Source: Sphingomonas swuensis
GTDB taxonomy: Bacteria > Pseudomonadota > Alphaproteobacteria > Sphingomonadales > Sphingomonadaceae
Direction: 5' to 3'
DNA: 64,000 nt
Assembly (NCBI RefSeq): GCF_039538045.1
Contig: NZ_BAABBQ010000001.1
Span: 332,001-396,000 of the forward strand
The notes beneath the pieces are model-generated. The model was given only the letters and a program-made list of their open reading frames with translations. It was not told the origin of the DNA and made no database searches. Positions within the stretch are counted from its first letter, which is position 1. Each line of letters starts with the position of its first letter. Both the position numbers and the translations under genes were made by a program. Of the stretch, positions 1 to 64,000 are shown one piece after another.

Positions 1-186
1 CGCCATGTGGGTCGGGCCGTCGGCCTTGCTCAGCCCGTCGGCGAGCTTCCACAGCATCGCGGTATAGCCATAGACCGCGCCGGTATTCATCCCGTGGCGG
101 TTGGTCAGCGGCGGCAGCCGGTGATAGGCACGGAAGATGTAGCTCGATCCGTCGACGAGGTAGAGGTGGGGCTGGGTGTCAGGCAT
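1..186 (-). CDS. polA: DNA polymerase I, N-terminal fragment
   Basis: Only the first 62 codons are in the window; the gene runs off the left edge. The translation begins MPDTQPHLYLVDGSSYIFRA and continues with a PPLTNRHGMNTGAVYG segment. These are hallmarks of the 5'-3' exonuclease (FEN) domain at the start of bacterial Pol I, which fills gaps and removes primers during repair and lagging-strand synthesis. The ATG is at 184-186. The gene is divergent from the small membrane-protein gene at 303, and the two share a 116-base intergenic region that holds an FNR box. Identity is firm because the N-terminal motif is distinctive; the polymerase and proofreading domains cannot be seen. Confidence 0.9.
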   Translation of the reverse strand, partial: MPDTQPHLYLVDGSSYIFRAYHRLPPLTNRHGMNTGAVYGYTAMLWKLADGLSKADGPTHMA

Positions 187-234
187 GAACCCACGGCTTT
201 AGCAGGTTCGCTCCCGCAGGAAACGCCTAGCCAT

Positions 235-248
235 TTGATCGCGATCAA
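235..248. promoter_or_regulatory. Perfect FNR box (TTGATCGCGATCAA)
   Basis: The 14 bases form a perfect palindrome that matches the FNR/Anr/FixK consensus TTGAT-N4-ATCAA. The centre, at 241.5, lies 61 bases before the ATG at 303 and about 55 bases from the polA start. If the site acts as a class II activator (centred at -41.5), transcription toward the 303 gene would begin near 283, just ahead of its AGGAG ribosome-binding site. An Fnr-type regulator with the matching recognition residues is encoded at 762-1448. The site is seen directly; its function is inferred. Confidence 0.75.
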
Positions 249-302
249 TGCGTGGCCTCCGGCGCGGCGTCATTCTCCCCGGCAACAGCCAGGAGAGTTT
301 CG

Positions 303-734
303 ATGTCGGATCGCTTCGCCAAGGAAATGCTGCTCGCCCGCGGCGAGGTCGTCGCGCCGCCGCCCATCGACGACCGGCCCTGTTGCGAGGATCGCAACTT
401 CGGACTGCCGGCGCCCCTCCTGCTCGGCGTCTTCGCCTTCTTCATGGCCTATCTCGCGGTCATGTGGGTCGGCTTCGCGGCGGAAGGACTGGTGCTGCCG
501 ATGGTGGTCAACGTCATCTTCGTCGCCGCCTTCGCCTTCGTGCCGTCCAAGTGGGCGACGATGAAGCCCGCGCATCGTGACCGTGCGCTCGATCTCGACC
601 GCTTCCGTCGCCACGGCATCGAGACCGCGACCGGCCAGACGTCGGCGGGCGAGGCGACCACGCTGGTCCTGCTGCTTCCGGCCTGCATCCTGTTCTGGGG
701 ACTGGCCACGACGACCATCGCGGCGCTGGTCTGA
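303..734 (+). CDS. Small membrane protein behind an FNR box, function unknown
   Basis: This 143-aa protein is not assigned to a family. The start at 303 is chosen because AGGAG sits at 290-294; an earlier in-frame start at 252 has no such site and would crowd the FNR box. Hydrophobic segments at about residues 36-58, 62-80 and 120-142 predict three membrane spans. A charged linker (about 83-110) separates spans two and three. The N-terminal soluble part carries an adjacent cysteine pair (C27-C28). The perfect FNR box upstream suggests induction or repression by oxygen limitation, so a role in microaerobic respiration is possible but unproven. Confidence 0.75.
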   Translation: MSDRFAKEMLLARGEVVAPPPIDDRPCCEDRNFGLPAPLLLGVFAFFMAYLAVMWVGFAAEGLVLPMVVNVIFVAAFAFVPSKWATMKPAHRDRALDLDRFRRHGIETATGQTSAGEATTLVLLLPACILFWGLATTTIAALV

Positions 735-761
735 TGCCTTCGGGGGAAGGCGGACTACCCT

Positions 762-1448
762 TCAGCTCCCCAGCTGCGCGGCGTCGACCAGTTCGATGCC
801 GCGCAGACCCACGCGGCGGATCGCGCCGCTTTTCTCCAGCGCGGTCAGCTGGCGGCTGACCGTTTCGATGGTGAGGCCGAGCATCCCGCCGATTTCCGCC
901 CGGCTCAGCGGGAGGTCAAAGCTGGCGGCCGGTTGACAGGGCGAGCTGCTCGCCGCCCGGGCCATTGCCAGAAGGAATGCCGCCATCTTTTCGCGCGCCG
1001 AGTGGCGTCCGACGATCCCGACCAGCGAGCGCAAGTCGAACAGATCCTCGGACGAACGCCGGAGCAGGGCCCGGGCAAGCGCCGGATAGCGCTCCACCGC
1101 CGCTTCATATTCGCGGCGCGAGAAGAGGCAGACTTCGCTTGCCGTCAGTGCGGCCACTTCGAAGCGGGCGACGGGCGCGAACAATTCCCCGACGAAGCCG
1201 GCGGGGTGGACGAGGCTGAGGATCCGCTCGCTCCCGTCGCGCTCGGTCGCGCTAATCTTGAGCGCCCCGCGAACCAGTGTCGCGCAGCGATCGTTGTCCT
1301 CGTCGGCCGCGAACAGCACCTCACCCGGGACAAGCGTCCGGTGCCGTCCGAGCCGCGCCAGGTCGGCGCGCTCCTCCCCGCCGAGCGCCGAGCAGGCGGC
1401 GCGATCGCGCACGGGGCAGGTGGCACAGGCAAGCGGGCTGCTGGTCAT
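762..1448 (-). CDS. Crp/Fnr-family regulator, probable oxygen-sensing Fnr type
   Basis: This 228-aa protein has an N-terminal cyclic-nucleotide-binding fold and a C-terminal winged helix. Cysteines at 8, 11, 19 and 107 are spaced like the four [4Fe-4S] ligands of FNR (an N-terminal C-x2-C-x7-C cluster plus one internal Cys). The recognition helix reads TIETVSRQL; the E-x2-SR pattern is that of proteins reading TTGAT half-sites. A perfect TTGAT-N4-ATCAA site lies about 0.5 kb past the end of this gene, in front of the 303 gene. The product therefore probably controls genes for low-oxygen growth. It is convergent with the 303 gene. Family assignment is strong; the iron-sulfur cluster is inferred from cysteine spacing. 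Confidence 0.9.
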   Translation of the reverse strand: MTSSPLACATCPVRDRAACSALGGEERADLARLGRHRTLVPGEVLFAADEDNDRCATLVRGALKISATERDGSERILSLVHPAGFVGELFAPVARFEVAALTASEVCLFSRREYEAAVERYPALARALLRRSSEDLFDLRSLVGIVGRHSAREKMAAFLLAMARAASSSPCQPAASFDLPLSRAEIGGMLGLTIETVSRQLTALEKSGAIRRVGLRGIELVDAAQLGS

Positions 1449-1522
1449 CGCCTCCGCAGACTAGCCGATGCCAGCGCCGCCTCAAGGCTTGCAAGCGGCA
1501 GCCGGCGGGTCGATGAGGTGCC

Positions 1523-1702
1523 ATGGCCGAGAAGTTCGCACGTCACCGTCAGCCCTGGACCCCCGAGGAAACCGGCAAGCTCCGGACCCTTGCCGCCAAG
1601 GGCATGGGGCTGAAGGCGATCGCCAAGGCGCTGACCCGCTCGGAGGAAAGCACCCAGGCGCAGGCCAAGCAGCTCAAGATCGGGATCGCCAAGCTGCGCT
1701 AG
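1523..1702 (+). CDS. Small basic SANT/Myb-like HTH protein
   Basis: A 59-aa lysine- and arginine-rich protein starting MAEKFARHRQPWTPEETGKL. The W-x-P-E-E-x2-K-L opening followed by two short helices (LAAKGMGLKAIAKAL) resembles a single SANT/Myb-like helix-turn-helix, as found in many small uncharacterised alphaproteobacterial proteins. GAGGTG at 1514-1519 serves as ribosome-binding site. It stands alone, divergent from the Fnr gene. A nucleic-acid-binding role is an inference from composition and the helix pattern. Confidence 0.65.
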   Translation: MAEKFARHRQPWTPEETGKLRTLAAKGMGLKAIAKALTRSEESTQAQAKQLKIGIAKLR

Positions 1703-1840
1703 GAAGCACCGACGTCTGGCGGTCTGTCGAACGGACAGCACCGCTCGTCAGGCGATCCGTTGCCAGCCTTCGTCATTCACGCCACTGTCTTAGGTGAGCA
1801 AGACACTCGGGTCGGGCTCAGGGGTATCGAGGGGCGTTTG

Positions 1841-3934
1841 ATGTTGCGAGTTGGGTCGATCGGGGCGCTTTGCCTGGGGGCATCGCTGCTGGCCTTGAGT
1901 GTCCCTGCCGCGGCGCAGACGGTGCCCGCAACCGGCGATGCGCCGCCCCCCGTCGCGACGCCGGTCAACGGCAAGAAGGTCTTCACCCCCGCCGATTTCG
2001 CCCGCTTCGCCCCGCGCAGCGCGCTCGACATGCTTGGCCAGGTCCCAGGCTTCCGGATCCAGGGCACCGACAGCGGCTCGCGCGGGCTTGGCCAGGCGAC
2101 TGGCAACATCCTGCTTAACGGCAAGCGCCTGTCGGGCAAGTCGGCCGACCCGGTCGACGCGCTGCAGTCGATCCCGGCCGAGAACGTCACCCGGATCGAG
2201 ATCGTCGACGCGGCCGAGGTCGATGTGCCCGGCCTCACCGGCCAGGTCGCCAACGTCATCTACGAGGCGAAGAAGCTCAGCGGACAATTCGGCTACCAGC
2301 CGCAGTTCCGCGCCCATTATGCCGATCCGCTCCTGACCCGCTTCGACGTCTCGGTCAGCGGCGCGAGCGGGCCGGTCGAATATACGCTCAGCCTCAAGAA
2401 CGACGGCAGCCGGAGCTCGGCCGGCGGCCCGACCCTCATCGAGCGTGGCGGCAACACCCTGTTCGAGACCCGCGACGACGTCTGGCGCGGCAACTTTGAC
2501 CAGCCGCAGGTCTCGGCCCAGTTCAAGCTCGATGGGCCCGGCTCGTCGGTCGGCAACCTCAACCTGCTCGGCCGCCACTTCCGCTACCGCTACGACGAGC
2601 GGAGCGCCCGCGACCGGGTCAGCGGCCCCGACCTCCTCCGTCGCACGAGCATCCGCCAGAAGGGCGAGAATTACGAGATCGGCGGCGACTATGAGGTCGC
2701 GCTGCTCGGCGGGCGGCTGAAGTTCATCGGCCTCAACCGGTCGTCCGACGAGCCCTTCTTCCAGGAGGTCCGGACCGCCTTCGACGACGGCAGTGCGGAC
2801 AGCGGCAACCGCTTCGTCCAGGACGGCCGCAGCAAGGAGCTGATCGGCCGTGCCGAATATCGCTGGAAGATGGGCCGGACCGACCTCCAGCTGTCGGGCG
2901 AGGCCGCCTTCAACAGCCTCGACAGCGCCAGCCGGCTCTACGCGCTGAACGCCGCGGGCGACTATGAGGAACTGCTCTTCCCGTTCGGCTCGGGCAAGGT
3001 CAGCGAGGACCGCTACGAGGGGCTGCTGACCATCGGCCGTCCGCTGTCGTCCAAGGTCACCGCGCAGCTGGTGGTCGGGGCCGAGCGCTCGACGATCATC
3101 CAGGAAGGCCCCGCGGGCAAGGAGCGGACCTTCCTCCGGCCCAAGGGCTCGCTCAACATCGCCGCCCAGCTGACCCCGCGCTACAACCTCAACTTCAAGA
3201 TCATCCGCCGGGTCGGCCAGCTTGACTTCGGCGACTTCCTCGCCCGCGTCTTCCTCGACAACGAGAATGCCAATGCCGGCAACCCCGACCTCGTGCCGAC
3301 CCAGCAATGGCGCTTCGAGCTCGAGCAGGCGCGCGACCTCGGGCGGTGGGGCAAGACCAGGCTCAACCTCGTCGCCTCCTTCGCCGAGGACCTGATCGAC
3401 ATCGTGCCGGTCGGCGAGGATGGCGAGACCCCGGGCAACATCGACAAGGGCCGCGCCTTCTCGATCGACTGGAACAGCACCATCCAGCTCGACCCGCTCG
3501 GCCTCAAGGGAGCCAAGGTGGACTTCCGCGCTCTCGCCCAGACCAGCCGCGTCCGCGATCCCCTGACCGGGCGCAACCGGCTCTACTCGGGGCAGACCGT
3601 CCGCCTGCTCGAGCTCGGCTTCCGCCACGACATTCCCAGGAGCGACTGGGCCTATGGCTTCAACGCCAACTACAGCCGCGACGCGCTCGCCTACCGCCTG
3701 ACCGAGGTCGGGCGTCAGTATGAGGGCCCAGTCTGGCTAAGCCTCTTCGTCGAGAACAAGGATGTGGCCGGGCTGACCATGCGCGCCGGCATCAACAACA
3801 TCCTCAACGCGCGCAGCCGCTGGGACCGGACGGTCTACGCCGGCCGCCGCAACGTCGCCCCGATCGACTTCGTCGAGACCCGCGACCGGCTGATCGGCCC
3901 CATCCTCAGCTTCAGCGCACGGGGGACGTTCTAG
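1841..3934 (+). CDS. TonB-dependent receptor-like outer membrane protein
   Basis: A 697-aa protein with a signal peptide (residues 1-27, ending PAAAQ), a plug domain (about 45-140, with ALDMLGQVPGFRIQG and NILLNGKRLSGKS) and a long barrel of alternating strands ending in the aromatic residue of SARGTF, as expected for BAM-dependent insertion. Receptors of this type take up siderophores, cobalamin or glycans using TonB energy; the substrate cannot be read from sequence. The start at 1841 is preferred over an upstream in-frame start at 1760 because it directly precedes the signal peptide and has GAGG at 1829-1832. No TonB box was identified with confidence. The stop codon shares the CTAG at 3931-3934 with the convergent gene. 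Confidence 0.85.
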   Translation: MLRVGSIGALCLGASLLALSVPAAAQTVPATGDAPPPVATPVNGKKVFTPADFARFAPRSALDMLGQVPGFRIQGTDSGSRGLGQATGNILLNGKRLSGKSADPVDALQSIPAENVTRIEIVDAAEVDVPGLTGQVANVIYEAKKLSGQFGYQPQFRAHYADPLLTRFDVSVSGASGPVEYTLSLKNDGSRSSAGGPTLIERGGNTLFETRDDVWRGNFDQPQVSAQFKLDGPGSSVGNLNLLGRHFRYRYDERSARDRVSGPDLLRRTSIRQKGENYEIGGDYEVALLGGRLKFIGLNRSSDEPFFQEVRTAFDDGSADSGNRFVQDGRSKELIGRAEYRWKMGRTDLQLSGEAAFNSLDSASRLYALNAAGDYEELLFPFGSGKVSEDRYEGLLTIGRPLSSKVTAQLVVGAERSTIIQEGPAGKERTFLRPKGSLNIAAQLTPRYNLNFKIIRRVGQLDFGDFLARVFLDNENANAGNPDLVPTQQWRFELEQARDLGRWGKTRLNLVASFAEDLIDIVPVGEDGETPGNIDKGRAFSIDWNSTIQLDPLGLKGAKVDFRALAQTSRVRDPLTGRNRLYSGQTVRLLELGFRHDIPRSDWAYGFNANYSRDALAYRLTEVGRQYEGPVWLSLFVENKDVAGLTMRAGINNILNARSRWDRTVYAGRRNVAPIDFVETRDRLIGPILSFSARGTF

Positions 3935-4557
3935 CTCTTGGCAGGCGGACGGGCGGGCACAATGATCATGGGTGCACCACAGGGCCCAAGCGACTTCATC
4001 GCGGACGCGTAGGCCGAAGCATAGGCCTGTTCGACCAGTGCCGGAGCGGGCAGCGCCACCTTGCCAGCTTCGATCACGGCGCCCGTGTCCGTCAGGCTGC
4101 GCACCTCGAAGGTCGTTCCGCGCTGCAGTGCCTCGAGCAGGTCGGCTCGGAAAGGAAGCGGAGGTCCCTGGCCCATGCGCGTGTCGACATGGCCAAGCGG
4201 ATCGCCGGGGTAGAAGCGCGGCTGGAACTTATAGCCTTCGTTGAACCACTCTGCCGCGCCTGCCTCGCGCCACTCGAGCTGGACGAAGCGGTCGGAACCG
4301 GGAAGCACCTTGGCGCGGAGCGAGGCCACGCCGATCGCGCCAATCTTCCGGTCGGCCGTGCGGAAGGTGAGGTCGAGTACGAAGTTCCCGCTGCCCGGCG
4401 CCTGCAGTCGCACATAGGGGCGCTCGGGAGGGTCCCGATCGGTGATGAGAACCGACAGCTCGGCAGTTCCCATCCTTGCTTCGCCATTTCCGCACAGTCC
4501 CTGCGCACTTGCCGGCACGGCGAGCGCCAGCACCGTCGCAAGCAGCGGCAGCCTCAC
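3931..4557 (-). CDS. Secreted hypothetical protein downstream of nadB
   Basis: A 208-aa protein starting at a GTG that overlaps the nadB stop (GTGA), so translation is probably coupled. The start gives a clean signal peptide (residues 1-18, [18 protein letters not shown]). The mature part is rich in beta-strand-like segments and has cysteines near both ends that could pair in the periplasm. No family is recognised. Being last in the ABC ATPase-nadB operon does not define its role. Reading frames that extend upstream into nadB lack any leader and were discarded. Confidence 0.7.
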
Positions 4558-6131
4558 GGCACCAGCACCGTGTCGCGGGCCTGGGCGAGGGTTCGCTGCC
4601 AGTCGCGGGTGAAGTGCAGCCCGCGGCTCTCGCGCCGGTTGAGCGCGGAGCGGATGATGAGGTCGGCGACCTCGACCAGGTTGCGAAGCTCGATAAGGTC
4701 GGGCGTCACCCGGAAGTGTGAATAATAGTCGGTCACTTCCTGGCGCAGCATGTCGATCCGCCGCTTCGCCCGCTCGAGCCGCTTGGTCGTCCGGACGATG
4801 CCGACATAATTCCACATGAAGCGGCGGATCTCGCCCCAGGTCTGGGCGATGACGACCTCCTCGTCGCTGTCGGTGACCCGGCTCTCGTCCCACTCGCGCA
4901 CCTTGGCGAGCGCCGGCAGCTCGTCCCAGCGGGCCAGAATGTCACGCGCCGCCGCCTCGCCGAATACCAGGCATTCGAGCAGGCTGTTGCTGGCCAATCG
5001 GTTGGCCCCGTGGAGACCGCTCTCGGTCACTTCGCCCGCGGCATAGAGGCCCGGCGCGTCGGTCCGTCCGTCGAGGTCCACCACCACCCCGCCGCAGGTG
5101 TAATGCTGCGCCGGCACCACCGGGATCGGCTCGCGGGTCATGTCGATCCCGAGCGACATCAGCTTGTCGTAGATGTTGGGGAAATGCTCGCGGACGAAGG
5201 CCGGATCGCGGTGGCTGATGTCGAGATGGATGAAGTCGAGGCCGTCGCGCTTGATCTCGTTGTCGATCGCTCGCGCCACCACGTCACGCGGCGCAAGCTC
5301 GCCGCGTTCGTCATAGTCGGGCATGAAGCGCTTGCTCGTCAGCGGGTGCTTGAGGATTCCGCCCTCGCCGCGGACCGCCTCGGTGATCAGGAAGTTCTTG
5401 GTTTCCAGATGGTAGAGGCAGGTCGGGTGGAACTGCATCATCTCCATGTTGGAGACCCGGCAGCCCGCGCGCCAGGCCATGGCGATGCCGTCGCCGGTCG
5501 CCCCGCGCGGCGCGGTCGAATAGAGATAGACCCGTCCCGCGCCGCCGGTCGCCAGCACCGTCGCGCGGGCGGTCAGCGTCTCGACCTTCCCGCTCGCGCG
5601 ATTGAAGGCGTAGAGGCCGTGGACCGCGCCCTCGGTCGAAAAGCGCAGGCCGTGGCGCCCGGTGACGAGGTCGACCGCGACCATGTCGGGCAGGAGCACG
5701 ATGTTGGGATTGGCCGCGGCGGCCTTCTCCAGCGCCTGCTGCACCGCCCATCCGGTCGCGTCGGCGACATGGACGATCCGGCGGTGGCTGTGCCCGCCCT
5801 CGCGGGTCAGGTGGAGCGCGCCATCCTCCTCGGCGAAGGGCACGCCGAGTTCGATCAGCCGGGCGATAGCGGCGGGGGCGTGGCTCACCACATGCTCGAC
5901 GACATGGCGGTCGTTGAGGCCCGCCCCGGCCACCATCGTGTCCTCGACATGCGCCTCGAAGCTGTCGCCTTCCTCGAGCACCGCGGCGATCCCGCCCTGC
6001 GCCCAGCCGGTCGCGCCTTCGCCGAGCGCGCCCTTGGCGATCACCGCCACTCTCTTGTGCTCGGCCAGGTTGAGCGCCGCGGTCAGCCCCGCCGCGCCCG
6101 AACCGATGACGAGGACGTCGTAGGAGCTCAC
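4554..6131 (-). CDS. nadB: L-aspartate oxidase
   Basis: A 525-aa flavoprotein oxidising L-aspartate to iminoaspartate, the first step of de novo NAD synthesis. It has the N-terminal FAD-binding GSGAAG at 10-15, the substrate-binding segment with QFHPTCLY, the family motif [10 protein letters not shown] and the C-terminal helical domain with the RRESRG segment. Length matches the family (about 510-540 aa). The partner genes nadA and nadC are not in the window. The gene lies 31 bases after the ABC ATPase gene and its stop overlaps the next start, so the three look like one operon. Confidence 0.95.
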
Positions 6132-6162
6132 TTAAGCCCCTGCCCGCGAGCGGGAGGAGAGA

Positions 6163-7089
6163 TCATCCATCTGCCCGCACCAGGCTCAGGAACACGTCCT
6201 CGAGATCGGGCTCCTTGGTCACCACGTCGACGATTCCCAGCCCGTCGCGCTGCAGCGCGGCGAGCACCTCGCCGGCGTTCACCTTGTCCTTGCGGTAGGT
6301 GATCGCCAGCCGCCGCTCGCCCTTCAGCTCGACCTTGTCGAAGCAGATGTTCTCGGGAACCGCATCGAGGTCGCGGTCGATCGTCACCACCACATTCTTC
6401 TCCTGCGCGCGGGCGAGGAGGGTGGGGGTCGGTTCGTCGGCGACGACCTTGCCATGGTTGATGATCGCGATCCGGTCGCACAATTCCTCGGCTTCCTCGA
6501 GATAGTGCGTGGTCAGGATCACCGTCGTGCCCGCCGCATGCAGCTCGCGGACATAGGCCCACAATTGCTGGCGAAGCTCGATGTCGACGCCCGCGGTCGG
6601 TTCGTCGAGCACCAGGATGGGCGGCGAATGGACCATCGCCTTGGCGACCAGCAGCCGCCGCTTCATTCCGCCCGACAGAGTGCGGGCATAGGCATTGGCC
6701 TTGTCGGTCAGCCGCATCGCCGCCAGCAGCTCGGCGGTGCGCCGCTGGGGCTTGGGGATGCCGTAGAGCCCGGCCTGGATCTCCAATGCCTCGCTCGGGG
6801 TGAAGAAGGGATCGAACAGGATCTCCTGCGGGACCACGCCGATCGACAGCTTCGCGTTGCGCGGATGCTTGTCGATGTCGAAGCCCCAGATCTCGGCCTG
6901 GCCCTCGCTCTTGGTGACGAGACCGGCGAGAATGTTGATCAGGGTCGACTTGCCGGCCCCGTTGGGCCCCAGCAATCCGAAGAATTCGCCCGGGCGAATC
7001 GACAGCGAAATGCCGTCCAGCGCCCGCTTGCCACCGGCATAGGTCTTGCCCAGCCCCTCGATTCGGATCGCCGCCGCGTCATTGTTCAT
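6163..7089 (-). CDS. ABC transporter ATP-binding protein (drug/lipid export type), without a permease nearby
   Basis: A 308-aa ATPase with Walker A GPNGAGKS (41-48), Q-loop VPQE, signature LSGGM (138-142), Walker B LDEPTAG (161-167) and the switch-histidine segment TTHYLEEAEEL. A C-terminal extension of about 90 aa follows, as in YadG/CcmA/NodI-like exporters. These normally pair with an ABC-2 permease, but none is encoded in the window. The ATG at 7087-7089 (MNNDAAAIRIEG) is chosen because the fold begins right after it; a longer form would add about 25 residues with no family similarity. The gene leads an operon with nadB. Confidence 0.85.
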   Translation of the reverse strand: MNNDAAAIRIEGLGKTYAGGKRALDGISLSIRPGEFFGLLGPNGAGKSTLINILAGLVTKSEGQAEIWGFDIDKHPRNAKLSIGVVPQEILFDPFFTPSEALEIQAGLYGIPKPQRRTAELLAAMRLTDKANAYARTLSGGMKRRLLVAKAMVHSPPILVLDEPTAGVDIELRQQLWAYVRELHAAGTTVILTTHYLEEAEELCDRIAIINHGKVVADEPTPTLLARAQEKNVVVTIDRDLDAVPENICFDKVELKGERRLAITYRKDKVNAGEVLAALQRDGLGIVDVVTKEPDLEDVFLSLVRADG

Positions 7090-7190
7090 GACCAAAGCGC
7101 TTAGCGAGCCCCTGCAATGCGCGAAAGGCGCGAAGGTAAAGCTGCCGTTTACCTTACTTGGCAAAGTGGATTTGACGTTAACCCTCCTAA

Positions 7191-7709
7191 ATGGTCGCCA
7201 TGTGCCGAACCACCTTTCTGGGCTTGCCCCTGCTGCTGCTCGCCGCGGCGGCCGACGCCCAGACGGTTAAGTCGGCCGTGCCGCGAGCCAATGCCCAGTC
7301 GGTCCTGGTCTACCCGCTGACCGTGGTGACCAAGAACAACATGGATTTCGGCTATATCTCGGTGCTCGGCGCGGGGCAGGCGATCATCGATCCCAACACC
7401 AGCGCGCTGTCCGTCAGCGGAGGCATCACCCCGATGGGCGGAAGCCCTCGCCCGGCGACCTTCGCCGGCGCGGCGCGAAGCGCGGCGGTGGTCAATCTGC
7501 GGGTCCCTAACCAGCCGATCACCCTCACCAGGGTCGGCGGGACCGAGACGATGCAGGTCCGCAACTTCACTCTCCAGGGGAATGACAAGAGGACCCTCGC
7601 CCGGCTCGAAAGCTTCGAGTTCAACGTCGGCGCGACGCTGGTCGTCAATGCCGGCCAGGCCGAGGGCATCTACACCGGGACATTTGACGTCCTCGTCCAA
7701 TATCCCTGA
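7191..7709 (+). CDS. Secreted DUF4402 protein (copy 1)
   Basis: A 172-aa protein with a signal peptide (about residues 1-23, ending AAADAQ) and a beta-sandwich-like body. Two landmarks shared with three other proteins here mark the family: an N-terminal NNMDFGYISV and a C-terminal EGIYTGTFDVLVQY. DUF4402 proteins are small exported proteins thought to be fimbria- or surface-related; their activity is unknown. An alternative ATG at 7200 would shorten the n-region by three residues. No clear ribosome-binding site is visible, so the start is uncertain. Confidence 0.75.
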   Translation: MVAMCRTTFLGLPLLLLAAAADAQTVKSAVPRANAQSVLVYPLTVVTKNNMDFGYISVLGAGQAIIDPNTSALSVSGGITPMGGSPRPATFAGAARSAAVVNLRVPNQPITLTRVGGTETMQVRNFTLQGNDKRTLARLESFEFNVGATLVVNAGQAEGIYTGTFDVLVQYP

Positions 7710-7821
7710 CGGCAGTTTCTGAAAGGGCAGGGTTAAGGCGCAATTAGCGTGCCTTGGTGAACGGCTATTCACACCGAAACGGACATTTCTTGGGCTCCAA
7801 CCAATGTGGGGACCAGAAATC

Positions 7822-8346
7822 ATGCGTTACACCGTCTATGCCGCGGCGCTTGCCGCCACCACCGCCTTCGCCACCCCGGCCTTTGCCCAGGTCGCCGCTC
7901 CGACCAGCGGCTCGGCCGAGATCCAGAGCCGTGCGCTGATCCTTCAGCCCGCGACCATCGTCGCCGGCAATCGCCTCGACTTCGGCACCGTCGTCGCCAG
8001 CAACGCGGCCGGCACCGTCACCGTCAATCCCGATCCCAATGGCATCCTCGTCAGCGATACGGGCGGCGCGACCGCCGTGACCGGCGCCAGCCGCGGCACC
8101 TTCAACGGCAACGGAACGCCGGACAGCGAAGTCAGCGTCACCGTGACCTGGGACAGCAACCTGCTCCACAGCAGCGGGTCGGGCGACTTCCTCGCCTTCG
8201 CCGGCAGCAGCTACGGCGCGGGCACCTTCAACATTCGTCCCGACGGGCTCTTCACCGTGTTCGTCGGCGGCCAGATCGACGTCAAGGCCGGCCAGGCGCC
8301 CGGCGAGTACACCGGCAAGGTCTATGTCGACGCCCAGTTTCAATAA
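7822..8346 (+). CDS. Secreted DUF4402 protein (copy 2)
   Basis: A 174-aa protein with a textbook signal peptide (residues 1-22, MRYTVYAAALAATTAFA then TPAFAQ). The body is rich in Gly, Ser, Thr and Val, with the family landmarks NRLDFGTVVAS near the N-terminus and PGEYTGKVYVDAQF at the end. The ATG at 7822 is chosen because GGGGA lies at 7808-7812; an in-frame ATG at 7804 would add six residues of no evident use. It lies 112 bases after copy 1 on the same strand, so the pair may share regulation. Confidence 0.8.
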   Translation: MRYTVYAAALAATTAFATPAFAQVAAPTSGSAEIQSRALILQPATIVAGNRLDFGTVVASNAAGTVTVNPDPNGILVSDTGGATAVTGASRGTFNGNGTPDSEVSVTVTWDSNLLHSSGSGDFLAFAGSSYGAGTFNIRPDGLFTVFVGGQIDVKAGQAPGEYTGKVYVDAQFQ

Positions 8347-8396
8347 GCACCCCACAGCTTATTGAAGCGACGGGAGGCGGTTGCTACCGACAGGTC

Positions 8397-8591
8397 ATGC
8401 AACCGCCTCCCGAAGTGCTTCGAGTGAAGACCAACGCCGTCTCCTGCGACGGCAGCGGCGACGTCAGTCCCGCGCTCGGCCACCCGCGCGTCTATCTCCG
8501 GATCGACGAGAAGGGCTTCGTCGAATGCGGCTATTGCGATCGCCGCTTCGTGCTGATCGGCGGCCCGGCGGACGACCAGCCCGCCGCCTGA
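8397..8591 (+). CDS. Small zinc-finger protein (NDUFS6-like CHCC type)
   Basis: A 64-aa protein with the conserved arrangement C-x8-H...C-G-Y-C: a first Cys in VSCDGSG, a His in LGHPRVYL and the pair ECGYCDRRFVL. This is the CHCC zinc-finger signature of the mitochondrial complex I subunit NDUFS6 and its bacterial relatives, which bind one zinc ion. A role in assembly or stability of respiratory complex I is plausible by homology. The start at 8397 gives the usual family length. It lies 38 bases upstream of tldD. Confidence 0.8.
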   Translation: MQPPPEVLRVKTNAVSCDGSGDVSPALGHPRVYLRIDEKGFVECGYCDRRFVLIGGPADDQPAA

Positions 8592-8629
8592 GGCTGGTCG
8601 GGGCGCACTCCGCGCCTATATTGGCCGTC

Positions 8630-10051
8630 ATGACCAGCATTACCGACCCGCGCCGCTTCCTCTATGCCGGCGCGCTCGACCCCGACGAGGCCCGTCGCCT
8701 CGCCGCCCGCCACCTCTCCGCGCACGATGATGGCGAGCTCTACCTCCAGTATCGCCGCTCGGAAGCGTTCGGCTTCGACGACGGCCGGCTGAAGACCGCC
8801 GACTATCATGTCGGGCAGGGCTTCGGGCTGCGCGGCGTGTCGGGCGAGACCACTGCCTTCGCCCATGCCAACGAGCTTTCCGCCGCCGCGATCGACCGCG
8901 CCGCCGAGACGCTGCAGCTGCTCACCCCCGGGAAGGCGCCCGCCGCCGCTCCGCCGCGCACCAACCAGGCGCAGTATGGCAGCGACGATCCGCTCGGACA
9001 GCTCGCCTTCGCCGACAAGGTGACCCTCTGCCAGGCGATCGACGCCGCCGCCCGCGCCCGCGATCCGCGCGTGGTCCAGGTCAGCGTCGGGCTCCAGGCG
9101 AGCTGGTCGGTGGTCGAGATCGTCCGGGCCGACGGCTTCGTCGCGACCGACGTCCGCCCGCTCGTCCGCTTGAACGTCTCGATCGTGGTCGAGCAGAACG
9201 GCCGCCGCGAGATGGGCTTCCACGGGCTCGGCGGTCGCTACGACATGAACCGGCTGTTCGACGAAGGCACCTGGAACCGGGCGATCGACATCGCGCTCGC
9301 GCAGGCGCTGGTGAACCTCGATTCGGTCCCCGCTCCGGCGGGCGAGATGACCGTGGTGTGCGGCCCCGGCTGGCCCGGTGTCCTCCTCCACGAAGCGGTC
9401 GGCCATACGCTCGAAGGCGACTTCAACCGCAAGGGCACCAGCGCCTTCTCCGGGATGCTCGGCCAGCGGGTCGCGGCGCCGGGCGTCATCGTGGTCGACG
9501 ACGGCGCGATGCACGAGCGGCGCGGAAGCCTGACCATCGACGACGAGGGCACGCCGACCGGCCGGACCACGCTGATCGAGGACGGGATCCTCGTCGGCTA
9601 TCTCCAGGACCGCCTCAATGCGCGGCTGATGGGAGTCGCTCCCACCGGCAACGGTCGCCGCGAGAGCTTCGCCCATGCGCCGATGCCGCGGATGACCAAC
9701 ACCTTCATGCTCGGCGGCCGCGACGATCCTGCCGAGCTCACCGCGCGGGTCAAGGACGGCATCTACGCCAAGAGCTTCGGCGGCGGGCAGGTCGACATCA
9801 CCAGCGGCAAGTTCGTCTTCTCCTGCACCGAGGCCTACCGGATCCGCGACGGCAAGCTGGCCGAGCCGCTGAAAGGCGCGACCCTGATCGGCGACGGCCC
9901 GACCGTGCTGACCCGGGTCAAGGGCATCGGCAACGATCTCGAGCTCGACGAGGGCGTCGGCATCTGCGGCAAGGGCGGACAGAGCGTGCCCGCGGGAGTC
10001 GGCCAGCCGACCCTGCTGATCGAGGGACTGACGGTCGGCGGGACGGGCTAG
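8630..10051 (+). CDS. tldD: Metalloprotease TldD
   Basis: A 473-aa protein of the TldD/PmbA family, which forms a TldD-TldE heterodimeric zinc peptidase that removes leader peptides and degrades unfolded peptides. The metal site HEAVGH at 254-259 (H-E-x3-H, followed by D264) is present, as is the N-terminal segment DGRLKTADYHVGQGFG typical of TldD. Length is normal. The partner tldE (pmbA) is not in the window. The start at 8630 is a recognised family N-terminus (MTSITDPRRFLYAGALDPDE). The gene is convergent with the 10070 gene. Confidence 0.93.
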   Translation: MTSITDPRRFLYAGALDPDEARRLAARHLSAHDDGELYLQYRRSEAFGFDDGRLKTADYHVGQGFGLRGVSGETTAFAHANELSAAAIDRAAETLQLLTPGKAPAAAPPRTNQAQYGSDDPLGQLAFADKVTLCQAIDAAARARDPRVVQVSVGLQASWSVVEIVRADGFVATDVRPLVRLNVSIVVEQNGRREMGFHGLGGRYDMNRLFDEGTWNRAIDIALAQALVNLDSVPAPAGEMTVVCGPGWPGVLLHEAVGHTLEGDFNRKGTSAFSGMLGQRVAAPGVIVVDDGAMHERRGSLTIDDEGTPTGRTTLIEDGILVGYLQDRLNARLMGVAPTGNGRRESFAHAPMPRMTNTFMLGGRDDPAELTARVKDGIYAKSFGGGQVDITSGKFVFSCTEAYRIRDGKLAEPLKGATLIGDGPTVLTRVKGIGNDLELDEGVGICGKGGQSVPAGVGQPTLLIEGLTVGGTG

Positions 10052-10069
10052 TCCCGCGACGACCGAACA

Positions 10070-10486
10070 TTAAAGCAGATGGTCCACGGCGCTGAGGCTG
10101 TAGCCGGCCTCGGCGGCGCGCCGCTCGAGCTCGTCGCGGGCGACGCCGTTCTCGCGGCAGGCGACCGCCCAGGCGAGGGTCGAGCGCATGCCCGAGCGGC
10201 AGAAGGCCAGCATCTTGCCGCCTTCGCCAAGCTCGCTCATCGCCGAATGCATCTCCTCGATCTGCGCCGGGCCCATTCCGCGCGCGATCGGGATATGGCG
10301 ATAGTCGAGCCCCGCCGCCTCGGCCGCCGCCTGCAACGAGTCGCTGGTCGGCTGCCCCTCGTCCTCGCCGTCGGGACGGTTGTTGACGACCATGGTCACG
10401 CCCTGCCGGCGCGCTTCCTCGAGGTCGGCGACGTCGATCTGCCCGGCGACGAGCGTCCTCTCGTCAAGCGGCTTGAATATCGTCAT
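10070..10486 (-). CDS. DUF442 phosphatase-like protein (TIGR01244 type)
   Basis: A 138-aa protein with a cysteine loop FCRSGMRS (Cys96, Arg101), matching the C-R-S-G-x-R loop of DUF442 proteins such as the N-terminal part of Blh/BigR-linked enzymes. These have a dual-specificity-phosphatase fold and are linked in other bacteria to sulfide and sulfur-transfer metabolism. The ATG at 10484-10486 has GGAGACGAGG just upstream. The 5' end overlaps the 3' end of the sterol-desaturase gene by 23 bases, suggesting co-transcription. The physiological substrate is unknown. Confidence 0.8.
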   Translation of the reverse strand: MTIFKPLDERTLVAGQIDVADLEEARRQGVTMVVNNRPDGEDEGQPTSDSLQAAAEAAGLDYRHIPIARGMGPAQIEEMHSAMSELGEGGKMLAFCRSGMRSTLAWAVACRENGVARDELERRAAEAGYSLSAVDHLL

Positions 10487-11375
10487 TCCTCGTCTCCTCG
10501 TCAGCCGCGCGCTTGTGCCACGTCGCGCGGATGCTGTCGCTGGTTTCCCGGCTTCCATCGTGGCTCCAGCCGGGTTCGCGCCACAGATAGCCGAGCCGCG
10601 ACCCGCCCGGCGCGGCCCTCAGGTCGCGCGCGATCCCGACCCACTCGTGCAGCGCCGCCCACAGGATGTTTCGCGACCTGAGCGGCGTGACGATTCCGTA
10701 GCGCGGCCGATCGTCGGCCCGCTCGGGCTCGAAGGTCCCGAACAATCGGTCCCAGACGATGAACACCCCGGCATAGTTGCGGTCGAGGTAGCGCGGATTG
10801 ACCGCATGGTGGACCCGGTGGTGCGAGGGCGTATTCATCACCGCCTCGAACCAGCCCGGCATCCGCCCGATCGTCTCGGTGTGAATCCAATATTGGTAGA
10901 CGAGGTTCACCCCCGCACAGAACAGCATCAGCTCGGGCGGGAAGATCAGGAACAGCGGCAGCCGGAACAGGAAGTTGAGGCTGACGAAGCCGGTCCAGGT
11001 CTGCCGCAGCGCGGTCGAGAGATTGTAGGCCTCGCTCGAATGGTGGACGACGTGGCTCGCCCAGAACCAGCGCACCCGGTGGGCCGAGCGGTGGAAGGCG
11101 TAATAGGCGAGATCGTCGAGCACGAAGCAGAGGAGGAAGCTCCACCAGGCGATCGGCACCGCGACCGGCGCGAAGCCGTGCAGCCACTGCCCGAGCGCGA
11201 ACACCAGCCCCGCCGTAAGCGCGCCCGCCGCGAGGCTTCCGAGCCCCAGTCCGACGCTCGTCGCCGAGTCCCTCAGGTCCGGCCCGCGCCCGGCGCGCCG
11301 CAGCCACCATGTCTCCAGCGCCAGCGTGGCGAGGAAGAAGGGAATGGCGAGGATGACCGGATCGGGCAGGGTCAT
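10464..11375 (-). CDS. Sterol desaturase / fatty acid hydroxylase superfamily membrane protein
   Basis: A 303-aa membrane di-iron enzyme. Histidine clusters HRSAH, HVVHH and HHRVHH form the eight-His metal site typical of the superfamily, and four or so hydrophobic segments (roughly 5-20, 40-65, 75-95 and 140-165) anchor it in the inner membrane. Members hydroxylate or desaturate fatty acids, sphingoid bases, carotenoids or sterols; the substrate here is unknown. A lipid role would fit a sphingolipid-making bacterium, but that is a guess. It starts 11 bases after recQ ends and overlaps the following gene. Confidence 0.85.
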   Translation of the reverse strand: MTLPDPVILAIPFFLATLALETWWLRRAGRGPDLRDSATSVGLGLGSLAAGALTAGLVFALGQWLHGFAPVAVPIAWWSFLLCFVLDDLAYYAFHRSAHRVRWFWASHVVHHSSEAYNLSTALRQTWTGFVSLNFLFRLPLFLIFPPELMLFCAGVNLVYQYWIHTETIGRMPGWFEAVMNTPSHHRVHHAVNPRYLDRNYAGVFIVWDRLFGTFEPERADDRPRYGIVTPLRSRNILWAALHEWVGIARDLRAAPGGSRLGYLWREPGWSHDGSRETSDSIRATWHKRAADEETRNDDIQAA

Positions 11376-11385
11376 GGGGCAAGGC

Positions 11386-13146
11386 TTAGGCGAAAGCGGC
11401 GACCGCCTCCAGCATCGCCGCGCCGTACCGTTCCAGCTTGGCCGTGCCGACGCCCTGGATGCCGGCAAGCTCGCTCATAGTGCCGGGCTTCACCGCCGCG
11501 ATCTCGCGCAGGGTCGAATCGTGGAACACGACATAGGGCGGCACCCCGGCTTCCTTGGCCAGCGACCGCCGCGCCTCGCGCAGGGCCTCGAACAAAGGAT
11601 CGTGCGGACCGTCCGCCGCCGCGCCCCGCCGGCGCCGCGCGCGCCTGGGCGGGGGAAGCGCGATCCGCACCTCCTCGCCGCCCTTGAGGATCCCGCGCGC
11701 GCCCGGGCCGAAGCTCAGCCCGCCATAGGCGTCCGCCCGGAGCGCGTCGCGCGCGATCAGCGCCCGGGCGACCGGCTGGACCATCGCCATCTCCTCGGCC
11801 GAGCAGATACCGAAGACGCTCAGCTGGTGATGGTTGTTGGAGAAGACCTTGTCGGTCTCCTTGCCCGCAAGCACGTCCGCCAGATGCCCGACCCCGAACC
11901 GCATCTCGGTCCGGAACGCCGCCGACAGCAGCTTCCTCGCGACTTCCGTCACCTCCACCGTCGCCGGCGGGTTGAGGCAATTGTCGCAATTGCCGCACTG
12001 CGGCGCGGGATCCTCGCCGAAGTGGCGGAGGAGGATCGCGCGGCGGCAGCCGGTCGCCTCGACCAGCCCGGCGAGCGACTGCAGCCGGGCCCGCTCGTCG
12101 GCCTGGCGGTCGGCTGGCATCTCGCGCTCGATCCGCTGCCGCGCCAGCGCGAAGTCGGCCGCGCTCCACAGCAGATGGGCCTCGGCCGGGTCACCGTCGC
12201 GTCCGGCGCGCCCGGTCTCCTGATAATAGGCCTCGATCGACTTCGGCGCGCCGGCATGGATCACCGTCCGCACGTCGGGCTTGTCGATCCCCATGCCGAA
12301 GGCGATCGTCGCCGCCATCACCATCTCCTCGGATCCGACGAACGCCGCCTGATTGGCGGCCCGCACCTGCGGCTCCAGCCCGGCATGATAGGGCAGGGCA
12401 GGCCTCCCGCTCGCCGCGATCTGCGCCGCCAGGCTCTCGGCCTCCTTGCGGCTCGGCGCATAGACGATCGCCGGCCCGGGCCGCTCGGCGAGCAGCCCCA
12501 ATACCTGCCGTCCGGTCTGCTCGCGCGGGAGGATATGGTAGCGGATGTTGGGCCGGTCGAAGCCGGACACGATCAGTCCGTCCTCGGGAATGCCGAGCTG
12601 GACGAGGATGTCGGCGCGGGTCCGCGGGTCGGCGGTGGCGGTCAGCGCCAGCCGCGGAAGCTCGCGATGGTCGTCGAGCAGTCGGGTCAGCAGCCGGTAG
12701 TCGGGGCGGAAGTCGTGTCCCCATTCGCTGACGCAATGCGCCTCGTCGATCGCGACCAGCGACAGCGGCACCCGGTCGGCAAGCCGCCGGAAGCCGTCGG
12801 TGGTCGCCCGCTCGGGCGCGACGTAGAGGAGGTCGAGCTCGCCCCCGAGGAAGCGGCGCACTACCGTGTCGCGGTCGTCGGCGCTGGTCAGCGAGGCGGC
12901 CCGGATGCCGAGCGCCTCGGCCGAGCGGATCTGGTCGTGCATCAGCGCGATCAGCGGGCTGATCACCAGCGCCGTGCCCTCGAGCGCGAGCGCCGGCAAC
13001 TGGTAGCAGAGGCTCTTTCCCGCGCCCGTCGGCATGATCGCAAGCGTCGGCCGGCCCGCCAGCACGCGCTCGACCACCTCTTCCTGCACCCCGCGGAAGT
13101 GGTCGAATCCAAAGACTTGTTTCAGAAGCTGATGCGGGTCGGTCAC
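11386..13146 (-). CDS. recQ: ATP-dependent DNA helicase RecQ
   Basis: A 586-aa helicase with Walker A MPTGAGKS, the DEAH box (IDEAHC), motif VI QETGRAGRDG, the RecQ-C-terminal zinc site with C-x-N-C-x2-C (QCGNCDNC) and a C-terminal HRDC domain (VFHDSTLREIA to the end). It unwinds DNA in recombination and replication-fork repair. The start is a GTG at 13144-13146 giving VTDPHQLLKQVFGFDHFRGV, the normal family beginning; earlier starts add 100 unrelated residues. Length fits the family (about 590-610 aa). Confidence 0.95.
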   Translation of the reverse strand: MTDPHQLLKQVFGFDHFRGVQEEVVERVLAGRPTLAIMPTGAGKSLCYQLPALALEGTALVISPLIALMHDQIRSAEALGIRAASLTSADDRDTVVRRFLGGELDLLYVAPERATTDGFRRLADRVPLSLVAIDEAHCVSEWGHDFRPDYRLLTRLLDDHRELPRLALTATADPRTRADILVQLGIPEDGLIVSGFDRPNIRYHILPREQTGRQVLGLLAERPGPAIVYAPSRKEAESLAAQIAASGRPALPYHAGLEPQVRAANQAAFVGSEEMVMAATIAFGMGIDKPDVRTVIHAGAPKSIEAYYQETGRAGRDGDPAEAHLLWSAADFALARQRIEREMPADRQADERARLQSLAGLVEATGCRRAILLRHFGEDPAPQCGNCDNCLNPPATVEVTEVARKLLSAAFRTEMRFGVGHLADVLAGKETDKVFSNNHHQLSVFGICSAEEMAMVQPVARALIARDALRADAYGGLSFGPGARGILKGGEEVRIALPPPRRARRRRGAAADGPHDPLFEALREARRSLAKEAGVPPYVVFHDSTLREIAAVKPGTMSELAGIQGVGTAKLERYGAAMLEAVAAFA

Positions 13147-13224
13147 AGGGGCGCCTTGGCGGTCGGTCCCGAGCTGCGCAACCTTGTAATGCGCGCGGGC
13201 GGCGGTCAAACGTGCCGCGACGTC

Positions 13225-13278
13225 GCTCGCCCTTTGGCGAGCATGGGGGAGCGCCCTCCGCTCCGCTCGTCGCGAGCG
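13225..13278. repeat. Intergenic palindromic repeat element
   Basis: Two perfect hairpins lie in the 163-base gap between recQ and the 13310 gene: GCTCGCC-CTTT-GGCGAGC (13225-13242) and CGCTCG-TCG-CGAGCG (13264-13278). The second is followed by CAGTCGAGGGA. This resembles a short extragenic repeat that, from memory, is common in sphingomonad genomes (core GAGCGCAGTCGA). It may act as a transcript terminator or mRNA-stability element; a copy count in the genome would decide. Confidence 0.45.
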
Positions 13279-13309
13279 CAGTCGAGGGATCGTTGGGGGG
13301 AGCAGAAAC

Positions 13310-13882
13310 ATGACCATGTCGAACCGAAGCCTTGCCGAACTCCAGGCCGATTTTCGCGCCAGCAGCACCAACGCGATGCCGATCGCGGGCATGATCACCT
13401 GGGCCGCGCTCGGGATCGCCGCGACCGCACTGCCCGAGCGGACGGTCGCCAACGCCTCGCTCTACATCATGGCCGTCATCCTCCCGCTCGCCTTCGTCAT
13501 CGACCGGGCACGCGGCCGCAACCTGTTCGGCGGCGGCGACAATCCGCTCGTCATGCTGTTCCTTCGCGGGATCATCATGGTCGCGCTGACCGTCCCGCTT
13601 GCCGTGATCGGTGCCAAGGGCGGACAGCCCCTGCTGGTCCTGCTCGGCATGGCGATCCTCGCCGGCGTGGTCTGGATCCCGTTCGGCTGGGCCGCCGACG
13701 ACCAGACCGGTACCGTCCACGCGGTCGCCCGCGGCATCGGCTGCTACCTTGCCTACGGCCTCGTTCCTGCGCCTTGGACCGGAACCGCCATCTGCGCCGT
13801 CGTGGTCCTCGCCTATCTCTACTCGCTCGCCTTCATGCGTCCGCTCGGACCACAAGCCGAGGTTCGACCCGCCGCCGCATGA
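13310..13882 (+). CDS. Multi-pass membrane protein, possibly DUF7010 family
   Basis: A 190-aa protein with about five to six hydrophobic segments (roughly 23-40, 47-63, 82-100, 105-124, 137-152 and 160-176). The segments NPLVMLFLRGIIM and GMAILAGVVWIPFGWAADD resemble the DUF7010 family, recalled from memory and not verified. A GGGGGGAG run at 13295-13302 precedes the ATG at 13310; a second ATG at 13316 is equally possible. Its stop overlaps the start of the HerA-like ATPase (ATGA), so the two are translated together and may work together at the membrane. Confidence 0.75.
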   Translation: MTMSNRSLAELQADFRASSTNAMPIAGMITWAALGIAATALPERTVANASLYIMAVILPLAFVIDRARGRNLFGGGDNPLVMLFLRGIIMVALTVPLAVIGAKGGQPLLVLLGMAILAGVVWIPFGWAADDQTGTVHAVARGIGCYLAYGLVPAPWTGTAICAVVVLAYLYSLAFMRPLGPQAEVRPAAA

Positions 13883-15330
13883 CCGTCGCCGTCGACATGG
13901 GCCTGTCGCCGCAAGGCGCGCCCGTCACCATCGATCTCGAGGAGCTGCTCGCCACCCGTCTGCTCGTTCAGGGCAATTCGGGCTCGGGCAAGTCGCACCT
14001 GCTCCGCCGCCTGCTCGAGAAGAGCGCGGGCCAGGTGCAGCAGATCGTGATCGATCCCGAGGGCGACTTCACCACGCTTGCGGGCCCCTATGGCCATCTC
14101 GCCATCGAGGCCTCCGACCATGACGAGAAGGAGATCGCCCGCGCCGCCGCCCGTATCCGGGAGCATCGCGCGTCGGTCGTCCTCAGCCTCGAGGGGCTGG
14201 AGGCCGAGGGCCAGATGCGCTGCGCCGCGGCCTTCCTCTCGGCGCTCTTCGATGCCCCGCGCGACCATTGGTATCCGGCACTGGTGGTGGTCGACGAGGC
14301 CCAGCTGTTCGCACCCGCCGGCGGCGGCGAGGTCGCCGAGGAAGTCCGCCGCGCGTCCCTCTCGGCAATGACCAACCTCATGTGCCGCGGCCGCAAGCGC
14401 GGTCTGGCGGGCATCATCGCTACACAGCGCCTCGCCAAGCTCGCCAAGAATGTCGCCGCCGAAGCGTCCAACTTCCTGATGGGGCGGACCTTCCTCGACA
14501 TCGACATGGCCCGCGCCGCCGACCTTCTGGGCATGGAGCGCCGCCAGGCCGAGGCGATCCGTGACCTGCCGCGCGGGACCTTTCTCGCGCTCGGTCCCGC
14601 GATCTCGCGCCGGCCATTGTCGGTCGCGATCGGCGAGGTCGAGACCCGTGCCCGCTCGATGAGCCCCAAGCTGGTGCCTCTGCCGAGCGCCCCGTCGGAA
14701 GGCCTGCAGGAACTCCTGTTCCAGACCGGCTTCGACTTCGACGAGCCGGCCCCGGTCGCCCGCACCCCACGCGAAGCCGCCGCATCGCCGAGCGAAACGC
14801 TGCTCGAGCAGCTCGCCGCCACTGTGACGCCGCGCGCACCAGCCGTTCCGGCCAAGTCCGTCGACGAGCAGGCCGAGGCCGTCGCCACCGTGCTCGAGGC
14901 GATGGTCGCCGACAGCGACAGCAGCGGCCGCTCCGCGGCGGTCCTCTACCAGGACTTCAGTGTCCGCCTGCGCATGGCCGGGGTCGCGCCGGCGCCGCTC
15001 GACCTTGGCGGTTTCTCCCGCCGCCTCGCCATGGCCCGCGCCGGCATCTTCACCGAGGATCCCGACTGGCAGCCCGCGCTCGACGCCGCCGAGGGACTTC
15101 CCGAGGACATGCTCGGCCCGTTCCTGCTGCTCGCCCGCGCGGCCCGCGATTCGGCTCCGACCCCGTCCGACGAGGCGATCGCGCAAAGCTATGGCACCGC
15201 CAGCCTCGGCCGCGCCCGCCGGTTGCTCAGCTATATCGAAAGCCGAGACCTCATCGTCACCCGCACCGACCTCTCGGGCAAGCGCAGCATCGCCATCCCG
15301 CGCCTCGGCTGGAGCACGGCGGCGGCCTGA
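13879..15330 (+). CDS. HerA-like (DUF87) ATP-binding protein
   Basis: A 483-aa ATPase of the HerA/FtsK superfamily. Walker A is GNSGSGKS (32-39), Walker B LVVVDEAQ (135-142), and the sensor region contains IIATQRLAKLAKNV. The C-terminal third (about 430-483) looks like a winged-helix domain (SLGRARRLLSYIESRDLIV). HerA-type proteins pump or remodel DNA, often with the nuclease NurA, but no nuclease gene is nearby. The ATG overlaps the stop of the preceding membrane-protein gene. The middle region (290-350) is Ala/Pro-rich and probably flexible. The molecular role is unknown. Confidence 0.8.
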   Translation: MTVAVDMGLSPQGAPVTIDLEELLATRLLVQGNSGSGKSHLLRRLLEKSAGQVQQIVIDPEGDFTTLAGPYGHLAIEASDHDEKEIARAAARIREHRASVVLSLEGLEAEGQMRCAAAFLSALFDAPRDHWYPALVVVDEAQLFAPAGGGEVAEEVRRASLSAMTNLMCRGRKRGLAGIIATQRLAKLAKNVAAEASNFLMGRTFLDIDMARAADLLGMERRQAEAIRDLPRGTFLALGPAISRRPLSVAIGEVETRARSMSPKLVPLPSAPSEGLQELLFQTGFDFDEPAPVARTPREAAASPSETLLEQLAATVTPRAPAVPAKSVDEQAEAVATVLEAMVADSDSSGRSAAVLYQDFSVRLRMAGVAPAPLDLGGFSRRLAMARAGIFTEDPDWQPALDAAEGLPEDMLGPFLLLARAARDSAPTPSDEAIAQSYGTASLGRARRLLSYIESRDLIVTRTDLSGKRSIAIPRLGWSTAAA

Positions 15331-15403
15331 TCGCCGGACCACTCCTTGTTTCCACCTTGGTCGGATTGCCGGCCCGCATTTTTAGCAAATCCGTAACGTC
15401 ACC

Positions 15404-15577
15404 GTGCTGAAGGTCGCCGGCGTGTCGACCTTCCAGATCTTCGCCCTCGCCGGCATCTTCCTGGTGCTGCTCAGCACCAGCGCGCTGGCCCTCGTCACCA
15501 TCGTCAGCACGCGCGAACTTCGCCATGCGAACACGCTGCTGACAGGGCTGCTTACGACCATGCGCGACCGCCTCTAG
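15404..15577 (+). CDS. Possible 57-aa single-span membrane protein
   Basis: A GTG-started reading frame encodes a short protein whose residues about 8-34 (STFQIFALAGIFLVLLSTSA and onward) form one hydrophobic span, followed by a basic tail RELRHANTLL ending MRDRL. Such arrangements are common in real small membrane proteins. There is no clear ribosome-binding site, and the frame could be chance. It lies between the HerA-like ATPase and the repeat-rich gap. Confidence 0.35.
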   Translation: MLKVAGVSTFQIFALAGIFLVLLSTSALALVTIVSTRELRHANTLLTGLLTTMRDRL

Positions 15578-15609
15578 GGCGCTCGCCCGACCCGCTTGCA
15601 ATGTAGGAC

Positions 15610-15649
15610 TTCGATCGGTCTAGTAACCGTTATGGTTATGTTCGATCGG
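15610..15649. promoter_or_regulatory. Symmetric operator-like element
   Basis: The region reads TTCGATCGG (15610-15618), then an inverted repeat TAACC-gttat-GGTTA (15624-15638), then a second TTCGATCGG (15641-15649). A 5-bp palindrome flanked by identical 9-bp direct repeats is typical of a regulator-binding site or small promoter region. No gene start lies directly downstream on the plus strand, so the target is unclear. The repeats are seen directly; the role is inferred. Confidence 0.35.
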
Positions 15650-15750
15650 ATTGGCGGTCATCGCGGGGCGTGTCGCGTGCGCGCCGCCACTGTGGCCCGC
15701 CGGCATCCTACAGAAAGGGGGAGCAGGCGCTTTCGACCGCCGCACCCTGT

Positions 15751-15810
15751 GAACTTCGAGAACTTCGGACCGGGCCGAACCCTCGCCCCCCGGGAACTTC
15801 GAGAACTTCG
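15751..15810. repeat. Tandem GAACTTCG repeats after the Atm1-type gene
   Basis: The 17-base unit GAACTTCGAGAACTTCG occurs twice, at 15751-15767 and 15794-15810, with a 43-base period. Each unit itself contains two copies of GAACTTCG. The block lies just beyond the stop of the Atm1-type transporter gene (15823), so it would be in that transcript's 3' end. It could be an extragenic repeat family, a structured 3' UTR or protein-binding sites. Confidence 0.6.
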
Positions 15811-15822
15811 CCGGCCCGACTG

Positions 15823-17643
15823 TTACTCGGCTGCCTCAGCCATCTCGCGCTCGGCCTGCTGGCGCGCCCACATCTCGGAATAGAGCCCGTTGCGGCGCAG
15901 CAACTCGGCGTGGCTGCCCTCCTCGGCCACCCGCCCGTCGTCCAGCACCACGATCCGGTCGGCGTCGACCACCGTCGACAGGCGGTGCGCGATGGTGATG
16001 GTGGTACGCCCGGTCGAGACCGCGCTCAGGGTCGCGAGGATCGCCTCCTCGGTCCGGCTGTCGAGTGCGCTGGTGGCTTCGTCGAGGATCAGGATCGGCG
16101 GGTTCTTGACCAGCGTCCGGGCGATCGCGACCCGCTGCTTCTCGCCGCCCGAAAGCTTCAGCCCGCGTTCGCCGACCCTGGCCTCGAATCCGTCGGGAAG
16201 CGCCTCCACGAAGCGGTCGAGCGAGGCGCCGCGGGTGGCTGCAACCACCTCCGCCTCGCTCGCCTCGTCGCGGCCGTAGGCGATGTTGTACTTGAGCGTG
16301 TCGTTGAACAGCACCGTGTCCTGCGGGACAATCCCGATCGCCGCCCGAAGCGAGGCCTGGGTGACGTCGGTGATGTCCTGGCCGTCGATCGTGATCCTTC
16401 CGGCTTGAGGGTCGTAGAAGCGGAACAGCAGTCGGGCGAGGGTCGACTTGCCCGCGCCGCTCGGCCCGACCACCGCCACCGTCTGCCCGGCCGGGACGTC
16501 GAGCGTCAGTCCCTTGAGGATCTCGCGCCCGTCCTCATAGCCGAAGTGCACGTCCTCGAAGCGGACATGACCCCTGCCGACGGCCAGCGGCGGCGCCCCC
16601 GGCCGGTCGGTGACCTCGGCCGGCGTGTCGAGCAACCGGAACATCTCGTCCATGTCGGTCAGCCCCTGGCGGATCGTCCGATAGACGGTACCGAGCATGT
16701 CGAGCGGGCGGAAGAGCTGCATCAGCAGCGCGTTCACCACCACCACGTCGCCCGCACTGAACTGGCCCCTGCTCCAGCCCCACACGGTATAGGCCATCGC
16801 CCCGCCCATCAGCGCGTTGGTTATCAGGCTCTGCCCGATGTTCATCGCCGCGAGGCTGGTCTCGATCTTGACCGTCGAGCGGGCGAGGCTCTCGACCGCC
16901 CGGCCGTAGAGGCGCCGCTCGCGTTCCTCGGCGTTGAAATACTTGACCGTCTCGAAGTTGAGCAGGCTGTCGACCGCGCGGGCGGTGGCTGCGGTGTCGT
17001 GGCTGGTCCACTCCTCGCGCAGCCGCACCCGCCAGTCGGTCACCGCCTTGGTGAACCAGACGTAGGCGACCACCGCCACCGCTGTCGCCGCCACAAGGCC
17101 CGGTCCGAAGCCGGTCCAGAACAGCACCGCGACGATCGCCAGCTGGAGCAGGGTCGGGGCAAGATTGAACAGCAGGAAATAGAGCATCATGTCGATGCTC
17201 TTGCTCCCGCGCTCGATGATCTTGGTCACCGCGCCGGTCCGCCGCTCGAGGTGGAAGCGGAGCGACAGGCCATGGAGGTGGGCGAAGGTCCGCTCGGACA
17301 GCATCCGCGTCGCTTCCTGCCCGACGGTCTCGAAGATCCCGTTACGCAGATTGTCGAGCAGCACCCCGCCGAAGCGGGCCGCGGCATAGGCGGCGACCAG
17401 CGCCATCACGACGCTTGCCGCCCCGGACTGGCCTGCGGTCATCCGGTCGACCGCCATTCCCAATGCACGCGGCATTACGAGGGTGGTGAGCAGGATGCTC
17501 GCGACCACCATGAGGAAGGAGACGACGACGCGCAGCTTGAGGCCCGGCGCGCCTTCCGGCCACAGATAGGGCAGGAAGCGGGCGAGGACCTTGAAGCCGC
17601 TGCGTTCGCGGGGGCCAGTCTGCTGTTCGGTGGCGGGGGGCAT
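15823..17643 (-). CDS. Atm1/HMT1-type ABC exporter
   Basis: A 606-aa half-transporter: six membrane spans (about 38-330), then a nucleotide-binding domain with Walker A GPSGAGKS (393-400), signature LSGGEKQR and Walker B ILILDEATSALD. The segment DSLLNFETVKYFNAE (225-239) is the hallmark of the mitochondrial Atm1/ABCB7 and bacterial HMT1 group, which export glutathione-bound sulfur or heavy-metal conjugates. Length is normal. It probably works as a homodimer in the inner membrane. It is a single-gene unit and the start at 17643 matches the usual N-terminus. Confidence 0.93.
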   Translation of the reverse strand: MPPATEQQTGPRERSGFKVLARFLPYLWPEGAPGLKLRVVVSFLMVVASILLTTLVMPRALGMAVDRMTAGQSGAASVVMALVAAYAAARFGGVLLDNLRNGIFETVGQEATRMLSERTFAHLHGLSLRFHLERRTGAVTKIIERGSKSIDMMLYFLLFNLAPTLLQLAIVAVLFWTGFGPGLVAATAVAVVAYVWFTKAVTDWRVRLREEWTSHDTAATARAVDSLLNFETVKYFNAEERERRLYGRAVESLARSTVKIETSLAAMNIGQSLITNALMGGAMAYTVWGWSRGQFSAGDVVVVNALLMQLFRPLDMLGTVYRTIRQGLTDMDEMFRLLDTPAEVTDRPGAPPLAVGRGHVRFEDVHFGYEDGREILKGLTLDVPAGQTVAVVGPSGAGKSTLARLLFRFYDPQAGRITIDGQDITDVTQASLRAAIGIVPQDTVLFNDTLKYNIAYGRDEASEAEVVAATRGASLDRFVEALPDGFEARVGERGLKLSGGEKQRVAIARTLVKNPPILILDEATSALDSRTEEAILATLSAVSTGRTTITIAHRLSTVVDADRIVVLDDGRVAEEGSHAELLRRNGLYSEMWARQQAEREMAEAAE

Positions 17644-17758
17644 CGACGCCTAACGTAGGAAGTCGCCGGCCTGCCGCCAAATCGCCAGCCGAAATGACTG
17701 GAACCACAAGGTTATTCCCCCGTTCTCGGTTGCAAGTCACCTCACGGGGTTAAGCATC

Positions 17759-18010
17759 ATGGGTCCGGTTTCTTACGTCATTGCCATCCTGGGTTGCGCC
17801 GACGGCGGCGCCGCCTGCCAGCAGGTCGCCGTTGCGCCCGCCCGCTACGAGAGCGCCGCCGCCTGCGAAGCCAATACGATGAACGTCCTGGCGGGTAGCA
17901 CTGACCTCGACTTCCCGACCCTTCTCGCCCGCTGCCAGTCGGCCAAGAGCCCGGCGGCCGTCCAGCGCGTCCCGGCGCGCAAGTCGGGTCAGGTCGTCAA
18001 GGAAGGCTGA
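17759..18010 (+). CDS. Small hypothetical protein upstream of the SDR gene
   Basis: An 83-aa protein with cysteines at 13, 20, 36 and 59 and a mildly hydrophobic N-terminus (MGPVSYVIAILGC). No family is recognised. It ends 3 bases before the SDR start, which suggests co-transcription. The pattern of spaced cysteines could indicate disulfides or metal binding, but no known motif fits. Confidence 0.6.
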   Translation: MGPVSYVIAILGCADGGAACQQVAVAPARYESAAACEANTMNVLAGSTDLDFPTLLARCQSAKSPAAVQRVPARKSGQVVKEG

Positions 18011-18013
18011 TCC

Positions 18014-18871
18014 ATGGCCGAGACGATCGATCCGCCGACCCGCGAAGAGCCGGCGCTTCCCGGCTCCGAGCGCGAGCTTGATCCCAAGCCCGAGTGGCAG
18101 CCCCGCTACCCGGGTTCGGGTCGGCTCAAAGGCAAGGTGGCGATCGTCACCGGCGCCGACAGCGGCATCGGCCGCGCCGTCGCGGTGCTCTATGCGCGAG
18201 AAGGCGCCGACGTCGCCATCCTCTATCTCAACGAGCATGACGACGCCCGCGACACGCAGAAGCTCGTCGAGGCCGAAGGCCGGCGCGCCATCTGCATTCC
18301 CGGCGACCTCGGCGACCGCGACTTCTGCTTCAAGGCGGTGCAGCAGGTCGTCGACACCTTCGGCAAGCTCGACGTGCTGGTGAACAATGCCGGCGAGCAG
18401 CATCCCGACGAGAAGATCGAGGACATCACCGAGGCGCAGCTCCGGCGGACCTTCCAGACCAACATCTTCTCGATGTTCTTCATGGTCCAGGCGGCAATGC
18501 CGCACCTCAAGGAAGGTGCGGCGATCGTCAATTGCACGTCGGAGACGATGTACAAGGGCGCCCCGATCCTGCTCGACTATTCATCGACCAAGGGCGCGAT
18601 CACGGCGTTCACCCGAAGCCTCGCCAAGAACCTCGTCGAACAGGGGATCCGGGTGAACGGCGTCGCGCCGGGGCCGATCTGGACCCCGCTCAATCCGTTC
18701 GGCGGTCAGCCCAAGGAAAAGATGCCCGAGTTCGGCAAGGACACGCCGATGGGCCGGCCGGGCCAGCCCAACGAGGTCGCGCCGAGCTTCCTGTTCCTCG
18801 CCTGCGAGGACTCCAGCTACATGACCGGGCAGGTGCTCCACCCCGACGGGGGCAACACCGTTTCGAGCTGA
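18014..18871 (+). CDS. Short-chain dehydrogenase/reductase (YghA-like)
   Basis: A 285-aa classical SDR with a roughly 38-aa N-terminal extension (EEPALPGSERELDPKPEWQP) typical of the YghA/glucose-ribitol dehydrogenase group. It has the nucleotide motif TGADSGIG (46-53), NNAG (124-127), catalytic Ser176 and the Y189-x3-K193 pair in YSSTK. These proteins reduce or oxidise sugar alcohols or aldehydes with NAD(P) and are often stress-induced. The substrate is unknown. It is convergent with the DUF4402 gene, three bases apart. Confidence 0.9.
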   Translation: MAETIDPPTREEPALPGSERELDPKPEWQPRYPGSGRLKGKVAIVTGADSGIGRAVAVLYAREGADVAILYLNEHDDARDTQKLVEAEGRRAICIPGDLGDRDFCFKAVQQVVDTFGKLDVLVNNAGEQHPDEKIEDITEAQLRRTFQTNIFSMFFMVQAAMPHLKEGAAIVNCTSETMYKGAPILLDYSSTKGAITAFTRSLAKNLVEQGIRVNGVAPGPIWTPLNPFGGQPKEKMPEFGKDTPMGRPGQPNEVAPSFLFLACEDSSYMTGQVLHPDGGNTVSS

Positions 18872-18874
18872 CGA

Positions 18875-19396
18875 TTACTGGTAGGCGACCTGGATATCGA
18901 TCGTCCCGCTGTACAGCCCGTCCGGGGTGGTCGGCGTGATGACGAAGCTTCCCCCGACCTCGAACAGCACGCCCGGATTGCCGCTGTTGTCGATCGTCAC
19001 CGACGTCGGAAAGGTGGGGGTCAGCGTCAGGCTGCCACCGTTCGATCCGGTCAATGCGTAGGTCGGGCTGCTCGAGCTGATGATCACCTGCTGGTTGTTG
19101 GTCCCGTTCACCCGATATTGCGCGGTCGAGAAGGTGCCCGAGCATGTCAGCGCCGGGCCAGTCCCGCAGGTCCGCCCCGCCGGCGCGACCCGCACCGTCT
19201 GGTTGGTCGTCACGCTGCTCATCACGATGGTGCCGAAGTTCAAATTGCGCACGACCGACAGCTGGAGCGGCTTCAACACCTTGACGTTGGCGGTCGGCTT
19301 GGTGCCGCTCACGCTGACGGGCGCGGCGAGGGCTTGCCCGGACGCCAGTCCGAGCGCGGCCAGGCCAACGAGGGCCGAACGCTTTGCCATGCTCAT
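18875..19396 (-). CDS. Secreted DUF4402 protein (copy 3)
   Basis: A 173-aa protein with a signal peptide (to about residue 25, LGLASGQALA). It carries the family landmarks RNLNFGTIVM near the N-terminus and DGLYSGTIDIQVAY at the end, plus two cysteines (in RTCGTG and LTCSGT) that probably form a disulfide. The ATG at 19394-19396 follows a GGGGAT ribosome-binding site; the longer frame from 19429 is not needed. It lies directly downstream of copy 4 on the same strand. Confidence 0.8.
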   Translation of the reverse strand: MSMAKRSALVGLAALGLASGQALAAPVSVSGTKPTANVKVLKPLQLSVVRNLNFGTIVMSSVTTNQTVRVAPAGRTCGTGPALTCSGTFSTAQYRVNGTNNQQVIISSSSPTYALTGSNGGSLTLTPTFPTSVTIDNSGNPGVLFEVGGSFVITPTTPDGLYSGTIDIQVAYQ

Positions 19397-19491
19397 TGTC
19401 GATCCCCACAATCGCCGGTGAGACAACACCGTAACCGGTGCATTAACCCCAGCGGCTTACCGACCTGTCTCATCTTATGGTTAATGCCGAA

Positions 19492-20004
19492 TTAGAGATA
19501 TTCGACGGTGATCGGCACGTCGCCGCGATACTGGCCCTCGGCATCACCCGAGACGCTGAGCTCGCCGCCGAAGCGCACCCGAAGGCGCCCTTCGCCATCG
19601 AGCCGCGGAGCGGCCGGGAGATCGCTGACGATATGCCCGATGCTGAGCGTGCCGCTGTTCCCGAACAGGTCGATCCGCCCCGGCAGGTCGACCCGGATGC
19701 TCCGCCCGGCCTCGCCGCGGATGATGACTTCCCCACTCATCGCTCTCGCGGTCAGCCCCTCGAGCGCACCGCTGGTTCCGCGGCCGCCGTCGGGGGTCAG
19801 GCGGGCGGTCCCCCCGGCCGGACCGGTCAGCACGACCTGGTCGAAGTCGAGGCTGGTCTGTACCTCGAGCGCCACCGGCCCGGTGGGCACGTCACCCGGC
19901 GCGGTCAGGCTCTCGCCGCCGCTGCACAGGCGGCATTGCGCCGCCGCCGGGGTCGCGCCCGACAGGCTCACGGCTAGACCGAGCAGGGGGAGGAGCCTCC
20001 ACAT
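19492..20004 (-). CDS. Secreted DUF4402-like protein (copy 4)
   Basis: A 170-aa protein with a signal peptide ([17 protein letters not shown] to AAAQ), followed at once by a C-x2-C pair (QCRLCSGG). The landmarks are weaker than in the other copies but present: [10 protein letters not shown] and [15 protein letters not shown]. The ATG at 20002-20004 has GGGAG upstream; an upstream start at 20058 would bury the signal peptide. It is transcribed toward copy 3 with a 95-base gap. Family assignment is moderate because of the divergence. Confidence 0.7.
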
Positions 20005-20109
20005 GCTCCCGCGATAGCTCCAATTTGGTGTAAGTTCGGTAAACCCGGCGCTAACCATTGGCGCGGCCGCGCCTGCTCACCATATTTGAAGGCAAGGAGA
20101 TCCAACCCG

Positions 20110-20538
20110 ATGAGCGAACAGCACGACAAGGCCGCGACGGCCGCCGACATGCCGACCAGCGAGGCCGAATGGCGCGAGAAGCTGGGTCCGGAGCGCTACC
20201 GTATCCTCCGCCAGCACGGCACCGAGGCGCCGTGGACCGGCGAACTGCTCGGCAACAAGGACAAGGGCGAATATGTCTGCGCGGGCTGCGGGGCGCCTTT
20301 GTTCGAGAGCGACACCAAATATGAGAGCGGCAGCGGCTGGCCGAGCTTCACTGCTCCGGTCGCCGACCAGGCCGTCGCGAACATCGAGGACGACAGCCAC
20401 GGCATGCACCGCGTCGAAGTGCGCTGCGCCCGCTGCCAAGGGCATCTCGGCCATGTCTTCCCCGATGGGCCGGGGCCTGAGGGCCTGCGCTACTGCATCA
20501 ACTCGGCAAGCCTGGACTTCCACGCCAAGGAAGACTGA
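20110..20538 (+). CDS. msrB: Peptide-methionine (R)-S-oxide reductase MsrB
   Basis: A 142-aa repair enzyme that reduces methionine-R-sulfoxide. It has the two zinc-binding C-x2-C pairs (CAGCG, CARCQ), the motif SGSGWPSF and the catalytic RYCINSASL with Cys near the C-terminus, and the GHVFPDGP segment. AAGGAGA at 20094-20100 fixes the start at 20110 rather than the in-frame codon at 20086. Length is typical for a stand-alone MsrB. No signal peptide, so it is cytoplasmic. Confidence 0.96.
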
Positions 20539-20547
20539 CGCGCCTGC

Positions 20548-20979
20548 CTAGTGGAGGAGGCGCTGGAATCCCTCGGCCGGAACGGGGCCGCCGGTCGCGG
20601 CGGTCGCGAGATGGCGGCCGTGCGCAAGGGCCAGCGTCAGCTCGGCATAGAGCCGGTCCCAGAAGGGCTGCGGGACGCGCAGTGCTTCGGCATGCTGGAA
20701 CAGCTCCACCGCGGCCTCGCCGCCGTCGGAGGCCAGCCGCAGCCGGCAGCCGAGCAGGCCACCGCACATCTCGTCGGCCAGCTCACCCCTGGTCGCGAGG
20801 CGGGCATTCATCAGGAAGCCGGCGAGCAATTCAGCGCCGTAGAGGTCGAGCAGGACCGGTTCCTTGCCGGGGCGCTCGGGATCGCTCAGCTGAATGACCA
20901 TCGCCTCGTCGGCCGAGCCGCGGTCGAGGCCGATCCGCAGTCGACGCCCGGAAGCGTGGACGATGTCTCGGATGCGCAT
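20548..20979 (-). CDS. Hypothetical protein next to the flagellin gene
   Basis: A 143-aa soluble protein, mildly acidic, beginning MRIRDIVHASGRRLRIGLDR. No family is recognised. It lies about 110 bases downstream of fliC on the same strand and is convergent with msrB. Several flagellar clusters carry small uncharacterised proteins near fliC, but nothing in this sequence (no FlaF/FlbT-like pattern that I can see) ties it to flagella. Confidence 0.6.
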   Translation of the reverse strand: MRIRDIVHASGRRLRIGLDRGSADEAMVIQLSDPERPGKEPVLLDLYGAELLAGFLMNARLATRGELADEMCGGLLGCRLRLASDGGEAAVELFQHAEALRVPQPFWDRLYAELTLALAHGRHLATAATGGPVPAEGFQRLLH

Positions 20980-21022
20980 GTCACATTCCCTGTCAGGCGT
21001 CGCGCGAACCTAGGACGCGAAG

Positions 21023-21050
21023 GGCCGGAGCGATGGTCGTCGCCCCGGCC
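21023..21050 (-). terminator. Possible terminator hairpin after fliC
   Basis: GGCCGG (21023-21028) pairs with CCGGCC (21045-21050), with partly complementary GAGCGA and TCGTCG inside. It lies about 45 bases past the fliC stop. No T-tract follows on the fliC strand, so it is only a candidate. Confidence 0.3.
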
Positions 21051-21092
21051 CCCGCATCATCGACCGCGAGGCCGGTGAGGCATGCGTTCCGC

Positions 21093-21944
21093 TTAGCGGA
21101 ACAACGACATGATCGCCTGCGGCGACTGGTTGGCGATCGACAGCGCCTGGATGCCGAGCTGCTGCTTGACCTGCAGGGCCTGCAGCTTCGCGCTCTCCTT
21201 CGCCAGGTCGGCGTCGACGAGGTTGCCGACCGATGCCTCGACCACGTCGCTGAGCTTGCTCGAGAAGGCGAGCTGCGAGTCGATCCGGCGCGCGGCCGAG
21301 CCGAGCGAGGACAGCGAGGTCTTGAGGTTGTTCTGGCTGGTGGTCAGCGTCTCGACCATCGTCTGCGCATTGGCCTGGGTCGAGATGTCGCCCGCAGCGG
21401 CGACGGTGATGACCGAACCGCCAAGGTCGAGCCCCTGGTTGGCGACGCTCAGCGCATCGGGCTGCCAGCCCGCGGTCGTACCATCGCCATCCTGCACCGA
21501 CTGGAGCGCCGCGACGCTTCCGCCGCCCGCCTTGAGGATGTTGGTGCCGTTGAAGTCCGACGAGTTGACCACCGTGGTGATGCGGTCGCGCAGGGCCACG
21601 AAGTCCTGGTTGATCGCGTCGCGGCTGGCCTGGTCGATCGTGTCGGCGGCCTCATAGGCCTTCTTCTTCATCTCGATCAGGATGTCGGAGACCTGCTCGG
21701 CGCCGGCAACGGCGACGTCGGTCACCGACTTGGCGCGGTTGAGGCTGTTCGACACGGCCTTGAGGCCATTCATGTCGCTACGCAGCGTCTGGGCGATCGC
21801 GAAGGCGGCGCTGTCGTCCTTGGTCGAGCCGACATTGTAGCCCGAGTTGATCCGGCTCTGCGTCTGGGCGAGGCCCTTGTTGGTCGAAGCCAGGCTCTGC
21901 AGGGCGGCCATCGCGCCGACGTTGGTGTTCACGGTAAAGGACAT
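21093..21944 (-). CDS. fliC: Flagellin
   Basis: A 283-aa flagellin with the two conserved coiled-coil ends that form the filament core: an N-terminal MSFTVNTNVGAMAALQSLAS with LNRAKSV, and a C-terminal LQVKQQLGIQALSIANQSPQ ending in LFR. The variable surface domain is short, as in many alphaproteobacterial flagellins. It starts after an AAGGA site and a leader of about 150 bases carrying two hairpins. The frame is intact, unlike two other genes of this locus. Filament assembly would need a complete basal body, which this locus cannot supply alone. Confidence 0.95.
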   Translation of the reverse strand: MSFTVNTNVGAMAALQSLASTNKGLAQTQSRINSGYNVGSTKDDSAAFAIAQTLRSDMNGLKAVSNSLNRAKSVTDVAVAGAEQVSDILIEMKKKAYEAADTIDQASRDAINQDFVALRDRITTVVNSSDFNGTNILKAGGGSVAALQSVQDGDGTTAGWQPDALSVANQGLDLGGSVITVAAAGDISTQANAQTMVETLTTSQNNLKTSLSSLGSAARRIDSQLAFSSKLSDVVEASVGNLVDADLAKESAKLQALQVKQQLGIQALSIANQSPQAIMSLFR

Positions 21945-21969
21945 GCTGTGGGTTCCTTCTGGAAGCTAC

Positions 21970-22011
21970 GGCCGCTTCTGCGGCCTGGGGATGGCAGGCC
22001 AGGACGGCCTG
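21970..22011 (-). promoter_or_regulatory. Two tandem hairpins in the fliC leader
   Basis: GGCCGC-TTCT-GCGGCC (21970-21985) and CAGGCC-AGGAC-GGCCTG (21995-22011) lie just upstream of the fliC ribosome-binding site. Folding of the leader could limit translation. In Caulobacter the flagellin leader is the target of the regulator FlbT, which gives a precedent for control at this point; no FlbT gene is in the window. Confidence 0.45.
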
Positions 22012-22101
22012 TCCTTTCCTTGTGGAGGGCTCCCCGCCGGTTCGGTCGCAAGAGGCGTATTTTGATGGTTGGCAGCAGGTTAACGGCGCGCGCGGCGGTC
22101 G

Positions 22102-22833
22102 TCAGAAGGGGAAGAGCGCGTCGAACAGCTGCTGACCCCAACGTGCCGACTGCGCGCTGCTGAGCTGACCGCGGCCGCCGTACAGGACCCGCGCCTCGGC
22201 GATCCGGTCGTGCCGCACGCTATTGTCGCGGGCGATGTCGGAAGGCCGCACGATTCCGGTGATGACCAGCTCGCGAAGCTCGTTGTTGACCCGCATCTCC
22301 TGTCGGCCGCGAACCACCAGATTGCCGTTCGGAAGGACTTCGGTGACGAGCGCGGCTAGGGTCATGTTGATCGTCTCGCCGCGGGTGATCTTGCCCGCGC
22401 CAGACGAGCGGCTGTCCGAAGTCCCGTCGATCGAGGCCGAGGTGGCCGAACCCGGGACGATCCGGTCGAGCAGCTTGTCGAGGCCGAGCAGGCCGGCGAT
22501 CCCGGCATTCTCTCCGCCGCCGCGCTGGCGCTCGCTGCGATTGTCGAACGAGGCATTGTCGGCGACCGAGATGCGGATGGTCAGCAGGTCGCCGCGGGCG
22601 CGGGCACGATTGTCGGAGAAGAGCGAGGCCGCGCCTTCGCGGAACAGCGATGCGCTCGGGGCCGGGGCGACCGGGACCGACGCGGTGGCGATCGACCGCT
22701 CGACCGCGGGGGCGGGAACGTCGGTCGGAACGGAGAAGCGCGGGGGCCGGCCGATGCTGGCAACCTTGCCCGCGATGCTGCAGCCACCGAGGGCAAGGCT
22801 TGCGGCGGCGAGAAGACAGGGGGAGCGGGGCAT
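22102..22833 (-). CDS. flgH: Flagellar L-ring protein FlgH
   Basis: A 243-aa outer membrane lipoprotein that forms the L-ring around the flagellar rod. The lipobox ALGGC places the lipidated cysteine at residue 18. Family segments include SLFSDNRARARGDLLTIRI, ITRGETINMTLAALVTEVLPNGNL, GRQEMRVNNELREL and the C-terminal ARVLYGGRGQLSSAQ. Length is normal. It is separated from flgA by 25 bases. flgI, which usually follows flgH, is missing and fliC comes next instead. Confidence 0.93.
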   Translation of the reverse strand: MPRSPCLLAAASLALGGCSIAGKVASIGRPPRFSVPTDVPAPAVERSIATASVPVAPAPSASLFREGAASLFSDNRARARGDLLTIRISVADNASFDNRSERQRGGGENAGIAGLLGLDKLLDRIVPGSATSASIDGTSDSRSSGAGKITRGETINMTLAALVTEVLPNGNLVVRGRQEMRVNNELRELVITGIVRPSDIARDNSVRHDRIAEARVLYGGRGQLSSAQSARWGQQLFDALFPF

Positions 22834-22858
22834 CGAGCGGCCTTTCAATGGGAAGCAA

Positions 22859-23136
22859 TCAGGGGGTGAAGAGGCGAACCTCGCCGTTGTTCTCGACCAC
22901 CCCGTCAAGGGTTCGGCGGGTGGCAAGCGCGACCACCCGGATCCGCTGGCCGAGCTGGCCGTCGGACAGCGCGCGACCCGCGGTGGCGATGCGAAGCGCG
23001 CCCGAGCGGATGAGAAGCGTGACCGGCTGCCCGCGGCGGACCAGCCGTTCCTCGACCGGAGCGGATGCAGGCGGCGTCTCGGCGATCGGCGCGAGCGGGT
23101 CTGGCGTGGCGAGCACCAGGGCAAGCAGCAGCGCGC

Positions 23137-23140
<4 letters not shown>
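22859..23140 (-). CDS. flgA: Short FlgA-like P-ring chaperone
   Basis: A 93-aa protein from a GTG overlapping the flgG stop (GTGA). Residues 1-17 (SALLLALVLATPDPLA) look like a short signal peptide. Residues 33-93 (LVRRGQPVTLLIRSGALRI ... ALATRRTLDGVVENNGEVRL) match the C-terminal SAF domain of FlgA, the periplasmic chaperone for P-ring assembly. Most FlgA proteins are 130-240 aa and carry an extra N-terminal domain, absent here. It may be a natural minimal form or a truncated remnant; neighbours with clear lesions favour caution. Confidence 0.8.
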
Positions 23141-23922
<782 letters not shown>

Positions 23923-23945
23923 GGCGGTCTCTCCCGGGCTGGTGG

Positions 23946-24689
23946 TTAGTTGCGGAAGGCGCCGAGCCGCTGGATGGCGGTGCGGCGAAGGTCGTTGAGT
24001 GCGTCGCCCATGCGCTGGCTCGACTGGTAGGCGCGCAGGATCTGGATCATCGCGGTCGTCTCGGCGACGGGCTGCACGTTGCTCGCCTCGAGCCCGCCGC
24101 TGCGCAGCCGCGTCTCGGTCGGGGCGAGCAGCCGCCCGCCGTTGCCGTTAAATAGCCCGTCGCCCCGCGGGGTGACGCTCCGCTCGTCGGCGAACACCGT
24201 GATCCCGAGGCGGCCGAGCGGGCCGTCGGGACCGTCAACCGAACCGTCGCGCCCGATGCGGAGACGCCCCTGCGCTTCCGGCGGGACCGTCACCGGCTGG
24301 CCATTGTCGCCGAGGACGGGAAGGCCGGCGGGCGTGACGATGCGCCCGTCTTCAAGGATGGCGAGGTTGCCGGCGCGGGTGAAGGCGGTGCTTCCGTCGG
24401 GCAGGCCGACCGACAGGTAGCCGGGCCCTTCGATCGCGAGGTCGAGCGGGTTGCCGGTGGTGGTGAAGGCCCCCTCGGCCGTGTCGTGGATGGCGCCGAA
24501 GTCGAGCACGAAGGAGACGTCGCGAGCGGCGGCATCGGTGCCTTCGCTGCGGCGCAGGGTTTCTTCGAACATCGGCTGTTCGCGCTTGAAGCCGGTGGTG
24601 CTGACGTTGGCGAGATTGTTCGCGACCACGTCCATCCGCCGCCTCAGAGCCGTGTCGTGGCTCAGCAGCACATAGGCGGGAATGTCCAT
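23946..24689 (-). CDS. flgF: Flagellar basal-body rod protein FlgF
   Basis: A 247-aa rod protein of the proximal rod. It has the N-terminal rod motif (LLSHDTALRRRMDVVANNLANVST, compressed), the middle segment DLAIEGPGYLSVGLPDGSTA and the C-terminal SNVQPVAETTAMIQILRAYQ. Length is normal and the frame is intact. It lies 23 bases ahead of flgG and is divergent from fliL across a 104-base gap. flgB, flgC and flgE, which normally accompany it, are absent. Confidence 0.92.
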   Translation of the reverse strand: MDIPAYVLLSHDTALRRRMDVVANNLANVSTTGFKREQPMFEETLRRSEGTDAAARDVSFVLDFGAIHDTAEGAFTTTGNPLDLAIEGPGYLSVGLPDGSTAFTRAGNLAILEDGRIVTPAGLPVLGDNGQPVTVPPEAQGRLRIGRDGSVDGPDGPLGRLGITVFADERSVTPRGDGLFNGNGGRLLAPTETRLRSGGLEASNVQPVAETTAMIQILRAYQSSQRMGDALNDLRRTAIQRLGAFRN

Positions 24690-24755
24690 GAGGGCTCCTC
24701 GTCACACCGCGACCGCCCGTCGCATCCTTCCTCAATGATAGTTGGACAGCGGCCC

Positions 24756-24771
24756 TGCCGGTCGCGAGCCA
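24756..24771 (-). promoter_or_regulatory. Weak sigma-54-like promoter before flgF
   Basis: On the minus strand TGGCTCGCGACCGGCA has the GG-N10-GC spacing of a -24/-12 element and matches TGGC in the first half; the -12 half is poor (GGC for TTGC). It lies about 67 bases upstream of the flgF start. Sigma-54 control of rod genes is known in Caulobacter. Only a candidate. Confidence 0.25.
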
Positions 24772-24793
24772 TTGAAAGCGCTGGGGACACGGG

Positions 24794-25294
24794 ATGAGCG
24801 AGGCGGCGACCGAGCCGGAGGATAAGGAGGAGGAGGCTCCGGCTGAAGCTCCGCCGCCACCCGGCAAGAAGAAGCGCCTGATCCTGATCATCGCCGCGGT
24901 CGTCGTGCTTGCGCTCGGCGGAGGCGGAGGCTGGTACTTCCTCTCGGGAGGGGAAGAAACCGAGACCGCCGACCATGAAGCGGAGGAAGCGCCTGAGGCC
25001 TTCGTCGACGTTCCTCCGATCCAGGTGTCGATGCGGGCGGCGGACGGAAGCAGCCGGATGCTCAAGCTGCATGTCATGCTGGTCCCCGGCTCGCTCACCG
25101 AGGAGGAACTGACTCATCGCCTGCCGCAGCTGATCGACCGCTACCAGCCCTTTCTCCGCGAGCTTCGGCCGGAGGACCTCGCCGGCTCGGCGGCCACCTT
25201 CCGGGTCAAGGAGGAGTTGCTGATCCGCTCCAACCAGGCGCTCGGGGTCGGCTCGGTTCGCGACGTCCTGATCCAGGACCTGATGCAGGGATGA
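24794..25294 (+). CDS. fliL: Flagellar basal-body-associated protein FliL
   Basis: A 166-aa inner membrane protein. The N-terminus is acidic and Pro-rich, one span follows at about 28-50 (LILIIAAVVVLALGGGGGWY), then a periplasmic domain with the family segment VDVPPIQVSM and KEELLIRSNQALG. FliL supports stator function at the motor. The frame is intact. Its stop overlaps an ATG at 25291 (ATGA). In most flagellar clusters that next gene is fliM, but here the following open frame turns into flgD. Confidence 0.88.
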   Translation: MSEAATEPEDKEEEAPAEAPPPPGKKKRLILIIAAVVVLALGGGGGWYFLSGGEETETADHEAEEAPEAFVDVPPIQVSMRAADGSSRMLKLHVMLVPGSLTEEELTHRLPQLIDRYQPFLRELRPEDLAGSAATFRVKEELLIRSNQALGVGSVRDVLIQDLMQG

Positions 25295-25819
25295 GCAGCG
25301 ACCCGCCCGCCTTCGACCACCCAGCAGCTGGTCCAATATTCGCAGGTCGAGCAGGCGCTTCAGCAGACCTCGGTGCTGAAGGACATATTGTCGCGACTGT
25401 CGGGCGACGACCTTTCGCGTGCCGGACAGCTGATCGACCGAACCGCCGAGTTCCGCTCCTCGGTCAGCGGACTGAGCGCAGACCGTCCCGCCGAATGGCG
25501 CTGGAGCTTTCCGGCGGCGCCGAGCTCGGTCAGTGCCGAGATCCTCGACAGCGGCGGCAGGGTCGTCGCCAGGCCCGCGGTGACGGGCGCCGGCACCGGC
25601 TCGCTCCAATGGGACGGAACGCTCGCCGACGGTGGCAAGGCCGGAGAGGGGGCCTACGTCCTTCGATTGACCGCCAAGGATGCAGGCGGCGCAGCGATGA
25701 CCGCCGACCTCACCAGCATCGGCCGGGTTCGCGAAGTCCTCTCGCGCGATGGCGAATTATGGGTCGGGCTCGGTGGTGTCGCGCTGCCGCTCGACAAGCT
25801 GGTGCGGATCGCCGCCTGA
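25291..25819 (+). pseudogene. flgD: 5'-truncated, frameshifted flgD (hook cap), possibly fused to a fliM start
   Basis: From 25316 the frame reads TTQQLVQYSQVEQALQQTSV and continues to the FlgD hook-capping domain (GRVVARPAVTGAG ... LQWDGTLADGGKAGEGAYVL), ending LDKLVRIAA. The usual first 50-60 residues with the FLxLLxxQLxxQDPxNP motif are missing. The only nearby ATG (25291, overlapping the fliL stop) is in another frame and gives MSSDPPAFDHPAAG and then unrelated sequence. So the 5' end was lost and the remainder is out of frame with any plausible start. A GTG at 25373 could start a 148-aa fragment lacking the FliK/hook interaction region. Confidence 0.8.
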
Positions 25820-25827
25820 CACGAAAA

Positions 25828-25857
25828 AGCCGCCCCGCCGTTAAGGGCGGAGCGGCT
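25828..25857 (-). terminator. Rho-independent terminator of the autotransporter gene
   Basis: AGCCGCtCCGCCC (read on the minus strand) pairs with GGCGGgGCGGCT around a TTAAC loop, followed by TTTTTC on the minus strand. It begins about 20 bases after the stop at 25878. The hairpin could also stop plus-strand transcription from the flgD remnant. Confidence 0.8.
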
Positions 25858-25877
25858 CTCTCATGCTTGCCTGCAGG

Positions 25878-27704
25878 TCAGAAGCCGACGCGGACCCCCG
25901 CGTGGACGCTGACCTCATTGCCCTGATCCTTGCCGGCGGTGGTGCTGGCGAGGACATCGAGCTGCACCGACTGGGTGATCGCCGCCGAGGCACCGCCCGC
26001 GAAGCGCGTGTACATGCCCTTGTCGCGCTCGCCGAGGTCGAAGCTGTTGACGATGATCGGCGAGGCCGTCTGCGAGTAGGACAGGGTCCGTCCGTCGCCC
26101 TTGAAGTCCTTCTCGAGCATTGCCGAGGCGAACGGGCGAAGCGACGTGCCGCCGGCATCGAGGTCGCCGCGAAGCTCGAGGCCGGCGCCGCCGACCAGCG
26201 CCGAATAGCGCTGCTTGCCGACGTTGAGCGCAAGCGCGGCATCGCCTTCCTCGGTGTAGCCGTCGACGCTCGCCCGGGCATAGTCGAGCGACACGACCGG
26301 GCCGACGCGGAAGCCGGCGATCGGGGCGAGGTAGCCGGCCTTGGCACCGGCGAGGACATGCTTGCCGTCCGGATCGGCGCTGAGGTCGTCGATCACGCCG
26401 CGACGGGTGATGTCATAGTTGGTGCGGCCGGCACCGGCATGCGCCTGGATGAAGGCCGGCCCGATGGCGTAGGTCGCATAGGCGCCGATCTGGAGCGCGT
26501 GGCCCCGCACGTTGGCGCTGTCGATCCCGAATTTGGCGCGCACCCGGCTGACATTGCCGGCAATGCCGACGAGGCCGTTGCCGCCGAAGCCGAACTCGGC
26601 ACCGGCAGTGGCGCCGACACCGTCGACGTCGAAGGCATCGGTGACGTCGCTCATGCCGACGTCACGGCTGAAGTGGTCGCCGATAACGAAGACGCGTGCA
26701 CCCTCGAGCACCTCGCCGTCGCGCGGGCTGCCGAGATCCATCCGGCTGTTGAGCGTGCGCCCGAACTGGCGGGCATTGTCGAGCGCGATGTCGCTGGTCG
26801 CGCCGAGGTTGAGCGGCGCCTGAAGCTGGCGCTGCACATATTGGCCGACCACCCGGAAGCCGTCCGAGCTGAGGTGCAGCGCGTCGACGTAGAAGAGATA
26901 GCCCGCGCAGCCGCTCAGCACGTTGGCGGTGGTTGCCGGACAGACGACCCCGTTGGGAAGCCCGTAGGCGGCGCTGTTGGCCTGGACCCGCTCGAGCACC
27001 TTGGTGAGGTCGAGATAATGGACGGTCACGCCGTTCGCGGCATAGCCGGCGAGCGTCGTCTGCAACGCCGCATTGTAGGTCGTCGAGAAGGTGTTGCGGA
27101 CCGCCTGCGCCGACGGGTTGGTCGCGACCTCGGGCAGCAGCGCGGTGTTGCCGGCGAGGAAGCTGATGGTCGGGGCACCGGCCGCGACCAGCCGATTGAG
27201 CTGGGTGCGCGCGGCAAGAATCGCGTCGTTGACGGTCAGCGTGCCATATTCGCCGCGCTGGAAATAGCGCGCGTCGTTGCCGCCGATCGAGACGGTGAGG
27301 AGGTCGCCCTTGCCGAAGGTCGGAGTCGTGACCGGGAAGACGTCGTCGCGCTGCGGTCCGACGTTGAGGAACTGGTCGACCTGATACTGGAAGCTGAACG
27401 AGCCCGTCGCGGTGCCTGTCGCCGAGGCGCCGCCGATGGCAAAATTGTCGACCGGGGCATTCAGCAGGAAGGACAATGTGTCGATATAGTTGGTCCCGCC
27501 CGAGAAGCGGCCGGTGCGGTAGATGCCGCTCTGGAACGTCAGCGGGCTCTGCCCGATCAGCGGGAACAGGTTGCCGTCGTCGGCATAGCTGTCGCCGAAG
27601 GTGACGATGCGGTCGATCCGCTGGGCAGACGCGGGGCTCGCCACGGCGACGGCACCAAGGGCGGTCGCAGCCATCAGGGCGCGAGAAGCGAGACGCTTAA
27701 TCAT
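25878..27704 (-). CDS. Autotransporter GDSL (SGNH) esterase
   Basis: A 608-aa outer membrane esterase. A signal peptide (1-28, ending SPASAQ) is followed by a GDSL hydrolase domain (about 30-310) with the nucleophile in FGDSYADDGN (Ser39), block III GGND and the catalytic Asp-His pair in DALHLSSDG. A C-terminal autotransporter barrel (about 340-608) ends in Phe (VHAGVRVGF). It resembles EstA-type lipolytic autotransporters. Only three cysteines in all and no RGD motif stand out. A strong terminator follows. The passenger is likely displayed on the cell surface. Confidence 0.92.
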   Translation of the reverse strand: MIKRLASRALMAATALGAVAVASPASAQRIDRIVTFGDSYADDGNLFPLIGQSPLTFQSGIYRTGRFSGGTNYIDTLSFLLNAPVDNFAIGGASATGTATGSFSFQYQVDQFLNVGPQRDDVFPVTTPTFGKGDLLTVSIGGNDARYFQRGEYGTLTVNDAILAARTQLNRLVAAGAPTISFLAGNTALLPEVATNPSAQAVRNTFSTTYNAALQTTLAGYAANGVTVHYLDLTKVLERVQANSAAYGLPNGVVCPATTANVLSGCAGYLFYVDALHLSSDGFRVVGQYVQRQLQAPLNLGATSDIALDNARQFGRTLNSRMDLGSPRDGEVLEGARVFVIGDHFSRDVGMSDVTDAFDVDGVGATAGAEFGFGGNGLVGIAGNVSRVRAKFGIDSANVRGHALQIGAYATYAIGPAFIQAHAGAGRTNYDITRRGVIDDLSADPDGKHVLAGAKAGYLAPIAGFRVGPVVSLDYARASVDGYTEEGDAALALNVGKQRYSALVGGAGLELRGDLDAGGTSLRPFASAMLEKDFKGDGRTLSYSQTASPIIVNSFDLGERDKGMYTRFAGGASAAITQSVQLDVLASTTAGKDQGNEVSVHAGVRVGF

Positions 27705-27777
27705 GTGTTTTTCCCTCCCATCCGGCGCGAAGCCGGTTGCCGAACCTATGGCAAGCGGGACAGGAGGATGACAAGTG

Positions 27778-27800
27778 GCGGCGCGGCCACACCGCGCCGC
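27778..27800. terminator. Terminator-like hairpin (GNAT / autotransporter gap)
   Basis: GCGGCGCGG (27778-27786) and CCGCGCCGC (27792-27800) form a perfect 9-bp stem with a CCACA loop. It lies directly after the stop of the GNAT gene (27807). No T-tract follows, so it may stabilise the mRNA end rather than terminate by itself. Confidence 0.45.
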
Positions 27801-27806
27801 TCTTGC

Positions 27807-28106
27807 TCAGGTGGCGAACTGCCCGCGAAGCTCGGGTTCGAGCAGGTCGTGCGTCTCGGGGTGCCGCTGCATGTAGCGCAGGTAGAAGGTGCAGGCGGGG
27901 ATCGCCAGCAGGCCCTGCTCGCGCACCCATTCGAGCGACACCTTGGCGATGCGCGAACCGAGCCCCTGGCCTTCGTGCTTGCTCGGCACCACCGTGTGGG
28001 GGAACATCACCTTGCCCTTGAGCATCCGATATTCGGCGAAGGCGACCGAGCCGTCCTCGAGCGCGATCTCGAACCTCTGTTCGGCCTCGTTGTTGACCAC
28101 GTCCAT
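27807..28106 (-). CDS. Small GNAT-like N-acetyltransferase (YjdJ type)
   Basis: A 99-aa protein with the acetyl-CoA motif HEGQGLGSRIAK and the segment FAEYRMLKGKVMFPHTVVP, characteristic of the compact Gcn5-related group sometimes called YjdJ/GCN5-like. These acetylate unknown substrates. Its ATG shares one base with the stop of the M20 gene, so it belongs to the hmgA operon. It is the last gene; a 9-bp hairpin follows. Confidence 0.85.
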   Translation of the reverse strand: MDVVNNEAEQRFEIALEDGSVAFAEYRMLKGKVMFPHTVVPSKHEGQGLGSRIAKVSLEWVREQGLLAIPACTFYLRYMQRHPETHDLLEPELRGQFAT

Positions 28107-29407
28107 CAGCGTCGCTCCCTGCCAAGCCGGCTCATCAGGATCGCCGCACGGGTCGCCTGCCGCGACATCGACGGAATGTCGACACGTTCCTGGTCGGTAT
28201 GGTCGCCGCTCGATGAAGGGCCCAGCCCGACCAGCCCGTCGACATCGGCGGCGACGAAGCTGATGTCCCCGGCGCCGCGCTTGAGCGGGTCGAGCGCCGC
28301 CATCGCCGGCAGGCCGAGGTCGCGGTTGATCCCGTTCAGCCGGTCGAGCAGCGCCCGGTTGCCGGCGGTCGGCGCCATCGGCGGATAGCCGTCCTCGAAG
28401 GTCAGGGTTGCTGACACCACTCCGGCGAGCGGCTTGGCGACCAGCACCTGCATCCTGGCCTTGGCGCGGTCGATCTGCTCCTGGCTGAGCGCGCGCAGGT
28501 CGCCGCGGGCGACCGCTTCGCCGGCGATGATGTTGGTCTTGCCGGTCACTTCGGCGCGAATTCCACCCGGCCCGAGCCTGGCCGTCGTTCCCCCCGCGAT
28601 CAGCCCGACGTTGAAGGTCAGGCTCGGCTCGGCCACCTCGCGGCGAAAGGCGTCGACCAGCCGCGCCAGCTCGTAATTGGCGCCATAGCCGCTCGCCGCC
28701 GAGAAGACGCCGCTCGAATGGGCGCTGTTCGCCTTGATCGTCAGCTGCCAGTCGTTGACCGAACGTCGCGCGATCGAGCCCATGTCGCGGCCGTCTTCCT
28801 GCGCGAGCCCCTCGAAATCGAGCGCCACGTCGGCCGCCTTGCCGGCCGCGATCAGGTCGCGCCGGGCAAGCGACTGCGGCGTCCCCGGATCTTCTTCGTC
28901 GCCGGTCAGGAAGACCGTGACGTTGCTGTTCCGGAGCGTGCCCGCAGCCTGCATCGCGCGCAGCGCCGCGATCATCACCGCGACCCCGCCCTTGTCGTCC
29001 GCGGCGCCCGGGCCATGACCCTTGTCGCCCTCGCGCACCCAGCGCTGGAAGGGCGAGTCCGGTTCGAACACCGTGTCGAGATGGCCGATGAGGAGCAGCT
29101 TCTTCGTCCCCGCCCGACCCACGCGGCTGGCGACGAGATGCCCGGCCCGCCCGGTTTCGCGAAGCGGAATCCAGCGCACGGCGAAGCCGAGCGGCTCGAG
29201 CTCGCCGCGAACAATTTCGGCGACCTTCTCGACGCCTTCCGGGTTCTGGCTGCCGCTGTTCTGGTTGACCATACGCTCGAGCAGGCCGAGCGTGCGCTGC
29301 TGCTCGGCCTCGACGGTCGCCTTCATCAGCCGTTCCGCAGAAGTCAGCTGGGCATGGGCGGGCGCGGCGAGAAGCGCCAGGCCGGCAAGCAGCAGGCCCG
29401 ACTTCAC
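28106..29407 (-). CDS. Exported M20-family metallopeptidase
   Basis: A 433-aa zinc peptidase with a signal peptide (1-20, [19 protein letters not shown]). Metal and catalytic motifs are GHLDTVF (His, Asp), AADDKGG (bridging Asp), GDEEDPG (Glu-Glu) and SSGDHTDQE. It resembles glutamate carboxypeptidase/ArgE-DapE-type enzymes. A GTG at 29405-29407 overlaps the fahA stop (GTGA) and is preferred; an ATG at 29428 would add seven residues before the signal. The periplasmic location and position in a tyrosine-catabolism operon suggest peptide or N-acyl amino acid breakdown, which is an inference. Confidence 0.87.
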   Translation of the reverse strand: MKSGLLLAGLALLAAPAHAQLTSAERLMKATVEAEQQRTLGLLERMVNQNSGSQNPEGVEKVAEIVRGELEPLGFAVRWIPLRETGRAGHLVASRVGRAGTKKLLLIGHLDTVFEPDSPFQRWVREGDKGHGPGAADDKGGVAVMIAALRAMQAAGTLRNSNVTVFLTGDEEDPGTPQSLARRDLIAAGKAADVALDFEGLAQEDGRDMGSIARRSVNDWQLTIKANSAHSSGVFSAASGYGANYELARLVDAFRREVAEPSLTFNVGLIAGGTTARLGPGGIRAEVTGKTNIIAGEAVARGDLRALSQEQIDRAKARMQVLVAKPLAGVVSATLTFEDGYPPMAPTAGNRALLDRLNGINRDLGLPAMAALDPLKRGAGDISFVAADVDGLVGLGPSSSGDHTDQERVDIPSMSRQATRAAILMSRLGRERR

Positions 29408-30681
29408 CCGAACACCACGCCGCGGCATTCGCCGAGCCCGATGGCGACGAAGCCGTCAGCCTCGGCCCGGGCGGTTATGGTCAACTCGTCGCCATCCTCG
29501 AGGAAGCTCCGCTGCTCGCCCGTCGGCAGGGTCAGCGGTGACTTACCCCCCGCGCTGATCTCCAGCAGCGAGCCCAGCCCGTCGGCCGCCGCGGTCGACA
29601 GCGTGCCCGTGCCGATCAGGTCGCCTGGCTGGAGGTTGCAGCCGTTGCTCGCATGGTGGGTGACGATCTGCTCGACCGTCCAGTACATCGCGTCGGCCGC
29701 CCTGCCACGGCTCAGCCGAAGCGGCGCCACGCCCTGCTCGCGCATCGCGGCGGTGGTCAGGAACGCTTCCATCGTCAGCCCGAGGCCAGGCTTGTCCGAC
29801 CCGCCCGCCAGATAGTCGAGTGGCGCGGGGTCTCCGTCCGGCCGGGCAAAATCCGCCGTCATGAAGGGTGCCAGCGCCTCCGGGGTGACCACCCAAGGCG
29901 ACACGCTGGTGAGGAAGTTCTTGGCGAGGAAGGGACCGAGCGGCTGATACTCCCACGCCTGGAGATCGCGCGCCGACCAGTCGTTGAGCAGGCTGTATCC
30001 CGCGATGCTGTCGGCTGCCTCGCCGATCGGAATCGGTTCGCCGAGCTGGTTGCCGCGACCGATCCACACGCCGAGCTCGAGCTCATAGTCGAGCCGGCGC
30101 GACTTGCCGTATACCGGGACCTCGGCCTCGGGCGGCTTGCGCTGGCCCGAGGGACGAACCACCGGCTTTCCCGACACGCGCACGCTCGACGCGCGACCGT
30201 GATAGCCGATCGGGACGTACTTGTAGTTGGGCAGCAGCGGATTGTCGGGCCGGAACTGCCGTCCGACATTGGTCGCGTGGTGGATGCCGACGTAGAAGTC
30301 GGTGTAGTCGCCGACGATCGCCGGCAGGTGCATCGTTACCTCCGACTGGCCGATCAGCGCGCTTTCAATGCGATCGCGATTGGCGGGATCGCTGAGCAAC
30401 TCCGACAATCGTGCACGAAGCGCCCGCCGCGGCTCCGCCCCCAGGGCGAAGAAGCCGTTGAGCACCGGTTGCGCAAGCTCGTCGAGCCACGCGTCACCGA
30501 GCGCCTCGGCAATGGCCGGAAGGTCGAGCACGAAGTCGCCGATGGCGACTCCGGCGCGGCGCTCGAGGCCCTCGGCGCTGAAGATGCCGAGCGGAAGATT
30601 CTGCACCGGGAAGTCGCGGTGGCCGTTGGCACTCTCGACCCAGGAGGTCAGCGCCGGATCATGGGTCGCGTCGATGGTCAT
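29404..30681 (-). CDS. fahA: Fumarylacetoacetase
   Basis: A 425-aa hydrolase that splits fumarylacetoacetate to fumarate and acetoacetate, the last step of tyrosine catabolism. The N-terminal [15 protein letters not shown] segment (here [12 protein letters not shown]), the metal-site region [20 protein letters not shown] and [11 protein letters not shown], and the C-terminal [10 protein letters not shown] are all present. Length is standard. Its ATG overlaps the hmgA stop by 4 bases. Confidence 0.95.
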
Positions 30682-31970
30682 GGCAGGCGCGCCTTGGGGA
30701 AGTCGGCCCAGGCAAGGTCATAGTCGGGCTGCGCGCGGCCGAGCGCCTCCCCCGCGACCTCGAACGGCCAGCAGCTCTCGATCATGAATGCCATCGTCCC
30801 GTCGATCTTGATCGGCTTGAGTTCCGCTTCGCTTGCCCGGCGCCAGGTCTCGACGTCGGGGCCGTGCCCGCTCATCATGTTGTGGAGCGACAGTCCGCCC
30901 GGCTGGAAGCCCTCGGCCTTGGCGTCATACTCGCCGGTCAGCAGCCCCATGCACTCGCTCATCACGTTGCGGTGGAACCAGGGCGGCCGGAAGGTATCCT
31001 CGCCGACCATCCAGCGCGGCGGGAAGATGACGAAGTCGACGTTCGCGCGGCCGTGCATGTGCGACGGCGAGGTCAGCACGGTGAAGATCGACGGATCGGG
31101 ATGGTCGAAGCTGACCGTCCCGATCGCGTTGAAGTGCGACAGGTCGTAGCGGCACGGCGCGAGATTGCCGTGCCAGGCGACGACGTCGAGCGGGCTGTGG
31201 TCGAGGGTCGTCGTCCACAGCCTGCCGCCATATTTCTGGATGAGCTCGGTCGGCTCGTCCTTGTCCTCGAACCAGGCGATCGGAGTCTCGAAGTCGCGCG
31301 GGTTGGCAAGGCCGTTGGCGCCGATCGGGCCAAGGTCCGGCAGGCGGAAGGGCGCGCCGTAATTCTCGGCGAGATAGCCTCGGGCGGCGCCGTCGGGCAG
31401 AGCGACCTTGAACCGCACCCCGCGCGGGATCAGCGCGATCTGCCCCGGCGCGATCTCGATCCGACCAAGTTCGGTCATGAGGTCGAGGCGGCCCTGCTGT
31501 GCAAGAACCAGCAGCTCGCCGTCGGCCGAGACGAACACCCGGTCGAGACGCTCCTCATTCGCCGCGTAAAGGTGCACCGCGACTCCCTCGAGTTCGGCCG
31601 GGGCGCGATTGAAGACGGCGGTCGTCAGGCTGTCGATGAAGTCGGTGCCCTGTGCCGGCTCAGGCAGGGGGTCCCAGCGCAAGCGGTTCGGAGCCAGCGG
31701 GGCGCCATCGGTCTCGCAGCGCAGCCCTGCCGCGCCCTCGTAGCGGACGAAGGGCCGGTGATCGGCGCTCGGCCGCAGTCGATATAGCCACGACCGCCGA
31801 TTCTCGTGCCGCGGCATGGTGAAGGCCGTGCCCGACAGCTGCTCTGTATAGAGGCCGAAGGCTGGCCTTTGCGGGGAATTGCGACCCTTGGGCAGCGCTC
31901 CGGGCACCGCCTCGGTCGCGAAATGCCCGCCCAGCCCGGGCAGGTAGGCAGGGGTGGATGAAGTCAGCAT
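30678..31970 (-). CDS. hmgA: Homogentisate 1,2-dioxygenase
   Basis: A 430-aa non-heme iron enzyme opening the ring of homogentisate. It has the N-terminal [37 protein letters not shown] segment (here [12 protein letters not shown]), the iron region [11 protein letters not shown] and the C-terminal [16 protein letters not shown]. The ATG at 31968-31970 gives [12 protein letters not shown]; a TTG two codons earlier is less likely. It leads the operon hmgA-fahA-M20-GNAT. The maleylacetoacetate isomerase and hppD genes are not in the window. Confidence 0.95.
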
Positions 31971-31982
31971 GGGCAAGCTCTA

Positions 31983-32017
31983 GGCTCCCGGCGCTGCCGA
32001 TGGAAGCACCGGGAGCC
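31983..32017. terminator. Terminator-like hairpin between two minus-strand genes
   Basis: GGCTCCCGG (31983-31991) and CCGGGAGCC (32009-32017) form a perfect 9-bp stem with a 17-base loop. It lies 18 bases past the stop of the small membrane-protein gene (32035) and just upstream of hmgA, so it probably separates the two transcripts. Confidence 0.5.
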
Positions 32018-32034
32018 CAGCCTTGCTCAGCCGA

Positions 32035-32253
32035 TCAGTTGACGTTGAGCTCGATCTTGTCCGGGACGTTGATCTCGGTCTTGGACCCGCCAAACACGCC
32101 GTTCTGATAAAGCAGGTAGCCGATCACAAGGATCGCCAGCAGCGCGACGATGGCGACGATGCCACCGCTTCCGCCGCCCCGGTCGGTGTTGACCACCGTG
32201 GTGCGCTCCACCACCGGGCCGTCATCGATGCCATCGCCATTCACGTCAGCCAT
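32035..32253 (-). CDS. Small single-span membrane protein with a Ca-loop-like N-terminus
   Basis: A 72-aa protein. Residues 3-11 (DVNGDGIDD) match the D-x-N-x-D-G loop of EF-hand/dockerin calcium sites. One membrane span follows (about 31-50, GIVAIVALLAILVIGYLLYQ) and a short polar tail (KTEINVPDKIELNVN). AGGAG eight bases upstream supports the ATG at 32251-32253; an earlier GTG at 32262 overlaps that site. The function is unknown. Confidence 0.7.
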   Translation of the reverse strand: MADVNGDGIDDGPVVERTTVVNTDRGGGSGGIVAIVALLAILVIGYLLYQNGVFGGSKTEINVPDKIELNVN

Positions 32254-32311
32254 CACGCTCACTCCTGTTGTTGCGGCGTAACGAACGTCTCCTGCGGTCA
32301 GCTGTTCCGGA

Positions 32312-32542
32312 TCAGTCGTTGACGCCGCGTCGTTTCGGGAATTCGTCGCGCAGCGGATGACAGTCGAAGCGGCCCCTTATGGCCCGATTGAAGAACGCGC
32401 CCTTGGACCCGGCCGCGGCAAATCCTTCCGCCACCTCGGCCGGAACCCCAAGGTAGAGGTAGCGCCGCCCGCTTGACAGGCACAGTTCGAGCGCCCGGTG
32501 GTCCGGCCAGTAGCGCGCACCCTGGATGAGACTGCTGTCCAC
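32312..32542 (-). CDS. KTSC-domain small protein
   Basis: A 76-aa protein with the family segments SSGRRYLYLGVPAEVAEGF and SKGAFFNRAIRGRF (K-G-x-F-F-N), which define KTSC domains, often found alone in bacteria or fused to lysyl-tRNA synthetase-like proteins. The function is unknown. The start is a GTG at 32540-32542 giving VDSSLIQGARYW. It is convergent with nothing and divergent from the PAS-like gene. Confidence 0.75.
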   Translation of the reverse strand: MDSSLIQGARYWPDHRALELCLSSGRRYLYLGVPAEVAEGFAAAGSKGAFFNRAIRGRFDCHPLRDEFPKRRGVND

Positions 32543-32681
32543 CCCCGCGCAACGCTGCCCGCCGCTGTTCGACTCGCCGCCTCGGACGAGAGGATTCCCA
32601 AGCGAGTCGAACCGATATACTTAACCGAATGGTAACGGCTCTTCGCGCATTTCACTCCGGATTGGGGGAAAACGGGGGATC

Positions 32682-33866
32682 ATGGACGGCTATCTTCCTT
32701 CGAGTGCCACGGCCGAGCCGGAGCAGGACATCGACCAGGTGATCGGCACCGACGAACGGCGGATGCACGTGCGCGCCTACAACTATTGGGCGTCGCTGCT
32801 GGCGGGCCGCGACTTCCCGTCGATCGAGGACCTGGACCCGACCGACGTCCGCGATTTCTCGAACCACAGCCTGCTGCTCGACTTCACCGCGGGCTCGGCC
32901 GATCCGGCGACCAGCTACATCGGCGCCGCTCTGCGCGACGAGTGCGACCTCGCCGACGAGGTCCGGACGATCGCCGACGTGCCGCCGCGCAGCCTGCTCA
33001 GCCGGCTGACCGACCATTACATGCAGATCATCGCCAACCGCGCCCCGATCGGCTTCGAGGCCGAGTTCACCAACCAGCGCGGCCGCGACCTCTGCTACCG
33101 TGGCATCCTGATGCCCTTCTCGTCGGACGGCGAGACGATCGACTTCATCTACGGCGTGATCAACTGGAAGGACGGCAGCGCCGTTCCCCAGCCGCGCCCC
33201 GACCCCGTGCCACAGGGCGACGTGCTCGACCTGACCCAGCCCCTCGATGTCGAGGAGGAAGAGCCCGCTCTGGTGCTCGACGACGACAGCGGACTTGCCG
33301 ACCGGCTTTCGGCCGCGCGCGAGACCGCCGAGGTGCTCAAGGCTGCCGACGGCCGCAGCCGGATCGCGCTCTACCGGGCGCTCTCGATGGCTTATGATTT
33401 CTCGGTCGCCGCGCGCCGCGTGCCCGACGACTATGCCGAGATCCTCGACGATGCCGGGGTCAAGGCGCAGGCCCGCGCGCCGATGACCCCGATCGTCAAG
33501 CTCGTCTTCGGGGTCGACTATGACAAGGCGCGCCTGACCGAGTTCGCCGCCGCGCTCGCCCATGCCGAGCGGCTCGAAATCGATTTCGAGGGTTTCCTAC
33601 CCTTCATCGAGGCCTTCCCTGGCGGTCTCAAGGGCGTGGTCGCGGCCGAGCGCGATGCCCGCCGACCCGAGCCGCGCACCGACACCCGGGCCGACCGCGC
33701 GCGCAGTCGGCTTCGTTCCGCCCATGCCCAGCCGCTCTCCAGCCTCGCCGGGAATGACGAGTTCACGCTGGTCCTCGTCCGCCGCGACGCGCAGGGGCGG
33801 GTCGAGCCGGTGTCTGCGGTGACCGACCTTGCGCTGCTCGAAAAGGCGCTTCGCCGGGTCGCCTGA
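32682..33866 (+). CDS. PAS-fold protein of the PAS_5 type, probable sensor
   Basis: A 394-aa soluble protein. The N-terminal half (about 25-170) has the pattern of alphaproteobacterial PAS_5 domains: YNYWASLLAGRDFPSIEDLDP, a central LLLDFTAGSADP and RGILMPFSSDGETIDFIYGVINW. The second half lacks an output domain I can name (no kinase, HTH or GGDEF motif). A GGGGGAAAACGGGGG run precedes the ATG. It is followed after 87 bases by the glutamate dehydrogenase gene and could share a transcript. The ligand is unknown. Confidence 0.7.
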   Translation: MDGYLPSSATAEPEQDIDQVIGTDERRMHVRAYNYWASLLAGRDFPSIEDLDPTDVRDFSNHSLLLDFTAGSADPATSYIGAALRDECDLADEVRTIADVPPRSLLSRLTDHYMQIIANRAPIGFEAEFTNQRGRDLCYRGILMPFSSDGETIDFIYGVINWKDGSAVPQPRPDPVPQGDVLDLTQPLDVEEEEPALVLDDDSGLADRLSAARETAEVLKAADGRSRIALYRALSMAYDFSVAARRVPDDYAEILDDAGVKAQARAPMTPIVKLVFGVDYDKARLTEFAAALAHAERLEIDFEGFLPFIEAFPGGLKGVVAAERDARRPEPRTDTRADRARSRLRSAHAQPLSSLAGNDEFTLVLVRRDAQGRVEPVSAVTDLALLEKALRRVA

Positions 33867-33953
33867 TCTCTCCGCTTCGGTGCGCTAGGGTTGTGACGCA
33901 GGGCTCCGGGGTCTAGACGCCCGCCATCTCACGAGGCGGAGCAAATCACGATC

Positions 33954-36900
33954 ATGGCGGCTGACCCCCGCGCGTCCCTGCTGTTGCAGGACGCCTTTTC
34001 CGATGCCCTTCTGACTGGCGCGTTGCCGGGGGAGACGGCGGGCTTTGACCCGGCGCAGCAGGCCGAGGCCGCGGCCTTCATCGCCGAGGTGGCGGCGGTG
34101 CGGCAGCCGGGCGAGGTGGCGCTCAAGCTCCAGTCGCTCCCGGGCGAAATCGGCAAGCGCATCATGCGGCTGGCCATCGTCAACGACGACATGCCCTTCC
34201 TGGTGGACAGCGTCGCGGGTGTGATCGCCGGCCACGGGCTGACCGTCCACCGGCTGCTCCACCCCATCGTTGCGGTCACCCGCGACGGAGACCGGCTGAC
34301 CGGCCTCGGCCAGGGCACCGGCGAAAGCGTCATCTATGTCGAGCTCGACCGCGCCGACGCGCGTGGCCGGCAGGAACTGGTCGCCGACCTGCGCTCGGTG
34401 CTCGCCTGCGTCCGAGCCGCGGTCACCGACTGGAAGTCGCTTCGCGACCGGATGCGCAAGGATGCCGCCGCCGTCGAACCGGTCGATGCCGAGAGCGCCG
34501 CTTTGCTCCACTGGCTCGCCGACAACAACTTCACGCTTCTCGGATATCAGAAGCTCGCCGCCGGGGACGAGCGGGTCGAGGGCCTCGGCATCCTTTCCGG
34601 AGCCGAACTCGACCTGTGGAGCAGCGAGGACACACGCAGCCTGCTCGAGGCCGCCAGGGCCGAGGCCCGGCCGGTGCTCGCGCTCAAGGCCGACCGGCTG
34701 TCACCGGTCCACCGCCGGGTGCCGCTCGACGTCGTCATCGTCCACCTTCCGGACGGAAGCATGTCGATCCATGCCGGGCTTTGGACCAGTGCCGCGCTGC
34801 GCAGCCCGCCGGCCGAGATCCCCGTCATCCGCCAGCGCCTCGTCGACCTCGACCGGCTGCTTGGCTTCGCCCCGGTCAGCCACGGCGCCAAGGCGCTGGC
34901 CCATGCCATCTCCACGCTCCCGCACGACCTCCTGGTCTCGTTCGACGAGGCCGAGGTCCGTGCCGCCGCGCTGACCGCGATGAGCCTTGCCGACCGGCCG
35001 CGCCCGGCGCTGCTGCTGCTTCCCGGCGCACTTCGCCGGCACCTGTTCGCCTTCGTCTGGCTCCACCGCGACGAGCTCACCACCGCGCGCCGCAAGGCGA
35101 TCGCCAAGATGATCGAGGAAGCGGTGCTGTCCTCGGTCACCAGCTGGGCGGTCGAGCTCGGCGACGGCGACCTGGCGATGATCCGCTTCACCCTCGGCTT
35201 CTCCGCATCGCGGCCGCTTCCTGACGTCGCGCAGCTCGACAAGCAGCTGGTCGAGAAGGTGCGCGGTTGGGCTCCGGCGGTTGAGGCCGGGCTTGCCGAG
35301 CAGGCCGGAACAGGCCGGGCCACGCGCCTCGCCCTTACCTACCTCCCGGGTTTCCCAGAGGATTATCGGAGCCGTGCCTCGGCCGCCGAGGCGGCTTCCG
35401 ACATCATGCGGCTGGCTGCGCTCGAAGGTCCCGACGACCGCGACGTCCGCCTGTTCCGCGACGAGCGTGATCGTCCGGGCGAGCTTCGCCTCAAGCTCTA
35501 TCGCGCGGGCGGGCTGATCCCGCTTTCCGAAGCTGTCCCGGTGCTCGAGAACTTCGGCTTCGAGGTCATCGAGGAGCGCCCGACCCAGCTCGGCGACGAC
35601 AGCAAGGTTGGCCACATCCACGACTTCCGGGTCGAGCTGGCCGGCGCCGACATCGACGCCATCCTCGCCCGCACCGACGTCATTGAAGGCGCGATCGCCG
35701 CCGTCCTCCAGCGCCACTCGGAGGATGACGAGTTCAACCAGCTGGTGCTGCTCGCCGGGCTCGATCCCCAGCCGGTAGTCTGGCTCCGCGCCTGGTTCCG
35801 CTACCTCCGCCAGACCGGCGTCGCCTACGGCCTCATCACCTTCGCCGACGCGCTGAAGCGCTCGCCGCTCGCGACCAAGGCGCTGATCGGCTGGTTCTCG
35901 GCCGCGCACGATCCGGCCCGCGACGGTCGCGAGCAGGCAGTCCGCGACGAGAAGGCGGCGTTCGACGACGCGCTCCAGGACGTCAAGGCGATCGACGACG
36001 ACCGCATCCTGCGCCTCTACCGAAGCGTGGTCGACGCGACGCTGCGCACCAACGCCTTTGCGCCCAAGCCCGACGAGGCGCTCGCCTTCAAGCTGGACCC
36101 GAGCAAGGTCCCGGGTCTCCCCCGGCCGATCCCTTACCGGGAAATCTGGGTCTACAGCCCACGGGTCGAGGGCATCCACCTGCGCGGCGGGCCGGTCGCC
36201 CGCGGCGGCCTTCGCTGGTCCGACCGGCGCGACGACTTCCGCACCGAGATCCTCGGGCTGATGAAGGCGCAGCTGGTTAAGAATGCGGTGATCGTCCCGA
36301 CCGGCGCCAAGGGCGGCTTCTATCCCAAGCAGCTCCCCAGCGCCGCCGCGGGCCGCGAGGCGTGGCTTGCCGAGGGCACCGAAAGCTACCGCATCTTCAT
36401 CCGCTCGCTGCTGTCGGTCACCGACAACATCCTCGAGGGCAAGGTCGTGCATCCGGCCCAGGTCGTGGTCCACGACGGCGACGATCCCTACTTCGTCGTT
36501 GCCGCCGACAAGGGCACCGCGACCTTCTCCGACGTCGCCAACGCCATTGCGCTCGAGCGTGGCTTCTGGCTCGGCGACGCCTTCGCCTCGGGCGGGTCGA
36601 ACGGCTACGATCACAAGGCGATGGGGATCACCGCCAAGGGCGCGTGGATCAGCGTCCAGCGCCACTTCCTCGAGATGGGCATCGACGTTCAGACGCAGCC
36701 GGTCACCGCGGCGGGCTGCGGCGACATGTCGGGCGACGTGTTCGGCAACGGCATGCTGCTGTCGAAGGCGATCCAGCTCGTCGCCGCCTTCGACCACCGC
36801 CACATCTTCATCGACCCGACCCCCGACCCCGCGACAAGCTGGGAAGAGCGCCAGCGCCTGTTCGACCTGCCGCGCTCGAGCTGGGACGATTACGACCGCT

Positions 36901-38579
36901 CGAAGCTCAGCCCCGGTGCGATGATCGTGCCGCGCGGCCAAAAGGAGATCGAGCTGACGAAGGAGGCGGCGACGGCGCTCGGGATCGAGCCCGGAACCGT
37001 CGATCCTTCAACCCTCATCTCGGCGATCCTCAAGGCCCCCGTCGGGCTGATGTGGTTCGGCGGCATCGGCACCTACGTGAAGGCCAGCTCTCAGGCGCAC
37101 AGCGCGGTCGGCGATCCCGCCAACGACGGGCTCCGGGTCGACGCCTCCGAGCTTCGTGCGCGGGTCATCGGCGAAGGCGCGAACCTCGCCATCACCCAGG
37201 CCGCCAGGATCGAATTCAGCGAGCTTGGCGGGCGCTGCAACACCGACTTCATCGACAATTCGGCGGGCGTCGACTGCTCGGACAATGAGGTCAACATCAA
37301 GATCCCGCTCAACCAGGAGATGCTGGAGGGCAAGCTCGCGCTTGACGATCGCAACGCGCTGCTCGCCCGAATGACCGACGAGGTCGGCCACCTGGTGCTC
37401 GAGGACAATCGCCTGCAGACTCTCGCACTGTCGGTCGCGGAAAGCGGTGGCCCGGCCTCGGTCCCGGCACAGGTCCGAACGCTCGAACTGCTCGAGGCCT
37501 CGGGCCGTCTCGACCGTCGGGTCGAGGGGCTCGCCTCGAGCGAAGACCTGCTTCGCCGGATGGCCGACAATCGTGGGCTCACCCGCCCCGAGCTGTCGGT
37601 GCTGCTCAGCCTGTCCAAGCTGGCGCTTCAGGATGCCGCCGAGGACCTGCGCCTCGCCGATGACCTGCTGCTTCAGGACCAGCTCCTCGCGGCCTTCCCC
37701 AAACCGATGCAGGAGGCGCATCGCGACTCCATCCTCACGCACCGGCTGCGCCACGAGATCCTCGCCACCAAGATCGCCAATCGCTTCGTCAACCGCTTGG
37801 GACCGAGCATCGCGCTCGACCTCACCGAGGAAGAGGGCAGCTCGCTCGGCCAGGTGGTCGCGGCCTTCCTGACGGTCGAACGGCTGCTCCAGCTCGACGT
37901 CCTCTGGGCCCGGATCGACGCCGCGCCGGTGACCGAGGCGGTGCGGCTCCAGCTCTTCGCCATGGCCGCGCAGAGCGTCCGCAGCCACATCGCCGACGTG
38001 CTTCGCGCCGGCAGCGGCGAGACCGAGATATCGACGCTGGTCGCGATGCTCGAGCCGGGGCTGATGAAGGTCAACGCCGCCGCCGGGCGGATCATCCGCG
38101 ACGAGGTGAAGGCCCAGGCCGCCGCCCGCCGCGACAGCCTCGAGGCGCTCGGTGCCGGGCCCGAGATCGTGCGCGGCCTCGTCAAGCTCTACGAGCTCTA
38201 CGGCGTATTCGGGCTGGCCGCGCTGGCGCAGCGCAAGGACGTCGACGAGCTTGCGCTGACGCAGGCCTATGTCCGCCTCGGTGAAGTGCTCGGGATCGAC
38301 TGGGCGCAGAGCCAGGCTGTCCGCCTCGCTCCGACCGACCATTGGGAGCGGCTGGTCGTCGCCGGGCTCGCCCGCGACTTCGAGCAACTTCGGATCGATT
38401 GGCTGTCGCGCACCCGCGGCGAGGATCCGGTCGGTGCGGTCGAGCGCTGGACCGAGCGCCAGGCTCCGCGGATCGAGCAGTTCCGCCGCTTGGTCGGGCG
38501 GGCCCGCCGTGGCGGTGTCGCCACCGTGCCGATGCTGGCGCAGGTCGCCGGTCAGGCGCGGATCTTGCTGTCGCGCTAG
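33954..38579 (+). CDS. NAD-specific glutamate dehydrogenase, large (about 170-180 kDa) class
   Basis: A 1541-aa enzyme converting glutamate to 2-oxoglutarate and ammonia with NAD. It belongs to the large tetrameric class of Streptomyces, Pseudomonas and Caulobacter (1600 aa or so). Long N-terminal regulatory domains containing ACT-like segments (DDMPFLVDSVAG) precede the catalytic part, where RGGLRWSDRRDDFRTEILGL and NAVIVPTGAKGGFYPKQL hold the glutamate-binding lysines; the dinucleotide fold with FGNGMLLS and GGCNTDFIDN-like segments follows. The frame is intact throughout. The ATP-grasp gene starts 3 bases later. Confidence 0.95.
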   Translation: MAADPRASLLLQDAFSDALLTGALPGETAGFDPAQQAEAAAFIAEVAAVRQPGEVALKLQSLPGEIGKRIMRLAIVNDDMPFLVDSVAGVIAGHGLTVHRLLHPIVAVTRDGDRLTGLGQGTGESVIYVELDRADARGRQELVADLRSVLACVRAAVTDWKSLRDRMRKDAAAVEPVDAESAALLHWLADNNFTLLGYQKLAAGDERVEGLGILSGAELDLWSSEDTRSLLEAARAEARPVLALKADRLSPVHRRVPLDVVIVHLPDGSMSIHAGLWTSAALRSPPAEIPVIRQRLVDLDRLLGFAPVSHGAKALAHAISTLPHDLLVSFDEAEVRAAALTAMSLADRPRPALLLLPGALRRHLFAFVWLHRDELTTARRKAIAKMIEEAVLSSVTSWAVELGDGDLAMIRFTLGFSASRPLPDVAQLDKQLVEKVRGWAPAVEAGLAEQAGTGRATRLALTYLPGFPEDYRSRASAAEAASDIMRLAALEGPDDRDVRLFRDERDRPGELRLKLYRAGGLIPLSEAVPVLENFGFEVIEERPTQLGDDSKVGHIHDFRVELAGADIDAILARTDVIEGAIAAVLQRHSEDDEFNQLVLLAGLDPQPVVWLRAWFRYLRQTGVAYGLITFADALKRSPLATKALIGWFSAAHDPARDGREQAVRDEKAAFDDALQDVKAIDDDRILRLYRSVVDATLRTNAFAPKPDEALAFKLDPSKVPGLPRPIPYREIWVYSPRVEGIHLRGGPVARGGLRWSDRRDDFRTEILGLMKAQLVKNAVIVPTGAKGGFYPKQLPSAAAGREAWLAEGTESYRIFIRSLLSVTDNILEGKVVHPAQVVVHDGDDPYFVVAADKGTATFSDVANAIALERGFWLGDAFASGGSNGYDHKAMGITAKGAWISVQRHFLEMGIDVQTQPVTAAGCGDMSGDVFGNGMLLSKAIQLVAAFDHRHIFIDPTPDPATSWEERQRLFDLPRSSWDDYDRSKLSPGAMIVPRGQKEIELTKEAATALGIEPGTVDPSTLISAILKAPVGLMWFGGIGTYVKASSQAHSAVGDPANDGLRVDASELRARVIGEGANLAITQAARIEFSELGGRCNTDFIDNSAGVDCSDNEVNIKIPLNQEMLEGKLALDDRNALLARMTDEVGHLVLEDNRLQTLALSVAESGGPASVPAQVRTLELLEASGRLDRRVEGLASSEDLLRRMADNRGLTRPELSVLLSLSKLALQDAAEDLRLADDLLLQDQLLAAFPKPMQEAHRDSILTHRLRHEILATKIANRFVNRLGPSIALDLTEEEGSSLGQVVAAFLTVERLLQLDVLWARIDAAPVTEAVRLQLFAMAAQSVRSHIADVLRAGSGETEISTLVAMLEPGLMKVNAAAGRIIRDEVKAQAAARRDSLEALGAGPEIVRGLVKLYELYGVFGLAALAQRKDVDELALTQAYVRLGEVLGIDWAQSQAVRLAPTDHWERLVVAGLARDFEQLRIDWLSRTRGEDPVGAVERWTERQAPRIEQFRRLVGRARRGGVATVPMLAQVAGQARILLSR

Positions 38580-38582
38580 CCG

Positions 38583-39437
38583 ATGCGGATCGCCATGCTG
38601 GTCCCGGCGCCCGACTACGGGTGGCCGTTCGATTGGGCCTTCGACAACCAGGCCCGCGCCCTGCGCGACGCCGGGGCGGAGGTGGTGGCGATGCCGTGGA
38701 CCGACGTGGCAAGGCTGGACGCGGTCGACCTCGTTCTTCCTCTGGTCGCCTGGGGCTATCACCTCCGCCTGCCCAAGTGGCTGGCCTTCCTCGACCGGGC
38801 CGAGGCGAGCGGCATGCCGCTTGCCAATGCCGCCGCGCTGCTCCGCTGGAACAGCGACAAGGTCTATCTGACCGAGCTTGCCGAAAAGGGCGTTCCGACG
38901 GTCCCGACGCTCGCCGTCGACCACCTCAACGAAGCGGCGCTCGCCGCCGCGCACGGCGTCCTCGGGACCGACCAGCTGGTGATCAAGCCGCCGGTCTCGG
39001 CAGGAGCCTGGGGTACCTTCCGTCTTGGTCCCGGCGACCCCGTCCCGGGCGAGGTGCATGGCGAGCGCATGCTCATCCAGCCGTGGCTGCGCTCGGTTCA
39101 GGACGAGGGCGAGTATAGCCTGCTCTACTTCGGCGGCCGCTATTCGCACTGTGTCGCCAAGCGTCCGCGCATCGGCGACTTCCGGGTCCAGCCCGACCAT
39201 GGCGGCTCGACCGAAGCCTCCGCCCCGCCCGACGGCGCCTTTGCAGTGGCCGAAGCCGCCCTCGGCGTGGCGCCCGCGGCGACCACCTATGCCCGGATCG
39301 ACCTCATTCGCGGTGACGACGGCCGTCTGCTGCTGATGGAAATGGAGCTGATCGAGCCCGCATTGTTCCTTGAAGGCAATGCCCCGGCCGAGCAGCGCTT
39401 CGCCGAGGCGGTGCTCGCCACGGCCTCAGCCGCCTAG
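38583..39437 (+). CDS. ATP-grasp ligase-like protein
   Basis: A 284-aa protein of the ATP-grasp superfamily resembling DcsG and glutathione-synthetase-like ligases. It has an N-terminal Rossmann-like half (MRIAMLVPAPDYGWPFDWAF), the linker NAAALLRWNSDKVYLTELAEKG, the ATP-binding lysine in LVIKPPVSAGAWGTFRL and the metal site LLMEMELIEPALFLEG (ending in the E-x-E pattern). It is 3 bases after glutamate dehydrogenase, so an amino-acid substrate is possible but unproven. Its 3' end overlaps the convergent RHH gene by 12 bases. Confidence 0.78.
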   Translation: MRIAMLVPAPDYGWPFDWAFDNQARALRDAGAEVVAMPWTDVARLDAVDLVLPLVAWGYHLRLPKWLAFLDRAEASGMPLANAAALLRWNSDKVYLTELAEKGVPTVPTLAVDHLNEAALAAAHGVLGTDQLVIKPPVSAGAWGTFRLGPGDPVPGEVHGERMLIQPWLRSVQDEGEYSLLYFGGRYSHCVAKRPRIGDFRVQPDHGGSTEASAPPDGAFAVAEAALGVAPAATTYARIDLIRGDDGRLLLMEMELIEPALFLEGNAPAEQRFAEAVLATASAA

Positions 39438-39665
39438 CGCCCGCCCGAACAGCCACTGGCGTAGCGCGCTGGTGAGATTGGGCGGATTGCGGACCTTGAG
39501 CCGCGCTTCGTCGACTTCGGCCACCAGCGCATTGACCGGCATTGCCGAGTCCCGCGCCGCGATTTCCAGTGCCCGCCAGAACAGCGGCTCGAGGCTGACA
39601 CTGGTCTGGTGGCCGCGGATAAGGACGCTTCGCTTGACGGGCGGCGAGTAGGTGACGGTCTCCAC
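39426..39665 (-). CDS. Ribbon-helix-helix protein downstream of phaB
   Basis: A 79-aa protein. The middle HQTSVSLEPLFWRALEIAAR is the beta-strand plus helix of an RHH_4-type DNA-binding fold, and the second helix follows (PVNALVAEVDEARL). Start is a GTG at 39663-39665, three bases after the phaB stop, so translation is coupled. RHH_4 proteins are common near central-carbon genes in alphaproteobacteria. A role in regulating phaB or polyhydroxybutyrate metabolism is possible but not shown. Confidence 0.75.
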   Translation of the reverse strand: METVTYSPPVKRSVLIRGHQTSVSLEPLFWRALEIAARDSAMPVNALVAEVDEARLKVRNPPNLTSALRQWLFGRALGG

Positions 39666-39667
39666 CG

Positions 39668-40390
39668 TCAGTACATGTGCTGGCCGCCATTGATGGACAA
39701 GGTCGAGCCCGTAACGAAGCCGGCATTCTCGTCGACCAGGAAGGCGACGCCGCGGGCGATCTCGTCGGCCCGGCCGAGCCGTCCGACAGGGATCCGCGCG
39801 ACGATCTTGCCGAGCACTTCCTCGGGCACTGCCGCGACCATGTCGGTGTCGATATAGCCCGGCGCGATGGCGTTGACGGTGATCCCCGTCCGCGCGCCTT
39901 CCTGGGCGAGCGCCTTGGTGAAGCCGTGGATGCCCGACTTGGCGGCGGCATAGTTGACCTGGCCATATTGGCCGGCCTGGCCGTTGATCGAGCCGATGTT
40001 GACGACCCGTCCGTAGCCGCGGGCGCTCATTCCGTCCCAGCAGGCCTTGGCCATGTTGAAGCAGCCACCGAGGTTGGTGTCGATGACTTCCTGCCACTTA
40101 GCATGGTCCATCCGCTTCATCGTCGTGTCGCGAGTGATGCCGGCATTGTTGACCAGGACGTCGACCGGTCCGAGCTCGTCCTCGACCTCGCGCACTCCCG
40201 CGAGACAGGCCTGATAGTCGGACACGTCCCACTTGAAGGCCCGAATCCGGTTGCGTTCGGTGAAGTCGCGGGCGCGCTCGTCGTTTCCGGCGTAATTGGC
40301 GGCGACGGTCATGCCCATGTTGCGGAGCGCGACGCTGATCGCCTCGCCAATCCCTCGTGTACCCCCGGTGACGATTGCAACGCGCGCCAT
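39668..40390 (-). CDS. phaB: Acetoacetyl-CoA reductase
   Basis: A 240-aa SDR that reduces acetoacetyl-CoA to (R)-3-hydroxybutyryl-CoA for polyhydroxybutyrate synthesis. It has TGGTRGIGEA (8-17), NNAGITRDTTMKRM, the active-site Y-x3-K (VNYAAAKSG) and the C-terminal GGQHMY, diagnostic of PhaB. An AGGAGGAGA site precedes the start. phaA and phaC are not in the window. The RHH gene follows in the same transcript. Confidence 0.95.
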   Translation of the reverse strand: MARVAIVTGGTRGIGEAISVALRNMGMTVAANYAGNDERARDFTERNRIRAFKWDVSDYQACLAGVREVEDELGPVDVLVNNAGITRDTTMKRMDHAKWQEVIDTNLGGCFNMAKACWDGMSARGYGRVVNIGSINGQAGQYGQVNYAAAKSGIHGFTKALAQEGARTGITVNAIAPGYIDTDMVAAVPEEVLGKIVARIPVGRLGRADEIARGVAFLVDENAGFVTGSTLSINGGQHMY

Positions 40391-40418
40391 ACTGATCTCC
40401 TCCTGATCGGAGGGGAGC

Positions 40419-41426
40419 CTAGGCAGGCGTCACCCAGCCCGCAAGTTCGCGCATCAGGATGGCATCGAGCATCGCCATTCCCTCCTCGCCGTCGTTGAGG
40501 CAGTCGAGCCGCGCGAAGTGCGTTCCACCGGCAGCAATGAAGGTCTCCTTGCCGCGAATGCCGAGCTCCTCGATCGTCTCGATGCAGTCGGCGGAGAAGC
40601 CCGGGGCGGCGATCGCCAGCCTCGTCACGCCCGCGGCGGGATAGCCGGCGAGTACGTCCTCGGTCGATGGCTCGAGCCACTTGTCGCGGCCGAAGCGCGA
40701 CTGGAAGGCGGTGTCGGTCGGGATCGCCAGCCGCTCGCCGAGCAGTCGCGCGGTCTTGCGGCAGTGGCAGTGGTAGGGATCGCCCTTCATCAGCGTCCGC
40801 TCGGGCATGCCGTGGAAGCTCAGCAGCAGCCGCTCGGGCGTGAAGTCGAGCGTCGCCAGCTGTTGTTCGAGGCTGTGCTGGAGCGCGTCGATATAGCGTG
40901 GATCGTCATGGTAGGGCGGAAGCGTCCGAAGCGCCGGCTGCCAGCGCTGCAGCGCAAGCGACGCGAAGACGCTGTCGTTGGCGGTCGCCGTCGTCGCCGC
41001 GCAATATTGCGGATAGAGCGGCGCGACGAGAATCCGCTCGCACCCGGCCGCCTTGAGCTTGTCGATTGCCGGCCGGATTCCCGGATTGCCGTAGCGCATG
41101 GCCCAGTCGACCATGACCCGCTCGCCCCACCGTGCCTGCAGCTTCTCGGCCTGGCGCCGGGTGATCGCCGCCAGCGGCGAGCCTTCCTCGGTCCACACCT
41201 GCGAATAGGCATGCGCCGACTTCTTCGGCCGCACCTGGAGGATGATCCCGTGCAGGATCGGCTTCCACACCAGCTTCGGAATCTCGATCACCCGCGGGTC
41301 GGAAAGGAACTCGGCAAGATAGCGGCGCACGGCCGGGGCTTCGGGTGCGTCGGGCGTGCCGAGGTTGATCAGAAGCACGCCGACTTTCGGCGCGGGGATG
41401 GTCGGATGGTCGGAAGGAGGAAGCAT
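40419..41426 (-). CDS. hemH: Ferrochelatase
   Basis: A 335-aa enzyme inserting ferrous iron into protoporphyrin IX, the last step of heme synthesis. It has LLINLGTPDAPE, the metal-inserting histidine in LLSFHGMPERTLMKGDPYHC, and the C-terminal APGFSADCIETIEELGI. Length is normal. The start at 41424-41426 (MLPPSDHPTIPAPKVGVLL) is typical. It begins 4 bases after the molybdenum-enzyme gene and probably shares its transcript. Confidence 0.95.
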   Translation of the reverse strand: MLPPSDHPTIPAPKVGVLLINLGTPDAPEAPAVRRYLAEFLSDPRVIEIPKLVWKPILHGIILQVRPKKSAHAYSQVWTEEGSPLAAITRRQAEKLQARWGERVMVDWAMRYGNPGIRPAIDKLKAAGCERILVAPLYPQYCAATTATANDSVFASLALQRWQPALRTLPPYHDDPRYIDALQHSLEQQLATLDFTPERLLLSFHGMPERTLMKGDPYHCHCRKTARLLGERLAIPTDTAFQSRFGRDKWLEPSTEDVLAGYPAAGVTRLAIAAPGFSADCIETIEELGIRGKETFIAAGGTHFARLDCLNDGEEGMAMLDAILMRELAGWVTPA

Positions 41427-41430
41427 CGGA

Positions 41431-43563
41431 TCAGGCCATCGGCGCGAAGGGAAGGGAGCGCAAGCGCCGACCGGTCGCGGCCGCCAGCGCATTGCCGACC
41501 GCCGCGGGGGCGACGGCCGACCCCAGTCCGTTGACACCCCCGGGCTCGGCCCCACTAGCCAGTATTTCGACCAGTATCTCGGGCTGGGCGGCCATCGCCG
41601 GGGCTTGCGGCGGAAGCGGGCCGAGGACTCGGCCGTGGCGGAAGGAAGGTGCCGCTGCCGAAGCCTGGGCGAGCGCCGCGATCAGTCCGCCCTCGACCTG
41701 CTGGCGGACCAGCGCCGGGTTCACGATCCGCCCGCAGTCGACCACCGCGACCAGCCGATCGGGCGCGACGGCGCCGCCGGGACCGAGCGACGCGCTGGCG
41801 ACCAGCGCGATGTGGCTTCCGAGCACGCTTGCGACCGCCAGCCCCATCTGGCTTCCCGGGCCGCCGCCGTCCCAGCCGCCCAGCGCCGTCGCCCGGACGA
41901 GGCAGCGCGCAAGCCTCGGATTGCCGCCGAGCAGCCCGATGCGAAGACCCAGCGGATCGCGGCCGCCGATCCGGGCGAGCTCGTCGAGAAAGCTTTCGGT
42001 GAAGAAGGTCAGCGGACCGAGCAGTTCGCCGCGATGGTAGCCGGTGCGGATCGGAAGGCTTGCGGAAGCGACCTCGATGGCGACGTTCGGAACCGCATAA
42101 GGCAGCGTGGCAAGAAGCGCCGGGCGGACGGCCCCGCTCTCGCCCCCGAGCAGCCGGGCCATCGCCGCTCCGGTCCCGTCCACCCCCGCCAGCCGCATTC
42201 GCCAGCCGGCAATGCTTCCGTCGGGCATCGGTCGCGCCAGCATGCGCGCCTTGAGCGGCGAGCGCACGGGATCGCTCCGCACCTGCTCGGTCCGGCTGAG
42301 CGTGACCTGCACCGGTTTGCCGGTGCGCCGCGCGAGCGTCACCGCGATCCCCGCCAGCTCGTCATCCAGTGCCCGTCCGCCCTGGCCGCCGACCGGCATC
42401 GGGTAGAGGACGGTTCGCTCCGGTCCCGTGGCGGCGATGCTGCGGCGGACGAGCTCGGGCGCCTGGGTCGCAGCCCATACTTCGAGCAGGCCGTTCGCCA
42501 ACCGGGCGGTCGCGCTCGGAGGCTCGAGGTCGTGGTGCAGCATCGCCGCCGCCGAATAGCTCGCGGCGAGCGGTCGGACTCCGTCAAACGCCTGCTCGAC
42601 ATCGCCACGCGCGAAGAGGGTCTCCGCGTCCTCGCTCCCGAGCGCGGCGTCGAGGGCCCCTTCCACCGCCGCATCGTCTCCGCCGCCCGGCCCGAAGGTG
42701 CGGACGCCAGCCCCGGCCAGTGCAGCCTCGGCCGACCACCAATCCGCGGCGAGGGCCGCGACCCAGTCCGGACCGCTCACGAACTCGACGCCCAGCGGCG
42801 GCGGCGTGTCGACCCGAGCCGCTCCGCCGCTCGACCTGCGAAGCGAGGCATAGACCATGCCCGGCAAGCGGACGTCGTTGGCGAAGCGAAGGCTTCCGCG
42901 CGTCTTGGGCAGCGCGTCCAGCCTTGGCAGAGGCTGGCCGGCGAGCTTGCCCGGTCGCGGTCGTAGCGGAGCGCTGTCGGGCAGTCGTCGCGACGCCGCG
43001 CCTTCCGCCAGCTCGGCGAAGCCCAGCGCCTTGCCCTCGTGCGTCACGATGCCGTCGGCGGTGTCGCATTCGGCCGCCGCGACGCCCCAGCGCGACGCCG
43101 CCTCGGCGGCGAGAAGGGCCCGCGCCGCGGCACCCAGCTGGCGCATGACCGGCGCCATCGCCCGGATCGAGGTCGAGCCGGCGGTGATCCGGAGCGCGCC
43201 CTCGTCCAGCCGCCAGCGCCGCCATGGGCCGAGCGCGTCGGTCCAGCCCTCGCCTTTCGCCAGCGGGTTGTCCCACAGCGGGGAGGGCAGGGCGGGAACG
43301 ACCGACACCCGCTCCCACGCCGCGCCCAGTTCGTCCGCCGCTTCCTGCGCGAGGCCGGTCCAGATTCCCTGGCCGGTCTCGACTTGCGGCACCGCGACCG
43401 TCACCCGCCCGTCGCGGCCGATCGCGATCCCCGGTCCGAGCAGGTGCTCGCCATCACCCGGACGGAGCACGGCGGCCTCGCCCCGCGGCCACCAGGCATA
43501 AGCGAGGGCCAGCCCGACCCCCGCGCCGGTGCCGACCAGCAATGTCCGGCGGTCGATCCTCAA
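41431..43563 (-). CDS. Molybdopterin-binding aldehyde/xanthine oxidoreductase-like subunit (IorB type)
   Basis: A 710-aa protein of the xanthine-dehydrogenase family, related to the large subunit of isoquinoline 1-oxidoreductase. A TTG at 43561-43563 overlapping the acyl-CoA synthetase stop (TTGA) starts it and gives a Tat signal ([20 protein letters not shown]). Conserved regions include GPGIAIGRDGRVTVAVPQVE, TGQGIWTGLAQEAADELG and the C-terminal VNPALVRQQVEGGLI with a final NGLGSAVAPAAVGNAL. The [2Fe-2S] partner subunit is not encoded nearby. The substrate is unknown; an upstream extension to 44538 is rejected. Confidence 0.85.
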   Translation of the reverse strand: MRIDRRTLLVGTGAGVGLALAYAWWPRGEAAVLRPGDGEHLLGPGIAIGRDGRVTVAVPQVETGQGIWTGLAQEAADELGAAWERVSVVPALPSPLWDNPLAKGEGWTDALGPWRRWRLDEGALRITAGSTSIRAMAPVMRQLGAAARALLAAEAASRWGVAAAECDTADGIVTHEGKALGFAELAEGAASRRLPDSAPLRPRPGKLAGQPLPRLDALPKTRGSLRFANDVRLPGMVYASLRRSSGGAARVDTPPPLGVEFVSGPDWVAALAADWWSAEAALAGAGVRTFGPGGGDDAAVEGALDAALGSEDAETLFARGDVEQAFDGVRPLAASYSAAAMLHHDLEPPSATARLANGLLEVWAATQAPELVRRSIAATGPERTVLYPMPVGGQGGRALDDELAGIAVTLARRTGKPVQVTLSRTEQVRSDPVRSPLKARMLARPMPDGSIAGWRMRLAGVDGTGAAMARLLGGESGAVRPALLATLPYAVPNVAIEVASASLPIRTGYHRGELLGPLTFFTESFLDELARIGGRDPLGLRIGLLGGNPRLARCLVRATALGGWDGGGPGSQMGLAVASVLGSHIALVASASLGPGGAVAPDRLVAVVDCGRIVNPALVRQQVEGGLIAALAQASAAAPSFRHGRVLGPLPPQAPAMAAQPEILVEILASGAEPGGVNGLGSAVAPAAVGNALAAATGRRLRSLPFAPMA

Positions 43564-45227
43564 GCCGCGAACTGGGCCTTGAGCGCTACCCGGTCGATCT
43601 TGCCCGTGCCCAGCCGGGGCAGGCTCTCGCGTGCGAAGACGAAGCGGTCGGGCACCTTGAAGGCCGCCAGTCGCGGCGCGAGGAAGCTCCGCAGCGCTGC
43701 CTCGTCGAGGTCGCTCCCCTCGGCCGGCACCACCACGCACAGCGGGATTTCGCCCAGCCGCTCGTCGGGTACTCCGAACACCGAGGCTTCGGCGACCTCC
43801 TCGCAGGCGTAGATGGCGGCCTCGACCTCGGCCGAGCTGATGTTTTCGCCGCCGCGGATGATGATGTCCTTCTTGCGGTCGACGATGAACAGGTAGCCGT
43901 CCTCGTCGAGGTAGCCGATGTCGCCGGTCTTCAAGAAGCCGTCGGACGAGAAGGCGTCGACCGTCGCCTCGGGGTTCTTCCAATAGCCCTTGATGTTGGC
44001 GGCCGAGCGGATTCCGACCTCGCCGCGCTCCCCCTGCGGCAGGTGCGTGTCCTGGGCACCGAGGATTGCAATTTCGACATAGGGCAGCGCGCGGCCGGTC
44101 GAAGCCGGCTTGGCGATGTAATTTCCCCAATAGTTGCCGCAGCCGACCGCGTTGGTCTCGGTCAGGCCGTAGCCGAGCGCGGGCTGCGCGGTCTCGAAGC
44201 TCTCCTTCAGCCGCTCGACGTGCGCGACCGGCCGCGGAGCCCCGCCGGCGGCGATGTCGGTCAGGCTCGACAGGTCGAAGCGGTCGCGGTCGGGATGATT
44301 CATCATCTCGAGGCTCATCGTCGGGACCCCGACGAAATAGGTCACCTTCTCCTTCTCGATCAGCCGCAGCGCCTCGCCCGCGTCCCACTTGGGCAGCAGC
44401 ACCATGCCCCGCCCGATGACGAAGCTGTTGAGCAGCACCGGAACCTCGCCGGTGACGTGGAACAGCGGCACGTTGACCAGTGTCTTGGGCGGATTCTTGG
44501 GCTCGTTCCCCATGCTCTGCATGATTCCGAGCAGGCACATGATGCTGGTCGCATAGGTGTAGACGCCCTGGGTCACCGCGCGGTGCGTCGACAGCGCGCC
44601 CTTGGCACCGCCGGTCGAGCCCGAGGTGAACAGGATGGTCGCGTCGTCGTCGGGACCGATCTCGGGCAGCTCGGCGCCGCTCGCATCACCCTCCATCAGC
44701 GGTGCCAGTGCCTCGGCGATCGGCCGCTCGATCGGCAGCGATACGATCGGCCACGGCCCGCAGGCCGCCGCGATCCTCTTGGCCCGCGGTTCGTCGGCGA
44801 TGATCAGCTTGGGCTCGGTCAGTTCGAGCGCATGGCTCATCTCCGCGCTCTGCCACCAGCCGTTGAGGAGCGTCGAGATGCCGCCCGCCTTGAGCACCGC
44901 CATGTGGCTGACGATCCACGCCGGGCAGTTGCGCATCGCGATCCCGACCCGGTCACCCTTGGCGATTCCGTGGATCCCGACCAGCGCGCGGGCGAGTTCG
45001 TCCGAGACCCGGTCGAGCTCGGCGAAGGTCAGCCGCTCGTCGCCCGCGATGACACCCTCGACCTGGCCGTTGAGGGTGCAGAAGGTCTTGAAGAAGGCGG
45101 GCAGGGTCGCGGGAAAGTTGGTGACCGCGGTCCGTCCCTCGGGATCCTTGCCGACCACCACCCGACCGCCCGGCCCCGTGACCGCCGCAAGAACGGCGTC
45201 GTAACGTTGGTCGAGCTCACTCGGCAT
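43560..45227 (-). CDS. AMP-forming acyl-CoA synthetase
   Basis: A 555-aa ligase activating a fatty or aromatic acid to its CoA thioester. It has the ATP-binding [10 protein letters not shown], the A5 region [11 protein letters not shown], and the A8 hinge region [20 protein letters not shown] followed by the catalytic lysine in [15 protein letters not shown]. An AAGGAGG site directly precedes the ATG at 45225-45227. Acid specificity is unknown. It leads a transcript with the molybdenum enzyme and hemH. Confidence 0.93.
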
Positions 45228-45295
45228 GGAACGGCCTCCTTGGACTTTGTCTTGCCCCCTCTTATGAGACGCGCGGGGCCAAGGGAAAGACGATA

Positions 45296-46171
45296 ATGAA
45301 CAGTGTATCATCCGCCGGCATCGACTTTACCAAGCTGGGCTTGTCGCCGGTGGCCCTCGACCTCGGCTTCTTCGAGCTTCGCTGGTACAGCCTTGCCTAT
45401 CTTGCCGGCATCTTCCTTGGTTACTGGTACCTGCTCCGGCTGATCCGCCAGCCGGGTGCGCCGATGGCCCGGCGCCATGCCGACGACCTCGTCTTCTTTG
45501 CCGCGCTCGGCGTGATCCTCGGCGGCCGGCTCGGCTACGTCCTCTTTTACCGCCCCGGCTTCTACGCCGAGAACCCGCTCGAGATCTTCAAGCTGTGGGA
45601 CGGCGGGATGAGCTTTCACGGGGGCGTCATCGGCACCAGCCTCGGGATCATCTACATGAGCTGGAAGGAGAAACTGCAGTGGCTCCGGGTCCACGACTAT
45701 GTCGCCTGCGTGGTCCCGATCGGCCTCTTCACCGGGCGCCTCGCCAACTTCGTCAATGGCGAACTGTGGGGCGCTCCGACCACCGTGCCCTGGGCCGTCC
45801 GCTTTCCTGAAGTGGTCGCCGGCGTGGTCGTGCTCGGACCGCCGCGCCACCCGAGCCAGCTCTACGAGGCCGCGCTCGAGGGCATCCTCCTCTTCGCCAT
45901 CCTAGCGATCCTCTTCTGGCGGACCCGTGCCCGCTACCAGCCGGGGCTGCTCGTCGGCGCCTTCCTCTTCTTCTACGGCCTGTTCCGCTTTGGGGTGGAG
46001 TTCATCCGCGAACCCGACAATCACCTGCGCCAGTTCGCCGAGGCGACCGGGCTGCACATGGGCCAGTGGCTGTGCGTGCCGATGATCCTAGGCGGCCTCT
46101 ACCTGATGGCGACCGCCAAGGGCCGGCGCGAGCGGATCGAGCCGACCGTGGGTCTGGAGAGCGTCGCCTGA
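45296..46171 (+). CDS. lgt: Phosphatidylglycerol-prolipoprotein diacylglyceryl transferase
   Basis: A 291-aa inner membrane enzyme attaching diacylglycerol to the lipobox cysteine of prolipoproteins. It has seven membrane spans and the signatures [24 protein letters not shown] and the diagnostic [13 protein letters not shown]. Length is standard. It is the first gene of the lgt-midA-GNAT-pgeF operon and its stop overlaps the next start (CTGA). Confidence 0.96.
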
Positions 46172-47145
46172 CGCCCTTCCAGCGCGCCTTGTTCGACCGG
46201 CTCCGGGCGGACGGACCGATCACGCTCGAAGCCTTCATGGGCGCCTGCAACGATTATTATTACGCCACCCGCGATCCGCTCGGGAGCAGCGGCGACTTCA
46301 CCACCGCGCCCGAGATCAGCCAGATGTTCGGCGAGCTGATCGGCGCTGCGCTGGTCGATGTCTGGCGGCGCGCAGGAGCACCGGCAAGCGTCCGCTATGT
46401 CGAGATCGGGCCGGGGCGGGGAACGCTCGCCGCCGACGCGCTCCGGGTGATGCACTCGGCCGGCCTCGCGCCCCCCGTGCACCTCGTCGAGACCAGCCCG
46501 GTGCTTCGCGAGGCCCAGCTTGCCGCGGTGCCCGGGGCGACCCACCACGACAGCATCGGCGACCTGCCCGGCGACGCGCCCCTGCTGGTTGTCGCCAACG
46601 AGTTTCTCGACGCGCTTCCGATCCGCCAGCATGTCGCCGGGATCGAGCGTCACGTCGAGCTGATCGGAGACGGCCTCGCCTTCGACCGTGACGGCGAGGT
46701 GGTGGAAAGCTCGCCCGCCCGTGACGAGGCGGTCTCGGCGCTGTCCGAAGGGCTGGTGGCGCTCGGCGGAGTCGCCCTCCTGATCGACTATGGCCATGAA
46801 CGCAGCGCGCCCGGCGACACGCTCCAGGCGGTCCGCGGCCACGCCTTCGCGCCCGCCCTCGACCGCCCGGGCGAGCAGGACCTCACCAGCCATGTCGACT
46901 TCGAGCGGGTCGCGGCCGTTGCCCGCGAGGCGGGTGCCTTCGTGACCGCGCCGGCCGAGCAGGGCAGCTGGCTCGAGCGTCTCGGGATCCAGGCCCGCGC
47001 CCGGCGGCTGGCCCAGGCAGCGCCCGGGCGCGCCGGCGAGATCGAGGCGGCCCGCGCCCGCCTGTGCCGGCCCGACGCCATGGGCAGCCTGTTCAAGGTG
47101 CTTGCCATCCACTCGCCCGATTGGCCAAGACCCGCCGGACTATGA
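46168..47145 (+). CDS. MidA/NDUFAF7-like SAM methyltransferase
   Basis: A 325-aa methyltransferase of the family that methylates an arginine of complex I subunit NDUFS2 in mitochondria. It has [31 protein letters not shown], the SAM site [14 protein letters not shown] and [12 protein letters not shown]. The best start is a CTG at 46168-46170 overlapping the lgt stop, which gives [20 protein letters not shown] in line with family starts; no ATG, GTG or TTG lies between it and 46066 in this frame, and a TTG at 46189 would cut the first conserved helix. The start choice is uncertain. Confidence 0.85.
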
Positions 47146-47654
47146 ACGCGCCCACGATCCGCCCGGCGACGGCCGCCGACCTCCCCGAGATCGACCGGAT
47201 CTTTCGCACCAGCTTCTGCGACACCTTCGCCCATCTCTACCAGGCGGAGGATCTCGCGGCCTTTCTCGGCGGCTTCACGCCCGCGGGCTGGACGGCCGAA
47301 TTCACCGACCCCGCATATGCCTTCGCGGTCGGCCTGATCGACGGCGAGATCGCGGGCTATGCCAAGCTCGGCCCGAACAAGCTTCCCCATGTCGAGTCCG
47401 AGGGCACGGTCGAACTCAAGCAGCTCTACCTCCTCAAGGCCGCGCACGGCTCGGGCCTCGCCGCGCAGCTGATGGAATGGGCGCTTGCCGAGGCGCGTCG
47501 CCGCCAGGCGCGGCGGATGGCCCTGTCGGTGTGGAGCGAGAACTGGCGCGCGCAGGCCTTCTACCGCCGCTTCGGCTTTGCGGATCGCGGACCCGTCACC
47601 TTCATGGTCGGCAACCATCCCGACGAGGACCGTGTGTGGGAAGCCTCGCTGTGA
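47142..47654 (+). CDS. GNAT-family N-acetyltransferase
   Basis: A 170-aa acetyltransferase with the acetyl-CoA loop LYLLKAAHGSGLAAQLMEWA, the final conserved helix region FYRRFGF and SVWSENWRAQ. The ATG overlaps the previous stop (ATGA) and its stop overlaps the pgeF start (GTGA). The substrate is unknown. It is inserted between midA and pgeF; from memory those two are often adjacent in alphaproteobacteria. Confidence 0.9.
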   Translation: MNAPTIRPATAADLPEIDRIFRTSFCDTFAHLYQAEDLAAFLGGFTPAGWTAEFTDPAYAFAVGLIDGEIAGYAKLGPNKLPHVESEGTVELKQLYLLKAAHGSGLAAQLMEWALAEARRRQARRMALSVWSENWRAQAFYRRFGFADRGPVTFMVGNHPDEDRVWEASL

Positions 47655-48415
47655 ACCCGCCGGTCTGGCGTGCCCGAAGCTTCGGCGACCTGCCGCACGG
47701 CTTCCTCGGCCGGGCCGGCGGGGTCAGCAAGGGCGCGATGGCGAGCCTCAACTGCGGCTGGGGGAGCGGCGACGACATCTCGCTCATCGTCGAGAACCGC
47801 CGCCGCGCCGCCGACGCGGTTCTTGCCGGTGCGCCGATCGTCTCGCCCTACCAGGTCCATGGCATCGAGGTCCTCGAGGCCGGCGACTGGGCCGACGCTG
47901 ACCGGCCCCATGCCGATGCGCTCGTCACCGACCGGCCGGGCATCCTGCTCGGGATCCTCAATGCCGATTGCGCTCCCGTCCTCTTCGCCGACAGCGAGGC
48001 GGGCGTGGTCGGTGCCGCCCATGCGGGCTGGAAAGGGGCGCTGGGCGGCGTGACCGACACCACCATCGCCGCGATGGAGAAGCTCGGTGCCGACCGCGGC
48101 CGGATCGTCGCCGCGATCGGCCCGACCATCGCCCGCGCCAGCTACGAGGTCGACCACGGCTTCATGGCGCGCTTCTGCGAGGCCGACCCCGACAACGAGC
48201 GCTTTTTCGCCGACGGGCCCGCGGGCAAGCCGCACTTCGACCTGCCCGCCTACCTCCTCCAGCGCCTCGCTGCAGCCGGGCTCACCCGGATCGAGGCGCT
48301 CGGCCTCGACACCTATGCCCGCGAGGAGGACTTCTACAGCTACCGCCGCTCCACGCACCGGGACGAGCCAAGCTACGGCCGCCAGATCAGCCTGATCGGT
48401 CTGCCCCGCCCCTGA
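47651..48415 (+). CDS. pgeF: Peptidoglycan editing factor PgeF (YfiH, laccase-domain)
   Basis: A 254-aa enzyme that removes mis-incorporated L-Ser from peptidoglycan precursors. Metal/catalytic motifs are present: GILNADCAPVLF (Cys), AAHAGWKG (His) and the C-terminal TYAREEDFYSYRRSTHRDEPS. Start is a GTG at 47651-47653 overlapping the GNAT stop. Length is normal. It is the last gene of the lgt operon. Confidence 0.94.
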   Translation: MNPPVWRARSFGDLPHGFLGRAGGVSKGAMASLNCGWGSGDDISLIVENRRRAADAVLAGAPIVSPYQVHGIEVLEAGDWADADRPHADALVTDRPGILLGILNADCAPVLFADSEAGVVGAAHAGWKGALGGVTDTTIAAMEKLGADRGRIVAAIGPTIARASYEVDHGFMARFCEADPDNERFFADGPAGKPHFDLPAYLLQRLAAAGLTRIEALGLDTYAREEDFYSYRRSTHRDEPSYGRQISLIGLPRP

Positions 48416-48477
48416 ACGGGGATTGCCTCGCTTCCTCCCGCCCGCGATGACAGGGGAGGGCAGGGCAGGGGACTATA

Positions 48478-49884
48478 ATGGCGCAGCGTTGGGGATTTTG
48501 GGGCGGGCTTCTGCTGATTGCGGCCTTGCTGCTGCTGCCGCCGCCCGAAGGCATGCCGCTTCCCGCCTGGCGGGTGGTCGCGCTCGCCGCCTTGATGGCG
48601 ACCTGGTGGATGACGCAGGCGCTTCCGCTCACCGCCACCGCCTTGTTGCCCTTCCTGCTCCTGCCCGCCTTCGGGATCATGACCGCGACCGACGCCGCGG
48701 CGACTTATTACAGTCCGATCCTCTTTCTCGTGCTCGGCGGCGCCATCCTCGCGTTGGCGATCGAGCGCACCGGGCTCCACCGCCGCCTCGCGCTCGCCAT
48801 CGTGAGGCGCGGGGGAGCGACCCCGGGCGCGATGCTGTTCGCCTTCATGGCCGCCACCGCGATCGTCTCGATGATCGTCAGCAACACCGCGACCACGCTG
48901 ATCATGATGCCGATCGCGCTCGCGGTGCTCCACGCCGCGCGGATCGAGCCCGGCCACACCGGCGGCTTCGCCGGAGCACTCGCCATGGGCATCGCCTTCG
49001 CCGCCTCGATCGGCGGCCTCGCGACCCTCGTCGGCTCTCCCACCAACGCCATCGCCGCCGGCATCATCGAGCGGACGGTCGGCCTGCGGATAGATTTCCT
49101 CACCTGGGCGAGCTTCGGCGTGCCGCTCGTGCTCGCTGCCATCCCGCTCTGCTGGTGGATCCTGATGCGGGTCCAGAAGGTCGCGCCGACCGACTTCGAT
49201 GCCGCGCGGGCGATCGAGGCGTTCGGGGAGGCGGGCCCCTGGTCGCCCGCCGAGAAGCGCCTCGTCCCCGTCATCCTGCTGACCGTCCTCGCCTGGGTCC
49301 TTCTCCCGCTCGTCGCCGACCGGCTACCCAAGGACGTGCTGGTCGACGGCACCGTCGCCATCCTCGCCGCGCTCGCCTTGTTCGTCATCCCCGACGGAAG
49401 CGGTCGCCCCTTGCTCAACTGGCAGGAAGCCAATCGCGCGCCGTGGGACGTGATCATGCTGTTCGGCGGCGGCCTCGCGCTCGCCGCCGGGATCGGCGAG
49501 AGCGGCCTCGACCAGTGGCTCGGCACCGCGCTCGCGCCGCTGAAGTCGGTCCATCCGCTGGTGATCGCCCTCGCCCTGGTCGGCCTCGTCGTTCTCATCA
49601 CCGAGTTCGCCAGCAACGTCGCCGCCGCGAGCGGGATCATTCCGGTCGTCGCCGGACTGATCGCCGCGACCGGCATCGATCCCATCCTGCTCGCGCTGCC
49701 TGCGGCCTGGGCGGCAAGCTGGGGCTTCATGCTGCCGAGCGGCACCGGGCCCAACGCCATCGCCTGGGCGACAGGCCACATCGCGCTTCCGCGGATGCTC
49801 AAGGCCGGGCTATGGCTCGACCTCGCCGGCGTGCCGCTGCTGGTCGGAACGGTGTGGCTGCTCCGGCCCCTGATGGGATCCTAG
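48478..49884 (+). CDS. SLC13/DASS-family anion permease
   Basis: A 468-aa transporter with about 11-12 membrane spans. The two SNT-type sodium-dicarboxylate motifs are recognisable: [14 protein letters not shown] in the first half and [15 protein letters not shown] in the second, together with [14 protein letters not shown]. Members import dicarboxylates, tricarboxylates or sulfate with sodium. The specific anion is unknown. It starts at ATG 48478 after GGGGAC and is convergent with the DUF305 gene. Confidence 0.9.
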
Positions 49885-50195
49885 CGCCCGCCGGTGCGAT
49901 CGAGATAGGCGTTCAGAACCGCGATCTCGCGCTCCTGCGCGGCGATGATCTCGTTGGCGAGGTTCCGCAGCCCCGGGTCGCGACCACGCGCGAGCTGCTG
50001 CCGCGCCATCTCGATCGCGCCCTGGTGATGGACGATCATCATCCGCGCGAAGTCGCGGTCCTGGTCGCCGGTCGGCGCGGGCATGCCCATACCGGGCATC
50101 GCCGCCATGCCATTCCCTTCGGCAGGCGGGGGCGGAACGTTGCTCCCGCAGGCGGCGAGCATCAGGGCGGCGGCAAGGAGGGCTGGGCTCTTCAT
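49881..50195 (-). CDS. DUF305 lipoprotein
   Basis: A 104-aa lipoprotein. The lipobox is MLAACGS with the lipidated Cys at residue 16, and the DUF305 motif [12 protein letters not shown] lies at about 52-63; a Met-rich stretch precedes it ([11 protein letters not shown]). DUF305 proteins are often near copper or silver resistance genes and may bind metal through the His pair. No such genes are in the window. The start gives a clean signal peptide. Confidence 0.88.
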
Positions 50196-50256
50196 GCCTG
50201 ATGAAACACGCAAGCCCGCCTTTCGCCGCATCGGCAGAAGGGCTAGGGGGCGCGTC

Positions 50257-51564
50257 ATGGAAAACGAAGCCGAGATGACTGGCGTGCCCGCGAGCCGCCG
50301 CCCCAAGAAGAGCCCGACCGCGATCGGCAACCACCAGCTCAGCCCCGAATCCCTGATGATGGGCTATGGCTTCGATCCGGCCCTGTCCGAGGGCAGCCTC
50401 AAGCCGCCGATCTTCCTCACCTCGACCTTCGTCTTCGAGACCGCGGCGCACGGAAAGCGCTTCTTCGAAGGCATCACCGGCAAGCGTCCGGGCGGCGCCG
50501 AGGGCCTCGTCTACTCGCGCTTCAACGGTCCCAACCAGGAGATCCTCGAAGCCCGCCTCAAGCTGTGGGAAGAGGCCGAGGAGGCACTCGCCTTCTCGAG
50601 CGGCATGTCGGCGATCGCCACCCTGCTGCTGACCTACGCCCGTCCGGGCGACGTGATCGTCCACTCGGGTCCGCTCTACGCCGCGACCGAGACTCTGATC
50701 GCCAAGATCCTCGGCCAGTTCGGGATCACCTGGCTCGATTTCCCGGCGGGTTCGACACAGGAGGAAATCGCCGCGGTGATCGAGGCGGCCAAGGCCAAGG
50801 GCCGGCTCAGCCTCATCTATCTAGAGAGCCCGGCCAACCCGACCAACGCGCTGGTCGACGTCGAGGCGGTCCGCGCCGCCCGCGATGCCGCCTTCGCCGG
50901 CGGCGACGTGCCGCCGATCGCGATCGACAACACCTTCCTCGGCCCGCTCTGGGCCAAGCCGCTGGCGCAGGGCGCGGACATCACCGTCTACAGCCTGACC
51001 AAATATGCCGGCGGGCACAGCGACCTCGTTGCTGGCGGCCTCGTCGGTTCGAAGAAGTTCCTCGATCCCATCCGGATGATGCGCAACACCATCGGCACCA
51101 TCTGTGATCCGAACACCGCCTGGATGCTTCTGCGCAGCCTCGAGACGCTCGAGCTCCGGATGAGCCGGGCGGGCGAGAATGCGGCCAAGGTGTGCGAATT
51201 CCTCCGCACCCATCCCAAGGTCGAGAGCGTCGGCTATCTGGGCTTCCTTGAGGAAGGCAGCCGCCAGGCCGACATCTACAATCGCCACTGCACCGGCGCC
51301 GGCTCGACCTTCTCGCTCTATCTGAAGGGCGGCGAGAAGGAGGCCTTCGCCTTCCTCGACAACCTCACCATCGCCCACCTCGCGGTCAGCCTCGGCGGGA
51401 CCGAGACGCTGGCGAGCGCGCCGGCGGCCATGACCCACCTCAGCGTTCCCGACGAGCGCAAGCAGGCGCTCGGAATCACCGACAACCTCGTCCGGATCAG
51501 CATCGGCGTCGAGAATGCCGACGACCTGATCGCCGACTTCGAGCACGCGCTCCAGGCGGTCTGA
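50257..51564 (+). CDS. PLP-dependent cystathionine gamma-synthase/gamma-lyase family enzyme
   Basis: A 435-aa transsulfuration-family enzyme (methionine gamma-lyase-like). It has [29 protein letters not shown] and the PLP-lysine segment [12 protein letters not shown]. The length and the N-terminal extension (about 30 aa) resemble the group annotated as methionine gamma-lyase-like rather than MetB. Substrate choice (Met, cystathionine or O-acetylhomoserine) cannot be fixed here. A 12-bp perfect inverted repeat follows the stop. Confidence 0.88.
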
Positions 51565-51568
51565 CCGT

Positions 51569-51605
51569 CGTTCCGGGACGGCGGCTCACCCGTCGTCCCG
51601 GAACG
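51569..51605. terminator. Perfect 12-bp hairpin after the PLP enzyme gene
   Basis: CGTTCCGGGACG (51569-51580) pairs exactly with CGTCCCGGAACG (51594-51605) around a 13-base loop. It starts 4 bases after the stop. No T-tract follows, so it may stop transcription weakly or stabilise the 3' end. Confidence 0.5.
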
Positions 51606-51632
51606 CCGCGCCGAGCCGGGCATTGGCTTGGA

Positions 51633-52262
51633 ATGAAGACCACTCCTGTCCTCGCGGCGCTCGCAAGCCTCGCCACCCTGGCGGCCTGCGGGTCGAACTC
51701 CGCCGATCAGACGAACACGGCGACGATCGCCAACGCGCCGGCCGACGCACCCGCTGGCGACCCGGCCGGGGCGCTCCCTTCCGTCCCGCAACCGGCCCCC
51801 GCACCAGCCCCGGCGGCCCCAACCACGCCAGCTCCCGCGAATACCGCAGAGCAGGCGCCCGACCTGTCGCCGCCGCCGCTCGTTCCCGAGGCCGAGCGGG
51901 GCGAGAAGGGCGCGCGCAACGTCCTCCTGTCCTTCGCTCGGGCGATCGAGCTCAAGCAGTTCGGCCAGGCTTGGGCCATGCTCTCCCCGGGCGACAAGGC
52001 GCGCTGGAGCAGGAGCGCGTTCGCCGCCAACTTCGCCGATCTCGGCAAGATCACCGTCGCCGTTCCGGGCGGCACGATGGAGGGCGCCGCGGGCTCGCTC
52101 TATTATGAAGCACCGATCACCATCACCGGCACCGACCGCGACGGCCGCCCGGTGCGCTACGAGGGCACCGCCACCCTCCGCCGGGTCAACGACGTCGACG
52201 GCGCCACCCCCGCTCAGCTTCGCTGGCACTTCGACAATCTGAAGCTCGACTGGACCCACTGA
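51633..52262 (+). CDS. Lipoprotein with Pro/Ala-rich linker
   Basis: A 209-aa lipoprotein. Signal peptide MKTTPVLAALASLATLAACG gives a lipidated Cys19. Residues 35-88 are a flexible Pro/Ala linker. The C-terminal domain (about 95-209) has FARAIELKQFGQAWAMLS and ends FDNLKLDWTH, resembling NTF2-like or small periplasmic domains, though I cannot name the family. It is convergent with the HAD gene. Its role is unknown. Confidence 0.75.
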   Translation: MKTTPVLAALASLATLAACGSNSADQTNTATIANAPADAPAGDPAGALPSVPQPAPAPAPAAPTTPAPANTAEQAPDLSPPPLVPEAERGEKGARNVLLSFARAIELKQFGQAWAMLSPGDKARWSRSAFAANFADLGKITVAVPGGTMEGAAGSLYYEAPITITGTDRDGRPVRYEGTATLRRVNDVDGATPAQLRWHFDNLKLDWTH

Positions 52263-52274
52263 GGCCCGGAGGTC

Positions 52275-52943
52275 CTAGCCCCAGTCTTCTCGCGCCCAGC
52301 CGCGCTCGGTGGCGAGCCGGGCGAGCTTGTCGTGCGGATTCACCGCGACCGGCTCGTCGGCCCATTCGAAGACCGGCGCATCGGTGACATGGTCGCTGTA
52401 GAAGCGGACATGGCCATGCTTGCCGGTCAGGCCCGAGGCCGCAACCCAGTCGGCGACCATCCGCATCTTGGCTTCGCCATAGCAATTCTCGCCGTCGATC
52501 CGGCAGATCACATGGTCGTCGAGTCCGAGCAGCGTGTTGGTCCCGATGACGTCGTCGAATCCGAGCCGCTCGGCAATGGCGGCGGCGTAGAAGCGGTAGC
52601 TGGCGGTCGCCATGACGATCCGCCGCCCCTCTGCCTTGTCGCGGGCGATCGCCTTGCGCGCACCCGGACGGATGTTGGTGGCGACCTGGGCGTCGGCAAA
52701 GCTGTCGACCAGCGGCTTGAGGTCCGCAGGCGCGATGCTCGACCCGAGCAGCAGCCGGTGGTTCACTTCCTTCAGGGTCGCCCGGCTGATCAGCTTCAGC
52801 ACATAGGCCAGCATCGACCCCAACACGATCGGCACGAACAGCAATCGCCACGGGGCACGGCGGAGCGCGCAATGGAGCAGGAAGCTGGTGTAGGTCGGGC
52901 GGCGGGTCACCGTCCGGTCCATGTCGTAGATGGCGAGGTCCAC
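52275..52943 (-). CDS. HAD-IB family phosphatase of the CDP-alcohol module
   Basis: A 222-aa HAD hydrolase with the catalytic DMDRT motif (Asp7, Asp9), the Ser/Thr of motif II in VMATASYRFY and the C-terminal Lys/Asp region KMRMVADW and YSDHVTDAP. An insertion with two hydrophobic segments (about 30-60, FVPIVLGSMLAYVLKLI) suggests a membrane-associated cap. A GTG directly follows the stop of the nucleotidyltransferase gene. The order suggests it dephosphorylates the phosphotransferase product. Confidence 0.87.
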   Translation of the reverse strand: MDLAIYDMDRTVTRRPTYTSFLLHCALRRAPWRLLFVPIVLGSMLAYVLKLISRATLKEVNHRLLLGSSIAPADLKPLVDSFADAQVATNIRPGARKAIARDKAEGRRIVMATASYRFYAAAIAERLGFDDVIGTNTLLGLDDHVICRIDGENCYGEAKMRMVADWVAASGLTGKHGHVRFYSDHVTDAPVFEWADEPVAVNPHDKLARLATERGWAREDWG

Positions 52944-53717
52944 CTACGCGCGTCCGTCGAGGATCGCGTTGACCAGCGTGTAGTCGGCCGCCTTGTCGAC
53001 ATCGATCGCCGCGATGGGATCGCTCATCACCACCGCCTTGAGGCGGATTTTCAGCACCTTGCCCAGGCCACGCGCGGTCTTGTGGATGTCGCGCACCCGC
53101 AGCACCGCGCCGAGGAACAGCGGCAGGCCGAGCTGGAGAAGCACCCGCCAGCCCTTCTTGCGGTCCTGCTCGATCGCCCGCCACCGCTCTACCCCCGCCT
53201 TGGCGGCCGGGGTCTTGAGCGCGAACAGGTTGGCGCCGCTGTAGAGTTCGCGGCCGAACCGAAGCCAGGTCCGCTGCGCCTCGGGAAAGCGGCGCAGCAT
53301 GTTGGTCTTGCTGACCACCGCCACCGACACGTCGCAATCGGCCGAGGCGGCGAGGAACTCGCGGATCATCTCGGGGGTCAGCAGCGCATGGTCGGCCGCG
53401 GTCACCAGCAGCGGAAAGGGGGTCGCCGGGTCATCGCAGATCCGGGTCAGTGTCGCCGCGATGGTCTGGTCCGAGCGGACTACCACCACCCGCGGGTCGT
53501 CGGGAAGCACGCCCTCGAGCCGCTCGGGCTGCTGGGTCAGCGCGCGGATCTCCGCGATCTCCTCGACCTCGAGCAGCGCCCGGATCGGGCGAAGCAGCAT
53601 CGGCTCGCCTTTGATCGGAAGCAGCGGCTTGTAGTCGACTCCGAGGCTTCGGGTCAGCGGATCGCCGCCAGGGCGCGAGCCCGCCAGCAGCAGTACGGTC
53701 CAGCGTTCGCTGCTCAT
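52944..53717 (-). CDS. Nucleotidyltransferase (MobA/IPCT-like)
   Basis: A 257-aa NTP transferase with the GT-A signature LLLAGSRPGGDPLTRSLGVD followed by YKPLLPIKGEPML (residues 9-41), and a metal-binding segment LLVTAADHALLTPEM. It resembles MobA-like and inositol-1-phosphate cytidylyltransferase domains. It overlaps the preceding stop (ATGA) and is followed by the HAD gene without a gap. It probably makes a CDP- or NDP-activated alcohol for the neighbouring phosphotransferase. Confidence 0.85.
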   Translation of the reverse strand: MSSERWTVLLLAGSRPGGDPLTRSLGVDYKPLLPIKGEPMLLRPIRALLEVEEIAEIRALTQQPERLEGVLPDDPRVVVVRSDQTIAATLTRICDDPATPFPLLVTAADHALLTPEMIREFLAASADCDVSVAVVSKTNMLRRFPEAQRTWLRFGRELYSGANLFALKTPAAKAGVERWRAIEQDRKKGWRVLLQLGLPLFLGAVLRVRDIHKTARGLGKVLKIRLKAVVMSDPIAAIDVDKAADYTLVNAILDGRA

Positions 53718-54814
53718 GCCGCGTCGAGCCAGCTGACGATGGCGCCCCCGCGCAGCCGGACATTCTCCGCCTGCGCCAGCCGGACCGCGTGGAAGATCAG
53801 GCTCAGCACCGACCACAAAGCGACCAGCTCGATCCCGAGATCGGGGCGGGCGAAGATCAGGCAGGCGACGAGGATCACCATGTTCGGGTTGCGCCGCGCG
53901 GTGACCAGCCGGAAGCGGCTGTCGATCGGCTTCCACACGTGGATGTGCATCTTGAAGCGATATTTGAACCAGCCCTCGATGACCCGGCCGGCGACATAGG
54001 TGCCGACGATCACCGCCAGCAGCCCGACCTTGTAGACTTCCTCGAGCTGGTGCCCCGCGGCGCCCAGCCCGTGCAGCCACGCCCACCACCAGAAGGGCGG
54101 GTGGATGAGGTCGATGCCATGGTCGAAGACGTCGCCCCACTTGCTCGACTGTCCGGTGCAGCGGGCGAGCTTCCCGTCGACGGTGTCGAGCACCATGAAT
54201 ACGAAGCCGGTGGCGACACCGCTCCAGTAATGCCCCTGCCAGAATTGCCAGAAGGCGACGAGGCAGAAGACGAAGCCGATCAGCGTGACCTGGTTGGGGC
54301 TCATCCCGGCCTGCGCCGCCCAGCGGGTCAGCCAGAAGGCGGGACGGCGCCACAGGTAGAGCGTCAGGACGTCGGTGACGCCCTTGTAGGCGGCATCGTA
54401 TAGCGCGCGCTCGACCGGCAGCGGATTGGCGGGATCGAGCGGGAGCACGAACGGCCGCTCGCGCTTGCGCAGCTCGAAATAGGACAGCGAGGCGGTACGC
54501 GCGTCGAGCTGCTCGAAGCCCGACAGGTCGGCGTCGGGGCCGGTGCCCGCGGGCACGTGCACCAGCACCGGCTTGCCGTCGAGCATCAGCGCGGCGCCCG
54601 GCCGCTGCTTGAGCTCGGCCAGCCAGGCCGGGTCCCAGGCGAAGCCCATGTCGGCGAGGATCCGGCTGCGCGAGGGATCCTCTACCTCTCCGACCGCAAG
54701 CCCGGCCTTCGCCGCGACCTGCTCGGCCCGTGCCCGCGCGGTCCGCCCGAACAGGCGCACCTCGGGGTCACCTTCGGCGATGAACTGGACGGGCTGGGCA
54801 GGGGTCTCGGACAT
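53714..54814 (-). CDS. CDP-alcohol phosphotransferase with an extra N-terminal domain
   Basis: A 366-aa membrane enzyme. Residues 1-135 are a soluble domain of unknown type; residues 135-366 are a CDP-alcohol phosphatidyltransferase fold with six spans. The family signature is complete: D210-x2-D213-G-x2-A-R218, then G227-x3-D231-x3-D235. The lead-in VERALYDAAYKGVTDVLTLY resembles the junction in archaeal IPCT/DIPPS fusions. Substrate unknown; a phosphodiester of inositol or a similar polyol is possible. Divergent from mlaE, sharing a promoter region with a palindrome. Confidence 0.87.
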   Translation of the reverse strand: MSETPAQPVQFIAEGDPEVRLFGRTARARAEQVAAKAGLAVGEVEDPSRSRILADMGFAWDPAWLAELKQRPGAALMLDGKPVLVHVPAGTGPDADLSGFEQLDARTASLSYFELRKRERPFVLPLDPANPLPVERALYDAAYKGVTDVLTLYLWRRPAFWLTRWAAQAGMSPNQVTLIGFVFCLVAFWQFWQGHYWSGVATGFVFMVLDTVDGKLARCTGQSSKWGDVFDHGIDLIHPPFWWWAWLHGLGAAGHQLEEVYKVGLLAVIVGTYVAGRVIEGWFKYRFKMHIHVWKPIDSRFRLVTARRNPNMVILVACLIFARPDLGIELVALWSVLSLIFHAVRLAQAENVRLRGGAIVSWLDAA

Positions 54815-54843
54815 GGTCGCGTGGGGCAAAGCGGCAAAGCTTG

Positions 54844-54872
54844 GCAAGAACAAGGCACATGTTCGTTCTTGC
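54844..54872. promoter_or_regulatory. Perfect 8-bp inverted repeat in the divergent promoter region
   Basis: GCAAGAAC (54844-54851) and GTTCTTGC (54865-54872) are exact inverted arms with a 13-base spacer; a nested GAACA...TGTTC also pairs. It lies between the CDP-alcohol module (start 54814) and the mlaE operon (start 54965), a typical place for a shared operator. No known consensus (including alphaproteobacterial LexA GTTC-N7-GTTC) fits. Confidence 0.5.
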
Positions 54873-54964
54873 GCCGGAACAACCCCCGCCGCCATGCGCT
54901 TCACAGCGGTGACCGACCCCGCGACCTTGCCCAACGACTGCTTTGAAGGCATGGCTTTGGCCTG

Positions 54965-56050
54965 ATGGCTTCAGCGGCGCAGCCCGAGACGGATGGACAT
55001 GTTTTCGCGCCCAGCGGCGCGTTGACGATCGCGCGTGCCGGTTCGACCCAGCGCGAGCTCGACGCCACTCCCGACCCGCTGACCATCGACCTTGCCCGGG
55101 TCGAGCGGATCGACACGGTCGGAGCCTGGCTGATCCATCGTTCGGTGCGCGATCGCGGGGCAGCGGTCACCGGCGCCAGCGCCGACGTCGGCAAGCTCCT
55201 TGAGCAGGTTGCCGAGGCCGATCGCGCGGTCGACACCAAGCGTCCCAAGAAGACCAGCGCCGTCGGCGAGCTTGGCGGATGGGTGATCGCCAGCGGCCGG
55301 ACCTTCACCGGCCTGCTCGGCTTCTTCGGCGCGACCCTGATCGGTTTCGCGTCGGTCCTGACCCACCCCAAGCGCTTCCGCTACAATGCGGTCGTCCAGC
55401 AGTTCGACGTCGTCGGAGTCCGCGCGCTCGGGATCATCGGCCTGATGAGCTTCCTCATCGGGATCGTCATCGGCCAGCAGGGCGCGGTCCAGCTCCAGCA
55501 GTTCGGCGCCGAGGTCTACACCATCAACCTCATCGGCCGGATCACGGTCCGCGAACTCGGGCCGTTGATGACCGCGATCATGGTCGCCGGCCGCTCTGGC
55601 TCGGCGTTCGCGGCGCAGATCGGGACCATGAAGATCACCGAGGAAGTGGACGCGATGCGCACCATCGGCGTCCCGCCGGTGGAAGCGCTGGTGGTACCGC
55701 GCATCCTCTCGACCATCCTCATCATGCCGCTGCTCGCCTTCTGGGCAATGCTGACCGCGATCGTCGGCGGCGGCGTCTTCTGCTGGATCGGGCTTGATAT
55801 CCCGCCGCTCACCTACATCCAGCGCATTTCCGAAGTCGTCCCCGCGACCGACCTGTGGGTCGGCCTGATCAAGGCGCCGGTGTTCGGCTTCATCATCGCG
55901 CTCGCCGGCTGCTTCCAGGGCATGCTGGTCGCCAACGACGCCGAGCAGGTCGGCCTCAAGACCACCGCGGCGGTGGTCCAGTCGATCTTCCTCGTGATCG
56001 TCCTCGACGCGGTGTTCGCGGTCTTCTTCAGCTCGATCGGCTGGATCTGA
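54965..56050 (+). CDS. mlaE: MlaE-family permease with an N-terminal STAS domain
   Basis: A 361-aa protein: residues 15-95 form a STAS-like domain (LTIDLARVERIDTVGAWLIH), the rest a MlaE permease with five spans and the segments VRELGPLMTAIMVAGRSGSA, TMKITEEVDAM and LLAFWAMLTAIVGG. In E. coli the STAS part is a separate protein (MlaB). The complex moves phospholipids or other lipids across the periplasm. Its stop overlaps the mlaF start by one base. Confidence 0.93.
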   Translation: MASAAQPETDGHVFAPSGALTIARAGSTQRELDATPDPLTIDLARVERIDTVGAWLIHRSVRDRGAAVTGASADVGKLLEQVAEADRAVDTKRPKKTSAVGELGGWVIASGRTFTGLLGFFGATLIGFASVLTHPKRFRYNAVVQQFDVVGVRALGIIGLMSFLIGIVIGQQGAVQLQQFGAEVYTINLIGRITVRELGPLMTAIMVAGRSGSAFAAQIGTMKITEEVDAMRTIGVPPVEALVVPRILSTILIMPLLAFWAMLTAIVGGGVFCWIGLDIPPLTYIQRISEVVPATDLWVGLIKAPVFGFIIALAGCFQGMLVANDAEQVGLKTTAAVVQSIFLVIVLDAVFAVFFSSIGWI

Positions 56051-56856
56051 TGAGCACCGACTTCCCCCAGTCCAGCCCGATCCTGCCCGACGGTGAGACC
56101 CCGATCATCCGGGTCCGCGGGCTCGAGAACCGGTTCGGCGACCAGTTCGTCCACAAGGACCTCGACCTCGACGTCCGCCGGGGCGAGATCATCGGCGTGG
56201 TCGGCGGCTCGGGCACCGGCAAGTCGGTGCTGATGCGCTCGATCATCGGCCTCCAGACGCCGTCCGCCGGCGAGGTCGAGGTGCTCGGCGAGAATATGGT
56301 CGGGCGTCCCGAGGACGAGGCCAAGAACATCCGCCGCCGCTGGGGCATCCTGTTCCAGAACGGTGCGCTCTTCTCGACCCTGACCGTGGCCGAGAACGTC
56401 CAGGTTCCGATCCGGGAATATTTCCCGTTCATCAAGGAGCCGCTGCTGGGCGAGATCGCCGGCTACAAGATCGCGATGAGCGGCCTTCCCGACAACGCCG
56501 GGGCCAAGTTCCCGAGCGAGCTGTCGGGCGGCATGCGCAAGCGGGCCGGACTGGCCCGCGCGCTTGCGCTCGACCCCGAGCTGTTGTTCCTCGACGAGCC
56601 GACTGCCGGCCTCGACCCGATTGGCGCGCAGGCCTTCGACCAGCTCATCCGGGGCTTGCAGAATCGGCTCGACCTCACCGTCTTCCTCATCACCCACGAC
56701 CTCGACAGCCTCTACGCCATCTGCGACCGGGTCGCGGTGCTGGCCGACGGCAAGGTCATCGCGGTCGACACGATCGACCGGCTGCTTCAGCTGGACCATC
56801 CCTGGATCCAGGAATATTTCAACGGACCCCGCGGCCGCGCCGCGGCGGCGGCATAG
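56050..56856 (+). CDS. mlaF: MlaF-type ATP-binding protein
   Basis: A 268-aa ATPase with Walker A GGSGTGKS, signature LSGGMRKR, Walker B LLFLDEPTAGLDP and the switch-histidine ITHDLDSL. The LSGGMRKRAGLARALALDPE stretch is typical of the Mla/Ttg2A group. It is encoded directly after the permease and before the MCE protein, completing the core transporter. The start gives a short Pro-containing leader before IIRVRGLENRFGD. Confidence 0.95.
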   Translation: MSTDFPQSSPILPDGETPIIRVRGLENRFGDQFVHKDLDLDVRRGEIIGVVGGSGTGKSVLMRSIIGLQTPSAGEVEVLGENMVGRPEDEAKNIRRRWGILFQNGALFSTLTVAENVQVPIREYFPFIKEPLLGEIAGYKIAMSGLPDNAGAKFPSELSGGMRKRAGLARALALDPELLFLDEPTAGLDPIGAQAFDQLIRGLQNRLDLTVFLITHDLDSLYAICDRVAVLADGKVIAVDTIDRLLQLDHPWIQEYFNGPRGRAAAAA

Positions 56857-56865
56857 CGAGCGCTC

Positions 56866-57819
56866 ATGGAAACTCGGTCCAATCAGGTGCTCGTCGGCAC
56901 CGTCGTCCTCGCGCTTCTGGTCGCGCTGCTGTTCTTCACGGTGTGGATCGTCGGTCTCAACACCGAGAAGCGCAAATGCTTCGACATCTACTTCAGCCAG
57001 GGCGTCGGCGGCCTCAATCGCGGCTCCAACGTCAGCTTCTCGGGCGTTCCCGTGGGCCAGATCACCAAGGTCTCGCTGCTTCCCGACCGGCCCGAGTTCG
57101 TCTGGGTCCGGATCGAGGTCGATGATTCCACCCCGGTGCTCCAGGGAACCACCGCCCAGATCAAGGGCGTCGGCTTCACCGGCGTCAGCGAGATCCAGCT
57201 CGACGGTGCGGTCAAGGGCGCTCGTCCGCTGACCTCGGTCGGCCCGCAGGGCTGCCCGGTCGTGCCGAGCTCGGCCGGCGGCCTTGGCGCGCTGCTCAAT
57301 TCGGCCCCGGAGCTCCTCGAGCGCATCCAGCGCCTGACCGAGCGGCTGACCGAACTGCTCAGCGACCGCAACCAGAATGCGATCTCGGACATCCTCGAGA
57401 ACATCGACAAGACCAGCAAGGTGCTGGCGGATCGCGCGCCCGAGATGGCCGACACGCTGGCCGAAGCGCGGGTCGCCGCGCGCAACGCCGGCCGTGCCGC
57501 CGACGAGGTCGCCAAGCTCGCCAACAGCAGCAACGTGGTGGTGCAGCGCGACGTGCAGCCGGCCGCGGCGGATCTCCGCAGGACGCTGCAGTCGCTGCAG
57601 CAGACCTCGGCCAAGATCGATTCGCTGGTCGCCGATGCGCAGCCCGGCGTGCAGAATTTCTCCAAGTCGACGCTGCCCGAGGTCAATCGCCTCGTGCGCG
57701 ACCTGCGCGACCTGACGACCAGCCTCGACGGGGTGTCGAGCAGGCTCGAGCAGGGCGGCGTCACGGGCGTGCTCGGCGCGCCCAAGCTCCCCGACCACAA
57801 TCCCGGAAAGTCCCGCTGA
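56866..57819 (+). CDS. mlaD: MCE-domain protein MlaD
   Basis: A 317-aa protein with one N-terminal membrane span (about 8-28), an MCE domain (about 35-120; SNVSFSGVPVGQITKVSLLP, GFTGVSEIQLDGA) and a long helical tail (about 140-310) with a coiled-coil pattern. MlaD rings bind lipid in the periplasm. The tail is longer than in E. coli MlaD (183 aa), as is common in alphaproteobacteria. The next gene starts within its stop (TGATG). Confidence 0.93.
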   Translation: METRSNQVLVGTVVLALLVALLFFTVWIVGLNTEKRKCFDIYFSQGVGGLNRGSNVSFSGVPVGQITKVSLLPDRPEFVWVRIEVDDSTPVLQGTTAQIKGVGFTGVSEIQLDGAVKGARPLTSVGPQGCPVVPSSAGGLGALLNSAPELLERIQRLTERLTELLSDRNQNAISDILENIDKTSKVLADRAPEMADTLAEARVAARNAGRAADEVAKLANSSNVVVQRDVQPAAADLRRTLQSLQQTSAKIDSLVADAQPGVQNFSKSTLPEVNRLVRDLRDLTTSLDGVSSRLEQGGVTGVLGAPKLPDHNPGKSR

Positions 57820-58385
57820 TGCGCCGCTTCGTTCCCGCCTTCGCCGCTCTTGCGCTCGCCGGCTGCTTCGGCGGCGCCAAGGTCCCGCCGACGCTGCTGA
57901 CCCTCAGCCCGGCGGTGGCCGACGCGGCCTTCGACCGCACCAGCGCCGCCGGAGAGGCGATCTCGATCGAAGTCCCGGTCGCCTCGAAGGAGATCCGGCA
58001 GGTCCGCGTGCCCGTCCAGGAAGCGCCGGGGCAGGTCACCTACGTCAAGAACCTGCAATATGTCGAAAGCCCCGACCGTCTGTTCCAGCAGCTGCTGAGC
58101 GAGACGGTCAAGCGCACGACCGGACGCGTGGTCGTCGACCCGCGCCAGACCGGAGTCGACCCGGGCACCCGGGTCTCGGGCGTGCTCCAGCGCTTCGGCT
58201 ATGACAGCGCCTCGCGGACCGTGGTCGTGACCTACGACGCGACCGCGACCCGCGGCGTCACCGTCCAGTCCCGCCGCTTCACCGCCTCGGCCCCGGCCGA
58301 CGGCACCGCCGCGACAGTCGGCCCGGCCCTCAACTCGGCCGCCAACACCGTCGCCCGCCAGTTCGCAGGATGGATCGGGGGCTAG
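57819..58385 (+). CDS. ABC-type transport auxiliary lipoprotein (PqiC-like)
   Basis: A 188-aa lipoprotein with lipobox LALAGCF (Cys16). The body has TLLTLSPAVADA, VTYVKNLQYVESPDRLFQQLLSETV and GVLQRFGYDSASRTVVVTYDA, matching the auxiliary lipoproteins that accompany MCE transporters at the outer membrane. It replaces the mlaA/mlaC arrangement in this operon. A GC-rich hairpin follows. Confidence 0.87.
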   Translation: MRRFVPAFAALALAGCFGGAKVPPTLLTLSPAVADAAFDRTSAAGEAISIEVPVASKEIRQVRVPVQEAPGQVTYVKNLQYVESPDRLFQQLLSETVKRTTGRVVVDPRQTGVDPGTRVSGVLQRFGYDSASRTVVVTYDATATRGVTVQSRRFTASAPADGTAATVGPALNSAANTVARQFAGWIGG

Positions 58386-58396
58386 GCTAGCAAGAA

Positions 58397-58423
58397 CCTC
58401 CCGATTGCGCCGCAACCGGGAGG
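58397..58423. terminator. Bidirectional terminator-like hairpin (mla/pepN)
   Basis: CCTCCCG (58397-58403) and CGGGAGG (58417-58423) enclose an inner TTGC-GCC-GCAA stem (58405-58415). It sits between two convergent genes (stops at 58385 and 58431). There is no clear T-tract on either side, so efficiency is uncertain. Confidence 0.5.
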
Positions 58424-58430
58424 ATCTTGA

Positions 58431-61088
58431 TCACCCCAGGCTCTTGCTCGCCAGCTCGAACACGTCCTTGCTGAGCCCCGGCTCGCGCAGGATCCGCTCC
58501 AGCGCCGCGCGCATCTTCGCGGCGCGGCCCTCCTCGATCCTGCGCCACCGGCCAAGCGGGGCGACGAACCGCGCCGCGGTCTGCGGATTGAGCTTGTCCG
58601 CCGCGACGATCGTCTCGGCCAGCCAGTCGTAGCCGGCCCCGTCGGCGCGGTGGAAGGCCGAGGGCGTGCTTGCGAAATTGCCGGCAAGCGCGCGCAGGCG
58701 GTTGGGGTTGGTCATGGTGAAGGCCGGATGGCGCATCAGCGCCTCGACCTTCTCGAGCGTCGCTTCGCCCGGCACCGATGCCTGCACCGCGAACCACTTG
58801 TCGATGACCAGCGCATCGTCCTCGAAGCGCGCGTAGAAGTCGCCGAGCGCCTCCTCGGCCTTGTCGCCGCCGAGCATCGCCAGCGTCATCAGCGCCGACT
58901 GTCGCTCGGTCATCGTGCGGGCTCCCGCATATTGGCGGCTGGCAAGCGCCTCGCCCACTTTCGGGTCGCCCGCCCCGAGCAGCGCAAGGGTCGCGCCGCG
59001 CAGTCGACGCTGCCCCTTGGCTTCGCCCGACAGGCTGGCCGGATCGGCTCCGCCCGCCGCCATGTGCGCGCGCGACAGGTCGTCGCTCAGGCCCTGTCCG
59101 ATCGCCCGGCGCATCGCCTCGCGGACGTCGTGCACCCGGCCCGGGTCCGCCCGGTTGAGCTTCTCGATCAGCTGGCTCTCGGCGGGGAGCGCGATGGCGT
59201 CGGCCTTGAACGCCGGGTCGAGCTGATTCGAGCGAAGCGTCGCGCCGACCGCGGCCACCACCGCGTCGGTCCGCAGATCGGCTCCGCGGATCGCCGCCAG
59301 CAGGTCGCGCGCCATCAGTTCCTGCCCGGCCTCGTAGCGGGCGAAGCTGTCGGGATCGCTCGCTGCGAGCGCCTCGATCTCGCCCGGGCGGCGCTCGGCC
59401 TCGATCACCACCGGGGCCGAGAAGCCGCGGTTGATCGAAAGGAACGCCGGCTCGCCGACCTCCGCGAAGGGTTCGACCTGCTCGGCGGAGGTCAGCAGCA
59501 CGGTCCGTTCAGGCCCGAGCTCGCGACCGCTGTCGGCGCCGATCAGCGCGACCCGGAGCGGAATGACCATCGGCTTCTTGGCCTCCTGCCCGGGGGTCGG
59601 CGGGACGTCCTGCCGGAGGTGAAGCGCGGCCTTGCCGTCCTTCTGCTCGAGCCGCGCATGGACCTTCGGCGTCCCGGCCTGGCTGTACCAGCGGCGGAAC
59701 TGGCCAAGGTCGACCCCGCTCGCATCCTCCATCGCGCGGACGAAGTCCTCGCAGGTCACCGCCTGCCCGTCGTGCCGTTCGAAGTAGAGGTCGGTGCCCT
59801 TTCGATAGCGCTCGGGGCCGAGGATCGTGCGCATCATCCGGATGACTTCCGCGCCCTTGTTGTAGACGGTCGCGGTGTAGAAGTTGGCGATCTCCATGTA
59901 GCTGTCGGGCCGGATCGGGTGGGCAAGTGGTCCCGCATCCTCGGGGAACTGCGCCGCGCGCAAGGTCCGCACCTGGTCGATCCGCTGCACCGCCTCCGAC
60001 CCCATGTCCTCGCTGAAGCCCTGGTCGCGGAAGACTGTCAGGCCCTCCTTGAGGCTGAGCTGGAACCAGTCGCGGCAGGTGACCCGGTTGCCCGACCAGT
60101 TGTGGAAATATTCGTGCGCCACCACCGCCGCGACCGCGTCGATGTCCGCGTCGGTCGCGGTCTCGGGGTCGGCCAGCACGTAGCGGGTGTTGAAGATGTT
60201 GAGGCCCTTGTTCTCCATCGCTCCGAAGTTGAAGTCGCTGACGGCGACGATGTTGAACCGGTCGAGGTCATATTCGCGGCCGTAGACCCGCTCGTCCCAG
60301 GCGAAGGCGTCCTTGAGCGCCTGCATCGCAAGCTGGGTCTTCGGAAGGTCCGCCTCGCGCACCCAGATTCCGAGATCGACCGTCCGTCCGCTCGCGGTCC
60401 GGAAGCTGTCCTGGTTGCAGGCAAGGTCGCCCGCGACGATCGCGAAGAGGTAGCAGGGCTTGGGGAAGGGATCTTCCCACAGCGCCCAGTGACTTCCACC
60501 CGGGCCGATCCCGCTGTCGACCGGATTGCCGTTGGCGAGCAGGATCGGGAATGCGTGCTGGTCGGCCGAGAGCCGCACCGTGTAGCGGCTGAGCACGTCG
60601 GGCCGGTCGGGGAAGAAGGTGATCCGCCGGAAGCCCTCGGCCTCGCACTGGGTGCAGAGGATCCCGCCCGACGCGTAGAGCCCCATCAGCTGGCTGTTCT
60701 TATCGGGGAGGATCGCGACCTCGGTCTCGACCACCGCGGCCGGGCCGGCCAGGTCGACCACCAGCCGCCCGTCCTCGAACCGAGGCTCGACCGCCGCGCC
60801 GTCGACCCGCACCCCGAGTAGCTCCAGTTCCTCCCCGTCGAGGCGAAGCGGCCGGTCGTGCTCGCCGTTGCGGGTGACGCTCAGCCGTGCCTTGACGATC
60901 GTCCGCGCCGGATCGAGCTCGAAGCTCAGCGCGACTTCCGGCACCAGCCAGTCGGGCGCCCGATAATCCTCGCGGCGAATGGCGGCGGGAGCGGCGGCGG
61001 CGGCCTCGAGGCCAGGACGAATGTCGAGCATGACCAATGCCGTATCGGGCGCACTGGCCAGCGACAAGCCGCCCTCGGCGCTGCTCAT
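58431..61088 (-). CDS. pepN: Aminopeptidase N (M1 family)
   Basis: An 885-aa zinc aminopeptidase. The exopeptidase motif GAMENKGLN and the zinc site HEYFHNWSGNR with the downstream Glu (SLKEGLTVFRDQ) are complete. Other family segments include GLYASGGILCTQCEAEGFRR and GTDLYFERHDGQAVTCEDF. Length fits E. coli PepN (870 aa). A start at 61088 is preceded by a G-rich site (GGGGGCGGG); a later ATG at 61031 (MLDIRPGLEAAA) is a realistic alternative. It is divergent from the M48 gene. Confidence 0.94.
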   Translation of the reverse strand: MSSAEGGLSLASAPDTALVMLDIRPGLEAAAAAPAAIRREDYRAPDWLVPEVALSFELDPARTIVKARLSVTRNGEHDRPLRLDGEELELLGVRVDGAAVEPRFEDGRLVVDLAGPAAVVETEVAILPDKNSQLMGLYASGGILCTQCEAEGFRRITFFPDRPDVLSRYTVRLSADQHAFPILLANGNPVDSGIGPGGSHWALWEDPFPKPCYLFAIVAGDLACNQDSFRTASGRTVDLGIWVREADLPKTQLAMQALKDAFAWDERVYGREYDLDRFNIVAVSDFNFGAMENKGLNIFNTRYVLADPETATDADIDAVAAVVAHEYFHNWSGNRVTCRDWFQLSLKEGLTVFRDQGFSEDMGSEAVQRIDQVRTLRAAQFPEDAGPLAHPIRPDSYMEIANFYTATVYNKGAEVIRMMRTILGPERYRKGTDLYFERHDGQAVTCEDFVRAMEDASGVDLGQFRRWYSQAGTPKVHARLEQKDGKAALHLRQDVPPTPGQEAKKPMVIPLRVALIGADSGRELGPERTVLLTSAEQVEPFAEVGEPAFLSINRGFSAPVVIEAERRPGEIEALAASDPDSFARYEAGQELMARDLLAAIRGADLRTDAVVAAVGATLRSNQLDPAFKADAIALPAESQLIEKLNRADPGRVHDVREAMRRAIGQGLSDDLSRAHMAAGGADPASLSGEAKGQRRLRGATLALLGAGDPKVGEALASRQYAGARTMTERQSALMTLAMLGGDKAEEALGDFYARFEDDALVIDKWFAVQASVPGEATLEKVEALMRHPAFTMTNPNRLRALAGNFASTPSAFHRADGAGYDWLAETIVAADKLNPQTAARFVAPLGRWRRIEEGRAAKMRAALERILREPGLSKDVFELASKSLG

Positions 61089-61153
61089 CCCGCCCCCTGT
61101 GCAAACAAGCCCGAGGGGCGCTATGCCGGGGCATATTCCGGGGGGAAGACACG

Positions 61154-62416
61154 ATGATCACGCACAGCATCGCCGCCGCGACCGCGTCCGGCTTCGACGT
61201 CGAGGCCGCGACCCGCGCCTATCTGGCCATGGTCCAGGGACCCGCCCGAGCCCGCTCCGACGCCTATTTCGAAGGCGGCTACTGGCTGCTGCTGTGGGGC
61301 ACGCTGCTGAGCGTGCTGGTCAACTGGGCGCTGCTGCACTTCGGCTGGTCGGCGCGGTGGAGCGCCTGGGCAAGCCGCCGCACCGCGCGGCCGTGGCTCC
61401 GCACCATGCTCTACGCGCTGCCCTACATCCTCGCGACGAGCCTGCTGCTGCTGCCCTGGACCATCTACACCGACTTCTTCCGCGAGCATCAATATGGCCT
61501 GTCGAATCTCGGCTTCGGCGGCTGGGCGACGCAGGAAGTCACCAGCCTCATCGTCTCGCTGGTCGTTGGCCCGTTGATCCTCGCCGCCATCTTCGCCGTG
61601 ATCCGCCGCGCGCCGCGCAGCTGGTGGCTGTGGGGAGCCGGCGTGCTGACCGCCTTCACCGCCTTCGGGGCGCTGCTCTCGCCCGTCTTCATCGCGCCCC
61701 TGTTCAACGACTTCACGCCGATGCAGCAGGGTCCGCTGCGCGACCAGATCCTGGCGATGGCGCACGCCCAGCACATCCCCGCCGACAACGTCTATGTCTC
61801 GAACGCCTCGAAGCAGAGCGACCGGGTCTCGGCGAATGTCTCGGGTCTCGGGCCGACGATCCGGATCACGCTCAACGACAATCTTCTCCGCCGCGTGCCG
61901 CCCGAAGGGATCAAGGCGGTGATGGGCCATGAGATTGGCCATTACGTCCTCAACCATATTCCCCGGTTGATCGCCGCCTTCGCCGCCATCTTCCTGGTCC
62001 TGTTCTTCGCCCTGTGGTGGCTCTCGCCCCGGCTGCTCGAGCGTCACCGCGCGCGCTGGAAGGTCGAGGGGGTCGCCGACCCGGCGGTGCTCCCCCTGTT
62101 CGCCGCCATCACCGCGGTCGTCATGCTGCTGCTGACCCCGGCGACCAAGAGCATCATCCGGGTCAACGAGATCGAAGCCGACGCCTTCGGCCTCGACGCC
62201 GCGCGCGAGCCCGACGGCTTTGCCGCGGTTTCGATGATGCTCGGCGAATATCGCAAGCTCGAGGCTGGTCCGCTCGAGGAGATCGTCTTCTTCGACCATC
62301 CGAGCGGCGCGAATCGCGTCCGAATGGCGATGGAGTGGAAGGCCCGGCACCTTGCCGAGCTACCGCCCGAGAAGCGCGCCATCGTTCGCCCGGCGCCGCT
62401 TCCGCCGAAGGACTAG
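61154..62416 (+). CDS. M48 metalloprotease (Ste24/CAAX prenyl protease type)
   Basis: A 420-aa membrane zinc protease with about seven spans. The zinc motif is VMGHEIGHYVLNH with a third ligand in the NEIEADAFG segment; SNASKQSDRVSANVSGLGPT is typical of the group. Ste24-like proteases in bacteria take part in membrane-protein quality control. The ATG at 61154 follows GGGGGAAG. It is convergent with the EamA gene, overlapping by 4 bases. Confidence 0.92.
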   Translation: MITHSIAAATASGFDVEAATRAYLAMVQGPARARSDAYFEGGYWLLLWGTLLSVLVNWALLHFGWSARWSAWASRRTARPWLRTMLYALPYILATSLLLLPWTIYTDFFREHQYGLSNLGFGGWATQEVTSLIVSLVVGPLILAAIFAVIRRAPRSWWLWGAGVLTAFTAFGALLSPVFIAPLFNDFTPMQQGPLRDQILAMAHAQHIPADNVYVSNASKQSDRVSANVSGLGPTIRITLNDNLLRRVPPEGIKAVMGHEIGHYVLNHIPRLIAAFAAIFLVLFFALWWLSPRLLERHRARWKVEGVADPAVLPLFAAITAVVMLLLTPATKSIIRVNEIEADAFGLDAAREPDGFAAVSMMLGEYRKLEAGPLEEIVFFDHPSGANRVRMAMEWKARHLAELPPEKRAIVRPAPLPPKD

Positions 62417-63336
62417 TCGGCGATCGGCACCGGCTCGGGATCGCGCCGGCTGGTCAGCGCCCAGACCATCCCGGCCATCGCCAGCACCGCCCCGCCGGCC
62501 GCCAGCGGGGTCCAGCGGTAGCCCTCGAACAGCGTCGACAGCGCCATCGCGATGATCGGCACGATGACGCTCGAATAGGCCGCTCGGCCCGGCCCGATGG
62601 TGCGGATGATCGGCATGTAGAGGCTGAAGGCCAGCGCCGAGGCGAACAGCGCCAGATAGGCGAGCCCGAGCCAGTAGCCCGGCCGTGGATCGAACACCGG
62701 CGGCCCGCTCACGACGAGCGCGAAGGCCGCGTCGAAGCCGGCGCCGAAGATCATCCCCCAGGTCAGCATGGTCGGTAGCGGCACCGCCCTGGCCTTCTCG
62801 GTGGTCTGGAGCACGTTCGACACGCTCGCGCCCATCACCCCCAGCAGGGTCAGCCCAACCCCCAGCACCACTTCGCTCGCCGGTGCCCGCGCGCTCTGCG
62901 CCTCGTTGACGAACAGCAGCGCGATCCCGCCGATCGCGGGAATGGCCGAAAGGATGAAGCTCCGCCCCGGCTTGTGCCCGGTCCAGGCCCAGGCGAGCAG
63001 GCTGTTGGGGATGAGCAGCAGCGCGAAGACGCAGGCGACCAGCCCGCTCGTGATGTGATGCTCGGCGAGATAGACCGCGTTGAAATTGACGCAGAACTGG
63101 CAAAAGCCGAACAAGGCCGCGACTTTCCACGCGCCCGGCGGAAGCCTGAGGCCGCTGCCCTGCCAGCGCGTATAGGCCGCCATCGCCGCGGCCGCGATGA
63201 CGAAGCGGTAGGCGACCGACCAGTGCGCCGGGACGACCCCCAGCTGGTCGCGGATGACGATCCAGGTCGAACCCCAGATCAGCGTGATGATGCAGAAGAA
63301 GAGGAGGACGGTGCCGCGCCCGAGCGGGGCGCTCAC
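62413..63336 (-). CDS. EamA (DMT-family) transporter
   Basis: A 307-aa transporter with ten hydrophobic spans in two EamA repeats (about 12-140 and 155-290). The first repeat has ITLIWGSTWIVIRDQLGVVP, the second ALFASALAFSLYMPIIRTIGPGRAAYSS, typical of drug/metabolite exporters. The substrate is unknown. A GTG at 63334-63336 overlaps the stop of the threonine-aldolase gene. Confidence 0.9.
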   Translation of the reverse strand: MSAPLGRGTVLLFFCIITLIWGSTWIVIRDQLGVVPAHWSVAYRFVIAAAAMAAYTRWQGSGLRLPPGAWKVAALFGFCQFCVNFNAVYLAEHHITSGLVACVFALLLIPNSLLAWAWTGHKPGRSFILSAIPAIGGIALLFVNEAQSARAPASEVVLGVGLTLLGVMGASVSNVLQTTEKARAVPLPTMLTWGMIFGAGFDAAFALVVSGPPVFDPRPGYWLGLAYLALFASALAFSLYMPIIRTIGPGRAAYSSVIVPIIAMALSTLFEGYRWTPLAAGGAVLAMAGMVWALTSRRDPEPVPIAD

Positions 63337-64000
63337 AGCGCCTCGATCGCCCGGGCGAGCCGCTCGACGGCGTCCATGTCCTGGTCCCAGCTGGTCACCA
63401 GCCGCGCTTCGCCGATCCCCCAGTCGTAGAAGTCGAAGCCCTTGCCTCGGAGCGCTTCTGCCTCATCGGCGGTGACCCGAAGGAACACCTCATTGGCCTC
63501 GACCGGAAACACCAGCCGCTCGCCCGCCGCCTCGGCCAGCCGCCGCGCCGCCGCATTGGCCTTGCGGCCATTGTCGAGCCAGATTCCGTCTTCGACCATC
63601 GCCAGCAGCTGCGCCGCCAGGTAGCGGCCCTTGCTCAGCAGGTGCCCCGAGCGCTTGCGGCGGCGGCGGATGCCGTCGGCAAGCTCGGGATCGAACAGGA
63701 TCAGCGCCTCGGCCGACAGCCCGCCATTCTTGACGAAGCCGAACGACAGCGCGTCGACCCCCGCGCGCCAGGTCAGGTCGGCGACGCTCGACCCGGTCGA
63801 GGCGACCGCATTGGCGAAGCGCGCCCCGTCGAGATGGAAGCGGAGCCCGTGGCGCTTCGCCCAGTCGCCCAGCTCCTGGGTCTCGGCAGCCGAATAGGTC
63901 AGGCCATATTCGGTCGCGTTGGTGATCGACAGTGCATCGGCCTGGACCTGGTGGACGTCGGGCCGGATCCGGCTCCGCGCCTCCTCGAGCGCGTCCACCG
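63333..64000 (-). CDS. Threonine aldolase / beta-eliminating lyase, C-terminal part
   Basis: The gene enters from the right edge, so only the last 222 codons are seen. The PLP-lysine segment SFGFVKNGGLSAEALILFD and the upstream RFHLDGARFANAVAS are diagnostic of low-specificity L-threonine aldolases (LtaE/GLY1 group), which cleave threonine to glycine and acetaldehyde. The stop overlaps the EamA start (GTGA), suggesting one transcript and a possible role of the transporter in amino-acid export. Confidence 0.88.
   Translation of the reverse strand, partial: VDALEEARSRIRPDVHQVQADALSITNATEYGLTYSAAETQELGDWAKRHGLRFHLDGARFANAVASTGSSVADLTWRAGVDALSFGFVKNGGLSAEALILFDPELADGIRRRRKRSGHLLSKGRYLAAQLLAMVEDGIWLDNGRKANAAARRLAEAAGERLVFPVEANEVFLRVTADEAEALRGKGFDFYDWGIGEARLVTSWDQDMDAVERLARAIEAL

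Follow-up and report, generated by a model that had tools for sequence, protein, structure and literature searches.

The flagellar locus of Sphingomonas swuensis described here lies in a window of 64,000 nucleotides (the whole stretch of DNA that was analysed; the genome holding it is called G000). It raises the question of how a complete fliL gene has come to be followed, after a stub of 28 bases, by the back part of flgD, and what this joint (J1) tells about the flagellum of the organism. The joint is a genuine scar of lost flagellar genes, and we hold with good confidence that it is a deletion-type scar left by the loss of the flagellum. When motility is lost, random decay is the customary explanation; here two exact joints recur across species and neighbours. 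The features of the locus are collected in Table 1.

Table 1. Flagellar remnants and bordering genes in the window.
Feature	Positions	Strand	Basis and remarks
Gene Z, 143 aa, left border of locus	20548..20979	-	Also adjoins fliC in L001
fliC flagellin, complete	21093..21944	-	Also complete in G070; last 56 codons only in five J2 genomes
flgH	22102..22833	-	PF02107
flgA of 93 aa, keeping the C-terminal chaperone domain	22859..23140	-	Pfam
flgG, in-frame TAG at 23449-23451 after residue 157	23137..23922	-	Sequence and Pfam; G070 match stop-free
flgF, complete	23946..24689	-	Pfam
fliL, complete, 166 aa	24794..25294	+	PF03748, E 1.5e-9; TGA in the frame of the flgD remnant
Putative fliM stub, ATGA overlap with fliL, MSSDPPAFD	25291..25318	+	FliM N-termini of relatives; same-length stub in G070
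Joint J1, fliM stub/flgD	25319..25320	.	Sequence; placement +/- 1-2 bases
flgD, 3' three quarters	25320..25819	+	Sequence and Pfam; Ig-like domain about 25478-25684
GDSL autotransporter, right border	25878..27704	-	Likewise in G031 and G028, one gene further in G020

Direct reading of the sequence places the fliL stop TGA at 25292-25294 and an overlapping ATG at 25291-25293, from which the 28 bases 25291-25318 translate as MSSDPPAFD(H). From 25319/25320 flgD opens with TQQLVQYSQVEQ and runs to its stop at 25817-25819, and the flgD DNA matches of five relatives start at window positions 25319-25322. This confirms what an earlier note on this DNA had described, namely an ATG over the fliL stop that opens MSSDPPAF and is then followed by flgD in another frame. 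The frame of the flgD remnant is that of fliL and differs from that of the overlapping ATG; in the shared frame there are zero stops between the fliL TGA and flgD's own stop and, by eye, no in-frame ATG, GTG or TTG is present in G000 from the fliL stop to QYSQVEQ. The conserved N-terminus of FlgD is gone, as had been claimed: FlgD_ig (PF13860; 39.1 bits against a cut-off of 27) is the sole Pfam domain in the remnant, and the Pfam search found no FlgD N-terminal region (PF03963) there. The full FlgD of G092 carries PF03963 and PF13861 besides the Ig-like domain. The missing part, put at the 5' third of the gene in the earlier note, is about one quarter instead: TQQL stands at residue 50-58 of 215-223 in six full-length FlgDs from close relatives, and of about 218 codons the remnant thus lacks 49-57 at the 5' end.

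The codons in front of the joint had been assigned to fliM, on the ground that fliM normally follows fliL with such a start overlap, and both points are supported. In Sphingomonas mucosissima (L001; own gene call) FliM starts over the fliL stop, there with GTG. Short FliM starts like MSDDFDFDQADIDALFG or MSADVEFDQADIDALFG were found in five of nine FliMs fetched, which are 53-56% identical to the FliM of G087 and perhaps do not come from the closest relatives. Compared by eye with MSDDFDFDQADIDALFG, the stub of G000 and that of a second genome described below (MSSDPPAFD and MSDTPAAFD) fit the first nine codons of a putative short-start fliM.

The rest of the genome, one contig of 2.79 Mb that is 99.97% complete, was searched for the genes that a flagellum requires. 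Both fliM, whose loss had been proposed, and fliN are missing from the whole genome, with zero matches to PF01052 (FliM/N) in G000, a family matched in 8 of the 71 genomes of the genus survey. PF00771 (FlhA; 8 of the 71 genomes, two of them, G064 and G008, with fragments only) and PF00813 (FliP; 7 of 71) also have zero matches in G000, and none of the three families is matched in any of the seven genomes with J1 or the related joint J2. Judged by these tallies, most of the genus seems to be without flagella. The DNA of the basal-body cluster of G087 (two queries, 18.9 kb in total; gene labels from our own reading) is unmatched in G000, G070, G031 and G011, and gives only short matches, with E above 1e-4, in G028, G020 and G017; the control G092 matches the queries over kilobases. 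G029, which has matches to FlhA, FliP and FliM/N and a more distant flagellar set, gave only short pieces, so that diverged copies would be missed by these DNA queries.

Four matches to PF06429 in G000 belong to flgF, flgG, flgE and flgK and none is FlgC-like, and no complete flgD exists elsewhere, there being one weak partial match (E 2.8e-4) besides the remnant. On the other hand flgE, for which the earlier note had asked to search, is present in a second flagellar locus about 70 kb from the joint (C1:427.5-436 kb; L091 7515-16203). This locus holds flgL, flgK (696 aa), flgE, flbT, fliI and FliJ-like, muramidase-like and sigma-like genes; the FliJ-like and muramidase-like labels come from position and our own reading, neither gene having a Pfam or NCBIfam match. 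Its genes keep open frames though no export gate was found. At the joint locus, flgA consists of a short start and the C-terminal domain also in G070 (91 aa), and it has 134-154 aa in G087, L003 and L001 (own gene calls). With the genes that remain, G000 has no known way of assembling a flagellum.

A second species, G070, has the gene order and the joint J1 of G000. Its stub also has 28 bases, differs from that of G000 at 7 of the 28 positions and reads MSDTPAAFD. Related to this, five further genomes (G031, G028, G020, G011 and G017) have at the same locus another joint, J2, of equal length in all of them, in which fliC codon 228 is fused head-to-head to the same flgD position as in J1. These genomes retain gene Z, flgD and the last 56 codons of fliC only, and the flgD ends of J1 and J2 differ by one or two bases at most. 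A motA-like gene (own reading) adjoins flgD in G003, where the joint lies 5-6 bp deeper in flgD, and the proteins P0123 and P0133 begin MPTQQLV and LTTQQLV. The right neighbour of flgD is uvrB in G070 and G017, one gene further in G011, so that with the autotransporter of Table 1 all four combinations of joint and right flank exist. The same-locus comparison, G070 included, covers rows of at least 38% identity. The comparison with the flagellar clusters of relatives therefore bears out the earlier note in that the fliL-flgD joint recurs, but it also reveals a flgD end shared with other joints. The predicted protein P0158 has an antisense flgD start (LLDRLLDLRIL) followed by sense flgD, as from a local inversion. 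In a protein search from the fliC side, the J2 peptide was seen in 6 of 23 proteins fetched (120 listed, 1001 found), and one carrier, P0011, has a clearly different flagellin tail.

The arrangement of the species helps to order these events. Species of this kind are placed near Sphingomicrobium in GTDB. In a tree of the NAD-glutamate dehydrogenase and in a seven-gene tree, G070 stands beside G011, with G017 and then G020 outside, G031 and G028 apart, and G000 outermost or unresolved; the species tree holds 17 of 19 genomes, G008 (no match) and G086 (split match) being left out. Since G070, with J1, is next to G011, with J2, the two joints are interleaved, and together with the presence of all combinations of joint and flank this requires repeated formation or recombination inside fliC-flgD. 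A single origin of J2 with vertical descent was ruled out by the sisterhood of G070 and G011 and by the joints on both flanks. The single-gene trees partly conflict, flgE joining G000 with G020 and flgL joining G000 with G031 and G028, and recombination among these species is therefore likely.

Full-length FlgDs also occur inside the group. When 5.8 billion proteins were searched with the cut FlgD as query, 54 matched at E <= 1e-10, of which 34 were fetched. Fourteen of the latter are full-length (215-223 aa), with 66-75% identity, compared with 61-73% for the cut FlgDs of the genomes; they come from ena, lgn and jgi, probably from metagenomes, and were seen as proteins, so that chimeric assemblies are possible. 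The FlgD tree has 39 rows and 161 columns and uses 31 of the 34 fetched proteins (P0138, P0148 and P0150, copies of G020, G031 and G070, were left out). On it the full-length state must change 8 times, with 3 of the changes forced by starred branches, J2 needs 6 (5 forced), J1 needs 2, and the label for a cut with partner unknown needs 8 (4 forced); the J2 label is not clustered beyond chance on this tree, 142 of 500 shuffles being as low. P0124, which is full-length, and P0125, an antisense fliC tail followed by FlgD, are identical over 167 residues. Judging from these protein sequences, full-length FlgD lineages are nested among cut ones, and the flagellum has probably disappeared several times, each time with the same fixed endpoints. 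A single ancient loss with retained function was dropped as an explanation after the search and the tree placed full-length FlgD inside the group.

A deletion from fliM to flgD is the likeliest reading of J1, although the single event that the earlier note proposed is not demonstrated. No fliM...flgD arrangement in line was seen among the inspected G087, G092, G064, G008, G003, L001, L002 and L003; G004, G006, G029, G086, G088 and G009 lie outside this inspection. In the inspected relatives flgD adjoins fliK, and flhA too in G087 and G092; it lies apart from fliM in G087 and L003, and fliM is outside the stretch examined in G092, G064 and G008. With flgD placed elsewhere than fliM in relatives, both must first have come into line. 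At J1 the missing segment would then begin at fliM codon 9/10 and reach roughly to flgD codon 52, and the switch, proximal rod and export genes would have been lost with this deletion or around the same time. The leftovers would be fliC, flgH, the shortened flgA, the stopped flgG, flgF, fliL and the back part of flgD at the joint locus, and flgL-flgK-flgE and flbT-fliI about 70 kb away.

As for the recurring endpoints, deletion alleles might have been exchanged by homologous recombination through the remnants of fliC (168 bp) and flgD (500 bp), or else a break-prone site in flgD might account for them. It has been reported (PMC4774983, PMC5850275) that genomic islands are removed by recombination with short imported DNA. 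In a similar way, a short allele without the block could, by pairing at homologous flanks, take the block's place and so spread the joint between strains; the flanks here would be the remnants of fliC and flgD, and no donor was identified. We lean slightly to the exchange of deletion alleles, on the general ground that short imports may delete islands more easily than insert them. The choice between the two is testable with existing public assemblies.

Deletions might also form again and again with fixed ends because flgD has, immediately ahead of ACCCAGCAGCTGG, a site that breaks easily or is recognised by an enzyme, and fliC and fliM have partner sites; this is a possibility to be taken seriously, though we would not expect it to prove right. 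It would account for the flgD end, which J1 and J2 share to one or two bases and from which G003 departs by only 5-6 bp inwards, and the starts of P0123 and P0133 fall at the same place. The flagellins of G008 (L083 about 9787-9951) and P0016 are cut within one codon of the J2 end and have another partner, a re-use of the fliC end that such a site would also explain. Besides, the differences between the two J1 stubs indicate that these do not derive from a recent shared import. By eye, CAGCTG lies 6 bp beyond both J2 cut points, in fliC and in flgD. However, the fliM end has no CAGCTG at the matching place, no longer repeat was seen at the ends of the joints, the crossover falls outside the shared 6-mer, and CAG and CTG are common codons.

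A stronger form of this idea is in our opinion unlikely. In it a dedicated, or at any rate sequence-guided, process would excise the block repeatedly, always from fliC codon 228 or fliM codon 9 to flgD codon 52. If it were true, flagellate and non-flagellate cells would coexist in one species, and the block would be removable as a unit.

It is rather unlikely that J1 arose not by deletion but by a tandem duplication or a re-inserted circle, with its right end in flgD and its left end in fliM. The gene order of L003 (fliL-flgF-flgG-flgA-flgH-fliC, then flgD 4 kb on) has the orientation that would give exactly J1, and flgD is never downstream of fliM in the inspected relatives. Nevertheless, the border between Z and fliC is found in L001 too, that end being probably at its old place, and the other copy would have had to be lost in a further event.

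The deletion-type scar has to be reconciled with the state of the remaining genes, because most of them are intact and constrained (dN/dS 0.05-0.10 in flgE, flgK, flgL and fliI of G011-G070), unlike a long-dead remnant, and this counts against reading J1 as a scar of flagellum loss. For the pair G011-G070 dN/dS is 0.05 in flgL, 0.10 in flgK, 0.07 in flgE, 0.05 in fliI, 0.07 in the dehydrogenase and 0.29 in the cut flgD, and the fliC tail has 0 nonsynonymous against 6 synonymous changes (0-3.5 against 6-14 over four pairs). Values are higher in pairs that stand further apart within the group, up to 0.33 for flgL, 0.24 for flgK, 0.21 for flgE, 0.26 for fliI and 0.25 for the dehydrogenase. The Sphingomonas loci L003-L004, which have fliM, give 0.09 for flgL, 0.10 for flgK, 0.12 for flgE and 0.14 for the matching part of flgD. 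Three kinds of rows were dropped: flgE of L005-L007 (0.82 over 87 codons, a mis-hit), flgG and flgF of the J2 genomes (matches to other rod or hook proteins), and fliC of the J2 genomes past the last 56 codons (chance extension).

Such constraint could mean that half a flagellum has been put to new use, with FliC or its tail, FlgE, FlgK, FlgL, FliI and the cut FlgD working without the export apparatus, which we consider very doubtful. The values of G011-G070 are comparable with the 0.09-0.12 of the fliM-bearing loci, the cut flgD stays at 0.17-0.35 over nine pairs within the group, and the fliC tail changes mainly at synonymous sites. Against this, the cut flgD is less constrained than its counterpart in L003-L004, and in G000 and G028 the cut FlgD has, by eye, no start codon upstream of its conserved part. 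The genes also break one by one: flgG has its TAG in G000, and G028 is without flgE and most of flgK. In addition, fliI is split in G031 (L093), at residue 176/177, and flgL in G017 (L094), near residue 36-41, in a comparison covering at least 35% identity; the splits are frameshifts or sequence errors. These single breaks fit decay and a recent, repeated loss. With full-length lineages inside the group, recent repeated loss is simpler than function without export, and a recent loss accounts best for the constraint that the leftover flagellar genes still show. We infer that the loss was repeated and rather recent because full-length FlgD is nested among cut FlgDs and the closest pair shows no visible relaxation of selection.

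A sequencing or assembly error that joined two loci is a negligible alternative, since J1 is found in two separately assembled single-contig genomes, with a stub diverged enough to exclude chance or error, and the missing key genes are absent genome-wide; the junction is thus as genuine as the earlier note had supposed.

Remnants of this type have been noticed on a broader scale. A survey counted 34 of 11365 species with the filament protein but without the rotor protein, which it discusses as possible remnants of old losses, and Sphingomon* is not mentioned in its main text. Here too, filament, rod and hook genes are found without rotor genes. In the present case, by contrast, the scar itself is known almost to the base, joints of two types have an end in common in different species, and broken lineages surround full-length ones. 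Convergent, parallel loss of flagellar genes in Pseudomonadota has been described in PMC13063649, a study that, by its own account, does not use synteny and cannot distinguish complete systems from degenerate remnants. Parallel losses are common to both studies, whereas the breakpoints are compared here. Our literature search found nothing on this joint.

Finally, two parts of the locus merit a separate comment. All five J2 genomes (L010-L014) retain the last 56 codons of flagellin, in which most changes are silent, and the changes follow the flagellin frame, falling at third codon positions. The only standard start common to the five is a TTG in antisense flgD, six codons upstream of the fliC tail and without a clear ribosome site. 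An in-frame fusion of antisense fliC and FlgD was also considered and rejected; it is open in G031, G020, G011 and G017, and a stop closes it in G028. Gene Z, for which neither Pfam nor NCBIfam gave a match at E 0.01, evolves fast (dN/dS 0.4-0.6) and stands beside fliC in Sphingomonas mucosissima as well (L001 14095-14475); it is possibly an undescribed flagellin-associated protein.
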